A stretch of DNA of 64,000 bases, taken from assembly GCF_019655855.1 (NCBI RefSeq), contig NZ_BPFX01000002.1, positions 1 through 64,000 of the forward strand, given 5' to 3'. The stretch is from Pseudomonas paralcaligenes. GTDB taxonomy: Bacteria > Pseudomonadota > Gammaproteobacteria > Pseudomonadales > Pseudomonadaceae. The notes under the pieces were generated by a model, which did no database searches, had not been told where the DNA came from, and saw only the letters and a list, made by a program, of their open reading frames with translations. The position numbers were made by a program, and so were the translations under genes. Positions 1 to 64,000 of this stretch are shown piece after piece; the first letter of the stretch is position 1, and each line of letters opens with the position of its first letter.

Positions 1-14
1 TGTATAAGAGACAG
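1..14 (+). other. Residual Nextera transposase adapter (assembly artefact)
   Basis: The first 14 bases, TGTATAAGAGACAG, are identical to the 3' part of the 19-base Tn5 mosaic end used in Nextera libraries. Genomic sequence appears to start at about base 15. This marks the window start as a contig end with incomplete adapter trimming. It should not be read as a biological transposon end. Confidence 0.95.
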
Positions 15-112
15 TGGCGATCCCGGGATGGAGGTTGGGTGAAGGCTACCTTACGGGCGGGGTGGCAGATGGCCATTGATCCGGATCAAGCCCGGCGCCG
101 CCGTCCGTCGGC
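15..112. other. Contig-edge non-coding stretch
   Basis: About 100 bases lie between the adapter and the stop codon of the PilT-like gene. It contains GC-rich short palindromes but no convincing gene or U-tailed terminator. Confidence 0.4.
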
Positions 113-1240
113 TCAACCGTCGCGCAGCACCTTGCGCTCGGCGTCGTCAGCGGAGAAGCCGCGCTCGAGCTTGAAGCGCAGGCCGAGGTCGGTGCGCGAG
201 TCGGCGAACTTGAGCGCGTCGGCCAGCGTCACGCGGCCCTGTTCGAGCAGGCTGAACAGGTGCTGGTCGAAGGTCTGCAGGCCCTGCTCGGCGGCGCGGG
301 CGATGGCCTCGCGCAGCTGGTCCAGTTCGTCGCGCTGGATCAGGTCGCGGATGTAGGGCGTGCCGAGCATCACCTCCACGGCCGCCACGCGCTTCTGCTT
401 CAGCCCGGGCACCAGGCGCTGGCCGATCACCGCGAGCAGGTTGTGGGCGATGTCGGCCAGCACCTGCTTGCGCGCCTCGTCGGGGAAGAAGCGCACGATG
501 CGCTCCATGGCGTGGCTGCTGCTGGTGGCGTGCAGGGTGGCGATGCACAGGTGTCCGGTTTCCGCGTAGTGCAGGGCGTGCTGCATGGTGGCGGCGTCGC
601 GGATTTCGCCGAGCATGATCACGTCCGGCGACTCGCGCAGCACGTTGCGCAGGGCGTCGTCGAAGCTGCGCGTGTCCAGGCCGACCTCGCGCTGGTCGAT
701 GATCGACTTGTGGTGCTGGTGGAGGAACTCGATGGGGTCCTCGATACAGACGATGTGCCCGCCGCGGTGGCGGTTGCGGAAGTCGAGCATCGCCGCCAGG
801 GTGGTGGACTTGCCGGAGCCGGCGGCGCCGATCACCAGGATCAGGCCGCGGTCCTGCATCGACAGCTTCTCCAGCAGGCGCGGCAGGCCGAGGGCCTCGA
901 AGCCCGGAATCTGGCTGCGGATCAGCCGCACCACCATCGCCACCTCGCCGCGCTGGTAGTAGACGTTGACCCGGAAGCGACCGGTGCCCGGCAGGCTCAC
1001 CGCCAGGTTCTGCTCCAGGTCGCGCTCGAACTCCACCGCCTGCTTCTGGCTCATCAGCTGGTAGGCCATGCGCTGCACGTCGCCGGCCACCAGCACCCGC
1101 TCGTCGAACGGCTGGCTGTGGCCGTCCACCTTGGCGTGGGCCGGCGCGCCGACGCTGAGGAACAGGTCGGAGGCGTCGCATGCCTGCATGCGCTGCAGGT
1201 AGTCGAAGATGTCCAGGGTATCGGGCGTGTTCTCGTGCAT
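113..1240 (-). CDS. PilT/PilU-type pilus retraction ATPase
   Basis: Hexameric secretion-type ATPase of the PilT/PilU family, expected to power type IV pilus retraction at the inner-membrane base. The sequence shows a Walker A motif GAAGSGKST, a Walker B region VIMLGEIRD and a His box ETGHLCIATLHA, followed by the family C-terminal region YIRDLIQ. Length is about 375 residues, as expected. I start at the ATG at 1240; an upstream in-frame TTG at 1270 has no ribosome binding site. It lies alone next to recC, divergently, and not in a pilus cluster, so it is probably a paralogue of the main pilT/pilU pair. Assignment between PilT and PilU subtypes is uncertain. Confidence 0.88.
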   Translation of the reverse strand: MHENTPDTLDIFDYLQRMQACDASDLFLSVGAPAHAKVDGHSQPFDERVLVAGDVQRMAYQLMSQKQAVEFERDLEQNLAVSLPGTGRFRVNVYYQRGEVAMVVRLIRSQIPGFEALGLPRLLEKLSMQDRGLILVIGAAGSGKSTTLAAMLDFRNRHRGGHIVCIEDPIEFLHQHHKSIIDQREVGLDTRSFDDALRNVLRESPDVIMLGEIRDAATMQHALHYAETGHLCIATLHATSSSHAMERIVRFFPDEARKQVLADIAHNLLAVIGQRLVPGLKQKRVAAVEVMLGTPYIRDLIQRDELDQLREAIARAAEQGLQTFDQHLFSLLEQGRVTLADALKFADSRTDLGLRFKLERGFSADDAERKVLRDG

Positions 1241-1363
1241 GGGCAGGTCCGGGGAAAAAGGCTGACGCAAGGATAGCCGCGCTGTCGCGCGGCGGGCTGA
1301 GCGAGATCAATCCCGACGGCTCCGACGGCCAAGCCCCCCGGGCTCTGGTACGCTAGCCCGACC

Positions 1364-4300
1364 ATGCTCAGCCTCTATCACGCCCCCGACCTGGAAACCC
1401 TCGGCCTGCTCGCCTGCCGCCTGCTCGCCCAGCCGCAGGCGGACGTGCTGGCGCCGGCGCGGGTGGTGGTGCCGAGCCAGGGCATCGGCCGCTGGCTGAC
1501 CCTGCAGCTGGCCCGCGAGCAGGGCATCGCCATGCACCTGGACGTGCAACTGCCGTCCAGTTTCGTCTGGGGGCTGGCGCGGCAGGTATTCGGCACGCTG
1601 CCGGAGCAGTCCGCCTTCAACCCGCAGGCGATGACCTGGCGCCTCTACGACTGGCTCTGCGAGCCGGCCAACCTGGCCCGCGCCGAGCGCCTGGGGCGCT
1701 ACCTGGAGGGCGGCGACGAGCGCCGCCGCCTGGCCCTGGCGGCGAAGATCGCCGACGTGTTCGACCAGTACCTGCTGTACCGCGACGACTGGCTGGCCGC
1801 CTGGGAGCGCGGCGAGCTGTGCGACCTGGGTGCGGACGAGGCCTGGCAGGCGCTGCTCTGGCAGGAACTGACCCGGGACGGCCACCCGCACCGCGCGCGC
1901 CTGCTCGGCGAGCTGCTGGCGCGGCTGCACGGCGCCGCACCCCTCGACGGCCTGCCGGAGCGCCTGCTGGTGTTCGGCATCAGCTCGCTGCCGCCGCACC
2001 ATCTGCGGGTGCTGGAGGGCCTGGCGCGGCACACCGAGGTGGTGATCTTCGCCCTCAACCCGTGCCGCGAGGCCTGGGGCGAGATTCGTGATGTGCGCGA
2101 GCTGGCGCAGCAATCCTTCGGCGGGCGAGCGGGAAGCGTCGCGAGCGCAGAGGAGCCTGGTTTTAACGACGCCTACTCAAGCGCAGCAGCTTCTCCGCCG
2201 CTCGCCCCTGACGATTGGTACCTCGACGTCGGCCACCCGCTGCTGGCCAGCCTGGGCAAGCAGGGCCGCGACTTCTTCGACAGCCTGTTCGGCCTGATCG
2301 CCGAGGAACACGGCATCTACCCGCAGGACGCGGAGCTGGCCGACGACAGCCTGCTGCACGCCCTGCAGCAGGACATCCTGCGCCTGCGCACCCGCGCGCC
2401 GGACGAGCGCCTGCCACTGCGCGACGACGACCGTTCTCTGGAACTGCACATCGCCCATTCGCCGCTGCGCGAGGTGGAGATACTCCACGACCAGCTGCTG
2501 GCGCGCTTCGCCGCCGACCCGACCCTGAGCCCCGACCAGGTGGTGGTGCTGACCCCGGACATCGAGCGCTACGCCCCCTACATCGAGGCGGTGTTCGCCA
2601 CCACCACGGGCGGGCGCGGGCGGGTGGGCGCCCCGTACATTCCCTACAGCCTGGCCGACCGCAGCCTGCGCGCCGAAACGCCGCTGATCGAGGCCTTCCT
2701 CGGCCTGCTCGGCCTGCCCGAGAGCCGCTTCGCCGCCGAAGAGGTGCTGGCCTGGCTGGAACAGCCGGCCATCGCCCGCCGCGCCGGCATCGAGAGCGAG
2801 GACCTGCCGCTGCTGCGCGACTGGCTGCGCCAGGCCGGCGTGCGCTGGGGGCGCGACGGCGAGCACCGCGCGCGGCTGGACCTGCCGGCCGAGGACGCCT
2901 TCACCTGGCGCCAGGGCCTGGACCGCCTGCTGCTCGGCTTCGCCGCGCCACCGCAGCTGGCCGGCGCGGGCGTTCCGCTGCTCGGTGACAGCCTGCCGCT
3001 GGACGCCCTGGAAGGCGCCCGCGCCCAGCTGCTCGGCCGCCTGTGCGCCTTCGTCGACCACCTGGCGCGGCTGGCCGAGGGCCTGCAGCGGCCGCGCCCG
3101 CTGGCCGACTGGGCGCTGGACCTGCAAGGGATGATCGACGCGCTGTTCGACGAGCGCGAATCCGGCGACACCCTGCTCCTGCTCAGCCAGGCCTGTGCCG
3201 CCCTGGGGCGGCAGGCCCAGGACGCGGGCATCGGGCGACCGCTGGAGCTGGCGCTGGTGCGCCAGCAGCTCGGCGCGGCGCTGGAGAACGGCGGCGGCGC
3301 CTCGGGCTTCCTCACCGGCGCGGTGACTTTCTGCACCATGGTGCCGATGCGCAGCCTGCCGTTCCGCCTGGTCTGCCTGCTCGGCCTGGACGATGGCGCC
3401 CTGCCGCGGCGCACGCCAGTCGCCGGCTTCGACCTGATCGCCCGCCGCCCGCGCCGTGGCGACCGCGCGCGGCGGCTGAACGACCGCTACCTGTTCCTGG
3501 AAACCCTGCTCAGCGCCCGCGACGGCCTGTACCTCAGCTACGTCGGCCGCGACCCGCGGGACAACGCCGAGCTGCCGCCCTCGGTGCTGGTCAGCGAACT
3601 GCTGGAGGCCGTCGATCTCACCGCCGTGGCGGTTCCCTGTGAGAGCGGCCTCGGCCGCGATCCGGATTGCGCAGAAGCTTCGCGGCCAAGGCCGCTCCCA
3701 CGAGAGCAGAAGGCGAGTGCCGCAATCACCGTCGAGCACCCGCTGCAGCCGTTCGCCCCCGGCAACTTCGAGGCCGGCGGCGCCCGCCGGGGCTTCTCGC
3801 CCGCCTGGTTCCGCGCGGCCCAGCGTCTCGCCGAGGTGCCGGCGCTCGACCCGCCGCCCTTCGTCGCGCGCCTGCCCGAGCCGGACGACGACTGGCGGGT
3901 GATCGAGCCCAGCCAGCTGCTGCAGTGCTTCCGTCACCCGGCGCGTTTCCTGCTGGAACAGCGCCTGGGCCTGCGCCTGGCCGATGCCGACGAGGCCATC
4001 GCCGGCGACGAGCCTTTCGTCCTGGAAGGCCCCGCGAAGCGCGGCCTGCGCCAGCTGGCGCTGCAGGCGGTGGAGCGCGGCTGGTCGGAGGAGCAGGAGC
4101 GGCGCATCGCCCGCGCCGCCGGCTGGCTGCCACCCGGCGAACTGGGGCATGCCCTGTGGGGCAAGATGCGCGGTCCGGTGCGGGCCTTCGCCCCGCGCCT
4201 GTTCGAGGCCCGCCCGCTGGAGGCGCCGCAGCCGCTGCTGGTGGATGTCGAACTGGCCGGCGTGCGCGTCCACGGCTGGCTGGACGGCGTGACCGCCCAC

Positions 4301-4795
4301 GGCCTGTTCGACTGGCGTCTGGGCGCCCCCGGCGCCTGGGACCTGCCGGGCTTCTGGCTGCGCCACCTGCTGCTGAACCTCGGCGCCACCCCGGACATCG
4401 CCCGCGAAAGCCTGCTGGTCTCGCCGGGCGGCGACTGGCAGCTCGGCCCGCAGCCGGACGCGCGCGAGCTGCTCGAACCCTGGCTGGCCGCCTACCGCGA
4501 GGCCCTGTGCACGCCGCTGCCCTTCATCACCCGCACGAGCTACGAATTCGCCCGCGCCCTGTGCACGCCCAGCGCCAGGAGCCGCAAGGAACCGCGCGAC
4601 GCCGCCCGCGACAACGCTCGCGCCGCCTGGCTCGGCGCCGAGTTCAGCCCGTTGGCCGGCGAGTGCGAGGACCCCTGGTACGCCCTGGCCCTCCGCGAGC
4701 GCGACCCGCTCGGCGAGCGCTTCGAGCAGCTTGCCGAACAACTGCTCGGGCCGGCGCTGAAGGCGCTGGCGACAGGCGAGGGGGACGGCGAATGA
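1364..4795 (+). CDS. recC: Exodeoxyribonuclease V subunit gamma (RecC)
   Basis: RecC subunit of the RecBCD helicase-nuclease, which processes double-strand breaks and recognises Chi. The 1143-residue protein opens with the typical MLSLYHAPDLETL and contains the conserved inactive-helicase core. It overlaps recB by ATGA at 4792-4795, indicating translational coupling. It carries two extra segments read in frame: a Ser/Ala/Gly-rich insert around residues 252-284 lying inside an 85-bp inverted-repeat element, and about 22 residues (759-781) translated from a full REPIN palindrome. Both are absent from what I know of the RecC core and probably form surface loops. The ORF remains open throughout, so it is likely functional, but this is untested. 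Confidence 0.93.
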   Translation: MLSLYHAPDLETLGLLACRLLAQPQADVLAPARVVVPSQGIGRWLTLQLAREQGIAMHLDVQLPSSFVWGLARQVFGTLPEQSAFNPQAMTWRLYDWLCEPANLARAERLGRYLEGGDERRRLALAAKIADVFDQYLLYRDDWLAAWERGELCDLGADEAWQALLWQELTRDGHPHRARLLGELLARLHGAAPLDGLPERLLVFGISSLPPHHLRVLEGLARHTEVVIFALNPCREAWGEIRDVRELAQQSFGGRAGSVASAEEPGFNDAYSSAAASPPLAPDDWYLDVGHPLLASLGKQGRDFFDSLFGLIAEEHGIYPQDAELADDSLLHALQQDILRLRTRAPDERLPLRDDDRSLELHIAHSPLREVEILHDQLLARFAADPTLSPDQVVVLTPDIERYAPYIEAVFATTTGGRGRVGAPYIPYSLADRSLRAETPLIEAFLGLLGLPESRFAAEEVLAWLEQPAIARRAGIESEDLPLLRDWLRQAGVRWGRDGEHRARLDLPAEDAFTWRQGLDRLLLGFAAPPQLAGAGVPLLGDSLPLDALEGARAQLLGRLCAFVDHLARLAEGLQRPRPLADWALDLQGMIDALFDERESGDTLLLLSQACAALGRQAQDAGIGRPLELALVRQQLGAALENGGGASGFLTGAVTFCTMVPMRSLPFRLVCLLGLDDGALPRRTPVAGFDLIARRPRRGDRARRLNDRYLFLETLLSARDGLYLSYVGRDPRDNAELPPSVLVSELLEAVDLTAVAVPCESGLGRDPDCAEASRPRPLPREQKASAAITVEHPLQPFAPGNFEAGGARRGFSPAWFRAAQRLAEVPALDPPPFVARLPEPDDDWRVIEPSQLLQCFRHPARFLLEQRLGLRLADADEAIAGDEPFVLEGPAKRGLRQLALQAVERGWSEEQERRIARAAGWLPPGELGHALWGKMRGPVRAFAPRLFEARPLEAPQPLLVDVELAGVRVHGWLDGVTAHGLFDWRLGAPGAWDLPGFWLRHLLLNLGATPDIARESLLVSPGGDWQLGPQPDARELLEPWLAAYREALCTPLPFITRTSYEFARALCTPSARSRKEPRDAARDNARAAWLGAEFSPLAGECEDPWYALALRERDPLGERFEQLAEQLLGPALKALATGEGDGE
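2123..2207. repeat. 85-bp palindromic element inside recC
   Basis: Perfect 10-base inverted arms GGGCGAGCGG (2123-2132) and CCGCTCGCCC (2198-2207) flank a less GC-rich centre. Partial pairing continues inward (GAAG versus CTTC). It is translated in frame as a low-complexity Ser/Ala/Gly segment between ELAQQ and DDWYLD of RecC. It differs in sequence from the REPIN further downstream. Confidence 0.6.
3639..3701. repeat. REPIN inserted in frame in recC
   Basis: A 63-bp doublet of inverted REP sequences. The right arm reads CGCGGCCAAGGCCGCTCCCAC and the left arm is its reverse complement with two changes. It has the same length and arms as the REPIN at 8367-8429. The insertion keeps the recC frame and encodes the segment ESGLGRDPDCAEASRPRPLP. 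REP elements are usually extragenic, so a coding copy is unusual. Confidence 0.9.
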
Positions 4796-7700
4796 ACGGC
4801 CTCGACCTGCACGACTCGCCCTTCGCCGGCCGCTCGCTGATCGAGGCCAGCGCCGGCACCGGCAAGACCTGGACCCTGACCGCGCTGTACGCGCGCCTGC
4901 TGCTGGAGCGGCAGCTGTCGGTCGGGCAGATCCTGGTGGTCACCTACACCACCGCCGCCACCGCCGAGCTGCGCGAGCGCATCCGCGCGCGCCTGGCCGA
5001 GCTGCTGGCGCTCTACGAGGGTGGCGCCAGCGACGACGCCTTCCTGATCGAACTGCACCGCCGTCACCCGGACGAAGCGTCGCGGCGGCGCCTGCTGCTG
5101 GCCGTGCACGGCTTCGACGAGGCGGCCATCTTCACTATCCACGGCTTCTGCCAGCGCGCCCTGCAGGACTCGGCCTTCGAGGCCGGCGGCGACTTCGACG
5201 CCGAGCTGACCCAGGACGACCGCGAGGTGCTCGACGCCCTGCTCGGCGACGCCTGGCGCCACGTGCTGGCCGAGGCCGACCCGGCCTGGGCGCGCTTCCT
5301 CGCCAGGGCCAGGATCACCCCGGCGACCCTGCGCCAGGCCCTGCGCGGCCACCTGGGCAAGCCCTACCTGCGGGTCGAGCCGCGGGACACGGGCGCCGGC
5401 GCCGAACTGGGCGCCGCCAGCGATGCCTGGCAGCGCGCGGCCGAGCTGTGGCGCGACGCGGGCCATGCCTGGGTGGAAACTCTGGTCGAGCACGGCGGCC
5501 TCAGCCAGAGCACCCACAAGACGGCCAAGCTGCCGCTGTGGTCGGCCGAGCTGGACGCCTACTTCGCCGACCCGGCGGCGCTGTTCGATGCGCCGGACGG
5601 CCTGGCCAAGCTGGGTGCGGCGGCGCTGGCCAAGGCCTGCAAGAAGGGCTACGACGCACCGCGGTGCGAACTGGCCGAGGCCCTGGACGCGCTGGCCGAG
5701 GCGCTGGCCGCCGCCGGCCCGGCGGGGCGGCGGAAGCTGGTCGCCCTGCAGGTGGAGCTGCTCGACCGGCTCAACGTCGATCTACCCCGGCGCAAGGCGG
5801 CCCAGCGCCTGCTGGCCTTCGACGACCTGCTCAACCGCCTGCACGAGGCGCTGCAAGGCCCGGCCGGCGAAGACCTGGCCGCGCGCCTGCGCGAGCAGTA
5901 TCCGCTGGCGCTGATCGACGAATTCCAGGACACCGACCCGATCCAGTACGCGATCTTCGATCGCATCTACCCAAAGATGGCGGGCGTGGCGAGCGGCTCG
6001 CCTGGCGACCTGTGCTTCGTCGGCGACCCGAAGCAGGCGATCTATGCCTTCCGCGGCGCCGACCTCGCCACCTACCTCAAGGCCCGAGGCGACGCCGACC
6101 GGCAGTACGACCTGCCCTACAACTACCGCTCCACGGCCGAGCTGATCGCCGCGCTGAACCTGCTGTTCGCCCGCCCGCAGCCGTTCGCCGAGGATGGCCT
6201 CGACTACCCGCCGGTCAGTGCCGGCCGCAAGCCCCGCGCGCGGCTGGTGCTGCCCGTGTGGGAAGGCGCCGCGCCGCTGGGCCTGGTCTGGCTCGGCGAC
6301 GAGCCGCTGACCAAGGGCCGCGCCGGCGAACTGGCCGCGGTGGACAGCGCCAGGCGCATCGCCGCGCTGCTCGCCGCCAGCGCGCGAAACGAGGCCTATT
6401 TCGAAGAAGATGGCGACAGAATTCCGCTAAAAGGCGGCGATATCGCGGTGCTGGTCAGCAATCATCGCGAGGCCGCCAGCGTCGCCGCCGAGCTGGCCGC
6501 CCGTGGCGTGCCCAGCGTGCGGCGGGGGCGCGACAGCGTGTGGCACAGCGAAGAGGCCGGCGAGCTGGCGGCGGTGCTGGCCGCCTACGCTGAGCCGGGC
6601 CGCGAAGGCGTGCTGCGCTACGCCCTGGCGACCCGCCTGCTGGGGCGCGACGCGGCGCAGATCGCCCGCTGCCAGGACGACGAACGCGCCTGGGACGAGG
6701 AGCGCGCCGCCGCCGAGCAGTACCACCAGCTGTGGCAGCAGCACGGCTTCATGCGGGTGTTCAGGGCCTGGCTGGACCAGGAGCGGGTGGCCGAGCGCCT
6801 GCTGGCCGGCCTCGACGGCGAGCGCCGGCTGACCAACCTGCTGCACCTGGCCGAACTGCTCCAGGCGGAGAGCCTGCAGCGCCCCGGGCTGGAGGCGCTG
6901 CTCGCCTGGTTCGAGGGCCAGCGCGGCAGCGAGGGCCTCGGCGAGGACGCCCTGCTGCGCCTGGAAAGCGATGCCGAGCGGGTGCAGATCGTCACCATCC
7001 ACACCTCCAAGGGCCTGGAATACCCGCTGGTGTTCTGCCCCTTCCTGTGGGACGGCCGCCTGCTCGGCCAGCACACCGACAGCGCCCGCTGCCACGACGA
7101 GGACGGCCAGCCGCTGCTCGACCTGGGCAGCGAGCGCCTGGACGAGCGCCTGCAGGCCGCGCGGCGCGAGACCTTCGCCGAGAAGCTGCGCCTGACCTAC
7201 GTGGCCCTGACCCGCGCCCGTGACCGCCTGTGGCTGCACTGGGGGCCGGCCGCGCTGCCCAGGCCGAAGAAGGACGGCTCGCTGGCGGACGAGGGCCTGC
7301 ACAGCAGCGCCCTGGCCTGGCTGCTGCACGGCCGGGAACTGGCGGGAGCCGACGCCCTGGGCGAACTGGCGGCGCATCTCGCTGGTGGCGAAGGCCCGGC
7401 GCTGGCCGCCGAGCTGGACGCCCTGGCGGGAAGCAGCGACAGCCTGATCGCCCGCCTGCCGCTGCTGGCAGACGAGGCCAGCGCCAGCGGCGAGCGCCGC
7501 GCCGAGCCGCCCCAGGCGTTGCAGAACTTCACCCGCAGCCTGCACAGCGCCTGGCGCATCGGCAGCTTCTCCGGCCTGGCCGCCGGCATGCACATGGAGG
7601 CGCCGGACCGCGACAGCCTGGCCATGCCGGCCGCCAGCGAACCCGGCGTCGGTTTCTTCGCCTTCCCCCGCGGCGCCCGCGCCGGCACCTGCCTGCACGC

Positions 7701-8361
7701 CATCCTCGAAGACTGGGTGCGCGGCAAGGGCAGCCTGGAGCAGCTGGTGCCGGCCGCCCTGCAGGACCACGGCATCGACGCGGCGACCTGGGCCGAGATC
7801 GCCATCGCGCAACTGCAACGGGTGCTGGACTGCGACCTGGACGGCCGGGGCATGCGCCTGGCCGATCTCGACCCAACCCGGCGGCTGCCCGAGCTGGGCT
7901 TCACCTTCCCGGTGCAGCACCTCGACGTGGAGCGCCTGCGCGCCCTGCTCGCCGACCCCGCCCACGGCCTGCCGCCGGCCATGCGCCTGGCCGCCGAGCG
8001 CCTGCAGTTCGACGAGCTGCGCGGCTTCCTCAAGGGCTTCATCGACCTGACCTTCGAGCACGACGGGCGCTGGTACATCCTCGACTACAAGTCCAACTGG
8101 CTCGGCCCGACCGTCGCCCACTACACCCCCGAACGCCTGGAGCAGGCCATCGCCGGCGAGCACTACTACCTGCAGTACCTGATCTACCTGGTGGCGCTGC
8201 GCCGCTTCCTGCGCAGTCGCCTGGCCGGCTTCGCCGACGATCGGCTGGGTGGCGCCCTCTACCTGTTCCTGCGCGGCATGCCGGAGGCCGGCGTGTACTT
8301 CGCGCGGCCCTCCGGCGCGCTGCTGGATGCGCTGGATGGTCTGTTCGCGGAGGGTATATGA
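4792..8361 (+). CDS. recB: Exodeoxyribonuclease V subunit beta (RecB)
   Basis: UvrD-type 3'-5' helicase and nuclease subunit of RecBCD. The 1189-residue protein has Walker A ASAGTGKT at residues 19-26, helicase motif II LIDEFQDTD, the late motif VQIVTIHTSKGLEYP, and the C-terminal RecB nuclease domain with GFIDLTFEHDGRWYILDYKSN, whose Asp and Lys are active-site residues. The start is the ATG overlapping the recC stop (ATGA), not the far upstream start of the open frame, which runs through recC. The stop at 8361 lies five bases before a REPIN. Confidence 0.96.
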   Translation: MNGLDLHDSPFAGRSLIEASAGTGKTWTLTALYARLLLERQLSVGQILVVTYTTAATAELRERIRARLAELLALYEGGASDDAFLIELHRRHPDEASRRRLLLAVHGFDEAAIFTIHGFCQRALQDSAFEAGGDFDAELTQDDREVLDALLGDAWRHVLAEADPAWARFLARARITPATLRQALRGHLGKPYLRVEPRDTGAGAELGAASDAWQRAAELWRDAGHAWVETLVEHGGLSQSTHKTAKLPLWSAELDAYFADPAALFDAPDGLAKLGAAALAKACKKGYDAPRCELAEALDALAEALAAAGPAGRRKLVALQVELLDRLNVDLPRRKAAQRLLAFDDLLNRLHEALQGPAGEDLAARLREQYPLALIDEFQDTDPIQYAIFDRIYPKMAGVASGSPGDLCFVGDPKQAIYAFRGADLATYLKARGDADRQYDLPYNYRSTAELIAALNLLFARPQPFAEDGLDYPPVSAGRKPRARLVLPVWEGAAPLGLVWLGDEPLTKGRAGELAAVDSARRIAALLAASARNEAYFEEDGDRIPLKGGDIAVLVSNHREAASVAAELAARGVPSVRRGRDSVWHSEEAGELAAVLAAYAEPGREGVLRYALATRLLGRDAAQIARCQDDERAWDEERAAAEQYHQLWQQHGFMRVFRAWLDQERVAERLLAGLDGERRLTNLLHLAELLQAESLQRPGLEALLAWFEGQRGSEGLGEDALLRLESDAERVQIVTIHTSKGLEYPLVFCPFLWDGRLLGQHTDSARCHDEDGQPLLDLGSERLDERLQAARRETFAEKLRLTYVALTRARDRLWLHWGPAALPRPKKDGSLADEGLHSSALAWLLHGRELAGADALGELAAHLAGGEGPALAAELDALAGSSDSLIARLPLLADEASASGERRAEPPQALQNFTRSLHSAWRIGSFSGLAAGMHMEAPDRDSLAMPAASEPGVGFFAFPRGARAGTCLHAILEDWVRGKGSLEQLVPAALQDHGIDAATWAEIAIAQLQRVLDCDLDGRGMRLADLDPTRRLPELGFTFPVQHLDVERLRALLADPAHGLPPAMRLAAERLQFDELRGFLKGFIDLTFEHDGRWYILDYKSNWLGPTVAHYTPERLEQAIAGEHYYLQYLIYLVALRRFLRSRLAGFADDRLGGALYLFLRGMPEAGVYFARPSGALLDALDGLFAEGI

Positions 8362-8366
8362 GCCAG

Positions 8367-8429
8367 GTGGGAGCGGCCTTGGCCGCGATCCGGCATGCAC
8401 GGGAGCATCGCGGCCAAGGCCGCTCCCAC
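8367..8429. repeat. REPIN between recB and recD
   Basis: Two inverted REP copies, beginning GTGGGAGCGGCCTTGGCCGC and ending in its reverse complement, around a 17-base spacer; 63 bp in total. It occupies most of the 85-bp recB-recD gap and would form a strong hairpin in the recCBD transcript. Such structures can block 3' exonucleases or attenuate downstream expression, but no effect is shown here. Confidence 0.93.
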
Positions 8430-8446
8430 CACAAGGGGCGTCGCCG

Positions 8447-10282
8447 ATGACCCTGCATGCCTTGCCCCTCGGCCCGCTGGAGCGCGCCCTGCTCGACAGC
8501 CTGCGCCGCCTGGAGCCGCAGGCGGACGAAGCCGTGCTGGCCTGCGCCGCCCTGTGCTGCGAGGCGCTGGCCGGCGGCGACGTGTGCCTGCCGCTGGCGC
8601 GGGTGGCCGGCCGCCGGCCCTGGCCGGAGTTCGACTTCGCGCTGCCCGCGCTGGGCGAGTTGCGTGCCCGCCTGCAGGGCTCCGCGCTGGTGGCCGGGCC
8701 GGGCGCGTTCGCCCCGTTGATCCTGGAGGGCCAGCGCCTGTACCTGGCGCGCTACCAGGCCTACGAGCAGCAGCTGGCCGAGCGGCTGCTGGCCCGCGCC
8801 GCCGACCGGCCCGAGGTGGACGAGGCGGCGCTGTCCGCCAGCCTGGCGCGGCTGTTCGCCTTCAACCAGCAGCAGCCGGACTGGCAGCGCCTGGCCGCGG
8901 CCCAGGCCGTGCGCCGACGCCTGGCGGTGATCTCCGGCGGCCCCGGCACCGGCAAGACCACCACCGTGGTGCGCCTGCTGGCGGCACTGCTGGAGCAGCC
9001 CGGCGGCGACCGGCTCGCCATCGGCCTGGCGGCGCCCACCGGCAAGGCCGCGGCACGGATGGCCGAGGCCATCCGCAACGCCAAGGCCGACCTGCCCCTG
9101 GCCGACCCGCTCAAGGCGCTGCTGCCGGAGGAGGCGCGCACCCTGCACCGCCTGCTCGGCAGCCGTGGCGACAGCCCGGCCGTGCGCCACGACGCGGCGC
9201 GGCCGCTGGCGCTGGACGTGCTGGTGGTGGACGAGGCGTCGATGGTCGACCTGGCGCTGATGGCCAAGCTGGTCGACGCCCTGCCGCCCCAGGCGCGACT
9301 GATCCTGCTGGGCGACAAGGACCAGCTGGCGGCGGTGGAGGCCGGCGCGGTGTTCGCCGAGCTGTGCGAGGGGCGCGGTTTCGACGCCGCGGCTGCCGCC
9401 GAGCTGCGCCGTATCACCGGCCAGGACGTGCCGGTCGAGGCGCCGCGCTCGGCGCTGGGCGATGCCGTGGTGCTGCTCAGCCACAGCCACCGTTTCGCCG
9501 CCGACAGCGGCATCGGCGAGCTGGCGCGGCGGATCAACGCGGGCGACGCCACCGGCACCCTGGAGCTGCTGCGCGAGGGCCGCGCCGACCTGGCCTGGCG
9601 GGCCGAGCCGGAACAGGCCGCGCTGCTGGATCGCCTGGAGCAGGGCTACCGGCCCTACCTGCAGGCGGCGCGCCAGGGCGACCCGGCCGCGGCCTTCGCC
9701 GCCCTCAACGCCTTCCGCGCGCTCACCGCCCAGCGCGAGGGGCCGTGGGGCGTGAGCGGCCTGAACGAGGCGCTGGAAGCGCGGATCAAGCGCCGCTGGT
9801 CATTGCCCGAGCGCGAGCGCTGGTATCCCGGCCGCGCGGTGATGGTGCGGCAGAACGACTACGCCCTCGGCCTGTTCAACGGCGATATCGGCATCTGCCT
9901 GGCGTCCGAGTACGGGCTGCGCGTGCATTTCGAGAGCGAGGACGGTTTCCGCGCCTTCGCCCCGGCGCGCCTGCCCAGCCACGACAGCGCCTTCGCCATG
10001 ACCGTGCACAAGAGCCAGGGCTCGGAGTTCGCCGAGGTGCTGCTGGTCCTGCCGGAAGGCCCCAGCCCGCTGCTGACCCGCGCGCTGTTCTACACCGGCA
10101 TCACCCGGGCCAAGCGCAAGGTGGAAATCTGGGGCCTGGCGGCGCGCCTCTGCGACGCGGTGAACACCCGCGCCGAGCGGGCGGCCGGGCTGGCCGAGCG
10201 GCTGGGCGTCAGTGCCGCCGAGCCCGAGCGCCCGGTGGAGGCTCCGATGGCCGGGCCACCGGGCCAGCTGGATCTCTTCTAG
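8447..10282 (+). CDS. recD: Exodeoxyribonuclease V subunit alpha (RecD)
   Basis: 5'-3' superfamily 1B helicase subunit of RecBCD. The 611-residue protein has Walker A ISGGPGTGKTTT at about residue 165, Walker B LVVDEASMVD, a motif LILLGDKDQLAAVEAG, and the C-terminal UvrD-like segment FAMTVHKSQGSEF followed by YTGITRAK. It starts at the ATG just after the REPIN; the preceding GGGGCG is a modest ribosome binding site. The open frame extends upstream through the REPIN, but that part is not gene-like. It completes the recC-recB-recD operon. Confidence 0.95.
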   Translation: MTLHALPLGPLERALLDSLRRLEPQADEAVLACAALCCEALAGGDVCLPLARVAGRRPWPEFDFALPALGELRARLQGSALVAGPGAFAPLILEGQRLYLARYQAYEQQLAERLLARAADRPEVDEAALSASLARLFAFNQQQPDWQRLAAAQAVRRRLAVISGGPGTGKTTTVVRLLAALLEQPGGDRLAIGLAAPTGKAAARMAEAIRNAKADLPLADPLKALLPEEARTLHRLLGSRGDSPAVRHDAARPLALDVLVVDEASMVDLALMAKLVDALPPQARLILLGDKDQLAAVEAGAVFAELCEGRGFDAAAAAELRRITGQDVPVEAPRSALGDAVVLLSHSHRFAADSGIGELARRINAGDATGTLELLREGRADLAWRAEPEQAALLDRLEQGYRPYLQAARQGDPAAAFAALNAFRALTAQREGPWGVSGLNEALEARIKRRWSLPERERWYPGRAVMVRQNDYALGLFNGDIGICLASEYGLRVHFESEDGFRAFAPARLPSHDSAFAMTVHKSQGSEFAEVLLVLPEGPSPLLTRALFYTGITRAKRKVEIWGLAARLCDAVNTRAERAAGLAERLGVSAAEPERPVEAPMAGPPGQLDLF

Positions 10283-10286
10283 GGAT

Positions 10287-11186
10287 TCAGTCTTCCTCGA
10301 ACTCATCGGCGGCCAGCGTGCACTCCAGTTCGAGCAGGCTGCGCGAGTCGTCGCTCCATTCGGCCAGCACCTGGCGGATGGCGTCCTCGTCGGGGCCGGC
10401 GATGGCCACCAGGCGCTCGTTGCCCGGCTCCTGCTGCGGGCTCGCCGCCGGTGCGTCGTGGTGCTCGTGGGGCGTGCCCTCGGAGCATTGCTTGCAGAGG
10501 ATGTACACCGAGCGCGACCAGTCCTCGACGGCGATCTGCCGCTCCTCCAGCAGGGTGATCAGCGCCTCGACGTCGGCCTGGTCGCCGACCCGCAGCCTGG
10601 CCTCGTAGGTGCTGTCGGCGGAGGGCTCGAACAGCTCCAGCGCATTGAACACCGGGTACTCCCGGCCTTCGTGTTCGCGGTGGCCGACGGCTGCGCCGTC
10701 GTGCAGGAAGACGTCGCCGTGGCAGGCGCCGGATTCGGCGTAGGGGATGTTGATCAGGCGCGCCCGCACCGGGTCGATGCGCCGGGCCCAGACCACTTCG
10801 GACTTCTCGTCCGGGTTGAGGCGCACGGGCGTCATGCCGAAGTCGGCCTCGATCGGCGTGTCACCCGCGTCGATCTTCAGGCCCAGGCGCTGCCAGACCT
10901 CGCGCGCGGTGCGCCAGTCGCGCAGGGCGGTGGCGGCGATGGCCAGGTTCCAGTTGCTCGCCTCGTCCTGCGGGTCTAGCTCCACGGCCAGGCGGTTGTG
11001 CTTGAGCGACTCGGCCCACTCGCGCCGGTACTTGTGGATCAGGCCGATGTTGTAGTGGGTGCTCGGCCGGGACCAGTCCAGTTCCAGGGCGCGGTGGTAG
11101 GTCTGCAGCGCGAGGTCTTCGTCGCCTTCGTCGTGCAGGTTCATCGCCTGCTGGTGCAGCAGTTCGGCAAGGTCCTGATCGGCCAT
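10287..11186 (-). CDS. Tetratricopeptide-repeat protein
   Basis: About 299 residues. The N-terminal 100 residues contain TPR-like helices (for example DLALQTYHRALELDWSRPSTHYNIGLI); the remainder is an acidic domain rich in short beta segments that I do not recognise, ending in EFEED. No signal peptide or membrane segment is visible, so it is probably cytoplasmic. I chose the ATG at 11186 because GGAG lies eight bases upstream; another ATG at 11198 lacks a site. It converges on recD with only four bases between the stops and diverges from rtcB. Function unknown; TPRs suggest protein-protein interaction. Confidence 0.8.
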   Translation of the reverse strand: MADQDLAELLHQQAMNLHDEGDEDLALQTYHRALELDWSRPSTHYNIGLIHKYRREWAESLKHNRLAVELDPQDEASNWNLAIAATALRDWRTAREVWQRLGLKIDAGDTPIEADFGMTPVRLNPDEKSEVVWARRIDPVRARLINIPYAESGACHGDVFLHDGAAVGHREHEGREYPVFNALELFEPSADSTYEARLRVGDQADVEALITLLEERQIAVEDWSRSVYILCKQCSEGTPHEHHDAPAASPQQEPGNERLVAIAGPDEDAIRQVLAEWSDDSRSLLELECTLAADEFEED

Positions 11187-11282
11187 ATTCAGCTCCATGG
11201 AATGCGGCGCTCTTGCAGGGTTCTGTCAATCGGCCTAGGATGCGCGCCTTCTTCCCTCAACCGACAGCAAAGGAGGCACATC

Positions 11283-11324
11283 ATGCAACAGCTGATCACC
11301 CTTTGCAGGTCGCGTCTGGTCTGA
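11283..11324 (+). CDS. Candidate leader peptide upstream of rtcB
   Basis: A 13-codon ORF encoding MQQLITLCRSRLV, ending in TGA. It is preceded by AGGAGG (11271-11276) with a six-base spacer, a much better ribosome binding site than that of rtcB itself. It lies 90 bases before the rtcB start on the same strand and uses a rare AGG codon. A GC-rich hairpin (11332-11351) follows directly. Position and Shine-Dalgarno strength suggest a regulatory uORF that senses ribosome state. Translation and conservation are not established from one sequence. Confidence 0.55.
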   Translation: MQQLITLCRSRLV

Positions 11325-11414
11325 TTCCCTCCGCCGCCTTCCGCTGCGGCGCGCTTCACCCGGCCCGGTCCTGCCACTCCCAACCTTTTCGTTTCAACCC
11401 ATAGGGATTGGACC
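11325..11414 (+). promoter_or_regulatory. Untranslated leader between uORF and rtcB
   Basis: This stretch holds a hairpin with stem CGCCGC/GCGGCG (11332-11351) and then a C-rich, G-poor run that could serve as a Rho-loading region. TCCCT just after the uORF stop (11326-11330) is complementary to AGGGA in the weak rtcB ribosome binding region (11403-11407). A switch between folded and translated states is possible but is inference; no U-tailed terminator is present. Confidence 0.35.
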
Positions 11415-12551
11415 ATGGGCAATTGCATCCGCAATCTGTCCGACGGCGTCGTATTGATCGCCGCGGACGACACCTGGATCGAAGGCAAAGCGATCCAGCA
11501 ACTCGAAACCACCGCTCGCCTGCCGGGCATGCAACGGGTGGCCGGCATGCCGGACCTGCACCCGGGGCGCGGCTACCCGGTCGGCGCGGCGTTCTTTTCC
11601 ACCAGCCGGCTGTATCCGGCGCTGGTCGGCAACGACATCGGCTGCGGCATGGCGCTGTGGCGCACCGACATGCCGACGGCCAGGCTGCACCTGGACAAGC
11701 TGGAGAAGCGCCTGGGCAACCTCGACGCGCCGCTCGGCGAGGACTGGGCGGATGCGGTCGCCGCCTTCGGCCTGCCGCCCTGCGGCCACGAGCGCTCGCT
11801 GGGCACCATCGGCGGCGGCAACCACTTCGCCGAGCTGCAGCAGCTCGACCAGAGCTACGACGACGCGGCGCTGGAGCGCCTCGGCCTCTGCCGCAAGCAC
11901 CTGCTCCTGCTGGTGCACAGCGGCTCGCGCGGCCTGGGCGAAGCGATCCTGCGCGAGCAGGTCGACCTGTTCAGCCATGCCGGACTGGAGGCGGGCGGCG
12001 AGGCGTGCGCGCACTACCTCGCCCGGCACGACGGCGCCCTGCGCTTCGCCGAGGCCAACCGCCAGCTGATCGCCCGGCGCATGCTGGAGCGCCTGCGCGC
12101 CGACGGCGAGGCCGTGCTGGACGTCAACCACAACCTGGTGTCGCCGGCCCGCATCGACGGGCGCGACGGCTGGCTGCACCGCAAGGGCGCCACGCCGGCG
12201 GACCAGGGCGTGATGGTGATCCCCGGCTCGCGTGGCGATTTCAGCTACCTGGTCGAGCCCGTCGCCGACGAGCGCAGCCTGCTGTCCCTGGCCCACGGCG
12301 CCGGGCGCAAGTGGATGCGCAGCGAGTGCAAGGACCGCCTGGCGCCGCGCTACAGCGTCGAGCAGCTGGCCCGCACTGCGCTGGGCAGCCGGGTGATCTG
12401 CGCCGACCGCGCGCTGATCTACGAGGAGGCGCCGGAGGCCTACAAGGCCATCGACTCGGTGGTCGGCGCCCTGCGCGACGCCGGCCTGGTCCGGGTGCTG
12501 GCGCGGCTGAAGCCGGTGCTGACCTACAAGACGCGGGGAGGGTGCTGCTGA
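11415..12551 (+). CDS. rtcB: RNA 3'-phosphate/5'-OH ligase RtcB (PrfH-associated type)
   Basis: RtcB joins RNA 2',3'-cyclic phosphate or 3'-phosphate ends to 5'-OH ends using GTP and Mn2+. The 378-residue protein shows the metal-binding segment GNDIGCGM (Asp74, Cys77), GGGNHFAE (His137), HSGSRGLG (His168), DVNHN (His239) and the guanylation histidine in LAHGAGR (His294). It is coupled by TGATG to prfH. The RtcB2-PrfH pairing has been proposed in the literature to repair 16S rRNA cut at the decoding centre by ribotoxins and release stalled ribosomes. Its own ribosome binding site (AGGGA) is weak. The assignment to the RtcB2 clade rests on context. Confidence 0.93.
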
Positions 12552-13162
12552 TGATCCTCCTGCAATTGTCGGCCGGCCAGGGCCCGGAAGAATGCGCGCT
12601 GGCGGTGGCCAAGGCCGTGCGGCGGCTGGCGCTGGAGGCCGAGGCCGCGCAAGTCGAACTGCGTGTGCTGGAAGAGGAGGGCGGCGCCGCGCGCGGCACC
12701 CTGCGCTCGGCGCTGGTGGCCCTGCAGGGCGACGGCGCCGAGGCGCTGGCGGAGGCCTGGAGCGGTTCGCTGCTGTGGATCTGCGCCAGCCCCTACCGGC
12801 CGAACCACGGGCGCAAGAACTGGTTCTTCGGCGGCACGCGCTTCGCAGCGCCGGCCGTCGGCCTGGAGAGCGAGATCCGCTTCGAGACGCTGCGCTCCTC
12901 GGGGCCCGGCGGCCAGCACGTCAACACCACCGACTCGGCGGTGCGCGCCACCCACCTGGCCAGCGGCATCAGCGTCAAGGTGCAGAGCGAGCGCAGCCAG
13001 CACGCCAACAAGCGCCTGGCCCTGCTGCTGATCGCCCGGCGCCTGGCCGAGCGCGCCGAGCAGGCCGACGACCGCCTGCGCGCCGAACGGCGGCTGCGGC
13101 ACCACCGGCTGGAGCGGGGCAACCCGCGGCGCACCTTCCGCGGCGAGCGCTTCGTCGAGTAG
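12551..13162 (+). CDS. prfH: Peptide chain release factor homologue PrfH
   Basis: Class I release-factor-like protein of 203 residues. It has the peptidyl-tRNA hydrolysis motif [10 protein letters not shown] (GGQ at 120-122) and a basic C-terminal tail ([21 protein letters not shown]), but lacks the full stop-codon recognition domain of RF1/RF2. Its ATG overlaps the rtcB stop. PrfH proteins are known partners of RtcB and are thought to act on ribosomes with a damaged decoding centre. It is the last gene of the operon; repeats follow directly. Confidence 0.93.
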
Positions 13163-13172
13163 GCAAGGAAAG

Positions 13173-13360
13173 GCTATGTCCCCGTTGGTATGTTGTAGTG
13201 CCCCTGAGCCCTTCTGGATCCCCGCCTGCGCGGGGATGACGGTTTCGGAAGAAACTCCACCTCTACCTCGTCATTCCCGCGCAGGCGGGAATCCAGGGGC
13301 AGGCAGCTACCGCGTTCAGATAGAGGGGGCTGGCCGCGCAATACGCAACGGGGACATAGC
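13173..13360. repeat. Composite MITE-like inverted-repeat element
   Basis: Perfect 15-bp terminal inverted repeats, GCTATGTCCCCGTTG (13173-13187) and CAACGGGGACATAGC (13346-13360). Inside them is a second nested pair at 13214-13241 and 13269-13296 (CTGGATCCCCGCC... against ...GGCGGGAATCCAG), a REP-type palindrome seen widely in proteobacteria. No coding sequence. A diverged copy of the right terminal region (GGGGACAT then AAGAAAAAA) recurs at about 13494-13516. Confidence 0.7.
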
Positions 13361-13400
13361 TAAGAAAAAAGCCATATCGTCGTTACGTGTTGCACTCCTT

Positions 13401-13465
13401 GTGGGAGCGGCTGGGCGGCATTCCGATTGGCCGCGAAATTCGCGGCTGAAGCGGTTCGCCGCCCG
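13401..13465. repeat. Degenerate REP doublet
   Basis: Begins with GTGGGAGCGGCTGGGCGGC, followed by GGCCGCGAAATTCGCGGC and GCGGTTCGCCGCCC. It matches the family of the REPINs at 3639 and 8367 at its left end but the inverted arm is eroded. It lies between prfH and the TerC-family gene. Confidence 0.55.
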
Positions 13466-13510
13466 CCCGTGCCTGCAAGTCAGGGTACGGGCAATGGGGA
13501 CATCGCCAAG

Positions 13511-13537
13511 AAAAAACGGGGCCATTCGGCCCCGTTT
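13511..13537 (-). terminator. Rho-independent terminator of the TerC-family gene
   Basis: On the minus strand the stem AAACGGGGCC pairs with GGCCCCGTTT and is followed by a run of T residues. It lies just after the stop of the gene at 13556-14314. Confidence 0.85.
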
Positions 13538-13555
13538 CCTTGTCCACGCTCCGGC

Positions 13556-14314
13556 TTACTCGCCCGGAATGTCCTTGCGCAGCTTGACCGGGTCTTCCTT
13601 GCGGCCGCGCAGTACGCGCATGCGGATGTTGAGGGCTTCCACGCCGAGGGAGAAGGCCATGGCGAAGTAGACGTAGCCCTTCGGCACATGGACCTCGAAG
13701 GCTTCGGCGATCAGCACGGTGCCGACCACCACCAGGAAGGCCAGGGCCAGCATCTTCAGCGACGGGTGCTTGTCGATGAAGTCGCTGATGGTGCCGGCGG
13801 CCAGCATCATCACCAGCACGGCGACGATGATCGCGGCGACCATCACCGGCACGTGGGAAACCATGCCGACGGCGGTGATCACCGAGTCCAGGCTGAACAC
13901 GATGTCGATGATGGCGATCTGGATGATGGTGCCGATGAAGTTGCGTGCGGCGCCGTTGGGCTGCTGCCCGGCCTCGTCCTCGCCTTCCAGGCCGTGGTAC
14001 ATCTCGGTGGTGCTCTTCCACAGCAGGAACAGGCCGCCGAAGAACAGGATCAGGTCGCGCCCGGAGATGCCCTGGCCGAACAGGTGGAACAGGTCGTTGG
14101 TGAGCTGCATGATCCAGGTGATCGACAGCAGCAGGGCGATGCGGGTGACCATCGCCAGGGCCAGGCCGAAGAAGCGGGTGCGCGCCTGCAGGTGCGGCGG
14201 CATGCGTCCGACCAGGATGGCGATCATGATGATGTTGTCGATGCCGAGGACGATTTCCAGGGCCGTCAGGGTGAGAAAGGCAACCCAGATTTCCGGGTTG
14301 GTCAGCCATTCCAT
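13556..14314 (-). CDS. TerC-family integral membrane protein
   Basis: A 252-residue polytopic inner-membrane protein with seven or so hydrophobic segments. TerC-family signatures are visible near the N terminus (ALEIVLGIDNIIMIAI) and in the middle (IAIIDIVFSLDSVITAVGM); both contain the conserved acidic residues within membrane helices. TerC-family proteins are linked to metal ion efflux, notably manganese. It lacks the CBS domains of larger family members. It forms a single-gene unit with its own terminator. The transported ion cannot be read from the sequence. Confidence 0.88.
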   Translation of the reverse strand: MEWLTNPEIWVAFLTLTALEIVLGIDNIIMIAILVGRMPPHLQARTRFFGLALAMVTRIALLLSITWIMQLTNDLFHLFGQGISGRDLILFFGGLFLLWKSTTEMYHGLEGEDEAGQQPNGAARNFIGTIIQIAIIDIVFSLDSVITAVGMVSHVPVMVAAIIVAVLVMMLAAGTISDFIDKHPSLKMLALAFLVVVGTVLIAEAFEVHVPKGYVYFAMAFSLGVEALNIRMRVLRGRKEDPVKLRKDIPGE

Positions 14315-14470
14315 TATGAATTCCTTTGTGCGGATGTTCGGAGGCCACGCGGGGCGCGCGCGATTCTATCCGGCTTTGCGTGAAAATTCCGTCTGTGACA
14401 CCGGTCGCCGGTCGGTGTGTGGTTTACGACCGGTCGCCTCGGCATTGGTTGGTCCCGGCCGATGTGCGGT

Positions 14471-15406
14471 TCAGGCGAGCAGGGCGAGGACCAGCGGCAG
14501 GCTGAGGGCGGAGAGCAGGGTCTGCAGGGTGATGATGCCGGCCATCAGATGGCCGTCGCCGCCGAGCTGGCGGGTCAGCACGTAGGCGGTGGGCGCGGTC
14601 GGCAGGGCGAAGAACAGCACCAGCACCGCGCTTTCCATCGCCGGCAGGTGAAGCAGGCGGGCCACCAGCAGCGCCAGCGCCGGCATGGCCAGCAGGCGCA
14701 GGGCGCAGTTCCAGGCCAGGGCAGCCTTCTCCCCGCTCAGCTCCTGCGGACGCAGCGCGGCGCCGACGCAGAGCAGGCCCAGCGGCAGGCTGGCGGCGGC
14801 TAGCAGGCCGAGCAGGCGGTCGCTGCCGCCGGGCAGGCCGATGCCCAGCAGGTTGACCAGCACGCCGGCCAGGCAGGCGAGGATCAGCGGGTTCTTCAGG
14901 ATCGGCAGCAGCAGGCCGGCGACGCTCACCTCGCCCCCGGCGCTCAGCGACCAGACCGACAGCACGTTCACCGCCGGCACCATCAGCGCCAGCAGCAGTG
15001 CCGCCAGCACCAGGCCGGGCTGGCCGTACAGGCTGCCGATGGCGGCCAGGCCGAGGTAGGTGTTGAAGCGCAGGAGGCCCTGGGTAAAGGCGCCGAAGCG
15101 CGCCGCCGGCCAGCCGCACAGGCGACGCATCAGCAGCAGACCGAGCCAGCCGCCGCCGAGGCCGAGCAGCACCGCCAGGGCCAGGCGCGGCAGCGCCGGG
15201 TTGTCCAGCGGGGCGCTGGCCAGGCTGCTGAACAGCAGGGCCGGGAAGAGGATGAAGTAGTTGAGCCGCTCGGCGGCCGGCCAGAAGGCCTCGCCGGGGA
15301 AGTCGCGGCGACGCAGGAAGTAGCCGCCGACGATCAGTGCGAACAGGGGCCAGAGCGATTGCAGGAGAGCGGTCACGACGACATCCGCGAGGAAAAACCC
15401 TGCCAT
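14471..15406 (-). CDS. AEC-family transporter
   Basis: A permease of the auxin efflux carrier family, about 311 residues with ten hydrophobic segments in two halves. The conserved segment around GLLRFNTYLGLAAI in the middle and the C-terminal FFALPTAPTAYVLTRQLGGD are typical of bacterial AEC proteins, which carry malonate, malate or other organic anions. The start is uncertain: ATG at 15406 is used here, but GTG at 15376 (VTALLQSLWPLF) would match the usual family N terminus better. Monocistronic; substrate unknown. Confidence 0.85.
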   Translation of the reverse strand: MAGFFLADVVVTALLQSLWPLFALIVGGYFLRRRDFPGEAFWPAAERLNYFILFPALLFSSLASAPLDNPALPRLALAVLLGLGGGWLGLLLMRRLCGWPAARFGAFTQGLLRFNTYLGLAAIGSLYGQPGLVLAALLLALMVPAVNVLSVWSLSAGGEVSVAGLLLPILKNPLILACLAGVLVNLLGIGLPGGSDRLLGLLAAASLPLGLLCVGAALRPQELSGEKAALAWNCALRLLAMPALALLVARLLHLPAMESAVLVLFFALPTAPTAYVLTRQLGGDGHLMAGIITLQTLLSALSLPLVLALLA

Positions 15407-15459
15407 GATGGGCAACCGCGCCCTAGAGCGCCAGGGTGAATGCCCAACAAGGAGTCACC

Positions 15460-15861
15460 ATGACCGAGATCCACACCGGCGGCTGCCACTGCGGCCGGCT
15501 GCGCTACGCCTTCGAGGCGCCGCTGCGGGACATCGCCCACTGCCACTGCTCGATCTGCCGGCGCACCACCGGCGGCATCGTCACCACCTGGCTGACCCTG
15601 CCCATGGCGGGGTTCCGCTGGACCCACGGCAGCGCCGCGGCCTACGCCTCGTCGGCCAGCTGCACCCGCTACTTCTGCGCCCACTGCGGCTGCCACCTGA
15701 CCCTCTTCACCAGCCACAGCCCGGATACCCTGGACATCACCGTGGCCAGCCTAGACCACCCCGAGCAGGCGCCGGCCGACCGGCACATCTGGACCGGCAG
15801 CCGCCTGCCCTGGCTGCGCCTCGACGAAGGCTTGCCCGAAGAGGACGAGGAGCGGCTGTAA
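15460..15861 (+). CDS. GFA-family (Mss4-like fold) zinc protein
   Basis: A 133-residue protein of the glutathione-dependent formaldehyde-activating (GFA) superfamily. Zinc ligands are visible as GGCHCGRLRY, HCHCSICRRTTGG and CAHCGCHL. The ATG at 15460 follows GGAGTCACC, a good ribosome binding site; an earlier in-frame start is not needed. Many members have no proven formaldehyde activity, so the reaction is unknown. It diverges from the AEC transporter across about 50 bp and may share its promoter region. Confidence 0.88.
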   Translation: MTEIHTGGCHCGRLRYAFEAPLRDIAHCHCSICRRTTGGIVTTWLTLPMAGFRWTHGSAAAYASSASCTRYFCAHCGCHLTLFTSHSPDTLDITVASLDHPEQAPADRHIWTGSRLPWLRLDEGLPEEDEERL

Positions 15862-15888
15862 GCAGGCGGGACCGTCCGCGCGGGTAAC

Positions 15889-15948
15889 CGTAGGGTGCGC
15901 CGCGCGCACCGGCCATCGAGGCACCCGGTGCGCATGGCGCACCCTACG
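15889..15948. repeat. Palindromic intergenic repeat
   Basis: Inverted arms CGTAGGGTGCGC and GCGCACCCTACG enclose a GC-rich loop with further GGTGCGC/GCGCACC pairing. It lies between two converging genes. A half copy (CGTAGGGTGCGCC) recurs at 54564-54576. Confidence 0.75.
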
Positions 15949-15959
15949 AGGGTCTGGTA

Positions 15960-17924
15960 TCAGGGCAGCACCAGCCCGCCGCTGGCCTTGTGCAGTGCGC
16001 GCAGGTGGTTGCCGAGCTGTTCCAGGTTGGCCTCGCCGGCCTCGATCTGCGCCACCAGCTCCGGCTCCAGCAGGCGGCGCACTTCCTGGTCCAGGCTGTG
16101 GGTCAGCTGGCGCAGGCGCGACTGGCGTTCGGCGCTGGCAGCTTCCAGCTGCTGCCACTCGCCCGGTTGCGGCAGGCCGTAGCCGGCGTCCAGCAGCTCC
16201 GCCGGACGGCTGAGGAAGCCGCTGTTGTCGAGGATCTGCCGCAGGGTGGCGTCGGCCTCGGCGAAGCGCCCGTCGAGCCGGTCCTCGCGGGCGCCGAGGT
16301 AGCGCTGCTTGAGCTGCTCCTGGGCCAGCAGCAGCTGGCGGCGCAGGGCGGCCTGTTCCAGCAGCAGCAGGGCGGCGCCGGCGCGCAGGTCGGCCCGGGC
16401 GAACCACTCGCGGCGCTGCTCGGGGGGCAGCGCCAGCCATTCCTCTACCTCTCGCTGGGGCACGTCCAGGCGCTCGCGCAGTATCGTGAACATGGCCTGG
16501 TAGCGGTCGCGAAAGGAGTCGAAGCGATAGCCCAGGCGCAGCGCCTCGCGCGGGTCGGCCAGCACACTGCGGTCGGCCAGCCCGCGTGCCTCGAGCACGT
16601 CCAGCAGGCCGTTGGGCATGATGCTGTCGAGGTCCTGCAGCTCGCGGCGGCCGGTGCCACTGCGCAGCAGCTTGAGGGTCTCCACCGCGCAGTTGTTGGA
16701 GAGGAACCAGTAGTCGCCGTCGTAGCTCCAGTGCTGCTCGGCGGCGCGCTGCACCAGGCGTTCGAGTTCGTCGCGGGACAGCCGCAGCGGCACCGATGAC
16801 AGGCCGCGCAGCTCGACCTTGGTGTATTCCTCGATCACCTGGGCCAGCGGCAGGATGAACAGGCGCGACGGGTAGGCGCCGGTCAGGCCGTCCCAGCTGG
16901 ACAGTTGCACATCGCCGACGAAGGCGCGGTAGGACAGCACCAGGTGCTGGTCCAGGTCCAGCCGGCAGGCCGGCCCGCGCGGCCGCCCCGGCGCGCACAC
17001 CACCAGGCGCAGCATGCTGTGGCCCCAGCGGCTGGCCCACTGCTGGTTGGGTTCGGCGAGCAGGTAGTCGACCTCGTAGACCCGCTCCGGGTCGAGCCGG
17101 CCGAGGGGCTGGCGGCCGAAGTCGCTGCCGGCGTTGAGGTAGGCGTAGTCGCCGGCGCATTCGGCCTGCGCCGCGGGTTGCCAGGCGAAGTGCTCGCGCA
17201 GGTGGCGCTGCAGGCCGGGGCGGCGGCAGGCGTAGGTCGGGTCGAGCAGGAAGTACTCCATGTTCACCGCGACGAACTCGCGCGGGTTGCTCAGCTCGTA
17301 GGGGTCGGGGCTGCGCGCCACCTGGCCGTTGCCGTGCTCGCGGGCGCCGCGGCGCCCGACCCTCTGCGGCCAGCCGGCCAGGTCGAGCAGGCGCGGGTCG
17401 TCGCTGAGGCTGAAGCGGCGCCCGGTCTGCCCGCGGCAGAGGTCGCGCTGGCCGACCGGGCCGGCGCTGGCGAGGCCGGCGTCGCAGCGCCACTGCTGCA
17501 GGCGCTCGGCCGCGGACCACAGGCGGGAGCGGTCGTACAGGTGGGTCAGTTCGTGCAGCACGGTGGCCAGCAGTTCGCGGCGCAGGCTGCCGTGGGGGCG
17601 GCCGCTGGCGGCATCGGCCTGGGCGGGGTCGAGCAGACGTGGCAGCAGGCGGGCGTTGAGGCTGAGCGAGCGGGGGCCGGTCAGGCGGCCGTAGACGTGG
17701 GCGGGCAGGTCGTCGGACCAGTCGACCCGCACCTGGCGGTCCAGGCGCTGGACGAAGCTCGGCGGCAGGGCGGCCCCGGCCTGGTCGAGCAGTGCCTGGC
17801 TGGCCTGGCGCTCGGCGGCGGAGAGGCCGCCAGCGTCCAGGCTCAGGCGCAGTTCGGCATGGGCGCCGGCGCAGATGCCGGCCAGCAGCAGTGCGACCAG
17901 CCGGCGCGCGGCGCGCGCAATCAC
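15960..17924 (-). CDS. DUF4105 (Lnb N-terminal periplasmic) protein with HExxH segment
   Basis: A 654-residue exported protein: a signal peptide (MIARAARRLVALLLAGICAG) is followed by a region with a zinc-protease-like HELTH motif in LATVLHELTHLYDR and by a DUF4105 domain containing WGHSMLRLV and the LSNNCAVETLKLL region. The C-terminal 200 residues are helical and charged. The start is a GTG overlapping the stop of the DUF2388 gene (GTGA), so the two are cotranscribed. A periplasmic peptidase or lipoprotein-processing role is plausible but unproven. Confidence 0.85.
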   Translation of the reverse strand: MIARAARRLVALLLAGICAGAHAELRLSLDAGGLSAAERQASQALLDQAGAALPPSFVQRLDRQVRVDWSDDLPAHVYGRLTGPRSLSLNARLLPRLLDPAQADAASGRPHGSLRRELLATVLHELTHLYDRSRLWSAAERLQQWRCDAGLASAGPVGQRDLCRGQTGRRFSLSDDPRLLDLAGWPQRVGRRGAREHGNGQVARSPDPYELSNPREFVAVNMEYFLLDPTYACRRPGLQRHLREHFAWQPAAQAECAGDYAYLNAGSDFGRQPLGRLDPERVYEVDYLLAEPNQQWASRWGHSMLRLVVCAPGRPRGPACRLDLDQHLVLSYRAFVGDVQLSSWDGLTGAYPSRLFILPLAQVIEEYTKVELRGLSSVPLRLSRDELERLVQRAAEQHWSYDGDYWFLSNNCAVETLKLLRSGTGRRELQDLDSIMPNGLLDVLEARGLADRSVLADPREALRLGYRFDSFRDRYQAMFTILRERLDVPQREVEEWLALPPEQRREWFARADLRAGAALLLLEQAALRRQLLLAQEQLKQRYLGAREDRLDGRFAEADATLRQILDNSGFLSRPAELLDAGYGLPQPGEWQQLEAASAERQSRLRQLTHSLDQEVRRLLEPELVAQIEAGEANLEQLGNHLRALHKASGGLVLP

Positions 17925-18241
17925 AGGGCGAGTATGGCTTCGGCCAGTTGCCGGTCGGAGGCTTGGCGGGCTTCCGGCAGTTGTTCGCGCAGGGTGGCGA
18001 ACGCCGCCTCAAGGCTGGCGCCGCGGATGTCGCCCTGGCTGGCGACGAAGCTGGCGGCGTCGTCACGGGCGGCCAGCACCACCTTCATGTCGCGGACCGA
18101 GGTGGTGGTGTCGGAGGTGAAGTCCAGGCTGCGATCCAGGGCGCGAACGATGATGTTGCTGGTGGCCACCAGGGTCTGCGCCTGGGCGTGTCCGGCGAGG
18201 CAGAGGGTGGCGGCGAGCATGATGTGTTGCAGATGGCGCAT
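17921..18241 (-). CDS. DUF2388 domain exported protein
   Basis: A 106-residue protein with a signal peptide (MRHLQHIMLAATLCLAGHAQA) and the conserved DUF2388 body: TSNIIVRALDRSLDFTSDTT, followed by a long helix. The family is common in Pseudomonas and often occurs in tandem copies; its function is unknown. I start at the ATG at 18241, with GGA upstream; the frame is open further upstream but without gene character. It is the first gene of a two-gene operon with the DUF4105 protein. Confidence 0.88.
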   Translation of the reverse strand: MRHLQHIMLAATLCLAGHAQAQTLVATSNIIVRALDRSLDFTSDTTTSVRDMKVVLAARDDAASFVASQGDIRGASLEAAFATLREQLPEARQASDRQLAEAILAL

Positions 18242-18429
18242 GGTGGTTCCTGGCTTCGGTTGGTGCGGATGCCTATTGGACGAGAACTGGCGCCGGCGGT
18301 TCAAGCCCCGGCGGGCGATGCGGTGAGGGTAGCGGTCCGGCGTGCGGGCATCCAGCGCCGCTCCGCTGACGGTGTTCCTCCAGGTTGGGAAAGGCGCCGT
18401 TCGACGGTGGGACGAGTGTTTCGATTCAT

Positions 18430-18450
18430 TTATGTTATGTTATAACAATT
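18430..18450 (+). promoter_or_regulatory. Zur box upstream of dksA2-zigA
   Basis: The imperfect palindrome GTTATGTTATAAC at 18434-18446 closely matches the Pseudomonas Zur operator (consensus of the type GTTATAATATAAC). It lies in an AT-rich island in otherwise very GC-rich DNA. Repression by Zn-bound Zur and derepression in zinc starvation are expected from the genes downstream. Confidence 0.88.
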
Positions 18451-18885
18451 ATGGAAATACCCAGACAGGTTCCCGCCGTGCTCGATGAAGCCGAACTGCT
18501 GGCCATGCCCGCTTCCGACTACATGAACGCCCGCCAGCAGCAGTTCTTCCGCCAGCGCCTGCTCGACGAGCGGGACGCGCTGCGCCGGCGTATCGCCGAG
18601 GAGTTCGCCGGCCTGCGCGAGCAAGAGCCGACCAGCGACCCGGCGGACGCCGGCAGCGCCGAGGAACAGCGCCAGTGGCAGCTGCGCCTGCTGGAGCGGG
18701 AGAAGCGCCTGCTGGACAAGATCGACGACGCCCTGCAACGCCTGGCCCAGGGCGAGTACGGCTGGTGCGCGGAGACCGGCGAGCCCATCGGACTCGCCCG
18801 GCTGCTGCTGCGCCCGACCGCGACCCTCTGCGTCGAGGCCAAGGAACGCCAGGAGCGGCGCGAGCGACATATCCGTGACCTGTGA
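18451..18885 (+). CDS. dksA2: Zinc-independent DksA paralogue DksA2
   Basis: Transcription factor that binds the RNA polymerase secondary channel with ppGpp. The coiled coil is followed by the C-terminal segment [30 protein letters not shown], in which the four-cysteine zinc finger of DksA is reduced to two Cys residues, as in P. aeruginosa DksA2, which works without zinc. A Zur box sits directly upstream and zigA follows after ten bases. The ATG at 18451 abuts the Zur box and would give an almost leaderless mRNA; the GTG at 18478 with AGG upstream fits the known protein start better. Confidence 0.92.
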
Positions 18886-18895
18886 GGAAACCCCG

Positions 18896-20089
<1,194 letters not shown>

Positions 20090-20091
20090 GG

Positions 20092-20445
20092 CTAGCGATC
20101 CATCCAGACGCCCTTGCTCTGCCGTTCGCAGGCGGGCTTGAGGTAGCGGGCGTCGGTGGCCACGCCGTAGTAGTGGATGTCCTGCTGGTACGGCGTGCCC
20201 TGCACGCGGGCGTTGCGGCACTCGCCGAAGGCGCCGCTGGGGCACTGCTCGACGAAACGCACCTCGACCTTCTGGCCCTTCAGCTGCGGCGCGCAGAAGC
20301 CGGTGCGGAACAGGTTGGCGGGGATGGTGCGGTTCTGCTGGCAGAGCTTCACTTCCAGCTCCTGGCCCTCGCTGTGCACCACGCAGGCCTCGGCCCAGGC
20401 CTGGCCGGCGAGGCCCAGCAGCAACAGGGTGGCAATGACGCGCAT
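20092..20445 (-). CDS. Small exported protein of the dksA2-zigA region
   Basis: A 117-residue protein with a clear signal peptide (MRVIATLLLLGLAGQAWA) and a mature domain rich in cysteines (five Cys), suggesting disulphides in the periplasm. It has a good ribosome binding site GGAGACGAACG before the ATG at 20445. The open frame continues upstream through the start of the divergent GTPase but is not coding there. It converges on zigA with two bases between stops. Function unknown; location suggests a link to metal homeostasis. Confidence 0.8.
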   Translation of the reverse strand: MRVIATLLLLGLAGQAWAEACVVHSEGQELEVKLCQQNRTIPANLFRTGFCAPQLKGQKVEVRFVEQCPSGAFGECRNARVQGTPYQQDIHYYGVATDARYLKPACERQSKGVWMDR

Positions 20446-20515
20446 CGTTCGTCTCCTGAATCGGTGCGGCGACTTTAGCCTTTCCCGCCGCCGCGCGAAA
20501 CCGCACCATAAGGCC

Positions 20516-21487
20516 ATGCTTGCCAACATCCCTACGCATCTGATCGCCGGGCCGCTGGGCGCCGGCAAGACCAGCCTGATCCGCCACCTGCTGGCACACA
20601 AGCCGGCGGCCGAGCGCTGGGCGGTGCTGATCAACGAATTCGGCCAGATCGGCCTGGACCAGGCGCTGCTGGCCGGCGGTCAGGACGGCGTGGCCATGGC
20701 CGAGATTCCCGGCGGCTGCCTGTGCTGCGTCGGTGGCGCGCCGCTCCAGGTGGGACTGGCCCGCCTGCTGCGCCAGGCCCGGCCGGACCGTCTGCTGATC
20801 GAGCCTTCCGGCCTGGGCCATCCGGCCGAGCTGCTGCGCCAGCTGGGCGAGGCGCCCTGGGCCGGGGTGCTGGCCGTGCAACCGCCGGTGCTGGTGCTGG
20901 ATGCGGCGGCGCTGGCGACGGGCCAGGCGCTGCCCGACAGCCAGCAGACGGCGCTGCCGCTGGCCGGCTTGCTGCTGCTGAACAAGGCGGAAGGGCTGGA
21001 CGCGGCGGCCCGGGCGCGCCTGCAGGCACGGCTGCCAGACCTGCCGCTGCGCTGGACCGAAGGTGGCGAGCTGGACTTCGCCGAATTGCCCGGCAGCGCC
21101 GTGCGCGCCGGCCCGGCCGACGAGGCGCCGCAACTGCCGGAGGGCGGCGCTCCGCTGGCGCAGGTCTGGCGCGACCCCGCCCGGCCGATCTGCCAGGTGC
21201 AGGCGCAGGCCGAGGGCTGGAGCATCGGCTGGCGCTTCCACCCCGGTCAGGTGTTCGAGCTTGGGCGGGTGCAGGCCTGGCTGGCCGCGCTGTCCTGGCG
21301 CCGCGCCAAGCTGGTGCTGCGCGGCGGCGACGGTTGGCGGTCGGCCAACGCCTTGGACGGCGAGGCGCTCGACTGGCGCGCCAGCGAGTGGCGCAAGGAC
21401 TCGCGCCTGGAGCTGATCTTCGTCGCGCCGCAGGCGGCCGAGGAACTGACCGCCTCGCTGATGGCCTGCTTGCGCGGGCCGGCGTGA
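20516..21487 (+). CDS. Second COG0523-family GTPase
   Basis: G3E GTPase of 323 residues with Walker A GPLGAGKTS, the metal-binding CxCC motif in GGCLCCVGG, LLLNKAE in the position of the NKxD motif, and a short CobW_C-like C terminus. It starts at the ATG at 20516 after a weak AGG site. It belongs to a different COG0523 subgroup from ZigA (shorter, lacks the extended C-terminal domain). No Zur box is visible in the 70-bp divergent gap, so its regulation may differ from that of zigA. Confidence 0.88.
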   Translation: MLANIPTHLIAGPLGAGKTSLIRHLLAHKPAAERWAVLINEFGQIGLDQALLAGGQDGVAMAEIPGGCLCCVGGAPLQVGLARLLRQARPDRLLIEPSGLGHPAELLRQLGEAPWAGVLAVQPPVLVLDAAALATGQALPDSQQTALPLAGLLLLNKAEGLDAAARARLQARLPDLPLRWTEGGELDFAELPGSAVRAGPADEAPQLPEGGAPLAQVWRDPARPICQVQAQAEGWSIGWRFHPGQVFELGRVQAWLAALSWRRAKLVLRGGDGWRSANALDGEALDWRASEWRKDSRLELIFVAPQAAEELTASLMACLRGPA

Positions 21488-21515
21488 TCTGCCGGCCCGC
21501 CGGAGCCAGCGTTGC

Positions 21516-22352
21516 TCAGGGGTGGGCGTTGAACCAGGCGAGGATCTTGCCCGGCGACACGGCGAACCACTCGTGCCCGCCCAGCGGCTCGGTGTGCCGC
21601 GCCGTCTCTATGCCCTGCTGCAGCAGGCGGTCGTAGTACAGGTCCATGCTCCACCAGGGCACCACCAGATCGACGAATCCATGCAGGAACAGGGTCGGTG
21701 GATGGTCGGCCGGCAGTTGGCCGGGCACCACGCAGAGCGGCCCGCTGCAGGTGGCGTAGGAGCCGGACTGGATCGCCAGCGCCTTGAATCGCCCCGGGAA
21801 GGACACCGCCATGCGGCTGCTGTTGTAGCCGCCGCTGGAGATGCCGGTGGCGTACTGGCGCTGGGCGTCGAGTGGGCCGAAGTGGCCGCTGGCGATGGCG
21901 TCCAGCACATTGCCGAGGAAGTCGTAGTCGGTGCTCAGCTCGTAGGCCTGCGCCAGGCCGGGGATGTTGGTCTGCCAGAACAGGTCGGCCGGTGCGCTGG
22001 GGGCGATCACCGCGTAGCCGTTGTCGAGCAGGGTCTTCACCAGCTTGCCTTCGTGGAAGCCACCGAAGGGCAGGTTGCCGGTGTAGCTGAAGTCATCGAG
22101 CGGGAAGAACGAGCCCTGGTAGATCAGCACCACCGGCCAGCCTGCGGCCGGCGGCGTGCCCAGGGGCGTCTGGTAGATCACCTGGCGGGCGCCGACCAGG
22201 CCGGAGTCGATCCAGGTGGTGCGGTGAGGGCAGCTGACCTTGGCGGGCGAAAGGAGAGTGCGGGAGCGTTCGCTGCAGCGCGAATCGGCCATGGCGAGCT
22301 GGGGCAGGGTGAGGGCGAGCAGGCAGAGGAGCAAGGTGCGGAAAGCGATCAT
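21516..22352 (-). CDS. phaZ: Extracellular mcl-PHA depolymerase (copy 1)
   Basis: Secreted serine hydrolase of 278 residues resembling the extracellular medium-chain-length polyhydroxyalkanoate depolymerases of Pseudomonas. A signal peptide (to about residue 21) precedes a lipase-box variant GISSGG with nucleophile Ser173, Asp228 in GFVDLVVPW and His260 in LGGHEW. The length and triad spacing match the family. GGAG lies eight bases before the ATG at 22352. It is followed upstream by a second copy with the same orientation, 278 bp away, separated by a REP element. Substrate is inferred, not shown. Confidence 0.87.
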   Translation of the reverse strand: MIAFRTLLLCLLALTLPQLAMADSRCSERSRTLLSPAKVSCPHRTTWIDSGLVGARQVIYQTPLGTPPAAGWPVVLIYQGSFFPLDDFSYTGNLPFGGFHEGKLVKTLLDNGYAVIAPSAPADLFWQTNIPGLAQAYELSTDYDFLGNVLDAIASGHFGPLDAQRQYATGISSGGYNSSRMAVSFPGRFKALAIQSGSYATCSGPLCVVPGQLPADHPPTLFLHGFVDLVVPWWSMDLYYDRLLQQGIETARHTEPLGGHEWFAVSPGKILAWFNAHP

Positions 22353-22505
22353 GGGGGTGATCTCCGTCGTTGTTGTTGTTCGATTGTCCGTCAAATAGAA
22401 ACAGGAATTCCGATTCCGTCAAGTTGAAGTGGATCACTCTTATCGGCGAAGGGGGAACGGAAGGCCATGTCCCAATCGAGTGCTGCTGGCGAGGGCGATG
22501 ACCCC

Positions 22506-22558
22506 GTGGGAGCGGCTGGCGGCTGATAGGAAAACTTCGCGGACAAGTCCGCTCCCAC
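22506..22558. repeat. REPIN between the two PHA depolymerase genes
   Basis: Inverted arms GTGGGAGCGG and CCGCTCCCAC (22506-22558) with GGCGG and CGCGG pairing partly inside. It belongs to the same REP family as those in the rec operon. Confidence 0.85.
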
Positions 22559-22598
22559 AGGGGGTGAGCGGGTCAACAACGGTTGATTCAGACAACGA

Positions 22599-22620
22599 GC
22601 CCCGCCGGCGAAGGCGGGGC
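22599..22620 (-). terminator. Hairpin after PHA depolymerase copy 2
   Basis: Stem GCCCCGCC/GGCGGGGC with a six-base loop just downstream of the minus-strand stop at 22631. The tail (TCGTTGTC) is only weakly U-rich, so termination may be inefficient. Confidence 0.6.
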
Positions 22621-22630
22621 GGGCAGTGGA

Positions 22631-23461
22631 TCAGGGGTGGCGCTGGAACCAGTCGAGGATCTTAGCGGGGGAAGCGGCGAACCACTGGTGGCCGCCCGTC
22701 GGCTCGCTGTACAGCGCCGTCTCGATGCCCTGGTACAGCAGGCGGTCGTGGTAGGGCTGCATGCTGCTCCAAGGCACCACGCGGTCGGCCAGGCCGTGCA
22801 GGAACAGGGTGGCGGGATGGTCGGCCGGCAGCTCCTGCGGCACCTGGCAGCGGGCGCCCACGCAGGTGGCGAACGAGGCCGACTGGATAGCCAGGGCCTT
22901 GAAGCGGCCGGGGAAGGACACGGCCATGCGGCTGGTGTTGTAGCCACCGCTGGAAATGCCGACGGCGTACCAGCGGCTGGCGTCCAGTTTGCCGAAGCGA
23001 CCGCCGTTCATGGCGGCGAACAGGTTCTCGAAGAACAGCCGGTCGTTGCTGTGCGCGTAGTCGTAGGCGTACTCCGGCTCGTTGGTCTGCCAGGCCTCGG
23101 CGGCCGTCAGCGCGTTGGGCGCGATCACCGCGTAGCCGTTGTCGAGCAGGGCGCGGATCAGCATGCCTTGGTAGAGGCCGCCGAACGGCATGTTGGCGGT
23201 ATAGGTGAAGCCGTTCACCTGCACCAGGGAACCGTGGAACAGCAGGACGACCGGCCAGCCGCCGGCGGGAGCGGTGCCGGTGGGCACCTGGAACACCACC
23301 TTGCGCGGCGCTTCGCTGCCGGAGTCGATGGAGACCGTCTGGATGCTGCAGCTGATGGCGGCGCCGGAGGCGTTGGCGATGCAGCGGGAGGCGGCGAGGG
23401 CGGGGCTGGAGAGGGCGAACATCCCCAGGAGCGCGAGGATCAGGGCGGAACGATTGGGCAT
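22631..23461 (-). CDS. phaZ: Extracellular mcl-PHA depolymerase (copy 2)
   Basis: Tandem paralogue of the gene at 21516, 277 residues. Signal peptide to about residue 24, lipase-box variant GISSGG with Ser171, Asp226 in GLADRVVPW and His258 in TGGHQW. The ATG at 23461 has GGAG upstream. Sequence differs in the substrate-binding regions (for example the segment after VNGFTY), so the two enzymes may prefer different chain lengths. It diverges from the DUF1302 gene across about 230 bp containing nested inverted repeats. Confidence 0.87.
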   Translation of the reverse strand: MPNRSALILALLGMFALSSPALAASRCIANASGAAISCSIQTVSIDSGSEAPRKVVFQVPTGTAPAGGWPVVLLFHGSLVQVNGFTYTANMPFGGLYQGMLIRALLDNGYAVIAPNALTAAEAWQTNEPEYAYDYAHSNDRLFFENLFAAMNGGRFGKLDASRWYAVGISSGGYNTSRMAVSFPGRFKALAIQSASFATCVGARCQVPQELPADHPATLFLHGLADRVVPWSSMQPYHDRLLYQGIETALYSEPTGGHQWFAASPAKILDWFQRHP

Positions 23462-23636
23462 GAGCGACTCCGAGGTGGGGCGATGGGACTCGGAGGATTT
23501 GACGCGATGCCCTGGCAAATATCACGTTTATTTGGCGCCAGAATTACGGCATGCGATAGGTGGCGCGGCTAAACGCGACAGGCCCTGGCAGAAAAATATC
23601 GTGCCGCTCTTGCCACCGTTTCGATTGCCGTCTAGA

Positions 23637-23668
23637 TTTATCGGAACCGATGTTCCGATTCCGATAAA
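23637..23668. promoter_or_regulatory. Nested palindromic operator before the DUF1302 gene
   Basis: Outer arms TTTATCGGAA and TTCCGATAAA (10 bp, spacer 12) enclose an inner pair ATCGGAAC/GTTCCGAT with a four-base centre. It sits 23 bases before the ATG at 23691 in the divergent phaZ/DUF1302 gap. TATCGGAA also occurs in the intergenic region before the hydrolase at 27632. Probable repressor site; the regulator is not proven. Confidence 0.65.
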
Positions 23669-23690
23669 AACAACACTGGAGGTCATCGTG

Positions 23691-25448
23691 ATGCATCAAG
23701 GAAGAGGCCTGGCGGTCGCCGGCCTGGCTCTGCTCGGCGCGCTCCCCCTCGGGGTGGCGCAGGCGTTTCAGGTACGTTCGGGCGACTGGACCACCTCGCT
23801 CGACACCACCGTGTCCTACGGCGTCAGCTACCGCATGGAGGGGCAGGACAGCAAGCTGATCGCCCGCGCCAACGGCGGCAGCGGCAGCAATTCCGCGCTG
23901 ATCAACTCCGACGACGGCAACCTCAACTTCCGCAGGGGCGACCTGTTCTCCGAGATGGTCAAGGTGGTCTCGGAGATGGACCTGCGCTACCGGGATCGCC
24001 ACGGCCTGTTCGTCCGCGGCCGCGCCTTCTACGACTTCGAGCTGGAGGACGACTCCCGCCGCCACCGCCAGATCAGCGACGGCGGCCTGGACGAGGCCGG
24101 CTCCAGCGCCGACCTGCTGGACGCCTTCGTCTACGGCAGCTGGACGGTCAACGAACGCGACCTCAACGCGCGCCTGGGGCGCCAGGTGATCAACTGGGGC
24201 GAGGGCCTGTTCTACCAGAACGGCATCGGCGCGACCAACCCGGTGGACATCAACGCCCTGCGCGCGCCCGGCTCCGAGATCAAGGAGGCCTACCTGCCGA
24301 CCTTCATGATCTACGGCTCCTACGAGCTGCGCGACAACCTCACGGTCGAAGGCTACTGGCAGCCGGGCAAGGCCTGGGAGGCGTCGAAGATCGACCCCTG
24401 CGGCACCTACTTCTCCACCCTCGACCCGCTCGGCGAGGACTGCGAATACCTGTCCGTCGCGCCGCTGCAGGAACAGGTCACCGGGCTCGCCGGCGGCGCC
24501 ATGGCGTTCGACAGCCCGGCCGCGGCCCAGGCCTGGGCCAACGGCCTGCCGCCGGGCATGGTCAACGACCTGCTGCGCAGCTACATCCCCACCACCTTCA
24601 TCCCCCGCGCCAAGGACATCGACGCCGATGGCGCCGCCCAGTACGGCCTGGCCCTGCGCTGGTACGTGCCGGCGCTGAACGACACCGAGCTGGGCTTCTA
24701 CTACCTGCGCTACAACATGCAGGTGCCGATGATCGGCCTCACCGTCGGCCAGCCGCTGGTGCTGCCGGTGGTCGGCGCGCTGCCCAACGCCAGCAGCTCG
24801 CGCTACTACGCCGAGTACCTGGAGAAGCGCGACCTGTTCGGCATCAGCTTCAACACCTCGATCGGCGGCGACAGCATCTTCAATGGCCTGTCCCTCGCCG
24901 GCGAGCTGAGCTACCGGCCGGACACCCCGATCGCCCTCGGCCTCAACGAGTACCTGCCCATTGCCCTGCTCAACCCGCAGGGGCTGCCGGTAGGCACGCG
25001 CCTGGACGGCTACCGCGAGAAGGACATGTACCAGGCCTCGCTGGCGGCCATCTACAACTTCACCGGCCTGCTCGGCGCGGACTCGGCCGTGCTGTTCTCC
25101 GAGGTGGTGGCCAGCCGCGTGCAGGGCCTGGAGTCGGACGTCGACTACTACGAGGCCACCAGCAGCGCCTACGGCGCCCAGGCCAGCCTGCAGCTGACCT
25201 ACACCAACGTGTTCAACCTGGTGAACCTGGTGCCCAGCGTCGGCTACCAGTACAGCATCAACGGCGTGGCGCCGCAGCTCACCAACGGCCTGGACGAAGA
25301 GGCGCAGAGCTGGTCGGTGGGCCTGGACGCGATCTACCAGGAAGCGCTGACCGTCGGCGCCAAGTACGTCGGCTACAGCGGCGGCGGGCTGTCGAACAAG
25401 CGCACCGACCGCGACTACCTGACCTTCAACATCAAGTACAGCTTCTGA
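23691..25448 (+). CDS. DUF1302 outer-membrane protein
   Basis: A 585-residue exported protein with a signal peptide (to AQA at about residue 24), many alternating aromatic and polar beta strands, and a terminal Phe (YLTFNIKYSF) typical of outer-membrane barrels. Motifs such as GRQVINWGEGLFYQNGI identify DUF1302. The ribosome binding site is CTGGAGG. Family members usually pair with DUF1329 proteins, often with RND transporters or hydrophobic-substrate catabolism. Here it forms an operon with DUF1329 (11-bp gap) and no RND gene. Uptake or export of hydrophobic acids is a reasonable guess. Confidence 0.87.
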   Translation: MHQGRGLAVAGLALLGALPLGVAQAFQVRSGDWTTSLDTTVSYGVSYRMEGQDSKLIARANGGSGSNSALINSDDGNLNFRRGDLFSEMVKVVSEMDLRYRDRHGLFVRGRAFYDFELEDDSRRHRQISDGGLDEAGSSADLLDAFVYGSWTVNERDLNARLGRQVINWGEGLFYQNGIGATNPVDINALRAPGSEIKEAYLPTFMIYGSYELRDNLTVEGYWQPGKAWEASKIDPCGTYFSTLDPLGEDCEYLSVAPLQEQVTGLAGGAMAFDSPAAAQAWANGLPPGMVNDLLRSYIPTTFIPRAKDIDADGAAQYGLALRWYVPALNDTELGFYYLRYNMQVPMIGLTVGQPLVLPVVGALPNASSSRYYAEYLEKRDLFGISFNTSIGGDSIFNGLSLAGELSYRPDTPIALGLNEYLPIALLNPQGLPVGTRLDGYREKDMYQASLAAIYNFTGLLGADSAVLFSEVVASRVQGLESDVDYYEATSSAYGAQASLQLTYTNVFNLVNLVPSVGYQYSINGVAPQLTNGLDEEAQSWSVGLDAIYQEALTVGAKYVGYSGGGLSNKRTDRDYLTFNIKYSF

Positions 25449-25459
25449 GAGGGAACGCC

Positions 25460-26812
25460 ATGCACCGTCTGAGAATCACCCTGCTGGCCGCCGCCCTCAT
25501 GGCCGCACCGCTGGCCATGGCCCAGGTCGCCGCCGACCAGGCGGCCCGCCTGGGCCAGGACCTGACCCCGCTGGGCGCCGAGAAGGCCGGCAACGCCGCC
25601 GGCACCATCCCCGCCTGGGACGGCGGCCTGGCCCGCGACGCGAACGCCTTCGACGCCAAGCTCGGCTACAAGGACCCCTACGCGGCCGACCAGCCGCTGT
25701 TCACCATCACCCATGCCAACGCCGGGCAGTACCGCGATCAGCTCAGCCCCGGCCAGCTGGCCATGCTCGAACGCTATTCGGGCAGCTGGAAGCTCAACGT
25801 CTACCCGACCCGGCGCTCGGCCTCCTACCCGGACAAGGTGTACGCCGCGATCAAGGGCAACGCCGCCACGGCTCGGCTGATCGAGAACGGCAACGGCATC
25901 GCCGACTTCAAGGTGGCCACGCCCTTCCCGATCCCCCAGTCGGCGCTGGAAGTGCTGTGGAACCATCTGGTGCGCTACCGCGGCGACAGCGTCAAGCGCT
26001 ACTACGCCCAGGCCGTGCCCCACGCCAGCGGCAACTACTTCATGACCCAGATCGAGGACCTGTTCCTGTTCAACCAGGACGCCGGCGACGCCAGCAAGGA
26101 CAACGGCAACGTGCTGTTCTACTTCCGCCAGTCGGTGCTGGCGCCGGCGCGCCTGGCGGGTACCGAGCTGCTGGTCCACGAGACCGTCGACCAGGTCAAG
26201 GAACCGCGCCTGGCCTGGCTCTACGCCGCCGGCCAGCGCCGCGTGCGGCGCACGCCGAACGTGGCCTACGACTCGCCCGGCACCGCCTCCGAGGGCATGC
26301 GCACCACCGACAACTTCGACATGTTCTCCGGCGCGCCGGACAAGTACGACTGGCAACTGATGGGCAAGCGCGAGATGTACGTGCCCTACAACAGCTACCG
26401 CTTCGCCTCCAGGGCCAACAAGTACGGCGACATCGTCAAGCCCGGCCACGTCAACCCGGACCTGCTGCGCTACGAGCTGCACCGCGTGTGGCACGTGCGC
26501 GCCACCCTCAAGGCCGGCCAGCGCCACCAGTACAAGCAGCGCGACCTGTACTTCGACGAGGACAGCTACCAGATCCTGGTGGTGGACCACTACGACAACC
26601 GCGACAACCTGTGGCGCGTCGGCGAGTCCTACACGCTCAACCTGTACGACCAGCCGCTGATCTGGACCAAGGGCGACGCGGTATATGACCTGATCGGCGG
26701 CCGCTACGTGATCGGCATATTGTCCAACGAAGAACCGGCGGACCAGTTCGATATCGCCCTGAAACCCACCGACTTCACACCGGCGCAATTACGCCGAGAC
26801 AGTCGTCGCTGA
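25460..26812 (+). CDS. DUF1329 periplasmic protein
   Basis: A 450-residue protein with a signal peptide (to MAMA, about residue 21), then the DUF1329 hallmark LTPLGAEKAGNAAGTIPAWDGG. DUF1329 has a LolA/LolB-like lipid-binding fold, suggesting that it handles a hydrophobic molecule in the periplasm. It lies 11 bases downstream of its usual partner DUF1302. The C terminus ends 21 bases before the converging TetR gene. Confidence 0.88.
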   Translation: MHRLRITLLAAALMAAPLAMAQVAADQAARLGQDLTPLGAEKAGNAAGTIPAWDGGLARDANAFDAKLGYKDPYAADQPLFTITHANAGQYRDQLSPGQLAMLERYSGSWKLNVYPTRRSASYPDKVYAAIKGNAATARLIENGNGIADFKVATPFPIPQSALEVLWNHLVRYRGDSVKRYYAQAVPHASGNYFMTQIEDLFLFNQDAGDASKDNGNVLFYFRQSVLAPARLAGTELLVHETVDQVKEPRLAWLYAAGQRRVRRTPNVAYDSPGTASEGMRTTDNFDMFSGAPDKYDWQLMGKREMYVPYNSYRFASRANKYGDIVKPGHVNPDLLRYELHRVWHVRATLKAGQRHQYKQRDLYFDEDSYQILVVDHYDNRDNLWRVGESYTLNLYDQPLIWTKGDAVYDLIGGRYVIGILSNEEPADQFDIALKPTDFTPAQLRRDSRR

Positions 26813-26832
26813 TATCGGCGCAAATAAGCGGA

Positions 26833-27453
26833 TCAACTTTGCGCAACTTGCAGATAACGGCAGACCACCCGGGAAAGTTCCGCGGGAAGAACTTCCCGGG
26901 GCGTCACGCCGAGACTGCCGACCATGGTGAAGTAGTTCAGCCCGGAGAGCAGCAGGTGGGCGCCAAGGTCGGCCGCCTGCTCCGGTGCCGGGTGCCCCAG
27001 GCTGTCGCGGTGGCTCAGCACGATGCGCCCGAAGGTCTGGCCGATGTAGGCGTTGAGCTGGTGGAAGCGCTGGCGGAACTGGGGGTCCATCGAACTGCGC
27101 CGGATCAGCGCGCGGAGCAGGCCTTCGCGGCCTTCGAAGAGGCTTACCACGCCACCGATGAAGGCTTCCACCTGGCGCTCCAGGGGTGCCGCCTCGCCGG
27201 CGATGTCCGCCACCAGGCCGTCGATGGCGGTGCGGCTCTGTTCAACGAAGCGCTCGTGCACGGCGTACAGCAGCACGTCCTTGTCGCCGAGCAGGCGGTA
27301 GAAGGTGCCGACCGAGGACTCGGCCAACTGGGCGATCTGGGAAATGCCGGTCTCTTCGAACTGGTTGTCGGCGAGCAGATCGGCGGCGACGTTGAGGAAG
27401 CGTTCCAGAGCCTTCTTGCTGCGTGTCTGGGTGGGACTGGCAATGCTGTACAT
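26833..27453 (-). CDS. TetR-family regulator of the polyester/hydrolase locus
   Basis: A 206-residue TetR repressor: N-terminal helix-turn-helix (ISQIAQLAESSVGTFYRLLGDKDVLLY) and an all-helical ligand domain. It is flanked by the DUF1302/DUF1329 operon and a divergent alpha/beta hydrolase. The divergent gap contains two good inverted repeats (27491-27511 and 27553-27583). The ligand is likely a hydrophobic acid or ester product, but this is inferred from neighbours only. Confidence 0.88.
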   Translation of the reverse strand: MYSIASPTQTRSKKALERFLNVAADLLADNQFEETGISQIAQLAESSVGTFYRLLGDKDVLLYAVHERFVEQSRTAIDGLVADIAGEAAPLERQVEAFIGGVVSLFEGREGLLRALIRRSSMDPQFRQRFHQLNAYIGQTFGRIVLSHRDSLGHPAPEQAADLGAHLLLSGLNYFTMVGSLGVTPREVLPAELSRVVCRYLQVAQS

Positions 27454-27490
27454 GATCGGCTCTCGAAACGGCGCTGCCCGATTCTAGGGG

Positions 27491-27511
27491 GTTTGCCAGG
27501 GCAAGGCAAAC
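27491..27511. promoter_or_regulatory. Candidate TetR operator A
   Basis: Perfect inverted repeat GTTTGCC-7-GGCAAAC, 37 bases upstream of the TetR gene start, suited to autoregulation. Confidence 0.5.
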
Positions 27512-27552
27512 AGCGGGACATGAACTAGAGGCGAAATAAAAGTTGATTGCCA

Positions 27553-27583
27553 GAGCAACTTTGTCGGTATCGGAAAGTTGCTC
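27553..27583. promoter_or_regulatory. Candidate TetR operator B
   Basis: Perfect 10-bp inverted repeat GAGCAACTTT and AAAGTTGCTC with an 11-base spacer, 48 bases upstream of the hydrolase start. A third partial AGTTG arm lies just to the left. Confidence 0.6.
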
Positions 27584-27631
27584 GGGCAAGGCTGTTTTAT
27601 TGTCAACGAATAATGTGGGGAAGAACTTTCA

Positions 27632-28432
27632 ATGGAATATATCGACTTGCCCAACGGCCGTTTCGCCTATATCCGCCAGGGCCGGGGATACCCGGTGCTG
27701 CTGCTGCACGGCCTGGGTTCCTCGCTGCTCGACTGGCAGCCGCAGATCGAACACCTGGCGCCGCATTGCGAGGTGATCGCCATGGACGTGCGCGGGCACG
27801 GCCGCAGCGAACCGCTGCGGGCGCCGGTGAGCATGGCCGAACTGGCCGCGGACGTGGCCGAATTCATCCGCGCCCTGGGCATCGGGCCGTGCCTGCCGGT
27901 GGGCATCTCCATGGGCGGCATGCTGACCTTCCAGCTGCTCGCCGACCACCCCGAGCTGGTGCGCGCGGCCGTGGTGATCAACAGCGCGCCGAGCTTCCCG
28001 GTCGACTCCTGGAAGGTGCGCTGCCAGGTCTGGCTGAGGCTGGGCCTGGTGCGCCTGCTGGGCCTGCCCGCGCTGGCCCGGATGCTGGCCGGCAAGCTGT
28101 TCCCCAAGCCCGAGCAGCAGGCCCTGCGCGAGCTGGTGGCGCAGCGCATCGCCGGCAACGACCGCACCTCCTACCTGTTCGCCATGCGTGCCATCCCCGG
28201 CTGGTCGGCCCTGCCGGCGGCGGGCGAGGCGGAGGTGCCGCTGCTGGTGGTCAGCGGCGACCGCGACTACACCCCGCTGGACTACAAGCGCGCCTACCTG
28301 GGCCAGCTGCGCAACGCCCGCCTGGAAGTGGTGGAAGACTCCGGCCACGCCACCCCGCTGGACCAGCCGGAGCGGCTGAACCGGCTATTGCAGGCCTTTA
28401 TCGCCGAATATTCGGCACCTTTGCCCGACTGA
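27632..28432 (+). CDS. Alpha/beta hydrolase
   Basis: A 266-residue alpha/beta hydrolase without signal peptide, therefore cytoplasmic. The oxyanion segment LLLHGLGSS, nucleophile elbow GISMGG (Ser93 region), Asp in SGDRDYTP and His in DSGHAT form a full catalytic set. GGGGAAG precedes the ATG. It diverges from the TetR gene and carries a probable operator upstream. In context it could cleave the oligomers or esters released by the secreted depolymerases, but other ester substrates are possible. Confidence 0.88.
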   Translation: MEYIDLPNGRFAYIRQGRGYPVLLLHGLGSSLLDWQPQIEHLAPHCEVIAMDVRGHGRSEPLRAPVSMAELAADVAEFIRALGIGPCLPVGISMGGMLTFQLLADHPELVRAAVVINSAPSFPVDSWKVRCQVWLRLGLVRLLGLPALARMLAGKLFPKPEQQALRELVAQRIAGNDRTSYLFAMRAIPGWSALPAAGEAEVPLLVVSGDRDYTPLDYKRAYLGQLRNARLEVVEDSGHATPLDQPERLNRLLQAFIAEYSAPLPD

Positions 28433-28487
28433 CGCGCCCCCGGCGCGCCGTTACACTGGCCGCAGTCTTCCGCCGCGGCGCGCTTCC

Positions 28488-29369
28488 ATGCAATTGCATC
28501 CCTGGTCCCACCCCACCTCCGCCGGTTTCACCCTCACCGGCTGGCACACCCCGCCCAGCGGCAAGCCGCTGCTGCACTTCCTGCACGGCAACGGCTTCTG
28601 CGGCCGCGCCTACGAGCCGATGCTGGCGCCGCTGGCCGAGCACTTCGACCTCTGGTTGTGCGACGTGCAGGGCCACGGCGATACCGAGCACGGCGGCCGC
28701 TTCCACGGCTGGAACCGCAGCGCCGAACTGGCGGTGGAGGCCTTCGAGGCCGGCCGCGAAAAGTTCGGCGAGGTGCCGCGCTTCGCCCTCGGGCACAGCT
28801 TCGGCGGGGTGCTGACCAGCCTGATCCTGGCCCGCCAGCCGCAACTGTTCCAGCGCGCCACACTGCTCGACCCGGTGCTGTTCAGCAAGGCGATGATGGG
28901 TGTGATGGCGCTGTCCGAACTGGTCGGCCTGCACCGGCGCAATGTGATGGCGAAGAAGTCGGAGGCGCGCCGCCGGCACTGGCCGGATCGTGCCAACGCC
29001 TTCTCCCTGCTGCGGGGGCGCGGCATCTTCCGCGGCTGGAGCGACGCCGCGCTGCAGGCCTACGTCGACCATGCGCTGAAGGATGCCGCCGCCGGCGGCG
29101 TCGAGCTGAAGTGCCGGCCGAGCCGCGAGGTGGACATCTTCAGCTCCTTCCCCCGCCGCCTCTGGCCGTCCCTGGCCAGGCTGAGCACCCCGACCCTGCT
29201 GCTCTACGGCAGCCAGACCTATCCCTTCGTCGGCCAGTCCGCCCGCCGCCTGAGCGCGCTGAACGGGGCGGTGACCATCGCCGAGGTGCCGGGCGGGCAC
29301 TGCTTCATGCAGGAGCATCCCGAGGACACCGCCGCGCGGGTCCTGGCCTTCCTCCGACCGGAAGGTTGA
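28488..29369 (+). CDS. Alpha/beta hydrolase
   Basis: A 293-residue alpha/beta hydrolase with FLHGNGFCG, a nucleophile elbow GHSFGG, and a catalytic His in GGHCFMQ. An internal cap of about 80 residues is rich in Arg and Lys. It lies 55 bases after the previous hydrolase and immediately upstream of the DUF7079-like gene. A lysophospholipase or esterase role is possible; the substrate is unknown. Confidence 0.87.
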   Translation: MQLHPWSHPTSAGFTLTGWHTPPSGKPLLHFLHGNGFCGRAYEPMLAPLAEHFDLWLCDVQGHGDTEHGGRFHGWNRSAELAVEAFEAGREKFGEVPRFALGHSFGGVLTSLILARQPQLFQRATLLDPVLFSKAMMGVMALSELVGLHRRNVMAKKSEARRRHWPDRANAFSLLRGRGIFRGWSDAALQAYVDHALKDAAAGGVELKCRPSREVDIFSSFPRRLWPSLARLSTPTLLLYGSQTYPFVGQSARRLSALNGAVTIAEVPGGHCFMQEHPEDTAARVLAFLRPEG

Positions 29370-29371
29370 GG

Positions 29372-29737
29372 GTGGGTGCCAGCCGCGAGGACGTGTGGCT
29401 GGCGCTGTCCGCGCTCTGGCTGGACAACCAGCTGGACGACCACGACCACCGCCACATCGCCCGCGTGCTGCACGACAGCGGCCTGCCGGTGGAAGAGTTG
29501 CGCGCCATCTACCTGGAGGAAATCGCGCCGCTGCTGTGGACCAATCACTGGGTGGCGGCGGGGGCCTGGGAAGGCTTCGATCCTGCCTGGCTCAGTGCCG
29601 GTTGCCGCCGTTTTCAGGCATTGCGCGGGCGCCGCTGGCATCGCTGGCGCTGCCGCCTGCTGCGCAGGCCCATGACCTATGCCGCCGAGCCGGAATGGCG
29701 GCTGGTGATGGCGCGGCTGGCGGAGCTGCGGGGATAG
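29372..29737 (+). CDS. DUF7079-like small protein
   Basis: About 121 residues beginning VGASREDVWLALSALWLDNQ with a GTG start two bases after the previous stop (a TTG at 29366 is also possible). The pattern ALSxLWLD, the segment IARVLHDSGLPVEELRAIYLEEIAPLL and WEGFDPAWL resemble DUF7079 proteins. Predicted all-helical and cytoplasmic. Translationally coupled to the hydrolase. Function unknown; family recall is moderate. Confidence 0.65.
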   Translation: MGASREDVWLALSALWLDNQLDDHDHRHIARVLHDSGLPVEELRAIYLEEIAPLLWTNHWVAAGAWEGFDPAWLSAGCRRFQALRGRRWHRWRCRLLRRPMTYAAEPEWRLVMARLAELRG

Positions 29738-29740
29738 GGA

Positions 29741-30145
29741 TCAGTCGACCCGGCGCTGGTCGTTCGGCCGCGGATGGCTGCGGCGCCAGTCGTCGAGCTG
29801 GATCACCTTGTCGTCGGCCGGCGACGGCGGCTGGAAGGGGTGCGGTTCCAGCTCGATGCTGCCCAGGTGGCGGCCGTACATGCTGACGGTGCCGCTCAGG
29901 CGCTGCTCGCCGGTGACGGTGAACTCGAAGCCGTAGATGCGCGCCACCCGGCGCTGGCCGCGGATGTCGCGGACGAAGGCCAGGCGGCGGAAGGCGACGT
30001 TGCCGTCGAGCAGTTCCACGTCCAGCTTGGCGCAATGCTGCTTGGCCAGCGCCAGGGCGCGCTCGCGGATGCCGTGGCCGCGCCACAGCCAGGCGCAACC
30101 GGCGGCGAACAGCATCAGAAGCAGTACATCCAGCAGATCGATCAT
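29741..30145 (-). CDS. DUF3301 membrane-anchored protein
   Basis: A 134-residue protein with one N-terminal membrane helix (LLDVLLLMLFAAGCAWLW) followed by the DUF3301 body (RALALAKQHCAKLDVELLDGNVAF, GFEFTVTGEQRLSGTVSMYG) and a proline-rich tail. Common in Pseudomonas, with unknown function. It converges on the DUF7079-like gene with three bases between stops. Confidence 0.88.
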   Translation of the reverse strand: MIDLLDVLLLMLFAAGCAWLWRGHGIRERALALAKQHCAKLDVELLDGNVAFRRLAFVRDIRGQRRVARIYGFEFTVTGEQRLSGTVSMYGRHLGSIELEPHPFQPPSPADDKVIQLDDWRRSHPRPNDQRRVD

Positions 30146-30271
30146 GTGGACTCCGGTGTTTACAGGCCAAGCTTAACCGATCCGTGACGCCGCGCTCAGC
30201 TGCCGCTTGAGCCGGCCGGACTTCTTGGATAGGGTCGCGTCCTGCCATTCCCGCATGAAAAGGATGTCCCC

Positions 30272-30805
30272 ATGCAATGCCCCGTCTGCCGCGATTCGCG
30301 CCTGCAACCCACCCGCCTCGACGAAGGCCTGCTCGCCCACGGCTGCCAGCAGTGCTCCGGCACGCTGGTGGCGCTGCTCTACTACCGCGACTGGGCCGAG
30401 CGGGCGCCGCAGGACGAGGCGCCGGAAGGCGAACTGCAGGCCGAGCCGCTGAACGAGAGCGCCCACGCGCTGACCTGCCCCAAGTGCGCCAGGCTGATGA
30501 GCAAGTTTCAGATCAGCGGTACCCGCAGCAATCGCCTCGACCTGTGCACCACCTGCGACGAGGCCTGGCTGGACGGCGGCGAATGGCAGCTGCTCAAGGC
30601 CCTGCAGCTGAGCCGCAGCATCCCGGCGATCTTCAGCGAGGCCTGGCAGCGCCGCGTGCGCCAGGAGAGCGCCGAGCAGGCCCGCCGCGAGCGCTTCGCG
30701 CGCATCGCCGGGGAAGAGGCCGTGGCCCGCGCCGACGAGGTGCGCGCCTGGCTCAAGGACCATCCGCAGCGCCGCGAGCTGCTGTTCTACATCGGCCACG
30801 AGTGA
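30272..30805 (+). CDS. TFIIB-type zinc-ribbon protein
   Basis: A 177-residue protein with two CxxC pairs at the N terminus (CPVCRD, CQQC) and two more in the middle (CPKCARLM, CTTCDEAWLDGGE), the latter being the zf-TFIIB zinc-ribbon signature. The C-terminal 70 residues are a charged helix. AGGATGTCCCC precedes the ATG. It is followed within seven bases by the next gene. Role unknown; zinc binding is expected. Confidence 0.85.
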   Translation: MQCPVCRDSRLQPTRLDEGLLAHGCQQCSGTLVALLYYRDWAERAPQDEAPEGELQAEPLNESAHALTCPKCARLMSKFQISGTRSNRLDLCTTCDEAWLDGGEWQLLKALQLSRSIPAIFSEAWQRRVRQESAEQARRERFARIAGEEAVARADEVRAWLKDHPQRRELLFYIGHE

Positions 30806-30812
30806 GCCGGCG

Positions 30813-32066
30813 GTGAAGACCTGGCAGCGCTGGCTGCTGATCGTCGTCGTTGCGCTGGGCGCGGGTCTCTGGCTGTGGACGCGGGACGAAGCGCTCGATC
30901 CCCGGGCCCTGGCCTGGCTGGAGGAGGTGGCCGCGCCCGGCGAGAGCGCCGCCTACCACCAGTTGATGGGCCTCGACGCCCCCGCCGGCCAGGATACGGC
31001 GGCCGCCGGGCGGCAGATCCTCGAGGCCCATCGCCAGTGGCGGGCGCAGCATCATTATCACGAGTCGATGGTGGCCGAGGCCGAGCGTGCGCGCATCGCC
31101 CTGCCCGGCAAGGCGCTGTGTGCGCTGGCCGAAGGCGACTGCCTGCAGCGCCTGCGCGCGGACCGCGCCGGGCTGGACGAGCTGCTGGCGCGCCATGCCG
31201 AGCTGCTGGAGCGCTACCAGCGGCTGCTGGCCCTGGACGACTACCACACCCTCAGCCAACCGAGCGCGGACGAGCCGCTGGCCAACTTCTCCAGCCTCGA
31301 CCAGGCCAACCGGCTGCTCGCCGCCCGGGCGCTGGCCCTGGCGGACGCGGGCCGCGGTGACGAGGCGCTGGCCCTGCTGCAGCAGGACGTGGCGCGGCTG
31401 CGCGCCTGGCTGGCGCAGGCCGACAACCTGATCCTCAAGATGATGCTGGGGCGCCTGCTCGGGCGCGATCTCGACAGCCTGGCGGTGCTCGTGCGGGAGG
31501 GGCTGATCGCCAGGCCCGAGCCGCAGCCGGCGCTGAGCGAGGCGGAGCGTTCGCTGCACATGCCCATGCGGCGCGAGTTCGCCCTGCTCGGCAACGGCTT
31601 CCTGCACATGATGGACGACCCGCAGATCACCGCCGAACTGGCCGGCGGCGCCTGGCAGCTGAGCCTGCTGTACAAGCGGCACATGACGATCAACGACAGC
31701 CTGCCGGCCTACCTGCGCGTGGCCGAGGACTCGCGCCTGGACCCGCGTGCCTTCGCCGAGCTGGCGCAGCGAGGCGAGCGGCCGCAGCCGGGCCTGTGGC
31801 GCCGCGCGCGCAACCCGATCGGCGTGGTGCTGGGTGGCATCGCGATGCCCAACTTCCATGTCTACCTGGCGCGGATGCACGACCTGGACGCCAAGCTGGC
31901 CCTGTTCGCCAGCCTCGGCCAGGCCGTGCCGGAAGCGGACAATCCCTACTACCCGGGCCACAAGGCGAGCTGGAACCTGGAGCAGCGGGCCTACTGCTTC
32001 GCCGGGCCGCTGGCGGATGAGCGGGGCCTGCGCTGCCTGCCCTGGACGGAGCCGCCCGCCCGCTGA
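30813..32066 (+). CDS. Membrane-anchored hypothetical protein
   Basis: A 417-residue protein with one N-terminal membrane anchor (WLLIVVVALGAGLWLW) and a mostly helical periplasmic body. A GTG start at 30813 sits seven bases after the zinc-ribbon gene, suggesting one transcript. I recognise no catalytic motif. It may be a Pseudomonas-specific envelope protein. Confidence 0.72.
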   Translation: MKTWQRWLLIVVVALGAGLWLWTRDEALDPRALAWLEEVAAPGESAAYHQLMGLDAPAGQDTAAAGRQILEAHRQWRAQHHYHESMVAEAERARIALPGKALCALAEGDCLQRLRADRAGLDELLARHAELLERYQRLLALDDYHTLSQPSADEPLANFSSLDQANRLLAARALALADAGRGDEALALLQQDVARLRAWLAQADNLILKMMLGRLLGRDLDSLAVLVREGLIARPEPQPALSEAERSLHMPMRREFALLGNGFLHMMDDPQITAELAGGAWQLSLLYKRHMTINDSLPAYLRVAEDSRLDPRAFAELAQRGERPQPGLWRRARNPIGVVLGGIAMPNFHVYLARMHDLDAKLALFASLGQAVPEADNPYYPGHKASWNLEQRAYCFAGPLADERGLRCLPWTEPPAR

Positions 32067-32085
32067 GCCGCGCGTGGCGGGTGGC

Positions 32086-33465
32086 TCAGGCGTGGGTCAG
32101 GTACCAGCGCCAGTCCTGCTCGCCCACCTCGCCCATGAACTGGCGGTACTCGGCCCACTTGATCGCCAGGAATACCTTGAGGAAGTCCTCGCCCAGCGCC
32201 TCGCGTGCCCAGCTGGAGCCTTCCAGGGCACGTAGGGCGGTGAGCCAGTCGGTGGGCAGGGTCTCGCGGACCTGCTCGTAGCCGTTGCCGACGATGGCCT
32301 CGCCCGGGTCGATCTGGTTTTTGATGCCGTGATGGATGCCGGCGAGGATCGCCGCCGCCGCCAGGTAGGGGTTGGCGTCGGCGCCGCAGATGCGGTGCTC
32401 CACGTGGCGGCTGTGCGCGGGGCCGCCCGGCACGCGGAGCGACACGGTGCGGTTGTTCACTCCCCAGCTCTTGGCCAGCGGCGCGTAGCTGTTGGCCTGG
32501 AAGCGGCGGAACGAGTTGGCGTTGGGGCAGAAGATCGCCAGGGCGTCGTCGAGCGTGGCCATCATCCCGCCGATGGCGTGCCTCAACAGCGTGCCGGGCC
32601 CGCTTTCAAGGTCAGAAAGCTCCGAGGCCATCAGGTTGTTGCCTTCGGCGTCGGCCAGGCTGACGTGCAGGTGCAGGCCGCTGCCGGCCTGGTCGCCGAA
32701 CGGCTTGGCCATGAAGCAGGCCTGCAGCCCATGTTTATTCGCCACGCCCCTGACCAGGCGCTTGTAGCGCACACCCTCGTCCACCGCCTGGAGGGCGTCG
32801 AAGCGGTGCTCCAGGGTCAGTTCGAGCTGGCCCGGGGCGTATTCCGAGATGGCCGTGCGCACCGGCAGGCCCTGCACTTCGCAGGCGGCGTAGAGGTCGT
32901 CGAGGAAGGGCTGCAACTGCTCCAGTTCGTACACGCCGTAGACCTGCGGCGCCTGGGGCCGCACGCCGTTCGCCTGCACGGCCGGCTGCGGCCGGCCATT
33001 GGCGTCGCGGTGCTTGTCCAGCAGGTAGAACTCCAGCTCCACCGCCATCACCGGGTGGTAGCCGTCCGCATCGAGCGCCTCGATGGCGCGCACAAGCACG
33101 TGGCGCGGATCGGCCGGGCTGGCCGGCAGGCCCTGCTCGGGGTGCATGCTGACCTGCAGCTGGCCGGTGGGCATGGCGCGCCAGGGCTGCAGGGTCAGGC
33201 TGCCGGGCAGCGGGTAGGTCCAGCAGTCGGCGTCGGCCACTTCCCAGACCAGGCCGCTGTCTTCCACGTCCTCGCCCTGGATGGTCAGTGCCAGGATCGA
33301 GCTGGGCAGCGGCCGGCCGTGCTCGTAGACGGCCAGCAGCTCGTCGCGGTGCAGCAGCTTGCCGCGCGGGATGCCGTTGGCGTCGATCAGCATCAGCTCG
33401 ATGCTGCGGACTTCCGGGTGGGCGGCGAGGAAGTCGAGGGCTTCCTGGGGATGGGCGAATCGCAT
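32086..33465 (-). CDS. Glutamine-synthetase-family gamma-glutamylpolyamine synthetase
   Basis: A 459-residue glutamine synthetase homologue. The ATP/Glu-binding core VELEFYLLD, KPFGDQAGSGLHLHVSL, NRTVSLRVPG and EHRICGADANPYLAAAAILAG are visible. The family (PuuA/PauA type) ligates glutamate to putrescine, spermidine or related amines as the first step of the gamma-glutamyl pathway. The neighbouring class III aminotransferase and GntR regulator support amine catabolism. The exact amine cannot be told from sequence. Confidence 0.88.
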   Translation of the reverse strand: MRFAHPQEALDFLAAHPEVRSIELMLIDANGIPRGKLLHRDELLAVYEHGRPLPSSILALTIQGEDVEDSGLVWEVADADCWTYPLPGSLTLQPWRAMPTGQLQVSMHPEQGLPASPADPRHVLVRAIEALDADGYHPVMAVELEFYLLDKHRDANGRPQPAVQANGVRPQAPQVYGVYELEQLQPFLDDLYAACEVQGLPVRTAISEYAPGQLELTLEHRFDALQAVDEGVRYKRLVRGVANKHGLQACFMAKPFGDQAGSGLHLHVSLADAEGNNLMASELSDLESGPGTLLRHAIGGMMATLDDALAIFCPNANSFRRFQANSYAPLAKSWGVNNRTVSLRVPGGPAHSRHVEHRICGADANPYLAAAAILAGIHHGIKNQIDPGEAIVGNGYEQVRETLPTDWLTALRALEGSSWAREALGEDFLKVFLAIKWAEYRQFMGEVGEQDWRWYLTHA

Positions 33466-33486
33466 GGTGATGTCCTTGCATCTGTT

Positions 33487-33593
33487 CCCCTCTCCCTTCA
33501 GGAGAGGGGTTAGGGGTGAGGGTGATCCAGGCGAGGCAGGGCTGCATGTTTCGAGCCTCCCTCACCCCAGCCCTCTCCCGGAGGGAGAGGGAG
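33487..33593. repeat. Large imperfect palindromic repeat
   Basis: Two inverted blocks, CCCCTCTCCCTTCAGGAGAG followed by GGGTTAGGGGTGAGGG, and CCCTCACCCCAGCCCTCTCCC followed by GGAGGGAGAGG. This is an extragenic repeat type widespread in proteobacteria. It fills the gap between two minus-strand genes and ends directly at the stop codon of the aminotransferase. Confidence 0.8.
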
Positions 33594-34985
33594 TCAAAGG
33601 CGGGCGCCGGGAATGGCCAGCAGCTCGCCAAGCGCCTCGTCCAGGGTGGCGATCAGCCTGTCCACGTCCGCTTCCGTGGTGCTTGGGCAGCACAGGGTCA
33701 TGTTGTGGAACGGGGTGATCAGCATGCCGCGGTTGATCAGGTACAGGTGCAGGGCCATCTGCAGCTCGTCGTGGAAGGCCGCCTCGGCCTCGGCGCCGGT
33801 CTTCGGCGACACCGGGCAGAACTGGAACTCGCTGCGTGCGCCCAGTTCGGTCACCGACCACTTCAGGTCGTGCTTGCCGATCAGCGCGCGGAAGCCGTCG
33901 GCCAGGCGCTTGGCCAGCGGCAGCATGTGCGCGTAGGCGGCCGGGGTCATCACCTGCTCCAGGTTGGCGCGCATGCAGTGCATGGCCAGGGCATTGGCCG
34001 ACAGGGTGGTGCCCATGCCGCTGTGGCCGTGGCCATGGCTGTCTTCGCTGGCGCGCTGGCGCGACTCGGTCATGGCCTCGGCCATGGCTGCGCTGCAGCC
34101 GAAGATGCCGCAGGGCACGCCGCCGGCGATCGGCTTGCCGACCACGAAGAAGTCCGGGTCGAGGTCCCACAGCCGGGTGCAGCCGCCGATGTCGGTGGAG
34201 ATGGTGTGGGTCTCGTCAATGATCAGCAGCGCGCCGTATTTGCGGGTCAGCTCGCGGCACTTCTGCATGAAGCCCGGTTCCGGCAGGACCATGCCGATGT
34301 TGGTCATCGCCGGCTCGCACAGCAGGGCGCAGACGTCGCCCTTCGCCAGCGCGGCCTCCAGCGCCTCGACGTCGTTGAACGGGATCGAGCGGCTGTACTG
34401 GGTCAGGTCGTAGGCCTGGCCGACCAGGCCGGAGCGCGGCACGGTCTCGCCGTCGCGGTGGCGCACCATCACGTCGTCCACGGTGCCGTGGTAGCAGCCG
34501 TCGAACACCAGCAGGGTCTTGCGTTCGGTGATGGCGCGGGCCCAGCGCAGCACGTAGCGGTTGGAGTCCGTGGCGGTGGCGGTGACCTGCCAGAACGGCA
34601 GGCCGAAGCGCGCGGCCAGCAGCTCGCCGCAGACCACCGCGTCCTCGCCCGGCAGCATGGTGGTCAGGCCGTTGGCGCCCTGCTCGGCGAGGGCCCTGGC
34701 GATGGGCTCCGGCGAGTGGCCGAACATGGTGCCGGTGTCGCCCAGGCAGAAGTCGATGTACTCGTGGCCGTCCACGTCGTAGAAGCGCGCGCCCCTGGCG
34801 CGCTCGACGAACAGCGGCACCGGGGTCGACCAGTCGGCCATCCAGTGCATCGGCACACCGCCGTACAGGGAGTGGCGGGCGCGCTCAGCCAGGGCCACGG
34901 ATTTGGGATTGCGGGCGAGGAAGCGCTCGCGCTCGCGGGCGGCGAAGGTCTCCACGGCGGACGGGCTGATACCGCTGGCAGTCAT
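33594..34985 (-). CDS. Class III PLP-dependent aminotransferase
   Basis: A 463-residue fold-type I aminotransferase. It has the glycine-rich CLGDTGTMFGH, the PLP-binding TDSNRYVLRWAR, DETHTISTDIGG and the Schiff-base lysine in VGKPIAGG (Lys284). The ATG at 34985 has GAGG upstream; a start ten codons earlier is less likely. It is divergent from the GntR gene over palindromic operators and is likely cotranscribed with the gamma-glutamylpolyamine synthetase, so a polyamine or omega-amino acid substrate is likely. Glutamate-1-semialdehyde mutase-like enzymes are the nearest alternative. Confidence 0.87.
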   Translation of the reverse strand: MTASGISPSAVETFAARERERFLARNPKSVALAERARHSLYGGVPMHWMADWSTPVPLFVERARGARFYDVDGHEYIDFCLGDTGTMFGHSPEPIARALAEQGANGLTTMLPGEDAVVCGELLAARFGLPFWQVTATATDSNRYVLRWARAITERKTLLVFDGCYHGTVDDVMVRHRDGETVPRSGLVGQAYDLTQYSRSIPFNDVEALEAALAKGDVCALLCEPAMTNIGMVLPEPGFMQKCRELTRKYGALLIIDETHTISTDIGGCTRLWDLDPDFFVVGKPIAGGVPCGIFGCSAAMAEAMTESRQRASEDSHGHGHSGMGTTLSANALAMHCMRANLEQVMTPAAYAHMLPLAKRLADGFRALIGKHDLKWSVTELGARSEFQFCPVSPKTGAEAEAAFHDELQMALHLYLINRGMLITPFHNMTLCCPSTTEADVDRLIATLDEALGELLAIPGARL

Positions 34986-35015
34986 GCTGAACACCTCGTT
35001 CGAATTTCTGCACAT

Positions 35016-35040
35016 GCTATTTTGTGATCACAAAAATAGC
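35016..35040. promoter_or_regulatory. GntR operator 1
   Basis: A 25-base near-palindrome centred on TGTGATCACA (35023-35032) with outer arms GCTATTTT and AAAATAGC. It lies 31-55 bases upstream of the aminotransferase start. It is AT-rich against a GC-rich background. Probable binding site of the adjacent GntR regulator. Confidence 0.75.
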
Positions 35041-35085
35041 AACTGATGGTTTAATAGCCGTCTGGAACGCCGTTTTCCTTATGTA

Positions 35086-35095
35086 TGTGATCACA
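35086..35095. promoter_or_regulatory. GntR operator 2
   Basis: Second exact copy of TGTGATCACA followed by AAAA, 63 bases from the first, in the same divergent gap. The two sites are six helical turns apart, so cooperative binding or looping is possible. Confidence 0.7.
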
Positions 35096-35174
35096 AAAGA
35101 CCAGGAGCAAATGATGCGAGACTGTTCCCTGACCCTCAGCCAATTGCCTGCGCCGCCACGAGATCGCTGACACC

Positions 35175-35849
35175 ATGGCCGACAATCTGCAGGAAAGACT
35201 CTACCAACGGATTCGCGAAGGCCTGCTCGAAGGGCGCTTCCAGCCCGGCGAGCGGCTGAAGATCCGCGACCTCGCCGCCCAGTGGGGCACCAGCCCGATG
35301 CCGGTCCGCGCCGCGCTGCAGCGCTTGGTGGCCGAGGGCGCGCTGGAGGGCGAGCCGCAGCGCTCGGTGCGGGTGCCGGCGATGACCCGCGAGCGCTACC
35401 AGAACATCTTCCAGGTGCGCCTGGGCCTCGAAGGCCTGGCCGTGGAGTTGGCCACGCCCAACTTGACCCCCGCCGACATGGCCGAGCTGCGCGACTGCGT
35501 GCAGCGCATGGACCTGGCCATCGAGCAGCGCCAGGTGCAGGACTACCTGGAGGCCAACAGCCGCTTCCACCTCAGTCTCTACGGCGCCTGCGGCAACCCT
35601 GTGCTGCTGCGCAGCATCGAGTCGCTGTGGCTGCAGATCGGCCCCTTCTTCAACCGCCTGTTCACCGGCGCCGACCTGTCGCTGCGGCTCAACGACTTCC
35701 ACGAGGAAGCCTTCGCCGCCATCGAGGCCGGCGACCCCAAGGCGGCGCGCCATGCCATGGAGCAGGACCTGATCTACTTCGCCCGCTTCCTGCTCAACCT
35801 GCTGGAGCTGGAAGGCGCGAACAGCGTAGGGCGGGTGAAACCCGCGTGA
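35175..35849 (+). CDS. GntR-family (FCD) regulator
   Basis: A 224-residue regulator with an N-terminal winged helix (RIREGLLEGRFQPGERLKIRDLAAQWGTSPMPVRAALQRL) and a C-terminal FCD ligand domain with metal-ligand-like Asp/His positions (NSRFHLSLY, LNDFHEEAFAAI). It is divergent from the aminotransferase and most likely controls it through the TGTGATCACA sites. Its last residues (GRVKPA) and stop codon are supplied by an inverted-repeat element. Confidence 0.9.
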   Translation: MADNLQERLYQRIREGLLEGRFQPGERLKIRDLAAQWGTSPMPVRAALQRLVAEGALEGEPQRSVRVPAMTRERYQNIFQVRLGLEGLAVELATPNLTPADMAELRDCVQRMDLAIEQRQVQDYLEANSRFHLSLYGACGNPVLLRSIESLWLQIGPFFNRLFTGADLSLRLNDFHEEAFAAIEAGDPKAARHAMEQDLIYFARFLLNLLELEGANSVGRVKPA

Positions 35850-35915
35850 ACGGGGCTCACCGTAGCGCGGGTGGGCTTGCCAAGGTGTGTGCCCACGCGG
35901 GTTTCACCCGCCCTA
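35827..35915. repeat. 89-bp element with perfect 22-bp inverted repeats
   Basis: Left arm TAGGGCGGGTGAAACCCGCG TG (35827-35848) and right arm its exact reverse complement (35894-35915). The centre also contains GCGGGTGGGC. The left arm lies inside the 3' end of the GntR gene and carries the TGA stop. Confidence 0.9.
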
Positions 35916-35942
35916 GCGGATGCAGTCCGGGCCGAATGGTGC

Positions 35943-36350
35943 TCAGTTCTCCAGCCAGACGTCCCGGCACCAGTGCCACACCGAGTCCCATATCTCGTCG
36001 GTGAGTTCGCCGGTACGGCCGTCCCACAGCACCACCTGGCCTTCCACGTCCACGGCGTAGTAGTCGCGACCGTCCTGGCACAGGGGCACCAGGTCGCGCG
36101 GCAGGCCCAGGTCCCAGGCGGTGGCGGCCACTTCCGGCAGGTAGGTGTGGGAATGCGGGTCGCTGGCGGTGACCGGCTCCAGGCGGCCGTAGACCACGTC
36201 GCTGACCTTGAGCAGGAACTCGCGCAGCTCGAAGGGCAGGTGGATGAGGATCTGCTCCTGGATTTCCACCAGGGTCTCCTCTTCCGGCAGCTCCAGCGGC
36301 ACCGGCACCGGCTCGTTGAGTTCGCGCAGCTGATCGATGACTTCTTCCAC
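35943..36350 (-). CDS. SMI1/KNR4-family protein
   Basis: A 135-residue acidic protein of the SUKH superfamily; LPFELREFLLKVSDVVYG and LVPLCQDGRDYYAVDVEGQVVLWD are characteristic. SUKH proteins often act as immunity proteins in polymorphic toxin systems but also occur alone. No toxin gene is adjacent here, so an orphan role is likely. Confidence 0.85.
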   Translation of the reverse strand: MEEVIDQLRELNEPVPVPLELPEEETLVEIQEQILIHLPFELREFLLKVSDVVYGRLEPVTASDPHSHTYLPEVAATAWDLGLPRDLVPLCQDGRDYYAVDVEGQVVLWDGRTGELTDEIWDSVWHWCRDVWLEN

Positions 36351-36436
36351 GGGCGTCTCCAGGGGGAGGGAACGGAGTCGGCTAGAGGGTAGCCGATCGG
36401 AGGCGCGTTTTACCGCGAGCCGGCGGGGAAGGGAAG

Positions 36437-36458
36437 AACCCCGGGCGAACCCGGGGCT
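36437..36458 (-). terminator. Terminator of phoX
   Basis: On the minus strand GCCCCGGG-TTCG-CCCGGGG is followed by TTCTTCCC. It lies just downstream of the phoX stop. Confidence 0.75.
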
Positions 36459-36465
36459 CGGCGGC

Positions 36466-38448
36466 TCACATCAGGCGGCCGCCATCCTCGCGGGTGACCA
36501 CCACGGTGGCCGAGCGCGGCCGCCGCCCCGGGCCGTCCGGCCAGGCGCTGAGCAGGTTGGTGGCGGTGGAGCCTTCGCCCGGGTGCTGGATGTTGACGAA
36601 CAGGGTGCGGAAGTCCGGCGTGGCGCTGATGCCGGTGACCTCGGCGCCCAGCGGCCCGGTCAGGAAGCGCTTGAGGTCGCCGCTGCGCGGGTCGGCCACG
36701 AGCATCTGGTTGTGGCCGAACGGGCCGCTGGAGAGCTGGCTGCCGCTCATGTCGGTCTGGATCCACAGGCGGCCGTCCGGGTCGAACCAGAGCCCGTCCG
36801 GGCTGGCCAGGATGTTGCTGTCGTCCAGCGGCCTGCCCTTCGGGTCGCGGCTGTCGCCCTGCGGACCGGCCAGCAGGAAGATGTCCCAGTTCAGGCGCTT
36901 GCCGGAGTGGTCGCTGCTGTCCTCGCGCCAGCGGATGATGTGGCCGTAGGCGTTGGCCACGCGCGGGTTGGAGGCGATGGCCTGGGTGCGCGAGGTGTTG
37001 TTGGTGAGGGTGAAGTAGACCTCGCCGTTGTCCGGATTGACCGCGCCCCACTCCGGGCGGTCCATCTTGGTGGCGCCGACGAGGTCGGCGGCCAGGCGGG
37101 TGTTGATCAGCACTTCGCCCTGGTTGGCGAACTTCACCCCGGCCTTGGCGCAGGCGGCCTGGAAGGCCGAGTCCTTTAGGTCCAGCGCCAGCCAGTCGCC
37201 GCTGCCGTCGGCGTTGAAGCGGGCCACGTAGAGGGTGCCGTCGTCCAGCAGGCGGCCGGGCTTGCCCACGATCGGGAAGTAGCGTTCGCGGCTGACGTAC
37301 TTGTAGATGTACTCGTTCTGCGAGTCGTCGCCGGAGTAGCACACCAGCGGACTGCCGATGCGCTGCGGCGCGAAGACCAGGCCTTCGTGGGCGAAGCGGC
37401 CGAGGGCGCTGTGCTTGATCGGGGTGGAGGTCGGGTCGAAGGGGTCGATCTCGACGATCCAGCCGAAGTGGTTGGGCTCGTTGCGGTAGTCCTCGCGGGC
37501 GTCGGCGGCCTTGCGGGTGGCGTCGAAGCGCTCGAACTCGTCGCCCGGCAGGGTCTCCCAGCCGAAGCGGCTGGTGTCGCGCAGGCCGTAGCGCTTCAGC
37601 TCGCGCGGCTGGTCGGCGTCACGGGTGGCGAAGTAGCCGGCCCAGTTCTCCTCGCAGGTGAGGTAGGTGCCCCAGGGCGTGAAGCCGTTGGCGCAGTTGT
37701 TCTGGGTGCCGCGGGTGGCGGTGCCGTCCGGGCTGTAGCGGGTGCGCAGGAGCGCGTTGCCGCGCGCCGGGCCCTGGATCTGCATGGGCGTGGCGGCGGT
37801 GACGCGGCGGTTGTAGCGGCCGGGCACCACTTCCCACTCGCCCAGGCGGTTGCGGCGGATCTCGACGATGGTCACGCCGTGGGCGTTGATTTCCTTGCGC
37901 ACCTCGTCGGGCACCGTGCGCTTGCCGTCCACGGTGGTCGGGCCGTTGGGGTGCAGCAGGGGCGCGTCGATGTATTCGTTGTTGAACACCAGCAGGCCGT
38001 GGTTGGAGTCTTTACCGCCGCCGTGGCGGCCGTCGATGGGGAAATAGTGCATGCCGTCGTGGTGCATGCCGACCTGCTCCGCCTGGTCCTGGGCGCTGTT
38101 GCTGGCGTCCTCCAGGAACGGTGGCAGGTTGCCGCTGATGGGCGTGCCCCAGGGTGCCAGCACGCTGGCGCGATAGCCCGGCGGCACGGTGATGGTGTCG
38201 GCGCGGCTCACCGGTATGGCCTCGAAGGGCAGCCGGTTGCGCCGGGTGAACGGCTTCTCCGGCCCCGCCGCCTCGGCCACCTGGGGCAGCACGCCGAGGA
38301 AGCCGAGTGCGCCGATGGCGGCGCCACCGGCGAGTATCTGCCGGCGGCGATGGTCGATCAGCTCGCTCATGTGCGGGTTGGCGGAATGGTTGCTGGGGAG
38401 TTCGTCGCCGCTGCCAAAAAGCACGGCGTTCTGTTCATCGAAGCTCAC
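36466..38448 (-). CDS. phoX: PhoX-family alkaline phosphatase
   Basis: A 660-residue Tat-exported phosphatase. The twin-arginine signal is at residues 32-60 (DHRRRQILAGG then a hydrophobic run). PhoX hallmarks include NNCANGFTPWGTYLTCEENW, in which Glu and Cys contact the metal cluster, EPNHFGWIVEIDPFDP, and PDGLWFDPDGRLWIQTD. The family hydrolyses phosphomonoesters in the periplasm with Fe/Ca cofactors. Only a weak Pho-box-like half site (CCGTCAT, minus strand, around 38514) is visible upstream, so PhoB control is not certain. Monocistronic with its own terminator. Confidence 0.93.
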   Translation of the reverse strand: MSFDEQNAVLFGSGDELPSNHSANPHMSELIDHRRRQILAGGAAIGALGFLGVLPQVAEAAGPEKPFTRRNRLPFEAIPVSRADTITVPPGYRASVLAPWGTPISGNLPPFLEDASNSAQDQAEQVGMHHDGMHYFPIDGRHGGGKDSNHGLLVFNNEYIDAPLLHPNGPTTVDGKRTVPDEVRKEINAHGVTIVEIRRNRLGEWEVVPGRYNRRVTAATPMQIQGPARGNALLRTRYSPDGTATRGTQNNCANGFTPWGTYLTCEENWAGYFATRDADQPRELKRYGLRDTSRFGWETLPGDEFERFDATRKAADAREDYRNEPNHFGWIVEIDPFDPTSTPIKHSALGRFAHEGLVFAPQRIGSPLVCYSGDDSQNEYIYKYVSRERYFPIVGKPGRLLDDGTLYVARFNADGSGDWLALDLKDSAFQAACAKAGVKFANQGEVLINTRLAADLVGATKMDRPEWGAVNPDNGEVYFTLTNNTSRTQAIASNPRVANAYGHIIRWREDSSDHSGKRLNWDIFLLAGPQGDSRDPKGRPLDDSNILASPDGLWFDPDGRLWIQTDMSGSQLSSGPFGHNQMLVADPRSGDLKRFLTGPLGAEVTGISATPDFRTLFVNIQHPGEGSTATNLLSAWPDGPGRRPRSATVVVTREDGGRLM

Positions 38449-38551
38449 GGTTCGGTTCCTTCTGCTGAGGATGCGACGGAGCCACGACGCTAGCGGTCGA
38501 TGGAGACGAAACGATGACGGTTGTGTGGCGATTCGGTGCCCTAGGAGCGGG

Positions 38552-38995
38552 TTAACGTTTCCTGCGTTGCTCGGCGCCGCTCATGAGGCGGGCATCGAGC
38601 AGGGCGTGGTGGGGGATGTCGCCTTCGGCCAGGTCGCTGAGCAGCTTCTTGTCCTCGCGGCAGCAGGCGTTGCCGGGCAGGCCATGAGCGCCGAGCAGCT
38701 CCAGCAGCAGCGGCCAGTCCCAGGCCAGGGCGTCGCTGACGATCTCGACCTCGCCATAACCGGCAATGAAGGCGTGCAGCGCCGTGGCGGCTTCCGCCCG
38801 GCTGCGGCCGTGACGGGCCGGTTCGAGCTGGGGCAGGACGATCTCGTGGACGAAGGCGGAACAGTCGGCCGGGCTCCAGCCGTCGTTCAGCTCGACGTAG
38901 AACTCGGCGCCGGCCGGGTCGACCAGGGCCAGGCTGATCAGTCGGTAGTCGGGGGTGAGGCGGGTGAATTCGGTATCGAGGAAGAGGGTGTGCAT
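38552..38995 (-). CDS. DEDD-type 3'-5' exoribonuclease-like protein
   Basis: A 147-residue RNase H-like fold protein. The DEDD acidic set is visible: Asp7 and Glu9 in LFLDTEFT, Asp88 in IVSDALAWDW, and Asp134 with His129/130 in IPHHALLDARLM. This is a compact stand-alone exonuclease domain. The ATG at 38995 is chosen because the frame upstream is not gene-like. Substrate (RNA or ssDNA) not known. Confidence 0.8.
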   Translation of the reverse strand: MHTLFLDTEFTRLTPDYRLISLALVDPAGAEFYVELNDGWSPADCSAFVHEIVLPQLEPARHGRSRAEAATALHAFIAGYGEVEIVSDALAWDWPLLLELLGAHGLPGNACCREDKKLLSDLAEGDIPHHALLDARLMSGAEQRRKR

Positions 38996-39040
38996 GCGGC
39001 GCGCCTGGCGGGGAGATGGCGCGACTCTAGCAGATGGAGA

Positions 39041-39069
39041 AAGCCCCCGGTCGTTGCGGCCGGGGGCTT
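39041..39069 (-). terminator. Terminator of the Tim44-like gene
   Basis: Strong stem AAGCCCCCGG/CCGGGGGCTT with a nine-base loop, followed on the minus strand by TTCTCC. It sits just downstream of the stop at 39075. Confidence 0.85.
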
Positions 39070-39074
39070 CGGGA

Positions 39075-39914
39075 TCAGCCGTTCTGGCGGATGCCGGCGA
39101 CCAGCCAGGGCTGGTTGTCGCCGTTGACGCGCTCCATGCGCCAGCTTTCGCTGAAGGCCTCGCCCTGGTCGAAGCGCGAGGTCTTGGCCAGGCCACGGAA
39201 GGTCAGGGTGGCGACGGTCTTGTCGGCCAGTTCGTCGATGCCGTCCAGCTGCACGTCGAGGTCATCGATGTAGGTGGACTGGTAGGCGTCGCCCAGGCTG
39301 GCGCGCTCTTCCTTGAGGAAGCTGAGCATCTGCGGGGTGACGAACTCGGCGATCTTGTCCATCTCCGCCGCGTCCCAGTGCTGCTGCAGCGCCAGGAAGT
39401 GGGTGCGGCCGGCCTCGATGAAGCGTGGCTCGTCGAACCAGGCCGGCGCCTTGACGGCGGGACGTGCCGGGGCGGCGCTGCCGAAGATAGGTGCCTGCTG
39501 CTGCGGCATCTCGCGCTGCATGCCACCGGCCACGGCCGGGCGGCCCTGCTGCTGGCGACGCGCGGCGAACAGCTTGAAGATGACGAAGGCGATCAGGCCG
39601 AGGATCAGGAAGTCGAAGATCTGGAAGCCTTCGAAGCCATCGCCCATGAACATGGAGGCGAGCAGGCCGCCGGCGGCGATGCCGGCCAGCGGGCCGAGCC
39701 AGCGCGATGCGCCGCTGGCGGCGGCCGGGCGCTGGGCGCCGGCGGCGTTGTTGGCGGCCGCGGGCTGGTTGGCCTTGGGTGCTTCCGCCTGGCGGCTCTG
39801 GTGGGTCGGTGCCGAGCCGAAGGACTTGCCGCCGCCCATGCGCTTGGCGCTGGCGTCGAGGCTGAGGGTCAGACCCAGGCACAGAGCCAGGGCGATGCTG
39901 AGAAAACGCTGCAT
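39075..39914 (-). CDS. Tim44-like domain membrane protein
   Basis: A 279-residue protein with a signal peptide, a low-complexity Gln/Ala/Pro linker, two hydrophobic segments (LGPLAGIAAGGLLASMFM and FDFLILGLIAFVIFKLF) and a C-terminal Tim44-like domain (AEFVTPQMLSFLKEE, VATLTFRGLAKTS). The family is conserved in proteobacteria with unclear function, possibly lipid or protein binding at the inner membrane. Start at 39914 because it gives a proper signal sequence. Confidence 0.87.
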   Translation of the reverse strand: MQRFLSIALALCLGLTLSLDASAKRMGGGKSFGSAPTHQSRQAEAPKANQPAAANNAAGAQRPAAASGASRWLGPLAGIAAGGLLASMFMGDGFEGFQIFDFLILGLIAFVIFKLFAARRQQQGRPAVAGGMQREMPQQQAPIFGSAAPARPAVKAPAWFDEPRFIEAGRTHFLALQQHWDAAEMDKIAEFVTPQMLSFLKEERASLGDAYQSTYIDDLDVQLDGIDELADKTVATLTFRGLAKTSRFDQGEAFSESWRMERVNGDNQPWLVAGIRQNG

Positions 39915-40044
39915 GTGGGGTGATCCCGCTGAGGTTGTGAGTCGCGCGTCATGCTGCCGCAGTGTTGGGACTCCCGCTAGCCGCAGAATGTTTCCGGATT
40001 TATGTGGGCTGCTCGTATAGAGGCGGCACGTGTGGTTCTGTCGG

Positions 40045-40623
40045 TCAGCGGCGCAGCAGCCAGGCGAGCGGCCCGCCCCGCAACTGCCGACGCAGCAGGG
40101 CGCGCAGGTCTGCATCGCCTTCTCCGGGGTGGCGCAGCCAGTGCACGAAGGTGCGCAGGAACACCGCGCTGAGCAGGCTTTCCTCGGCGACCCGCGACAG
40201 ATGCAGGTTCTGCCGCCGCGCCGCCTCGCGCCACCACTGCACGGTGCGGCTGACCCGCAGCAGCGCGCCGGCCTGCAGGTGGATATGGCCGAACTCCAGC
40301 TTGTACAGCAGCATCTGCCCGGTCAGGGCGCGGTGCGCGGCCATGCCGCCGAGCCAGGCGACCAGCAGTTCCTCCAGTCGCTTGCTTGGGCTCAAGGCGG
40401 CGAGGTCGGCCGCCCTGGCCCGCTCGAACAGCGCCCGGTCGGCGCGGTCCAGCCAGGCCTCGACCAGATCGTCCTTCTGCCCGTAGTGGCGCGCGATAGC
40501 GGCCAGGTCGCAATCCAGCGCCTCGGCCACATCGTGTAGATACAGACGCTCCCAGCCGCAGACCTCGGCCAGGTCGAGGGCGGTATCGAGGATCTTGTCG
40601 GCGGAAGGCGTGGCGCGGGGCAT
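40045..40623 (-). CDS. TetR-family regulator next to the Rhs locus
   Basis: A 192-residue TetR-type regulator with the helix-turn-helix VCGWERLYLHDVAEALDCDLAAIARHYGQKDDLVEAW. GGAGG sits eight bases before the ATG at 40623. The C-terminal domain ends in a basic stretch (RRQLRGGPLAWLLRR). It diverges from the Rhs gene across about 256 bp. It may or may not regulate it; no palindromic operator with TetR character was found apart from the hairpin at 40801. Confidence 0.85.
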   Translation of the reverse strand: MPRATPSADKILDTALDLAEVCGWERLYLHDVAEALDCDLAAIARHYGQKDDLVEAWLDRADRALFERARAADLAALSPSKRLEELLVAWLGGMAAHRALTGQMLLYKLEFGHIHLQAGALLRVSRTVQWWREAARRQNLHLSRVAEESLLSAVFLRTFVHWLRHPGEGDADLRALLRRQLRGGPLAWLLRR

Positions 40624-40800
40624 GGAAGGCACCTCCGCCGGACAGTATGGCCAGCCTGGCGGCTCCCTCGAAAAGACCCGACGGGTGGAGCCTGTTTCCA
40701 TCCGGCAGTTGCAGGCCTCGTGATGAGACCTGATCGTCGTTTACGGCACGCCCGGATTGTCGGGTCCGTCGTGTTCGGCTGAAATTTACCAATCTGGTAT

Positions 40801-40822
40801 GGGTATCGCTTGAGCGATACCC
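40801..40822 (+). promoter_or_regulatory. Hairpin in the rhs 5' leader
   Basis: GGGTATCGCT and AGCGATACCC are perfect inverted arms separated by two bases. It lies 58 bases upstream of the rhs start and is not followed by a U run, so it is more likely an operator or mRNA structure than a terminator. Confidence 0.45.
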
Positions 40823-40879
40823 CGTGGAGCCTGCACGGAAGCAGGCCTTCTATAAATCACTGAGCAAAAGGACTTGCCC

Positions 40880-43800
40880 ATGAGTGAATCCGCAGGCCTG
40901 CCGGTGTCGCATATCGGCCACGAAGTGGCGGGTGCGGTGATCGTGACCGGCTCCCCCAACGTATTCGTCGGCAGCACGGCGGTGGGCATGGCCGACCAGC
41001 CCTCCGCCTGTTCGCCGAGCGTCGGTGGCCCGGTCAACCCGATCCTGGGCGCCAAGCTGCTGCCGGCGGAAACCGACTTCGTCCTGCCGGCGCCGATGCC
41101 CTTCGCCTTCAGCCGCGGCTACCTGTCGCGCGACGGGCGTATCGGCAGCCTGGGCCAGGGTTGGTCCCTGCCCGGCGAGGGGCTGGGCCTGGAGCTGGAT
41201 ACCGACAGCACCACCCTCACCGACGCCCAGGGCCGGCGCATCGCCTTTCCCGCCCTGAAGCCGGGCACCTCGTACTACTCCGGCAGCGAGCGGCTGTGGA
41301 TGCGCCGTGGCGGCGCCGAAGCGGACCAGCCCTGCGAGCCCTGGGGCCGGCGCTGGACCGGCGTGCCGGAAGCCGTGCAGCAACACGAAGGCTCCGTCGT
41401 GCTGCTGTCCGGCCAGGGCTTCGTGCATTTTCGCCGCGAGCCGGCCGGGCGCTGGCGCCTGCACGCCAGCTTCGACCGCAACGGCTACCGCAGCGAATTC
41501 GGCTGGGGCGAGCAGGGCGTGCTGTCGAGCGTGCGCGACAGCGCCGGGCGCAGCTACGCCCTGGTCTACCAGCGCCTGTTCGAGGCCCGAGAGAACGATC
41601 ATGGCCTGCGCCTGCTCGGCGTGATCCTGGCGAACCCGGCCGGTCCGATCCCCGCCGGCTTCGACCCCGCCCACCCGGACAACGACTGGCTGGTGCGCTA
41701 CGACTTCAGCGCCGAGGGCGACCTGAGCCAGGTGCGCAACCGCATCGGCGAGGTGGTGCGCACCTTCACCTGGCGCAACCACCTGATGACCGGCCACGGC
41801 CAGCCCGGCGGCGTGGACATGCGCTACGAATGGGACCGCCACGACCCGCAGGGCAAGGTGCTGCGCCAGATCGAGGCGGATGGCCTGACCCACACCTACC
41901 ACTACCGCGACGACCACACCGAAGTCACCGACAACCTCGGCCGCAGCCAGCGCTACGCATTCACCGGCGAAGGCGACCTGCGCCGCTGGAGCGCCCACGT
42001 GCGCGCCGATGGCAGCCGGATCGAATACGAACACGACCTGTTCGGCCGGCTGGTGGCAGTGAAGGACGCTCTGGGCCGGACGAGCCGGCGCTACCTGGAC
42101 GGCGAGGGCCGCCCGCTGGAAACCCAAAGCCCCGGCGGCGCCTCACAGCGCCACACCCTCGACCCCGAGACCGGCTGGCCGCTCGGCCTGCAGGATGCAG
42201 AGGGCCGACGCTGGACCCTGACCCGCGACGAGCGCGGCAACCTCCTCAGCGTCCTTGACCCGCTGGGCGAACCGACCCGCTACGAATACACCCACCCCCA
42301 ACTGCCCGACCGCCCCACCCGCATCATCGACGCCAAGGGCGGTGCCAAGACCCTGGCCTGGAACCGCTACGGCCAACTGGTCAGCTACACCGACTGCTCG
42401 GGCCACACCACCCACCACGAATACGATGACCAAGGCCGGCTCATCGCCAGCCGCGATCCCCTGGGCCAGCGGGTGGTTCGCCACTACGACCGCCTCAATA
42501 GACTTATCGGCCTGCGCCTGGCCGATGGCACGGGCGAGCAATACCGCTACGACCGCCTCGGCCGGCTGGTCAGCCTCACCGACGCCCAGGGCAAGACCAC
42601 CCGCCTGGCCTGGGACCGCGCGGGCCGCCTGACCCGGCGGACCGACCCGGCCGGCCTGAGCCAGGCCTGCGAATACGACCTGGCCGGTCGGCTGATCGTC
42701 CTGACCAACGAAAACCAGTCCCAGACCCGCTTCGCCTACGACCTAATGGATCGGCTGATCGAGGAACAGGGCTTCGATGGCCGCCGCCAGCGCTACCGCT
42801 ACAACGCCGCCGGTGAACTGATCGAGCGCCAGGAGGCCGATGAACGCATCACCCGCTACCAACACGACCTCGACGGCCGCCTGCTGGCCCGCCACCTGCC
42901 GGCCACCGACCAGGTGGAAGCCTTCAGCGAACACTTCCGCTGGAGCAAAGGCGGCCAACTGACCGGCGTGCACACCCCCGACAGCGACGTGCTGTTCGCC
43001 TACGACCAGGCTGGCCGCCTGGCCCTGGAAACCCAGCGCCACCGCGACGGCTGGGACTACAGCCTGGCCCACCGCTACGACGCCCTGGGCACTCGTCAGA
43101 GCAGCCAGTACGGCGACGCACCACCGGTCAACTGGCTGACCTACGGCCCTGGCCACCTGCATGGCGTACTGGTCGATGGCCTGGAACTGGCCTTCGAGCG
43201 CGACGCCCTGCACCGCGAAATCGGCCGCGACGCACGGCTCAAGCACGGCACCGACATGCTGTTCAGCCAGACCCGCACCTACGACGGCCTGGGCCGGCTG
43301 AGCGACAGCCAGCTCACACCCCTGTCCGGCAATCCCTGGCGCCGCCACTACGACTACGACCCACGCGGGCAACTGACCGGCATCGGCGACACCCTGCTGC
43401 CCGACATCGCCTACCGCTACGACGACAGCGGCCGACTGATTGGCAGCCAGCATGGTGAAGACAATCAACGCTACCGCTTCGACCCGGCGGGCAACCGGCT
43501 GGAGCGGGACCCCACTCCCAAACCACCCCAGGCGAGCGACTGGTCGCAGCTGGTCCACGCCAACCTGGACAACCCCGACTTCGACCTGCTGGGCGAAGGC
43601 CAGGGCGTGCCCATCGGCCCGCAGCACAGCTGGCCGAGCAACCGCATCAGCGAACTGGACGGCACCCAGTACCGCTACGACCCGGCCGGCAACCTGATCG
43701 AACGCAAAAGCCAAGACGGCGAGATCCTGACCCTGGCCTACGACGGCGCCCACCGCCTCAGCCACCTACAGAGAAAAGACCCGAACGGCGAGACCCTGGA

Positions 43801-44806
43801 GGCCCGCTACCAGTACGACGGCCTGTCGCGGCGCATCCTCAAGCAGGTCCGGCAGAACGGAGAAGAAACCACCACCTGGTACGGCTGGGACGGCGACCGC
43901 CAATGCGCCGAAGCCACGGACGAGCGCCTGCGCACCACCGTGCACGAACCCCACAGCTTCGTGCCGCTGCTGCGCCTGGAACAACGGCGCCAGGAAGAAG
44001 ACCCGCTGCTGGCCGAAGTGCGCCGGCTGCTGGCCAGCGAAGGCCTGCAACTGCCGGAAGAACACCGCCCGGCCGTAGAAGACCTGAGCGTGGCGTGCTT
44101 CCACACCGACCACCTGGGTACCCCGCTGAGACTCACGGGCGAACAGGGAAAAACCCTCTGGCAGGGCCAGGCGGACGACTGGGGCGCCATCGACCACGAA
44201 CAGGGCGAAACCGACCAGCCCATTAGATTTCAGGGGCAGTATCGGGACGAGGAGAGTGGGCTGTATTACAACCGCTATCGGTACTACGCACCGGAATTGG
44301 GGAGGTATGTGACGCAGGATCCTATAGGTTTGATCGGAGGAGTCCACCTTTATCAATACCCGTCTCCCACAGCAGACGTAGACCCTATGGGTTTAGAGCC
44401 AACTCAGACATGGTGGGGAAAGCTGAAGGAGACTGCAGCGGAATGGGGATTGCGGCCAGGAGGCGCTCAAATTGAGTACAGACCTGTAGATCCGGAGCTT
44501 CTACCACCCGGCGTCCCCAATAGCACACCAATAGGTGAAGGTATTGGTGAGCAATGCAAGGATGAAGAAATAGGAGTTGGCGGACTTGGCATGTTCGACA
44601 AGCTATTGAAGAAGATTCTTGGGAAAACCAATGGATCAGGTATAGGAATAGGGGGAGATGCGGCTTGTGTTGATCCTTCTATTACAGCTCACAAAGGTGC
44701 TGAAACAGCTGTAGAGGGGGTAAAAGGTAATAGCGGTGGTCTAGGTCGAGGAACTAGGGCGGTTCTAGACGCGACAAGAGCACGTGAGGAGGCGGCAGGA
44801 CTATGA
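40880..44806 (+). CDS. PAAR-like Rhs polymorphic toxin
   Basis: A 1308-residue Rhs/YD-repeat protein. Residues 1-60 contain a PAAR-like segment (HIGHEVAGAVIVTGSPNVFV), followed by an RHS/DUF6531 entry region, more than 20 YD repeats (to about residue 1080), and the RHS core end (FQGQYRDEESGLYYNRYRYYAPELGRYVTQDPIGL). The core closes with DPMGL at 1168-1172, the usual site of C-terminal autocleavage. The remaining 136 residues (1173-1308) form a toxin domain I do not recognise, encoded by sharply AT-richer DNA. PAAR suggests delivery at a type VI secretion spike; no vgrG or T6SS gene is in the window. Confidence 0.92.
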   Translation: MSESAGLPVSHIGHEVAGAVIVTGSPNVFVGSTAVGMADQPSACSPSVGGPVNPILGAKLLPAETDFVLPAPMPFAFSRGYLSRDGRIGSLGQGWSLPGEGLGLELDTDSTTLTDAQGRRIAFPALKPGTSYYSGSERLWMRRGGAEADQPCEPWGRRWTGVPEAVQQHEGSVVLLSGQGFVHFRREPAGRWRLHASFDRNGYRSEFGWGEQGVLSSVRDSAGRSYALVYQRLFEARENDHGLRLLGVILANPAGPIPAGFDPAHPDNDWLVRYDFSAEGDLSQVRNRIGEVVRTFTWRNHLMTGHGQPGGVDMRYEWDRHDPQGKVLRQIEADGLTHTYHYRDDHTEVTDNLGRSQRYAFTGEGDLRRWSAHVRADGSRIEYEHDLFGRLVAVKDALGRTSRRYLDGEGRPLETQSPGGASQRHTLDPETGWPLGLQDAEGRRWTLTRDERGNLLSVLDPLGEPTRYEYTHPQLPDRPTRIIDAKGGAKTLAWNRYGQLVSYTDCSGHTTHHEYDDQGRLIASRDPLGQRVVRHYDRLNRLIGLRLADGTGEQYRYDRLGRLVSLTDAQGKTTRLAWDRAGRLTRRTDPAGLSQACEYDLAGRLIVLTNENQSQTRFAYDLMDRLIEEQGFDGRRQRYRYNAAGELIERQEADERITRYQHDLDGRLLARHLPATDQVEAFSEHFRWSKGGQLTGVHTPDSDVLFAYDQAGRLALETQRHRDGWDYSLAHRYDALGTRQSSQYGDAPPVNWLTYGPGHLHGVLVDGLELAFERDALHREIGRDARLKHGTDMLFSQTRTYDGLGRLSDSQLTPLSGNPWRRHYDYDPRGQLTGIGDTLLPDIAYRYDDSGRLIGSQHGEDNQRYRFDPAGNRLERDPTPKPPQASDWSQLVHANLDNPDFDLLGEGQGVPIGPQHSWPSNRISELDGTQYRYDPAGNLIERKSQDGEILTLAYDGAHRLSHLQRKDPNGETLEARYQYDGLSRRILKQVRQNGEETTTWYGWDGDRQCAEATDERLRTTVHEPHSFVPLLRLEQRRQEEDPLLAEVRRLLASEGLQLPEEHRPAVEDLSVACFHTDHLGTPLRLTGEQGKTLWQGQADDWGAIDHEQGETDQPIRFQGQYRDEESGLYYNRYRYYAPELGRYVTQDPIGLIGGVHLYQYPSPTADVDPMGLEPTQTWWGKLKETAAEWGLRPGGAQIEYRPVDPELLPPGVPNSTPIGEGIGEQCKDEEIGVGGLGMFDKLLKKILGKTNGSGIGIGGDAACVDPSITAHKGAETAVEGVKGNSGGLGRGTRAVLDATRAREEAAGL

Positions 44807-45474
44807 GTTTGAAGTCAGCTTTGCTGAAGGGATGCTATGCACTGGTCGCTGTAGTGTGTATATGGTCTTTTGTATTTATGATGCTGCCTTATGGTAATCA
44901 TTTGGCCGCTATATATTTTTCTCAAGAAAAGCCTGAGAATGTATTTGAAAAATTATTCTTTTCGAGTTTTTCAAGGGTGTTTTCATATTTGTATGTTGAT
45001 TATTTTGCGGTTGAGTGTGAGTCAAAAATACTCATACTGAATTCAGATAGTGGGTTTTATTATGAGCATCTGGGAGTTAGTGAGTGGATTTATGCCTATG
45101 AAAAAAATTTAGCCAAGTCGAGTCATGGGGCGAACCCAAGGGGGCGAAAGGTAATATTTGAAATGATAGAGGCATGCCCGCCTGATGGGATAAATAACTC
45201 TCCGCCCTTATCTGCTGCCATATTTATTAAGGATCTTGGCTTTGTGGAAGCATTATTGGAAAGAGGGGCGGATCCTAATCATGGCTATGTTAGTACAAGC
45301 GGGAAAGCTATTACTCCTCTTGTAGTGGCTGACAGGCTGATGGAGGTGGCCCAGAAAAAGAATGATGGCCAAGCTGTAAAGCAATACGGGCTAATTATTC
45401 AAGCTATGTTGCGCGAAATAGATATGCGCAAGTCTGACGGCCGCGATGATGAGTTTGGAGCTCGCAGTAGATAA
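44803..45474 (+). CDS. Candidate Rhs immunity protein (membrane anchor, ankyrin-like)
   Basis: A 223-residue AT-rich gene overlapping the rhs stop by four bases (ATGA). One N-terminal membrane helix (CYALVAVVCIWSFVFMMLPY) precedes a domain with an ankyrin-like motif (PPLSAAIFIKDLGFVEALLE then RGADPNHG and ITPLVVADRLM). Position, overlap and base composition match a cognate immunity protein. A periplasmic domain would imply that the toxin acts outside the cytoplasm or at the membrane. No direct evidence of toxin binding. Confidence 0.7.
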   Translation: MSLKSALLKGCYALVAVVCIWSFVFMMLPYGNHLAAIYFSQEKPENVFEKLFFSSFSRVFSYLYVDYFAVECESKILILNSDSGFYYEHLGVSEWIYAYEKNLAKSSHGANPRGRKVIFEMIEACPPDGINNSPPLSAAIFIKDLGFVEALLERGADPNHGYVSTSGKAITPLVVADRLMEVAQKKNDGQAVKQYGLIIQAMLREIDMRKSDGRDDEFGARSR

Positions 45475-45514
45475 GCTGAGCTTGGCAACATCAGTACGAT
45501 GGCTTGTCGCTACA

Positions 45515-45603
45515 CATGCTCAAGCAGGTCCTACAAAACAGAGAAGAAACCACCACTCGGTGATCGCCGGTGCGCCGAAGCCACGGAAGATCGCCTGTGC
45601 ACC
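45515..45603 (+). pseudogene. Displaced fragment of the Rhs core
   Basis: About 89 bases align with rhs positions 43836-43942: shared blocks CTCAAGCAGGTCC, GAGAAGAAACCACCAC and TGCGCCGAAGCCACGGA, with substitutions and an internal deletion of roughly 15 bases. It is a relic of another rhs 3' region, placed downstream of the current immunity gene. This is the arrangement left by tip replacement in polymorphic toxin loci. Confidence 0.85.
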
Positions 45604-45613
45604 TGGGGGTATA

Positions 45614-46108
45614 ATGGCTAAACTGCTTGATTGGTATTTTTCTATTATTAATAAAATTCTGTGTGAGACTAAGTATTCACTGGGTTTTTCAATTAATTAT
45701 GATGACGTAAAAGGGTTGCAGGCTCTGCAGCGATATAGGATTAGTGATATTGATGGTGTGATTCGCATTGCTAAGATGAGCAATTTTGCTCCTGCCTCAC
45801 ATCATGTGGCGGTGGTGAATGAGAGAGAGGGGGCAGTAATCCATGTGAGGCTGAATACCGGCGAGCGTCTGGTTTCTAATATGTTTTTTATAGCTACAAG
45901 CATACTGCTATTGGTAGTGCTTATAGTTAGTTTGGTTTTGAGTTTTCGTGGTGAATTTGCGTCTGCAGCACTCATGCTGTTAGTTATGTTGCTGGGGTTG
46001 GTGCCTATTCTGGTGCTTTATCTCGTCTCTCGTATTTCATTATTTTTTTCTGATGTGCAGGCTATTTATAAGGTATTACTTGATTCAGGAGGTGCGCTTT
46101 TGGATTGA
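45614..46108 (+). CDS. Orphan membrane protein, possible former immunity gene
   Basis: A 164-residue AT-rich ORF from the ATG at 45614, just after the Rhs relic; the frame is open further upstream only because it runs through the relic. Two adjacent membrane helices occur in the second half (MFFIATSILLLVVLIVSLVL and a second hydrophobic run to YLVSR). The N-terminal half is soluble. It has no recognised domain. Its position after a displaced Rhs fragment suggests it once protected against an earlier Rhs tip. Confidence 0.6.
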   Translation: MAKLLDWYFSIINKILCETKYSLGFSINYDDVKGLQALQRYRISDIDGVIRIAKMSNFAPASHHVAVVNEREGAVIHVRLNTGERLVSNMFFIATSILLLVVLIVSLVLSFRGEFASAALMLLVMLLGLVPILVLYLVSRISLFFSDVQAIYKVLLDSGGALLD

Positions 46109-46426
46109 GCAATGATGTTGCTCTGGCTTTCCTTTTTGGTGGAACTTCCACTCTGAGTGTTTGGTTTGGAGGAGGGAGTACTTCTTGGGCAAGGCTTTTT
46201 TGTTGTTTTTATATCTTACACAAGTCGGGCGGAGTCTTTTGAGATTATGGTGATTAATGCGCCGGTATTTATATTGCTAATTGCTGCGCTCTGTGCTACA
46301 GCAAGAAAACACAAGGCATTCTAATATTTTATAACTATTTATTTGGAGTTTCTGCTTGGGTTTAGGGGTGTTATGGGTTCAAGGCTTGGTTGCGTAGTTA
46401 ATCAGCAGTAAGGCGTTGATACATCT
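46109..46426 (+). other. AT-rich stretch with gene remnants
   Basis: About 320 bases without a convincing complete gene. A GTG-initiated open frame at 46157-46324 would encode 55 residues with two hydrophobic runs (LLGQGFFVVFIS and VFILLIAALCATA) and may be the tail of a decayed membrane protein. Base composition matches the neighbouring orphan genes and not the host background. Confidence 0.4.
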
Positions 46427-46615
46427 ATGAGCGCATCCTTTTTTAGCAATTTTATGTATTTGCTCGGCTTCATTGGTCTGGCTGCTATCGGGCTGCTACC
46501 GTTGCGGACTTGGCAAGTTGTGAGCAATACGATTGTGCATAAATCTTTAAGCTTTCATGGAAAACTTTTTAACCGGCTTCGCCTTGCTTGTTGTTCTGGC
46601 GGCTCTCTGGAGTGA
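46427..46615 (+). CDS. Small orphan membrane ORF
   Basis: A 62-residue ORF with one hydrophobic segment (YLLGFIGLAAIGLLPL). It overlaps the next small ORF in another frame. The two may be pieces of a single membrane protein broken by a frameshift near 46550-46610. No family recognised. Confidence 0.4.
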   Translation: MSASFFSNFMYLLGFIGLAAIGLLPLRTWQVVSNTIVHKSLSFHGKLFNRLRLACCSGGSLE

Positions 46616-46784
46616 GGTGAAGGTCGTTGTACGTATCTTCAGATGCCTTACCGAGACATATTGTGGCCCAAGCGTTGCGAGCGGATGGATATATCTAGCA
46701 GCGCTGGGTGCTGTATATCTATTCGTTGAGATTGCGATATTTGTGTGCAAGCTAGGGCAACCTCTCTATAAAGGCGATCTGTAG
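46557..46784 (+). CDS. Small orphan two-helix membrane ORF
   Basis: A 75-residue ORF with two hydrophobic segments (FLTGFALLVVLAALW and WIYLAALGAVYLFVEIAIFV). It ends the AT-rich Rhs-associated region, 68 bases before the uvrD stop. Could be an independent small immunity-like protein or the C-terminal half of the broken gene that starts at 46427. Confidence 0.45.
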   Translation: MENFLTGFALLVVLAALWSEVKVVVRIFRCLTETYCGPSVASGWIYLAALGAVYLFVEIAIFVCKLGQPLYKGDL

Positions 46785-46852
46785 TGTCTGATACGCCGCA
46801 TAGGTTTCCGCTCTCACAGCAGAACGAAAACCTACGCTGTCCGAGAAACTGG

Positions 46853-49042
46853 CTACACCGCTTCTAGCTTGGCATACGCCAGCATCAGCCACTTGCTGCC
46901 TTCGCTGGCGAAATTGACCTGTACTCGGGCCTGGGCGCCGCTGCCTTCGAAGTTGAGGATCACGCCCTCGCCGAACAGGCTGTGGCGCACGGCCTGGCCG
47001 AGGCTGAAGGGGGTTTCCGGCACCTGGCTGCCGGCGAACATCGAGCCGCCGCTCATGGTTCGGCTCGGGGCCTGGTAGGGGCGGCTGACGCTGTTGGACA
47101 GGCGTACTTCCTGGATCAGCGCCGGCGGTATCTCGCGGACGAAGCGCGAGACCTTGTTGTAGGTCTCGCTGCCGTACAGGCGGCGGGTCTCGGCGTAGGT
47201 CAGCACCAGTTGCTGCATGGCGCGGGTGACGCCGACGTAGGCCAGGCGGCGTTCTTCTTCCAGGCGGCCGGGTTCTTCCAGGCTCATCTTGTGGGGGAAC
47301 AGGCCTTCTTCCATGCCGACCAGGAACACCAGCGGGAATTCCAGACCCTTGGCGCTGTGCAGGGTCATCAGCTGGATGCAGTCCTCGTGCTCCTCGGCCT
47401 GGGTGTCGCCGGCCTCCAGCGAGGCGTGGGTGAGGAAGGCGGCCAGGGGCGAGAGGTCGTCGTCTTCGTTGTTCTCGAAGTTGCGCGCGGCGCTGACCAG
47501 TTCTTCCAGGTTCTCCACCCGGGCCTGGCCCTTCTCGCCCTTCTCGGCCTGGTGCCAGGCGAGCAGGCCGCTCTGTTCGATCACCGTCTGGGTCATCAGG
47601 TGCAGCGGCATGTCCAGCACCTTGGCGGCCAGGTTCTCGACCAGCTCGACGAAGCCGGTCAGCGCCGTGGCGGCACGGCCGGTGAGGCCCTTGTTGGCGA
47701 TCAGCTGTTGCATGGCCGCCCACATGGACAGGTAGGCGTGGCGGGCGTGCTCGCGGATGGCCTCGACGGTCTTCTCGCCGACGCCGCGGGTCGGCACGTT
47801 GATCACCCGTTCCAGGGCGGCGTCGTTGTGGCGGCCGTCGAGCAGGCGCAGGTAGGCCACGGCGTTCTTGATCTCGGCGCGCTCGAAGAAGCGCTGGCCG
47901 CCGTAGATGCGGTAGGGGATGCGCTCGCGCAGCAGGGCTTCTTCCAGCACCCGCGACTGGGCGTTGGAGCGGTAGAGGATGGCGATCTCGCTGCGCTTGA
48001 GGCCGTCCTTGCGCAGGGCCGCCTCGATCGACTCGACCACATAGCGGGCCTCGTCGTGTTCGTTGAAGGCGGCGTACAGGTTGATCGGCTCGCCGTCGCT
48101 GCCGTCGGTCCACAGTTCCTTGCCGAGGCGCCCGTTGTTGTTGGCGATCAGGGCGTTGGCGGCCTTGAGGATGCCGGCGGTGGAGCGGTAGTTCTGCTCC
48201 AGGCGGATCAGCTGGGTGTCCGGGAAGTCGCTGGAGAACTGCTGGATGTTCTCGATCCGCGCGCCGCGCCAGCCGTAGATCGACTGGTCGTCGTCGCCGA
48301 CCACCATCAGGCTCTCGCCGCCCTTGGCGAGCAGGCGCAGCCAGGCGTACTGCACGGCGTTGGTGTCTTGGAACTCGTCGACCAGGATGTGGCGGAAGCG
48401 CTTCTGGTAGTGGGCCAGCAGGTCCGGCTTGTCGCGCCACAGGTCGAGGGCGCGCAGCAGCAGTTCGGCGAAGTCGATGACCCCGGCGCGGGCGCAGGCG
48501 GCCTCGTAGGCCTGGTAGATCTTCAGCATGGTGGCGAGGAACAGGTCGCCGGCCGGCTGGATGTGCTGCGGGCGGTGGCCCTCGTCCTTCTGCCCGTTGA
48601 TGAACCACTGGGCCTGCTTGGCTGGCCAGCGCTGCTCGTCCAGGCCGAGTTCGCGGATCACCCGCTTGACCAGGCGCTGCTGGTCGTCGGAGTCGAGGAT
48701 CTGGAAGTTCTCGGCCAGCCCGGCTTCCTGCCAGTGGGCGCGCAGCAGGCGGTGGGCCAGGCCGTGGAAGGTGCCGACCCACATGCCGCTGGGGCTCAGG
48801 CCGAGCATCTGCTCGATGCGCTGGCGCATCTCGGCGGCGGCCTTGTTGGTGAAGGTCACCGACAGGATCGAATACGGCGAGGCATCGAGGAACTGGATGA
48901 GGTAGGCGATGCGGTGCACCAGCACCCGGGTCTTGCCCGAGCCGGCGCCGGCCAGCACCAGCTGGCGTCCGAGGGGGGCGGCCACGGCCTGGCACTGCGC
49001 GTCGTTGAGGGAAGCGAGGAGGAGTTCGGGATCGTTATGCAT
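46853..49042 (-). CDS. uvrD: DNA helicase II (UvrD)
   Basis: Superfamily 1 3'-5' helicase for nucleotide excision and mismatch repair, 729 residues. It has Walker A AGAGSGKT (31-38), motif II VDEFQDTN, motif III GDDDQSIYGWRGA, motif IV QNYRST, motif V LMTLHSAKGLEFP and motif VI YVGVTRAMQQL, and ends with the UvrD C-terminal tudor-like domain (FGEGVILNFEGSGAQARVQVNF). It is followed on the other side by a GGDEF-EAL gene, as in P. aeruginosa. Rep is the main alternative, but the C-terminal domain and length fit UvrD. Confidence 0.94.
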   Translation of the reverse strand: MHNDPELLLASLNDAQCQAVAAPLGRQLVLAGAGSGKTRVLVHRIAYLIQFLDASPYSILSVTFTNKAAAEMRQRIEQMLGLSPSGMWVGTFHGLAHRLLRAHWQEAGLAENFQILDSDDQQRLVKRVIRELGLDEQRWPAKQAQWFINGQKDEGHRPQHIQPAGDLFLATMLKIYQAYEAACARAGVIDFAELLLRALDLWRDKPDLLAHYQKRFRHILVDEFQDTNAVQYAWLRLLAKGGESLMVVGDDDQSIYGWRGARIENIQQFSSDFPDTQLIRLEQNYRSTAGILKAANALIANNNGRLGKELWTDGSDGEPINLYAAFNEHDEARYVVESIEAALRKDGLKRSEIAILYRSNAQSRVLEEALLRERIPYRIYGGQRFFERAEIKNAVAYLRLLDGRHNDAALERVINVPTRGVGEKTVEAIREHARHAYLSMWAAMQQLIANKGLTGRAATALTGFVELVENLAAKVLDMPLHLMTQTVIEQSGLLAWHQAEKGEKGQARVENLEELVSAARNFENNEDDDLSPLAAFLTHASLEAGDTQAEEHEDCIQLMTLHSAKGLEFPLVFLVGMEEGLFPHKMSLEEPGRLEEERRLAYVGVTRAMQQLVLTYAETRRLYGSETYNKVSRFVREIPPALIQEVRLSNSVSRPYQAPSRTMSGGSMFAGSQVPETPFSLGQAVRHSLFGEGVILNFEGSGAQARVQVNFASEGSKWLMLAYAKLEAV

Positions 49043-49228
49043 CGCGGCATTCTACGGGCCGGGCGGCGGCGCGGCAAAGCGCGTCCGGACGGGCAGGCGC
49101 GATGAGTGAACGAATGTTCGCAATTTCTCGGGCAAAGCTGTTAAAAAGCCACCATCAGGCTTGGGCGACCCCTCTAGCTCGGGTATGCTCGGGAAAAAGT
49201 CAGGCATTCCATTACAAGAACATCGCCT

Positions 49229-52110
49229 ATGACACAAGCATCTCGGGGGGGCTCCGCCAGCGTCGCGGCGGAGGAGTCGCGCGTCATCCACCAGCAGTTC
49301 GCCACCGAGATCGCGGTGGAGCGGACTCGCCTGCTGTATCAGGGCTCCCAGGTCCCGACCCTGTTCATGTTGCTCAGCGCCCTGGCCTGCGCCGCCCTGC
49401 TGTGGCAGCCGCAGCAGAGCCTGCTGCTGACCGGATGGCTGGTCTGGGTGGTGCTGCTCGCGGTGCTGCGGCTGATCCAGATGGCCGCCTTCACGGCCGC
49501 CCTGCCGTCGCGCCAGGCGCATCCGCAGTGGTGGCGGATGTTCCTCGTCGGCGCCAGCGCCAGCGGCCTGACCCTGGCCTTCGCGGCGATCTTCCTGGTG
49601 CCCGGCGACGAGTTCCTGGTGCAGGCGATGGTCTACGGCCTGATCGTCGCCGCCATCCTCTCCGCCAGCGTGGCCTACGCGGTCAGCCTGCCGGCCTTCC
49701 TCGCCTTCGCCCTGCCGTGCCTGCTGCCGACCATCCTCTATCTGCTGCTCAGCGACGACTACGACCACCGGGTCGGCGGCCTGCTGGGGTTGTTGCTGCT
49801 GCTCAGCCTCGGTGTGGTGGCCTGGCAGGTCAACCGGCTGGTCGAGCGCAACCTGCTGCGACGCTTCCAGAACCAGGCGCTGATCGAGCGCCTGCAGCAC
49901 GCCCGGGAGAGCGCCGAGGGGCTCAATCAGGAGCTGGCCCGCGAGGTGGAGCAGCGCCGCCGCGCCGAGCGCGAACTGCGCAGGGCCCACGACGAGCTGG
50001 AAATCCGCGTGGCCCAGCGCACCCTGGAGCTGGACGACGCCAGCCATGCCCTGGGCAAGAGCGAGGCACGCCTGGCCCTGGCCCTGGAGGCCAGCGAACT
50101 CGGCCTGTGGGACTGGGACCTGACCACCGATCAGGTGCATCACAGCCATCTGGAGAGCATCTTCGGCGTCACCCAGGGCGAGGTGAAGGGTGTGCTCAGC
50201 CACCTCAAGCCGCGCCTGCACCCGGACGACCTGCCCGTGCTGCGGCGCGCCCTGGTCGAGCACCTCAAGGGCCGCACCGACGGCTACTGCGTCGAGTACC
50301 GGGTGCGCCACGCCGATGGGCGCTGGCTGTGGGTCGAGGACCGCGGCCGCGCCGTCGAGCGCGACGACCAGGGCCGCGTGGTGCGGATGCTCGGCACGCG
50401 CCGCAACATCACCGAGCGCAAGCGCCGGGACGAGGAGCAGCGGCTGGCCGCCACGGTGTTCGAGGCGACCAGCGAGGGCATCTTCATCCTCGACGCGGTC
50501 TATCTGGTGCTGTCGGTCAACCAGGCGTTCAGCGAGGTCACCGGCTACCGCAAGGACGAGGTGCTGGGGCGCAGCGTGGCGACCCTGATCAGCAGCCGCG
50601 ATGCCCGCCGCCAGTACCAGCTGATCCGCCAGGACCTGGAGCGGCACGGCAACTGGCGCGGCGAGCTGATGGAGACGCGCAAGAACGGCGAACTCTACCC
50701 CCAGTGGCTGCAGCTCAACGTGGTGCGCGACGCCCGCGGCCGGGTCAGCCATATCGTCGGCTTCTTCTCCGACCTGTCGCAGCGCCGGCAGACAGAGGAG
50801 CGCCTGCGCTACCTGTCGCACTACGACGAGCTGACCGGCCTGGCCAACCGCAGCCTGTTCCGCGAGCGCCTGCACGAGGCCGGCGAGCGGGCGCGCCAGG
50901 AGGAGACCCACCTGGCCCTGCTGCACGTCGATCTGGACCGCTTCAAGCTGCTCAACGACAGCCTCGGGCACGAGGTGGCCGACCAGTTGCTACGGCAGAT
51001 GGGTCGCCGCCTGCTGCAGTCCGTGCCCGAGGCCAACACCATCGCGCGGCTGGCCGGCGACGAATTCGCCATCCTGCTCGATGACTACGGCAGCCTGTCC
51101 ACCCTGGCGCGCACCGCCAGCCGCCTGCTGACCAAGCTGCGCACGCCGATGGACGTGGGCGGGCACGAGCTGGTGGTCAGCGCCTCGGTGGGCATCTCCC
51201 TGCTGCCGGACAACGCTCGGGAAATCTCCGCGCTGATCAGCCAGGCCGGCATGGCCATGCAGCATGCCAAGCACCTGGGCGGCAACACCTTCTCCAGTTC
51301 TACACCGACAACCTGCAGGCCTGCACCCTGGAGCGCCTGCAGCTGGAGACCCAGCTGCGCAAGGGCATCGAGGACGGCCAGTTGGAAGTGTTCTACCAGC
51401 CCAAGCTGTGCCTGGCCGACGGCAGCCTCAACGCCGCCGAGGCGCTGGTGCGCTGGCGCCACCCGAGCATGGGCCTGGTGCCGCCCGGCGAGTTTATCCC
51501 GCTGGCCGAGGAGACCGGCCTGATCGCGCCCATCGGCGAGTTCGTCCTGCGCCAGGCCTGCCGGCAGGCCCGCGAATGGCAGCGCCAGGGGCTGGTCGAG
51601 CTGCGCGTGTCGGTCAATCTGTCGGTGCACCAGCTGCGCCAGGGCAACCTGATCGGCTTGGTGCGCCAGGTGCTGGACGAGACCGGGCTGCCGTCGCACC
51701 TGCTCGAACTGGAGCTGACCGAGAGCCACCTGCTGGACAACGTGGAGAACGTCATCACCACCTTCCAGCAACTGCGCGACCTGGGCGTGAAGCTGGCGAT
51801 CGACGACTTCGGCACCGGCTATTCCTCGCTCAGCTACCTCAAGCGCTTCCCGGTGGACTACGTGAAGATCGACCAGACCTTCGTCCGCGACCTGGCCGCC
51901 GGCGGCGAGGATGCCGCGATCACCCGCGCCATCATCGCCATGGCCCACGGCCTGGAGCTGAAGGTGGTCGCCGAGGGCGTGGAGACCCAGGCGCAGATGG
52001 ATTTCCTCAAGGCCCAGCACTGCGACGAGATCCAGGGCTTCCTGATCAGCCCACCGGTGCCGGCCGAGCGCCTCGCCGAGCTGCTGCGCAGCCGGGCGCA
52101 GGCGTTCTGA
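49229..52110 (+). pseudogene. GGDEF-EAL membrane protein with frameshift
   Basis: Cyclic-di-GMP signalling protein: six or so N-terminal membrane helices, a coiled coil, two PAS domains, a GGDEF domain (RLAGDEFAIL, an AGDEF variant), and an EAL domain ([25 protein letters not shown]). The reading frame shifts at about 51291-51296: after GGNTF the expected [15 protein letters not shown] is found two bases later, as if TC were duplicated in ACCTTCTCCAG. The first frame then ends at 51523, while the EAL part continues in the other frame to 52110. As written the gene yields a protein without its EAL domain. It could be a real mutation or an assembly error. Confidence 0.85.
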
Positions 52111-52731
52111 TCAGCCGTCCCAGCGGCCCGGCGCGTAGGAGAACACCGGCAGCGACCAGCGCCAGCGGATCGCCGCCAGGCGCAGGGCCAGGCCGCTGGC
52201 GAAGGAGGCCAGCAGGTTGAGGTCCTCGTCGACGCCCAGGTGGCGCAGGCCCAGGTAGAGCAGGGCGACCAGCAGCGAGACGCTGGCGTACAGCTCGTGG
52301 CGCAGCACCTGGGGCAGGCGGTGGCAGAGGATGTCGCGCAGAATGCCGCCGCACACGCCGGTGATCACCCCGGCCATCACCACCACCGCCAGCGGGTAGC
52401 CGAGGCCGAGGGCGACGTTGCAGCCGATCACCGTGAAGGCGATCAGGCCCATGGCGTCGAGCAGCAGGAACAGCCGGCGCAGGTGGTGCATGAAGCGCGC
52501 GATGAGCATGGTGAACAGGCCGGCGCAGATGGTCAGGTAGATGTAGCTGGGGTGCTGGGTCCAGCCGACCGGGAAGTTGCCCAGCAGGATGTCGCGCACG
52601 GTGCCGCCGCCGAGGGCGGTGACGAAGGCGATGAGGGCGACGCCGAACAGGTCCATGTCGCGCTTGCCGGCGGCGAGCGCGCCGGACATGGCTTCGGCGG
52701 TGATGGCGATCAGATAGACGTAGAGCAGCAC
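52111..52731 (-). CDS. TRIC-family (UPF0126/YadS) channel, probable glycine transporter
   Basis: A 206-residue membrane protein with seven hydrophobic segments in two related halves, each with a GGGxxRD motif (ALGGGTVRDILLG and GVCGGILRDILCH), diagnostic of TRIC/UPF0126. The start is a GTG at 52731 with GGAG upstream; the longer open frame runs through the riboswitch and is not coding. A tandem glycine riboswitch upstream implies glycine as the physiological signal and possible substrate, consistent with other riboswitch-linked members of this family. Confidence 0.9.
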   Translation of the reverse strand: MLLYVYLIAITAEAMSGALAAGKRDMDLFGVALIAFVTALGGGTVRDILLGNFPVGWTQHPSYIYLTICAGLFTMLIARFMHHLRRLFLLLDAMGLIAFTVIGCNVALGLGYPLAVVVMAGVITGVCGGILRDILCHRLPQVLRHELYASVSLLVALLYLGLRHLGVDEDLNLLASFASGLALRLAAIRWRWSLPVFSYAPGRWDG

Positions 52732-52751
52732 ACAGAACTCCTGCGTTCGGT

Positions 52752-52934
52752 GCCTCTCCCCCTGTCCCCGGTACCTGAGAGTTTGTGCGGCGTGGCCGCT
52801 TGCCCCTTCGGTGGGCCGCTCGGAGCGGCCGCTCTCCAGACGGCTGATATGGAGTCCTCGCAGTGCTGGGCCTGAGCGATCATGGGAGTTTGCGCCTTCG
52901 GCGGAGGGGCTCGCGGCCCCTCGCTCTCCTGCGA
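52752..52934 (-). ncRNA. Tandem glycine riboswitch
   Basis: Two consecutive glycine aptamers on the minus strand. Aptamer 1 (about 52844-52934) starts CAGGAGAGCGAGGGG, contains CCGAAGGCGCAAACTCCC and ends with CTCAGGCCCAGCACTGCGAG GACT. Aptamer 2 (about 52752-52843) starts TCTGGAGAGCGG, contains ACCGAAGGGGCAAGC and ends AAACTCTCAGGTACCGGGGACAGGGGGAG. Both have the conserved GGAGAG, CCGAAG and CTCAGG blocks. A TATACT -10 box lies at 52943-52948. Tandem architecture gives expression above a glycine threshold. Confidence 0.95.
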
Positions 52935-52964
52935 GGGCGCACAGTATAGGGAGCCGCCCGGCCA

Positions 52965-53108
52965 AGAGTCTATTTACGATCTTGCGAGCTAGAGATAAAT
53001 GGTGGCGAAAAGGGGCCGAGGAGGCGGAGTTTACGTGGTGTAAATGAGCGTCCGAGGCCGTTTTTCGTCGCCATTTAGCCGACGCGCAGCAGATCGTAAA
53101 CAGACTCT
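52965..53108. repeat. 144-bp MITE-like full-length imperfect palindrome
   Basis: The left arm AGAGTCTATTTACGATCTTG matches the right arm read in reverse (AGAGTCTGTTTACGATCTGC) and similarity continues inward for about 64 bases (for example AAATGGTGGCGAAAA against AAATGGCGACGAAAAA) around a TTTACGTGGTGTAAA centre. Non-coding. Its end supplies part of the stop codon of the U32 peptidase gene. Confidence 0.85.
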
Positions 53109-54412
53109 CAGGCCAACTGGCGTAGGAGTAGGGCGTAGTCCAGGTCGATGTCTTCCGGCAGCGGCAGGTAGACGATATGGCCATCGCCCGGCGCCACGTC
53201 GGTGGCCTCGCCGCCGGCCTTCTCCAGGGCGCCGAGCAGGAAGTTGAGGTTGCCGCGCGGGGTCATCAGCTCCAGGCGGTCGCCGACCGCGAAGCGGTTC
53301 TTCACCCGCACCTCCACCAGCTCGCCGCGCCGCTGGCCGGTGAACTCGCCGACGAACTGCTGGCGCTCGGCGAGCGAGTTGCCGCGTTCGTAGTTCTGGT
53401 ACTCGTCGTGCACGTGGCGGCGCAGGAAGCCCTCGGTGTAGCCGCGGTTGGCCAGTGACTCCAGGTCGTCCATCAGGCGTGGGTCGAAGCCGCGCCCGGC
53501 TATCGCGTCGTCGATCGCGCGGCGATAGGCCTGGGCCGTGCGGGCCACGTAGAAGTGGCTCTTGGTGCGCCCCTCGATCTTCAGCGAGTGCACGCCCATG
53601 CGCAGCAGCCGTTCCACGTGCTGCACGGCGCGCAGGTCCTTGGAGTTCATGATGTAGGTGCCGTGCTCGTCCTCGAAGGCCTCCATCAGCTCGCCGGGAC
53701 GGGTCTCATCCTCCAGCAGGAAGGTCCGCTCGGTGGGCGCGCCTTCGCCGAGGGTCGGCCGGCAGCCCTGGACGATGGCGCCGAGTTCGTTTTCCCGGCC
53801 CTCGTGGGCCTGGTATTTCCAGCGGCAGGCGTTGGTGCAGGCGCCCTGGTTGGGGTCGCGCTTGTTGATGTAGCCGGACAGCAGGCAGCGCCCGGAGTAG
53901 GCCATGCACAGCGCGCCGTGGACGAACACCTCCAGCTCCATCTGCGGCACCTGCTGGCGGATTTCCTCGATCTCCTCCAGGGCCAGCTCGCGGGACAGGA
54001 TCACCCGGGTCAGGCCCTGGCGGCGCCAGAATTCCACGCTGGCCCAGTTCACCGCGTTGGCCTGCACCGAGAGATGGATCGGCATCCGCGGGAAGCGCTC
54101 GCGCACCAGCATGATCAGCCCGGGGTCGGACATGATCAGGGCGTCCGGCCCCATGGCCACCACTGGCTCCAGGTCCTTGAGGAAGGTCTTCAGCTTGGCG
54201 TTGTGCGGGGCGATGTTGACCACCACGTAGAAGCGCTTGCCCCGGGCGTGCGCCTCGTCGATGCCGAGCGCCAGGTTGGCGTGGTCGAACTCGTTGTTGC
54301 GCACCCGCAGGCTGTAGCGCGGCTGCCCGGCGTAGACCGCGTCGGCGCCGTAGGCGAAGGCGTGGCGCATGGCCTTGAGGGTGCCGGCGGGGGAGAGGAG
54401 TTCGGGAGTCAT
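53108..54412 (-). CDS. trhP: U32 peptidase family tRNA hydroxylation protein TrhP (YegQ)
   Basis: A 434-residue U32-family protein required in E. coli for prephenate-dependent 5-hydroxyuridine formation at tRNA wobble U34. It shows LLSPAGTLKAMRHAFAYGADAVYAG, the U32 signature EVFVHGALCMAYSGRCLLS and the iron-sulphur cysteines in GACTNACRWKY. The C-terminal domain (GDRLELMTPRGN) is present, so it is full length. The stop codon overlaps the end of the MITE-like palindrome by one base. Confidence 0.9.
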   Translation of the reverse strand: MTPELLSPAGTLKAMRHAFAYGADAVYAGQPRYSLRVRNNEFDHANLALGIDEAHARGKRFYVVVNIAPHNAKLKTFLKDLEPVVAMGPDALIMSDPGLIMLVRERFPRMPIHLSVQANAVNWASVEFWRRQGLTRVILSRELALEEIEEIRQQVPQMELEVFVHGALCMAYSGRCLLSGYINKRDPNQGACTNACRWKYQAHEGRENELGAIVQGCRPTLGEGAPTERTFLLEDETRPGELMEAFEDEHGTYIMNSKDLRAVQHVERLLRMGVHSLKIEGRTKSHFYVARTAQAYRRAIDDAIAGRGFDPRLMDDLESLANRGYTEGFLRRHVHDEYQNYERGNSLAERQQFVGEFTGQRRGELVEVRVKNRFAVGDRLELMTPRGNLNFLLGALEKAGGEATDVAPGDGHIVYLPLPEDIDLDYALLLRQLA

Positions 54413-54503
54413 CGGATCGCCCTGGACGTGAAGGGGGAGGCGATTCTAGAGGGATGGTCGCGGTGCCCCATTGATCTGGGGCAGCCGCCGGCATGGAGAA
54501 GCC

Positions 54504-54562
54504 GTAGCCCGGATGCAATCCGGGGCCAGGCGTCGGGCCGCCCCGGATTGCATCCGGGCTAC
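54504..54562. repeat. 59-bp palindromic repeat
   Basis: Perfect 22-bp inverted arms GTAGCCCGGATGCAATCCGG GG and its reverse complement around a 15-base loop, between trhP and the pntB terminator. A half copy of the CGTAGGGTGCGC repeat follows at 54564. Confidence 0.9.
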
Positions 54563-54600
54563 GCCGTAGGGTGCGCCGTGCGCACCTAAAGGCTCTCCAC

Positions 54601-54629
54601 AAAAAAGCCCGGCACAGGGCCGGGCTTTT
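54601..54629 (-). terminator. Terminator of pntAA-pntAB-pntB
   Basis: On the minus strand AAAAGCCCGGC pairs with GCCGGGCTTTT across a five-base loop and is followed by further T residues. It lies 19 bases after the pntB stop. Confidence 0.92.
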
Positions 54630-54647
54630 CGTGGAGCGGGCGGTGGA

Positions 54648-56084
54648 TCAGTCCACGGCCTTGACCATGTCCTCGATGACTTTCTTGGCGTCGCCGAAGA
54701 CCATCATGGTCTTGTCCAGGTAGAACAGTTCGTTGTCCAGGCCGGCGTAGCCGCTGGCCATCGAGCGCTTGTTGACGATCACGGTCTTGGCCTTGTAGGC
54801 CTCGAGGATCGGCATGCCGGCGATCGGCGACTTCGGATCGTTCTTCGCGGCCGGGTTGACCACGTCGTTGGCGCCCAGCACCAGCACCACGTCGGCCTGG
54901 CCGAACTCGGAGTTGATGTCTTCCATCTCGAACACCTGCTCGTAGGGCACTTCGGCCTCGGCCAGCAGGACGTTCATGTGGCCAGGCATACGACCGGCGA
55001 CCGGGTGGATCGCGTACTTCACGGTCACGCCGCGGTGGGTCAGCTTCTCGGCCAGTTCCATCAGCGCGTGCTGGGCACGGGCCACCGCCAGGCCGTAGCC
55101 CGGGACGATGATCACGGTGTCGGCGTTGGTCAGCAGGAAGGCGGCGTCGTCGCTCGAACCGGACTTCACCGGACGGGCTTCCTGGGCGCCAGCCGGGCCG
55201 GCTTCTTCGGTCGCACCACCGAAACCACCGAGGATGACGTTGAAGAACGAGCGGTTCATCGCCTTGCACATGATGTACGAGAGGATGGCGCCCGAGGAGC
55301 CGACCAGCGAACCGGCGATGATCAGCATCGAGTTGTTCAGCGAGAAGCCGATACCGGCCGCCGCCCAGCCCGAATAGCTGTTGAGCATCGATACCACGAC
55401 CGGCATGTCGGCGCCGCCGATCGGGATGATGATCAGCACGCCGATGATGAAGGCCAGGGCCACCAGCAGGGCGAAGGCGCGGATGTCACCGGTGAAGGTG
55501 AAGTACAGGCCCAGGCCGACGATGGCCAGGCCGAACAGCAGGTTGACCAAGTGCTGGCCCTTGAACTGCACGGGCGCGCCCTGGAACAGGCGGAACTTGT
55601 ACTTGCCCGACAGCTTGCCGAAGGCGATCACCGAACCGGAGAAGGTGATGGCGCCGATGGCCGCGCCGAGGAACAGTTCCAGGCGGTTGCCGGCCGGGAT
55701 GGCGTCGCCCAGGGTGGCGACGATGCCCAGCGACTGCGGCTCGACGACGGCGGCGATGGCGATGAACACGGCGGCCAGGCCGATCATGCTGTGCATGAAG
55801 GCGACCAGTTCCGGCATCTTGGTCATCTCGACGCGCTTGGCCATGATCGAGCCGGCGGTGCCGCCGACCAGCAGGCCGACGATGACGTAGCCGATGCCTT
55901 CCAGCGCCAGCTCGCTGCCGAGCTTGTGGATCAGGCCCAGGGTGGTCAGTACGGCGATGGCCATGCCGATCATGCCGAAGGCGTTGCCGCGACGCGAGGT
56001 GGTCGGGTGCGACAGGCCCTTGAGCGCCTGGATGAAGCAGATCGAGGCGACGAGGTAGAGAACAGTGATCAGATTCATGCTCAT
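54648..56084 (-). CDS. pntB: NAD(P) transhydrogenase subunit beta
   Basis: Beta subunit of the proton-translocating transhydrogenase, 478 residues, inner membrane. About nine membrane helices (for example TVLYLVASICFIQALKGL) are followed by the NADP(H)-binding domain III (DTVIIVPGYGLAVARAQHA and GANDVVNPAAKNDPKSPIAG). The start is the ATG at 56084, two bases after the pntAB stop; upstream open frame is not coding. Function: NADH + NADP+ to NAD+ + NADPH driven by proton entry. Confidence 0.96.
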   Translation of the reverse strand: MSMNLITVLYLVASICFIQALKGLSHPTTSRRGNAFGMIGMAIAVLTTLGLIHKLGSELALEGIGYVIVGLLVGGTAGSIMAKRVEMTKMPELVAFMHSMIGLAAVFIAIAAVVEPQSLGIVATLGDAIPAGNRLELFLGAAIGAITFSGSVIAFGKLSGKYKFRLFQGAPVQFKGQHLVNLLFGLAIVGLGLYFTFTGDIRAFALLVALAFIIGVLIIIPIGGADMPVVVSMLNSYSGWAAAGIGFSLNNSMLIIAGSLVGSSGAILSYIMCKAMNRSFFNVILGGFGGATEEAGPAGAQEARPVKSGSSDDAAFLLTNADTVIIVPGYGLAVARAQHALMELAEKLTHRGVTVKYAIHPVAGRMPGHMNVLLAEAEVPYEQVFEMEDINSEFGQADVVLVLGANDVVNPAAKNDPKSPIAGMPILEAYKAKTVIVNKRSMASGYAGLDNELFYLDKTMMVFGDAKKVIEDMVKAVD

Positions 56085-56086
56085 GG

Positions 56087-56401
56087 TCAGTGTTTCTCCG
56101 CAGCCGCTTTCGGCGCTTTCTTCTTGAACATTTCCAGCATGCGCCGGGTGACCAGGAAGCCACCGAAGACGTTGACCGCGGCCAGGGCCACGGCCAGGGT
56201 GCCCATGGCCTTGCCCAGCGGGGTCACGGTCAGGGCGGCGGCCAGCATGGCGCCGACGATGACGATCGCGGAAATCGCGTTGGTCACGGCCATCAGCGGG
56301 GTGTGCAGGGCCGGGGTGACGTTCCACACCACGTGGTAGCCCACGTAGATGGCCAGCGCGAAGATGATCAGGTTGTAGATGCCGTCGGAAATCATATCCA
56401 T
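56087..56401 (-). CDS. pntAB: NAD(P) transhydrogenase alpha subunit, membrane part
   Basis: The 104-residue membrane portion of the alpha subunit, split from the NAD-binding part as in other pseudomonads. Helices at [40 protein letters not shown] and the following hydrophobic run; a basic tail [16 protein letters not shown] precedes the ATG at 56401. It lies between pntAA and pntB, 14 and 2 bases from them. Confidence 0.93.
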
Positions 56402-56415
56402 GTCCGGTACTCCCC

Positions 56416-57537
<1,122 letters not shown>

Positions 57538-58006
57538 TGAGAATTCTCCTGCGTGATCGTATTAATGAACCCGTGCACTACGTGTGGCGCGCGGGTGTGT
57601 GGGATCAGCACAAAGCCGCACCGGAAGGGTGCGGGCGCGGCATTTTGCAGGCGATTGCCTGGACCATCAAGAAATTCTGAAGCGGTACTCGTTGATAACT
57701 ACAAGTCACGCCGTGACCATGGCTCCCCGGCCGTCCCCGCAAAGCGCCGTTGTTGCTGGGATGATGCCCCGTTCGCGGGAGAACGGCCCACGGCGCCGCA
57801 TTCGGCGCGTGAATGGCCGTTCGTCGACTTGGCCGGATGAAGGCGCCGCGTGGCGCAAAGCATCAAGGGAGGCCCGGTTTGTAGTAGGCGCGGCCGGTCG
57901 ACTACGCGGCGCCTTCGACGCGCCGGCGGCCAGGAAGCGCGTCTTGGGCTAAGCTGGCAAGAGGCATTTGGCCAGTACCCAACCCCCGTTCGTTCAGGTC
58001 GTTTCG
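57538..58006. other. Long intergenic region between pntAA and the GGDEF-EAL gene
   Basis: A divergent promoter region of about 470 bp. It contains a small hairpin CCGCACC-5-GGTGCGG (57616-57634) in the pntAA leader and a less GC-rich patch (57660-57710) likely to hold promoters. Open frames here have no gene-like sequence. No tRNA or known RNA motif recognised. Confidence 0.5.
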
Positions 58007-60871
58007 ATGTCGTCTGTCTTCCGCTGGCTCATGCCCCTGCTGCTCCTGGCGCTGTGCGCCACGGCCCGCGCCGAACTGCCGCTGCTCGACCTGCGCCAGG
58101 TCGACAGCCACACCGTGCCCGCCCTGCGCATGCTGGAGGATGCCTCCGAGCAGCTCGCCCTGCACCAGGCCCGCGAGCGCCTGCCGAACCAGGGCCGGAC
58201 GCTGAACCGGATTCCCACCCTGGGCTGGAGCGACAGCGCCTGGTGGTTCGGCCTGCGCCTGAAGGGCGACTCCGGCGACCGCTTCTACCTGTGGCTCGAC
58301 CACACCTACCTCGACGACGTGCAGGTCTGGGTGTTCGTCGACGACCGCCTGGCGCTCTATCGCCAGGTCGGCGACCACCTGCCCTTCGCCCTGCGCGACG
58401 AGCCCATGCGCGCCTTCATGGTGCCGCTGCCCACGCTTGGCCGTGGCGAGCAGGAAGTGGTGCTGCGGGTGCGCAGCACCTCCTCGATCAGCCTGCCGGT
58501 GAAGCTGGTGCCGGCGGCGGACAAGGACCGCCTGCTGGCCGCCACCTGGCTCAACAACGGCCTGATCGTCGGCGCCCTGCTGGTGATGGGGCTGTTCCAC
58601 CTGGCCAAGTTCGTCGCCGCGCCGGACCGCCGCCTGGGCTACTACTGCGCGACCATCCTCAGCGTCGCCTGGTACACGGCGGCGATCAACGACCTGACCA
58701 ACCTGCTGCTGTGGCGCAACTGGCCGATCGCCATGCAGTTCGAGACCAACCTGTTCGGCATGCTCACGCTGGCCTTCAGCACCCTGTTCATCGGCGCCTC
58801 GCTGCGCCTCGACACGGGTGTGGCGCGCCACCTGCGCGGGGTGCTGATCGTGGGGCTGGCCGGGGTGCTGGCGTGGGTGCTGCTGAGCCAGGGGCACAGC
58901 CAGGCGGCCCAGGCGATGAACCTGATGATGCTGGCGACCGGCGTGTTCCAGCTCGGCCTGACTCTGCTCGCCCTCTACCTGCGGCGGCCGTACGCGGGCT
59001 GGTTCGCGCTGTTCTGGAGCGCCGCCATCCTGCTCATGCTGATGCTCTCGCTGAGCCGCGCCGGGGTGGTGCCGCGCAACGCCTGGGTCGACGTGCTGCA
59101 CGCCTGGCTGCCGGTGGTCTGCGTGTTCCTCTTCGGCGTGCTCAACGGCCGCCAGCTGGAGGACGTGCGCCAGGCCCTGCTGGCCTCCCGCGAGCAGGCC
59201 ATCGTCAACCTGGAGCAGTACCGCGGCCTGTTCCGCAATGCCGCCGAGGGCATCTTCCGCTGCAACCGCCAGGGCCTGCTGCTGGAGACCAACCCGAGCT
59301 TCCTGCGCCTGCTCGGCCGTGCCGAGGCGGATGCCGAACTGCTCCAGGCGCAGCCGATCCAGGGGCTGCTGGCGCCCGGCGACTGGCAGCGCCTGCGTGG
59401 ACAGCTCAGCGACGCGCAGTCCACCGCCAGCGGCGAGGTGCAGCTGCAGACCGCCGACGGCCAGGCCCGCTGGGTACACCTCTCGCTGCACGAACAGCGC
59501 AGCCAGCACTGCATCGAGGGCATCGTGGTCGACCTCAGCGAGCGCCGTGCCCTGGAACAGCGCTTGGCGCGGCTGGCCGCCCACGACTCGCTCACCGGCC
59601 TGGTCAACCGGCGCGAGCTGGAGCGCCTGCTGCAGGGCAGCCTCGAGGGCAGCGGCCGGCGCTACAGCCACCTGCTGCTGCTCGACCTCGACCAGTTCAA
59701 GCAGGTCAACGACCTCTGCGGGCACTCGGCGGGCGACCAGCTGTTGCGCCAGCTGGCCGGCCACCTGCTGGGCAGCGTGCCGAGCCAGGCCGAGCTGGCG
59801 CGCATCGGCGGCGACGAATTCGCCGTGCTGCTGGCCGACTGCGACCGCCAGCAGGCGCTCGAACAGGCCGAGCGCCTGCGCCTGGCGGTGGAGCAGTTCG
59901 TGTTCAGCTACGGCGGCCGGCCGTTCCGCCTGTGCGTGAGCATCGGCGTGCTGGAGCTGGAGTCCGGCGTGCGCGACTGGGAGGAGGCGCTGAACTGGGC
60001 CGACAACGCCAGCAGCCTGGCCAAGGCCCAGGGGCGCAACCGCGTGCACCTGTTCAACCCGGCCGACGGCGCGCTGGTCGAGCACCAGCGCCAGCTGCAG
60101 TGGATCGCCCGCCTGCGCGAGGCCTTCGAGCAGCAGCATTTCGAGCTGTTCTACCAGCCGGTGTGCCCATTGCAGGACGAAGAGGAAGGCCTGCACTACG
60201 AGGTGCTGCTGCGCTACCGCGACCCGCAGTCCGCCGAGTGGGTGTCGCCGGGGCAGTTCTTCCCGGCGGCGGAGCGCTACGGCTTCCTCGCCCAGATCGA
60301 CCGCTGGGTGCTGCGCCGCTACTGCGAGTGGCTGGCGCAGAACCCGCACCACCAGGCGGCGCTGGGCCAGGTCAACATCAACCTCAGCGCACCGTCGCTG
60401 CTGGACCCGGAGTTCCACCAGCTGCTCGATGAACTGATCGACACCCACCGCCTGCCGGTGGCCAAGCTGTGCCTGGAGATCACCGAGATGGTGGCGCTGG
60501 CCGAGCTGGGCAGCTCCGCCGGCTGGATCGAGCGCCTGCGCCGGCGCGGCCTCAAGGTGGCGCTGGACGACTTCGGCAGCGGCTTCGCCTCCTACGCCTA
60601 CCTGCGCCACCTGCCGCTGGACCTGCTGAAGATCGACGGCACCTTCGTGCGTGGCATCGAGCGGGACCCGATCAACCGGGCCATGGTCGGCTCCATGGCG
60701 CAGATCGCCCGCCAGCTCGGCCTGCGCACCGTCGCCGAGTTCGTCGAGAACGAGGCCGCCCGGGCCTGCCTGCGCGAGCTGGGCATCGACTACATCCAGG
60801 GCTACCTGATCGACCGGCCGAGGCCGCTGACCGAGCTGGCCGACGCGGTGGCCGAGCCGGCGCCGCAGTAG
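58007..60871 (+). CDS. 7TMR-DISM, PAS, GGDEF and EAL cyclic-di-GMP protein
   Basis: A 954-residue membrane sensor. Signal peptide, periplasmic 7TMR-DISM extracellular domain (about 25-165), seven membrane helices (about 180-385), a PAS domain (about 405-515), GGDEF domain with an intact GGDEF at 601-605, and an EAL domain with EVL at 732-734 in place of EAL. The remaining EAL residues (NINLSAPSLL, EITE, DDFGSGFASYAYL, KIDGTFV) are present, so phosphodiesterase activity is plausible. The ATG at 58007 gives a proper signal peptide. It may switch between making and breaking c-di-GMP according to an extracellular ligand. Confidence 0.92.
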   Translation: MSSVFRWLMPLLLLALCATARAELPLLDLRQVDSHTVPALRMLEDASEQLALHQARERLPNQGRTLNRIPTLGWSDSAWWFGLRLKGDSGDRFYLWLDHTYLDDVQVWVFVDDRLALYRQVGDHLPFALRDEPMRAFMVPLPTLGRGEQEVVLRVRSTSSISLPVKLVPAADKDRLLAATWLNNGLIVGALLVMGLFHLAKFVAAPDRRLGYYCATILSVAWYTAAINDLTNLLLWRNWPIAMQFETNLFGMLTLAFSTLFIGASLRLDTGVARHLRGVLIVGLAGVLAWVLLSQGHSQAAQAMNLMMLATGVFQLGLTLLALYLRRPYAGWFALFWSAAILLMLMLSLSRAGVVPRNAWVDVLHAWLPVVCVFLFGVLNGRQLEDVRQALLASREQAIVNLEQYRGLFRNAAEGIFRCNRQGLLLETNPSFLRLLGRAEADAELLQAQPIQGLLAPGDWQRLRGQLSDAQSTASGEVQLQTADGQARWVHLSLHEQRSQHCIEGIVVDLSERRALEQRLARLAAHDSLTGLVNRRELERLLQGSLEGSGRRYSHLLLLDLDQFKQVNDLCGHSAGDQLLRQLAGHLLGSVPSQAELARIGGDEFAVLLADCDRQQALEQAERLRLAVEQFVFSYGGRPFRLCVSIGVLELESGVRDWEEALNWADNASSLAKAQGRNRVHLFNPADGALVEHQRQLQWIARLREAFEQQHFELFYQPVCPLQDEEEGLHYEVLLRYRDPQSAEWVSPGQFFPAAERYGFLAQIDRWVLRRYCEWLAQNPHHQAALGQVNINLSAPSLLDPEFHQLLDELIDTHRLPVAKLCLEITEMVALAELGSSAGWIERLRRRGLKVALDDFGSGFASYAYLRHLPLDLLKIDGTFVRGIERDPINRAMVGSMAQIARQLGLRTVAEFVENEAARACLRELGIDYIQGYLIDRPRPLTELADAVAEPAPQ

Positions 60872-60880
60872 CGCGCCGGG

Positions 60881-62098
60881 TCAGGCCTCGCTCAGCAGAT
60901 GGGTGGGGATGCGCGCCAGGAATTCCCGACGCAGGCCGAGCATGCGCGCCGGCCGGCTGTCCAGCAGCGACTCCGGCGGCTGGTCGGCGGGCAGGTCGAG
61001 CAGCATCGCGCTGAAGTTGAGCACCAGCGCCTCGCGGGAGAACACGCCGCCGCCCAGGGCGTAGAAGGCCGAGATCAGCTCGCGCAGGCCGAGCGGCAGG
61101 CGCCAGCGGATGCGCAGCGCGGAACCGAAGCCGGCGGAGCGCTGGTGCAGGGCCTGCTCGATCTCCTCGTCGGACAAGTCGCCGCCGAGCTTGCGCCAGT
61201 CCTGCAGGCAGCGCAGCAGGGCCAGCTCGCCGATGTTGTGCAGCAGGCCCGCCGTGTAGCACAGCTCGTGGTCCAGACGCAGCTGCGCGGCCTGCCAGTG
61301 GGCCAGCTCGGCGCCGCGCTGGGCGCGCTTGCCGGCGCCGACGGCGAGTTCGGCCAGGCGCGGGTCCTGCAGGCGCGCATTGCGCTGCACGGCCATGCCC
61401 AGCACCAGGTTGAGTGCGCGCGGCACGCCCAGGCGCTGCAGCGCCTGGGGCAGGGTGTGGCAGGTGGCGCCGCGGCGCTCGGCCGCGCTGTTGGCGGCGG
61501 CGATCAGGCGGGCGGTGATCTGCGGGTCGCGGACGAACTCGCGGGCCAGGGTGCCGAGGTCGGTCTCGCTGGCCTGCAGGCTCCGGCTCACCGCGGTGCG
61601 CACGTCGGCCAGCAGCGGCGCGCCGTCGCCGTCCTCGCGCATGGCGTCGAGGTACTGGGCGAGGTCGTTCGCGGTCTGCGGCGCTGTTGCGGCGGCGCTC
61701 TCGTTGCTCGCCGCTGGCAGCAGGCTGGCCAGGCGCTGGCGCAGGTGCTCGGCGTTGAACGGCTTGGCCAGGTAGGCGGCGGGCGCCAGCGGCAGCACGG
61801 CGCGCACGCTGCTGGCGTCGACCCGGCTGCTGATCAGGATGCAGGGCAGCGCCGGCGTGCGCGGCTGGCGCCGCAACTGGCGGAGCAGCTCGATACCGTC
61901 CAGGCCGGGCAGCTCGCCATCGGCGATCACCAGGTCCGGCAGGCGCCGGCGGCAGCGCAGCAGGGCGGCCTGGCCATCGGTGAAGCGCTGCACCTGGGCG
62001 TCGCTGCGGATATCGAGCACCAGCTGGGTCAGCAGGTCGGCGGTCCAGGGGTCGGCTTCGGCAATGAGGACTTCCGGTACGGCGACCGCGGCGGGCAT
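60881..62098 (-). CDS. Response-regulator receiver plus HDOD protein
   Basis: A 405-residue protein. The receiver domain (about 8-130) has acidic residues in LIAEADPW, the phosphoacceptor in LVIADGELPG and the Lys in AYLAKPFNAEHL. The HDOD domain (about 155-370) includes FVRDPQITARLIAAANSA and CYTAGLLHNIGELALL. Such proteins act in signalling without the metal-dependent HD hydrolase activity. It converges on the GGDEF-EAL gene with nine bases between stops. GAGG lies upstream of the ATG. Confidence 0.88.
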   Translation of the reverse strand: MPAAVAVPEVLIAEADPWTADLLTQLVLDIRSDAQVQRFTDGQAALLRCRRRLPDLVIADGELPGLDGIELLRQLRRQPRTPALPCILISSRVDASSVRAVLPLAPAAYLAKPFNAEHLRQRLASLLPAASNESAAATAPQTANDLAQYLDAMREDGDGAPLLADVRTAVSRSLQASETDLGTLAREFVRDPQITARLIAAANSAAERRGATCHTLPQALQRLGVPRALNLVLGMAVQRNARLQDPRLAELAVGAGKRAQRGAELAHWQAAQLRLDHELCYTAGLLHNIGELALLRCLQDWRKLGGDLSDEEIEQALHQRSAGFGSALRIRWRLPLGLRELISAFYALGGGVFSREALVLNFSAMLLDLPADQPPESLLDSRPARMLGLRREFLARIPTHLLSEA

Positions 62099-62258
62099 GA
62101 GGACCTCGGGTGATTGACCTGGTGATTTCGGCGGGTGGCGCGGCACAGCGGGCGTGGTGCGCCGGAAATGCTGAACGTGGCGTCAGGATAGCGCCACCCG
62201 ACACCTGCGACGAGCGCTCTAGGTCAATACTCGGGGCTTATTTCCTACTACTTTGGAA

Positions 62259-62816
62259 CTAATTCTGGCCCAGGCTGGAGGCGATCAATGCTCGACTGGA
62301 TGCCAGCACCTCTTCCTGGCGCTCCTGGCTGGCCATCATCCGCGCCAGCACCAGCGCGCCGACGCACTGGGCGAGGATGGCCCAGGCCAGCTGCTCGTCG
62401 CCCAGTTCCCGCGCCCAGGCCTGCTGCAGGCGGGCCAGCCAGTGCTCGGCCGTCGCCCGCACCTCGGCGTCGGCGCGGGCGATCTCTGCGCCCAGGGCGG
62501 GGATGGCGCAGCCGGCGGAGGGCTGCTGCACGTGCTTCATGTTGAGGTACATGGCCAGGCAGCGCTGCAGCTTGTCGCGGCTGGCGTCGCTGCTGCCGAG
62601 GCGTTCCGCGCTGCGGCTCAGCTCGCGCTCGACGATGGCAGCGAACAGTTCGTCCTTGGACGAGAAGTGCCCGTAGAAGGCGCCGCCGGTCAGGCCGATG
62701 GCCTTCATCAGGCCGTCCACCCCGGTGCTGGCGAAGCCGCCGCACTTGGCCAGGCTGCCGCTGGCGTCGAGCAGCTTCTCGCGGGTCTGGGCCTTGTGTT
62801 CGGCGGAATAGCGCAT
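62259..62816 (-). CDS. TetR-family regulator of the SDR operon
   Basis: A 185-residue TetR repressor, with HTH GVDGLMKAIGLTGGAFYGHFSSKDELFAAI. The C-terminal domain resembles that of the NemR/AcrR-like group. AGGAG precedes the ATG. It diverges from an SDR gene over an 84-bp gap that contains a perfect 14-bp palindrome, a typical autoregulated pair. Confidence 0.9.
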   Translation of the reverse strand: MRYSAEHKAQTREKLLDASGSLAKCGGFASTGVDGLMKAIGLTGGAFYGHFSSKDELFAAIVERELSRSAERLGSSDASRDKLQRCLAMYLNMKHVQQPSAGCAIPALGAEIARADAEVRATAEHWLARLQQAWARELGDEQLAWAILAQCVGALVLARMMASQERQEEVLASSRALIASSLGQN

Positions 62817-62870
62817 GGGGGACAACTCCTGCTTGACGGGTGCCGAAAGCGTAGCATAACGTCTGTTAAG

Positions 62871-62884
62871 TAAACGATCGTTTA
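62871..62884. promoter_or_regulatory. TetR operator TAAACGATCGTTTA
   Basis: Perfect 14-bp palindrome in the TetR/SDR gap, 17 bases before the SDR start. AT-rich, with a related TAACGTCTGTTA stretch just upstream. Confidence 0.85.
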
Positions 62885-62900
62885 TCAAAGAGGTGACGAC

Positions 62901-63641
62901 ATGAGCGACAACAAGAATGACAAGAAGGTGGTGCTGGTGATCGGCGCCGGCGACGCGACCGGCGGCGCCATCGCCAGGCGCTTCGCCCGCGAGGGCTTCG
63001 TCGCCTGCGTCACCCGGCGCAGCGCGGACAAGCTGCAGCCCCTGGTGGACGGCATCCGCGCCGAGGGCGGCGAGGCCCACGGCTTCGGCTCCGACGCGCG
63101 CAAGGAGGAGGAGGTCGCCGAACTGGTCGAGCGGATCGAGCGCGACATCGGCCCGATCGAGGCCTTCGTCTTCAACATCGGCGCCAACGTGCCGTGCAGC
63201 ATCCTTGACGAGACCGCCCGCAAGTACTTCAAGATCTGGGAGATGGCCTGCTTCTCCGCCTTCCTCACCGCCCAGGCGGTGGCCCGGCGCATGGTCACCC
63301 GCGGCCGCGGCACCATCCTCTTCACCGGCGCCACCGCGGGCCTGCGCGGTGCCTCCCACTTCGCCGCCTTCGCCGGCGCCAAGCATGGCCTGCGCGCCCT
63401 GGCCCAGAGCATGGCGCGCGAGCTGGGGCCACGGAACATCCACGTCGCCCACGTGGTGGTGGATGGCGCCATCGACACGGACTTCATCCGCGACACCTTC
63501 CCCGACCTCTATGCACGCAAGGACCAGGACGGCATCCTCGACCCGGAGCACATCGCCGACAACTACTGGTTCCTGCATGCCCAGCCGCGCGATGCCTGGA
63601 CTTTCGAACTGGATCTGCGCCCCTGGATGGAGAAGTGGTAG
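62901..63641 (+). CDS. Atypical short-chain dehydrogenase/reductase
   Basis: A 246-residue SDR-fold protein. The N-terminal cofactor region is VLVIGAGDATGGAIARRFA and NIGAN stands for the NNAG motif. The usual catalytic YxxxK is FAGAK, so the Tyr is Phe; the upstream Ser is also replaced (TGATAG). It may therefore bind NAD(P) without normal SDR chemistry or use another residue. It is under the divergent TetR regulator and precedes a DsbA-fold isomerase, suggesting one catabolic or detoxification unit. Confidence 0.87.
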   Translation: MSDNKNDKKVVLVIGAGDATGGAIARRFAREGFVACVTRRSADKLQPLVDGIRAEGGEAHGFGSDARKEEEVAELVERIERDIGPIEAFVFNIGANVPCSILDETARKYFKIWEMACFSAFLTAQAVARRMVTRGRGTILFTGATAGLRGASHFAAFAGAKHGLRALAQSMARELGPRNIHVAHVVVDGAIDTDFIRDTFPDLYARKDQDGILDPEHIADNYWFLHAQPRDAWTFELDLRPWMEKW

Positions 63642-63797
63642 GCGGCTGGCTGCGCGACGATGAGGCGTTATTGGCAGGTCGGTGAAAAATGCTCATTGGC
63701 TACAGCCAACTCCGCTTTTTCCCCAACCCGCCGCCTAGCCTGATCGCCGCTCGCGCAGCCGCGATTTCGTGAACAACAAACAGAAGAGCACACCCCG

Positions 63798-64000
63798 ATG
63801 AGCAAGACCGTGGATTTCTATTTCGACTTCGGCAGCCCCACCACCTACCTGGCGTGGACCCAGCTGCCGAAGCTCTGCGCCGAGACCGGCGCCACCCTGG
63901 TGTACAAGCCGATCCTGCTGGGCGGAGTGTTCCAGGCCACCGGCAATGCCTCGCCGGTGACCATCCCGGCCAAGGGCCGCTTCATGATGCAGGACCTGGC
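63798..64000 (+). CDS. 2-hydroxychromene-2-carboxylate isomerase-like protein (partial)
   Basis: The 5' 67 codons of a gene cut by the window end. The start MSKTVDFYFDFGSPTTYLAWTQ is typical of the DsbA-fold kappa-GST-like isomerase family (NahD type), glutathione-dependent, with FDFGSPTTYLA as the cofactor-binding region. It lies about 156 bp after the SDR gene in the same direction. The substrate is not known. Confidence 0.88.
   Translation, partial: MSKTVDFYFDFGSPTTYLAWTQLPKLCAETGATLVYKPILLGGVFQATGNASPVTIPAKGRFMMQDL

What the first reader, a model, noticed from the sequence alone, without database searches (positions are those of the whole stretch)
11271..11414. Leader peptide with a near-perfect Shine-Dalgarno in front of rtcB-prfH
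A 13-codon ORF (MQQLITLCRSRLV) has the strongest ribosome binding site in the neighbourhood, whereas rtcB has a weak one. A hairpin follows and a TCCCT/AGGGA pairing could mask the rtcB site. Ribosomes damaged at the decoding centre would stall or fail on the uORF, an elegant way to induce a ribosome-repair operon. I know of no description of this control.
Basis: inference. Interest (0 to 1): 0.85.

Follow-up and report, generated by a model that had tools for sequence, protein, structure and literature searches.

The report
Ribosome-stall switch before rRNA-repair genes
A tiny 13-codon reading frame in front of a bacterial ribosome-repair operon is the counterpart of a stall sensor already described in Pseudomonas aeruginosa, and comparison with related operons suggests that the same RNA switch, read in different frames, stands before these repair genes in many other bacteria, E. 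coli included.

Summary
The uORF is real (11283-11324, MQQLITLCRSRLV, very strong SD) and sits before rtcB2-prfH. A P. aeruginosa-like locus here has the 13-aa MIQFSTLCRLRLA at -254.

What I did not find in print is its breadth. Of 96 rtcB2 loci, 80 have a 12-22 codon uORF with a conserved RNA word; 77 carry the GCRGG-type word, in three frames (60/16/1 of 77). So RNA pairing, not peptide sequence, seems to be kept. In 40 dereplicated loci three helices fit better in cognate than swapped combinations (0 of 10,000 permutations each); two-sided changes stand out for helix 2:3 only. The leader region is in 5,342 of 5,426 E. coli genomes, unannotated in MG1655.

Terminator-like hairpins are no commoner than chance (2 of 40), so masking of the rtcB SD is a live alternative to the published terminator model, though folding of the window itself does not support it. 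No bench test was possible.

The parts
11213..11241 (+). Possible sigma-70 promoter, TTGCAG - 17 bases - TAGGAT
   Evidence: By eye, from the sequence and its relatives; the consensus scan reported none
11267..11273 (+). Segment 1, GCAAAGG, overlapping the leader SD (11270-11276)
   Evidence: 1:2 cognate against swapped z -5.0, 0 of 10000; 247 of 280 cells paired
11283..11324 (+). Leader ORF, 13 codons, MQQLITLCRSRLV
   Evidence: related uORF in 80 of 96 rtcB2 loci
11300..11311 (+). Segment 2, CCTTTGCAGGTC; 5' half pairs with segment 1, 3' half with segment 3
   Evidence: GCRGG-type word in three frames, 60/16/1 of 77 loci
11332..11351 (+). Hairpin just after the leader stop codon
11370..11380 (+). 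Segment 3, CCTGCCACTCC; 5' part pairs with segment 2, 3' part (one mismatch here) with segment 4
11405..11411 (+). Segment 4, GGATTGG, the rtcB SD region
   Evidence: 3:4 cognate against swapped z -5.4, 0 of 10000; 211 of 280 cells paired
11415..11551 (+). Start of rtcB2 (gene 11415-12551), RtcB-family RNA ligase, TIGR03073
   Evidence: RtcB motifs NDIGCG, GTIGGGNHF, VHSGSRG, DVNHN, HGAGR present, aligned with solved RtcB
12551..13162 (+). prfH, peptide chain release factor H, TIGR03072; overlaps the rtcB2 stop codon

Best explanation
It is a ribosome-stall-sensing attenuator of the PA5471.1 (armZ leader) type. A transcript carries a short, strongly initiated leader ORF. A healthy ribosome runs through it and covers segment 2, so 2:3 cannot form; segment 3 is then free to pair with the rtcB SD region (segment 4) and rtcB2-prfH stays low. 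A ribosome that initiates but stalls in the first codons covers segment 1 only; segment 2 then pairs with segment 3, weakens 3:4, and rtcB2-prfH is expressed. With no ribosome, 1:2 occupies segment 2 and the operon stays off. Shown here: the uORF, its conservation, the use of three frames, and the better fit of cognate segments. Shown by others in P. aeruginosa: stall-dependent induction of armZ. Inferred: the order of events, that 3:4 acts on rtcB initiation, the off state without ribosomes, and that decoding-centre damage is a natural trigger.
For: Published counterpart: 13-aa leader about 250 bp upstream, stalling and ArmZ increase; L117 has such a leader with Q3 and F4. 80 of 96 rtcB2 loci with a related uORF. 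Cognate against swapped: 2:3 sum -542.3 against -444.3 (sd 11.9), 0 of 10000, and z -4.8 inside each of two frame groups; 1:2 z -5.0 and 3:4 z -5.4, 0 of 10000 each; 1:3, 1:4, 2:4 z -0.5, -1.4, -0.6. Folding with a ribosome-sized block: 2:3 median 7.1 pairs with the block at the start, 0.0 at the stop; 3:4 4.55 and 7.3. Pattern sites only before rtcB2: 1 in the own genome, 11 in 298 and 7 in 295 genomes. Per E. coli ykfJ is reported inducible by 4-azaleucine, which disturbs translation.
Against: Neighbouring helices share only one or two bases, so exclusion is partial. In the window itself the rtcB SD is predicted less open with a start block (0.41) than with a stop block (0.50), and 3:4 is not weakened (5.1 against 4.7 pairs). 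Changes on both sides of a pair exceed slid controls for 2:3 (62 against at most 37) but not for 1:2 (6 against up to 9) or 3:4 (13 against up to 16); swapped 3:4 counts reached the observed in 3 of 1000. Against shuffled downstream DNA, the cognate 2:3 duplex was in the best 5% in 24 of 40 loci only. 16 of 96 loci lack the word. Published output is transcriptional.
Confidence: 0.82

Rival explanations
1. Same sensor, but the output is transcriptional: complete leader translation lets a terminator form before rtcB2, and stalling prevents it (the published model for P. aeruginosa armZ).
For: PMC13041342, Fig. 6 legend, and PMC12057347 (passages); armZ mRNA rises in the mutants studied. It shares all upstream steps with the best explanation.
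Against: Terminator-like hairpins between leader and rtcB2 in 2 of 40 loci, 2.2 expected in shuffles; none in the window by the scan. The conserved 3:4 helix runs into the rtcB SD and is followed by the start codon. PMC12057347 itself calls for confirmation. Rho-dependent termination was not tested.
Confidence: 0.45
2. Peptide-specific arrest: the nascent leader peptide, or particular codons in it, stalls the ribosome, as in arrest-peptide or amino-acid attenuators.
For: Within Pseudomonas-type leaders the peptide is similar (MQQLITLCRSRLV-like); Q3 and F4 matter in one P. aeruginosa mutant.
Against: The word is read in three frames: 60, 16 and 1 of 77 loci, giving unlike peptides (LCR, FAG, LLR). 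In one search Q3K and F4L did not raise ArmZ in the wild type.
Confidence: 0.08
3. The uORF has no regulatory role; the similarity is shared descent of an untranslated leader.
For: No expression data for this organism in the tools used.
Against: Cognate segments fit better than swapped ones, sites lie only before rtcB2, and the P. aeruginosa counterpart is functional in print.
Confidence: 0.03

Closest known systems
PA5471.1 leader of armZ (PA5471)-PA5470 in Pseudomonas aeruginosa
   Same: 13-codon leader, same operon type (RtcB family plus PrfH), Q at position 3, shared LCR...RL stretch with L117, stall sensing in print.
   Different: L at position 4 here, not F; the leader is 132 bp before rtcB, not about 250; whether this RtcB2 acts on a MexZ was not tested; no terminator found here.
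Erm-type translational attenuators (recalled)
   Same: Leader ORF, alternative helices, stalling opens the downstream SD.
   Different: There a specific peptide-drug arrest is needed; here the word is kept in three frames.
trp-type transcription attenuators (recalled)
   Same: Leader ORF and helices named 1:2, 2:3, 3:4.
   Different: No run of control codons, no terminator-like 3:4, and neighbouring helices overlap by one or two bases only.
rtcB2-prfH rRNA-repair operon of E. coli ATCC25922 (PMC9223846; listing, and passages)
   Same: Same two genes; my E. coli loci have the leader MTNPLSMTLCRPFQD.
   Different: The passages found have no word on a leader ('leader' and 'upstream' occur 0 times).

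Membership tests
PA5471.1-type leader | 13-codon leader ORF before an RtcB-family gene in operon with prfH | tested here: met
   compare L117
PA5471.1-type leader | Q3 and F4 in the peptide, as named for P. aeruginosa | tested here: inconclusive
   Window has Q3 but L4; L117 has both
PA5471.1-type leader | Terminator between leader and gene (published model) | tested here: not met
   None in the window nor in L117; 2 of 40 loci, 2.2 expected. Only intrinsic hairpins were scanned, and the published step is itself unconfirmed, so this speaks against the step, not against the sensor
PA5471.1-type leader | Induction of the operon by ribosome inhibitors | not testable with these tools
   Needs a reporter
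PA5471.1-type leader | Gene product acts as MexZ anti-repressor | not tested
   mexXY/mexZ were not searched for in this genome
rtcB2-prfH operon | RtcB-family protein and PrfH above curated cut-offs, overlapping stop and start | tested here: met
   TIGR03073 599.9 bits (cut-off 271.8), TIGR03072 304.5 (166.65); overlap
rtcB2-prfH operon | RtcB active-site motifs (roles recalled) | tested here: met
   Five motif strings in window and L117; L169, L003, L001 and L010 did not match all my strict strings, not pursued
Arrest-peptide or amino-acid attenuator | Conserved peptide or control codons | tested here: not met
   Three reading frames of one word, 60/16/1 of 77

The most novel reading that the evidence does not exclude
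The leader is an ancestral ribosome-integrity sensor of rtcB2-prfH rRNA-repair operons, found in pseudomonads, vibrios, enterics (the leader region in 5342 of 5426 E. coli genomes) and others. It is an RNA switch indifferent to reading frame and peptide, acting by masking the rtcB2 SD. Control of the MexXY pump in P. aeruginosa would be a later co-option of this repair switch.
Probability: 0.5. Interest if true: 0.7.

Novelty: new member of a known kind. Interest (0 to 1): 0.5.

Why it matters
It ties a drug-response leader known from one pathogen to what looks like a general ribosome-repair circuit. It predicts that E. coli, Vibrio and others raise rRNA repair when ribosomes stall early on a decoy ORF, and gives an unannotated 15-codon leader in E. 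coli in which that can be tested in ordinary laboratory strains. It also puts the terminator step of the armZ model in question. [quoted passage not shown] the leader itself is wider than that.

Tried and rejected
Rfam has no family at this place. Peptide-arrest reading: rejected because of the frames. TCCCT/AGGGA as conserved masking pair: rejected. Local hairpin of -40..-20 with -20..0 before rtcB as general masking structure: not significant (z -1.4, 826 of 10000). Intrinsic terminator: not above chance. A first frame count of 60/19/1 of 80 was mended to 60/16/1 of 77: L101-L103 have a different word whose frame cannot be assigned, though the FAG group tested still contained them.

Left out: of the 80 loci I used L001-L011 and tested L019 (no rtcB2); the other 68 were taken as RF1-type from their matches and not examined. 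L155-L161 (short matches) were not examined; L174 gave no rtcB2. Dereplication at 80% took 80 loci to 40. In some searches segment 3 was anchored by its pairing with segment 2, which favours 2:3 there; I rely, which uses the whole downstream stretch.

Papers: Morita 2009 is not held; I know it through passages of others. Searches for a leader outside P. aeruginosa: 'rtcB2'+'leader peptide' 0 papers, 'release factor H'+'leader peptide' 2, off the subject by title, 'prfH'+'rtcB' 9, 'armZ'+'rtcB' 2, 'PA5471.1' 11, 'PA5471'+'leader peptide'+'attenuation' 7, 'ykfN' 1, off the subject by title, 'ykfJ' or 'azaleucine' 46, 10 listed. Nothing I saw in these listings and passages describes one, but I read passages of nine papers only, and subscription journals are missing.

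Full report
What is there. The window holds rtcB2 (11415-12551) and prfH (12551-13162), both far above the NCBIfam cut-offs. Upstream on the same strand is a 13-codon ORF at 11283-11324. Its SD is among the strongest in the window (-11.6 kcal/mol; 2 of 1269 ATGs as strong), that of rtcB is weak (-5.9; 205 of 1269), that of prfH nearly as strong as the leader's (-11.5). A possible promoter TTGCAG-17-TAGGAT lies at 11213-11241 (by eye; the scan reported none).

A known kind of leader. In P. aeruginosa the corresponding pair is PA5471 (armZ)-PA5470 (prfH). A 13-amino-acid leader, PA5471.1, about 250 bp upstream, senses antibiotic-disturbed ribosomes (PMC3516279, passage). PMC12057347 (passages) calls it a proposed transcription attenuator that needs confirmation and cites Morita et al. 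2009 (reference seen; paper not held). PMC13041342 (abstract and passages) shows more leader mRNA on ribosomes and more ArmZ when the gene for the CCA-adding enzyme is deleted, and names Q3 and F4 of the leader. The window's MQQLITLCRSRLV is its counterpart; the proteins are 71% identical. PMC12057347 also reports a natural seven-nucleotide deletion inside the leader that goes with constitutive armZ; in the numbering of L117 it falls in the 5' half of my segment 2 and leaves the part that pairs with segment 3, as the model below would expect (inference).

Breadth. I examined the stretch before rtcB2 in 96 loci (28; 26, of which L100 repeats the window and was dropped; 43). In 80 of 96 a uORF of 12-22 codons with an SD contains the word (76 by pattern; four with CTTGCAGG added); 71 have TTTGCRG exactly, six a near variant, and L101-L103 a different word, GACAAGGC or GGCAAGGC. 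Named sources include Leminorella, Escherichia, Morganella, Gilliamella, Vibrio, Pseudoalteromonas and Motilimonas, an IncC plasmid of Klebsiella (L170) and a contig of IMG/VR (L153). The 16 without it are L002, L003, L011, L105 (short upstream stretch), L106-L108, L110-L113, L154 (partial gene match), L164, L165, L171 and L172. Two of these, L003 (Massilia) and L002 (Curvibacter), have a uORF with other letters and still show three pairings by duplex search (no significance test). In E. coli an 81-base stretch with the leader is found in 5342 of 5426 genomes (intactness of the ORF was not checked in each); MG1655 has it without annotation, upstream of the pseudogene ykfJ.

RNA rather than peptide. 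The GCRGG-type word is read as ...LCR... (or its like) in 60...FAG... in 16 and ...LLR... in 1 of 77 loci. For 40 loci dereplicated at 80% identity I asked whether a segment pairs better with its own partner than with that of another locus. Word with the whole downstream stretch (2:3): sum -542.3 kcal/mol against a permuted mean of -444.3, sd 11.9, 0 of 10000; mean rank of the cognate 8.5 against 19.5 expected. Inside the two larger frame groups (24 and 15 loci) z -4.8 each, 0 of 10000. Leader SD with word (1:2) z -5.0, downstream segment with rtcB SD (3:4) z -5.4, both 0 of 10000; 1:3, 1:4 and 2:4 gave -0.5, -1.4 and -0.6, so shared base composition does not explain it; the 5' part of 3 with 4 gave -2.9, 23 of 10000. 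Fixed-column counts: 1:2 247 of 280 cells paired (slid controls at most 160), 2:3 304 of 360 (at most 178), 3:4 211 of 280 (at most 156); swapped loci reached the observed number in 0, 0 and 3 of 1000. Cells changed on both sides: 62 for 2:3 (slid at most 37), but only 6 for 1:2 (slid up to 9) and 13 for 3:4 (slid up to 16), so two-sided change stands out for 2:3 alone. Examples for 2:3: GCAGG/CCTGC, GCGGG/CCCGC, GCAGA/TCTGC, GCGGA/TCCGC. Against shuffled downstream DNA the cognate duplex was in the best 5% in 24 of 40, so in single loci the pairing is often unremarkable; the case rests on the set.

How it may work. Folding with a ribosome-sized block: block at the start codon, medians 7.1 pairs in 2:3 and 4.55 in 3:4; block at the stop codon, 0.0 and 7.3; no block, 6.3 in 1:2, 1.75 in 2:3 and 6.1 in 3:4. 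An early stall and completion thus give different RNAs, as a sensor needs. The predicted change of rtcB SD accessibility is small (median 0.31 to 0.40; higher in 27, lower in 8, equal in 5 of 40), and in the window itself it goes the wrong way (0.50 to 0.41), with 3:4 not weakened (4.7 to 5.1). Neighbouring helices share one or two bases, so exclusion is partial. Whether the output is termination or SD masking is open. Against an intrinsic terminator: 2 of 40 leaders have such a hairpin, 2.2 expected, none in the window, and 3:4 runs into the rtcB SD. For termination: the published mRNA data and model. My numbering of segments need not equal the published one.

Specificity. The SD-ATG-word pattern occurs once in the window's genome, here. 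A stricter one matches 11 of 298 genomes of the genus, a similar one 7 of 295 of another order; all 18 sites lie just upstream of the rtcB2 positions listed. The patterns are strict and miss variants: 17 of the 298 genus genomes have rtcB2.

Verdict. The wide conservation in several frames before rRNA-repair operons I did not find in print within the searches named. No functional test was possible.

Noticed in passing
window 52752-52941, - strand: Tandem glycine riboswitch aptamers (Rfam RF00504, 50.1 and 49.7 bits).
   Followed up: no
window about 13209-13300: Inverted repeat after prfH (CCCCGCCTGCGCGGGGATGACG ... CGTCATTCCCGCGCAGGCGGG), looks like a dispersed intergenic repeat; seen by eye.
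   Followed up: no
L004 and L167 (E. coli K-12 MG1655), between leader and rtcB2: A repeat-like insertion lengthens the leader-to-rtcB2 distance (leader at -240 against -112 in L169 and -168 in L168), moving segment 3 away from the rtcB2 SD; in K-12 rtcB2 and prfH are pseudogenes.
   Followed up: partly
L170, IncC plasmid of Klebsiella pneumoniae: rtcB2-prfH with a vibrio-like leader (MQNTSTSFAGLVR) on a conjugative plasmid, with sul1 annotated next to it.
   Followed up: partly
L010, L140, L142-L152, L162, L163 (Gilliamella and likely relatives): Segment 3 follows the leader closely but lies more than 200 bases before rtcB2 in the dereplicated ones, unlike the usual 40-50, so SD masking by 3:4 would need a long loop.
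   Followed up: partly
L107 and L108: Other short SD-bearing uORFs (MFVTIKSFTLLGLTTKTLFS, MIFTTMMMTVLGFAARSSSKNRPFS) before rtcB2 without the word; perhaps a second leader type.
   Followed up: no
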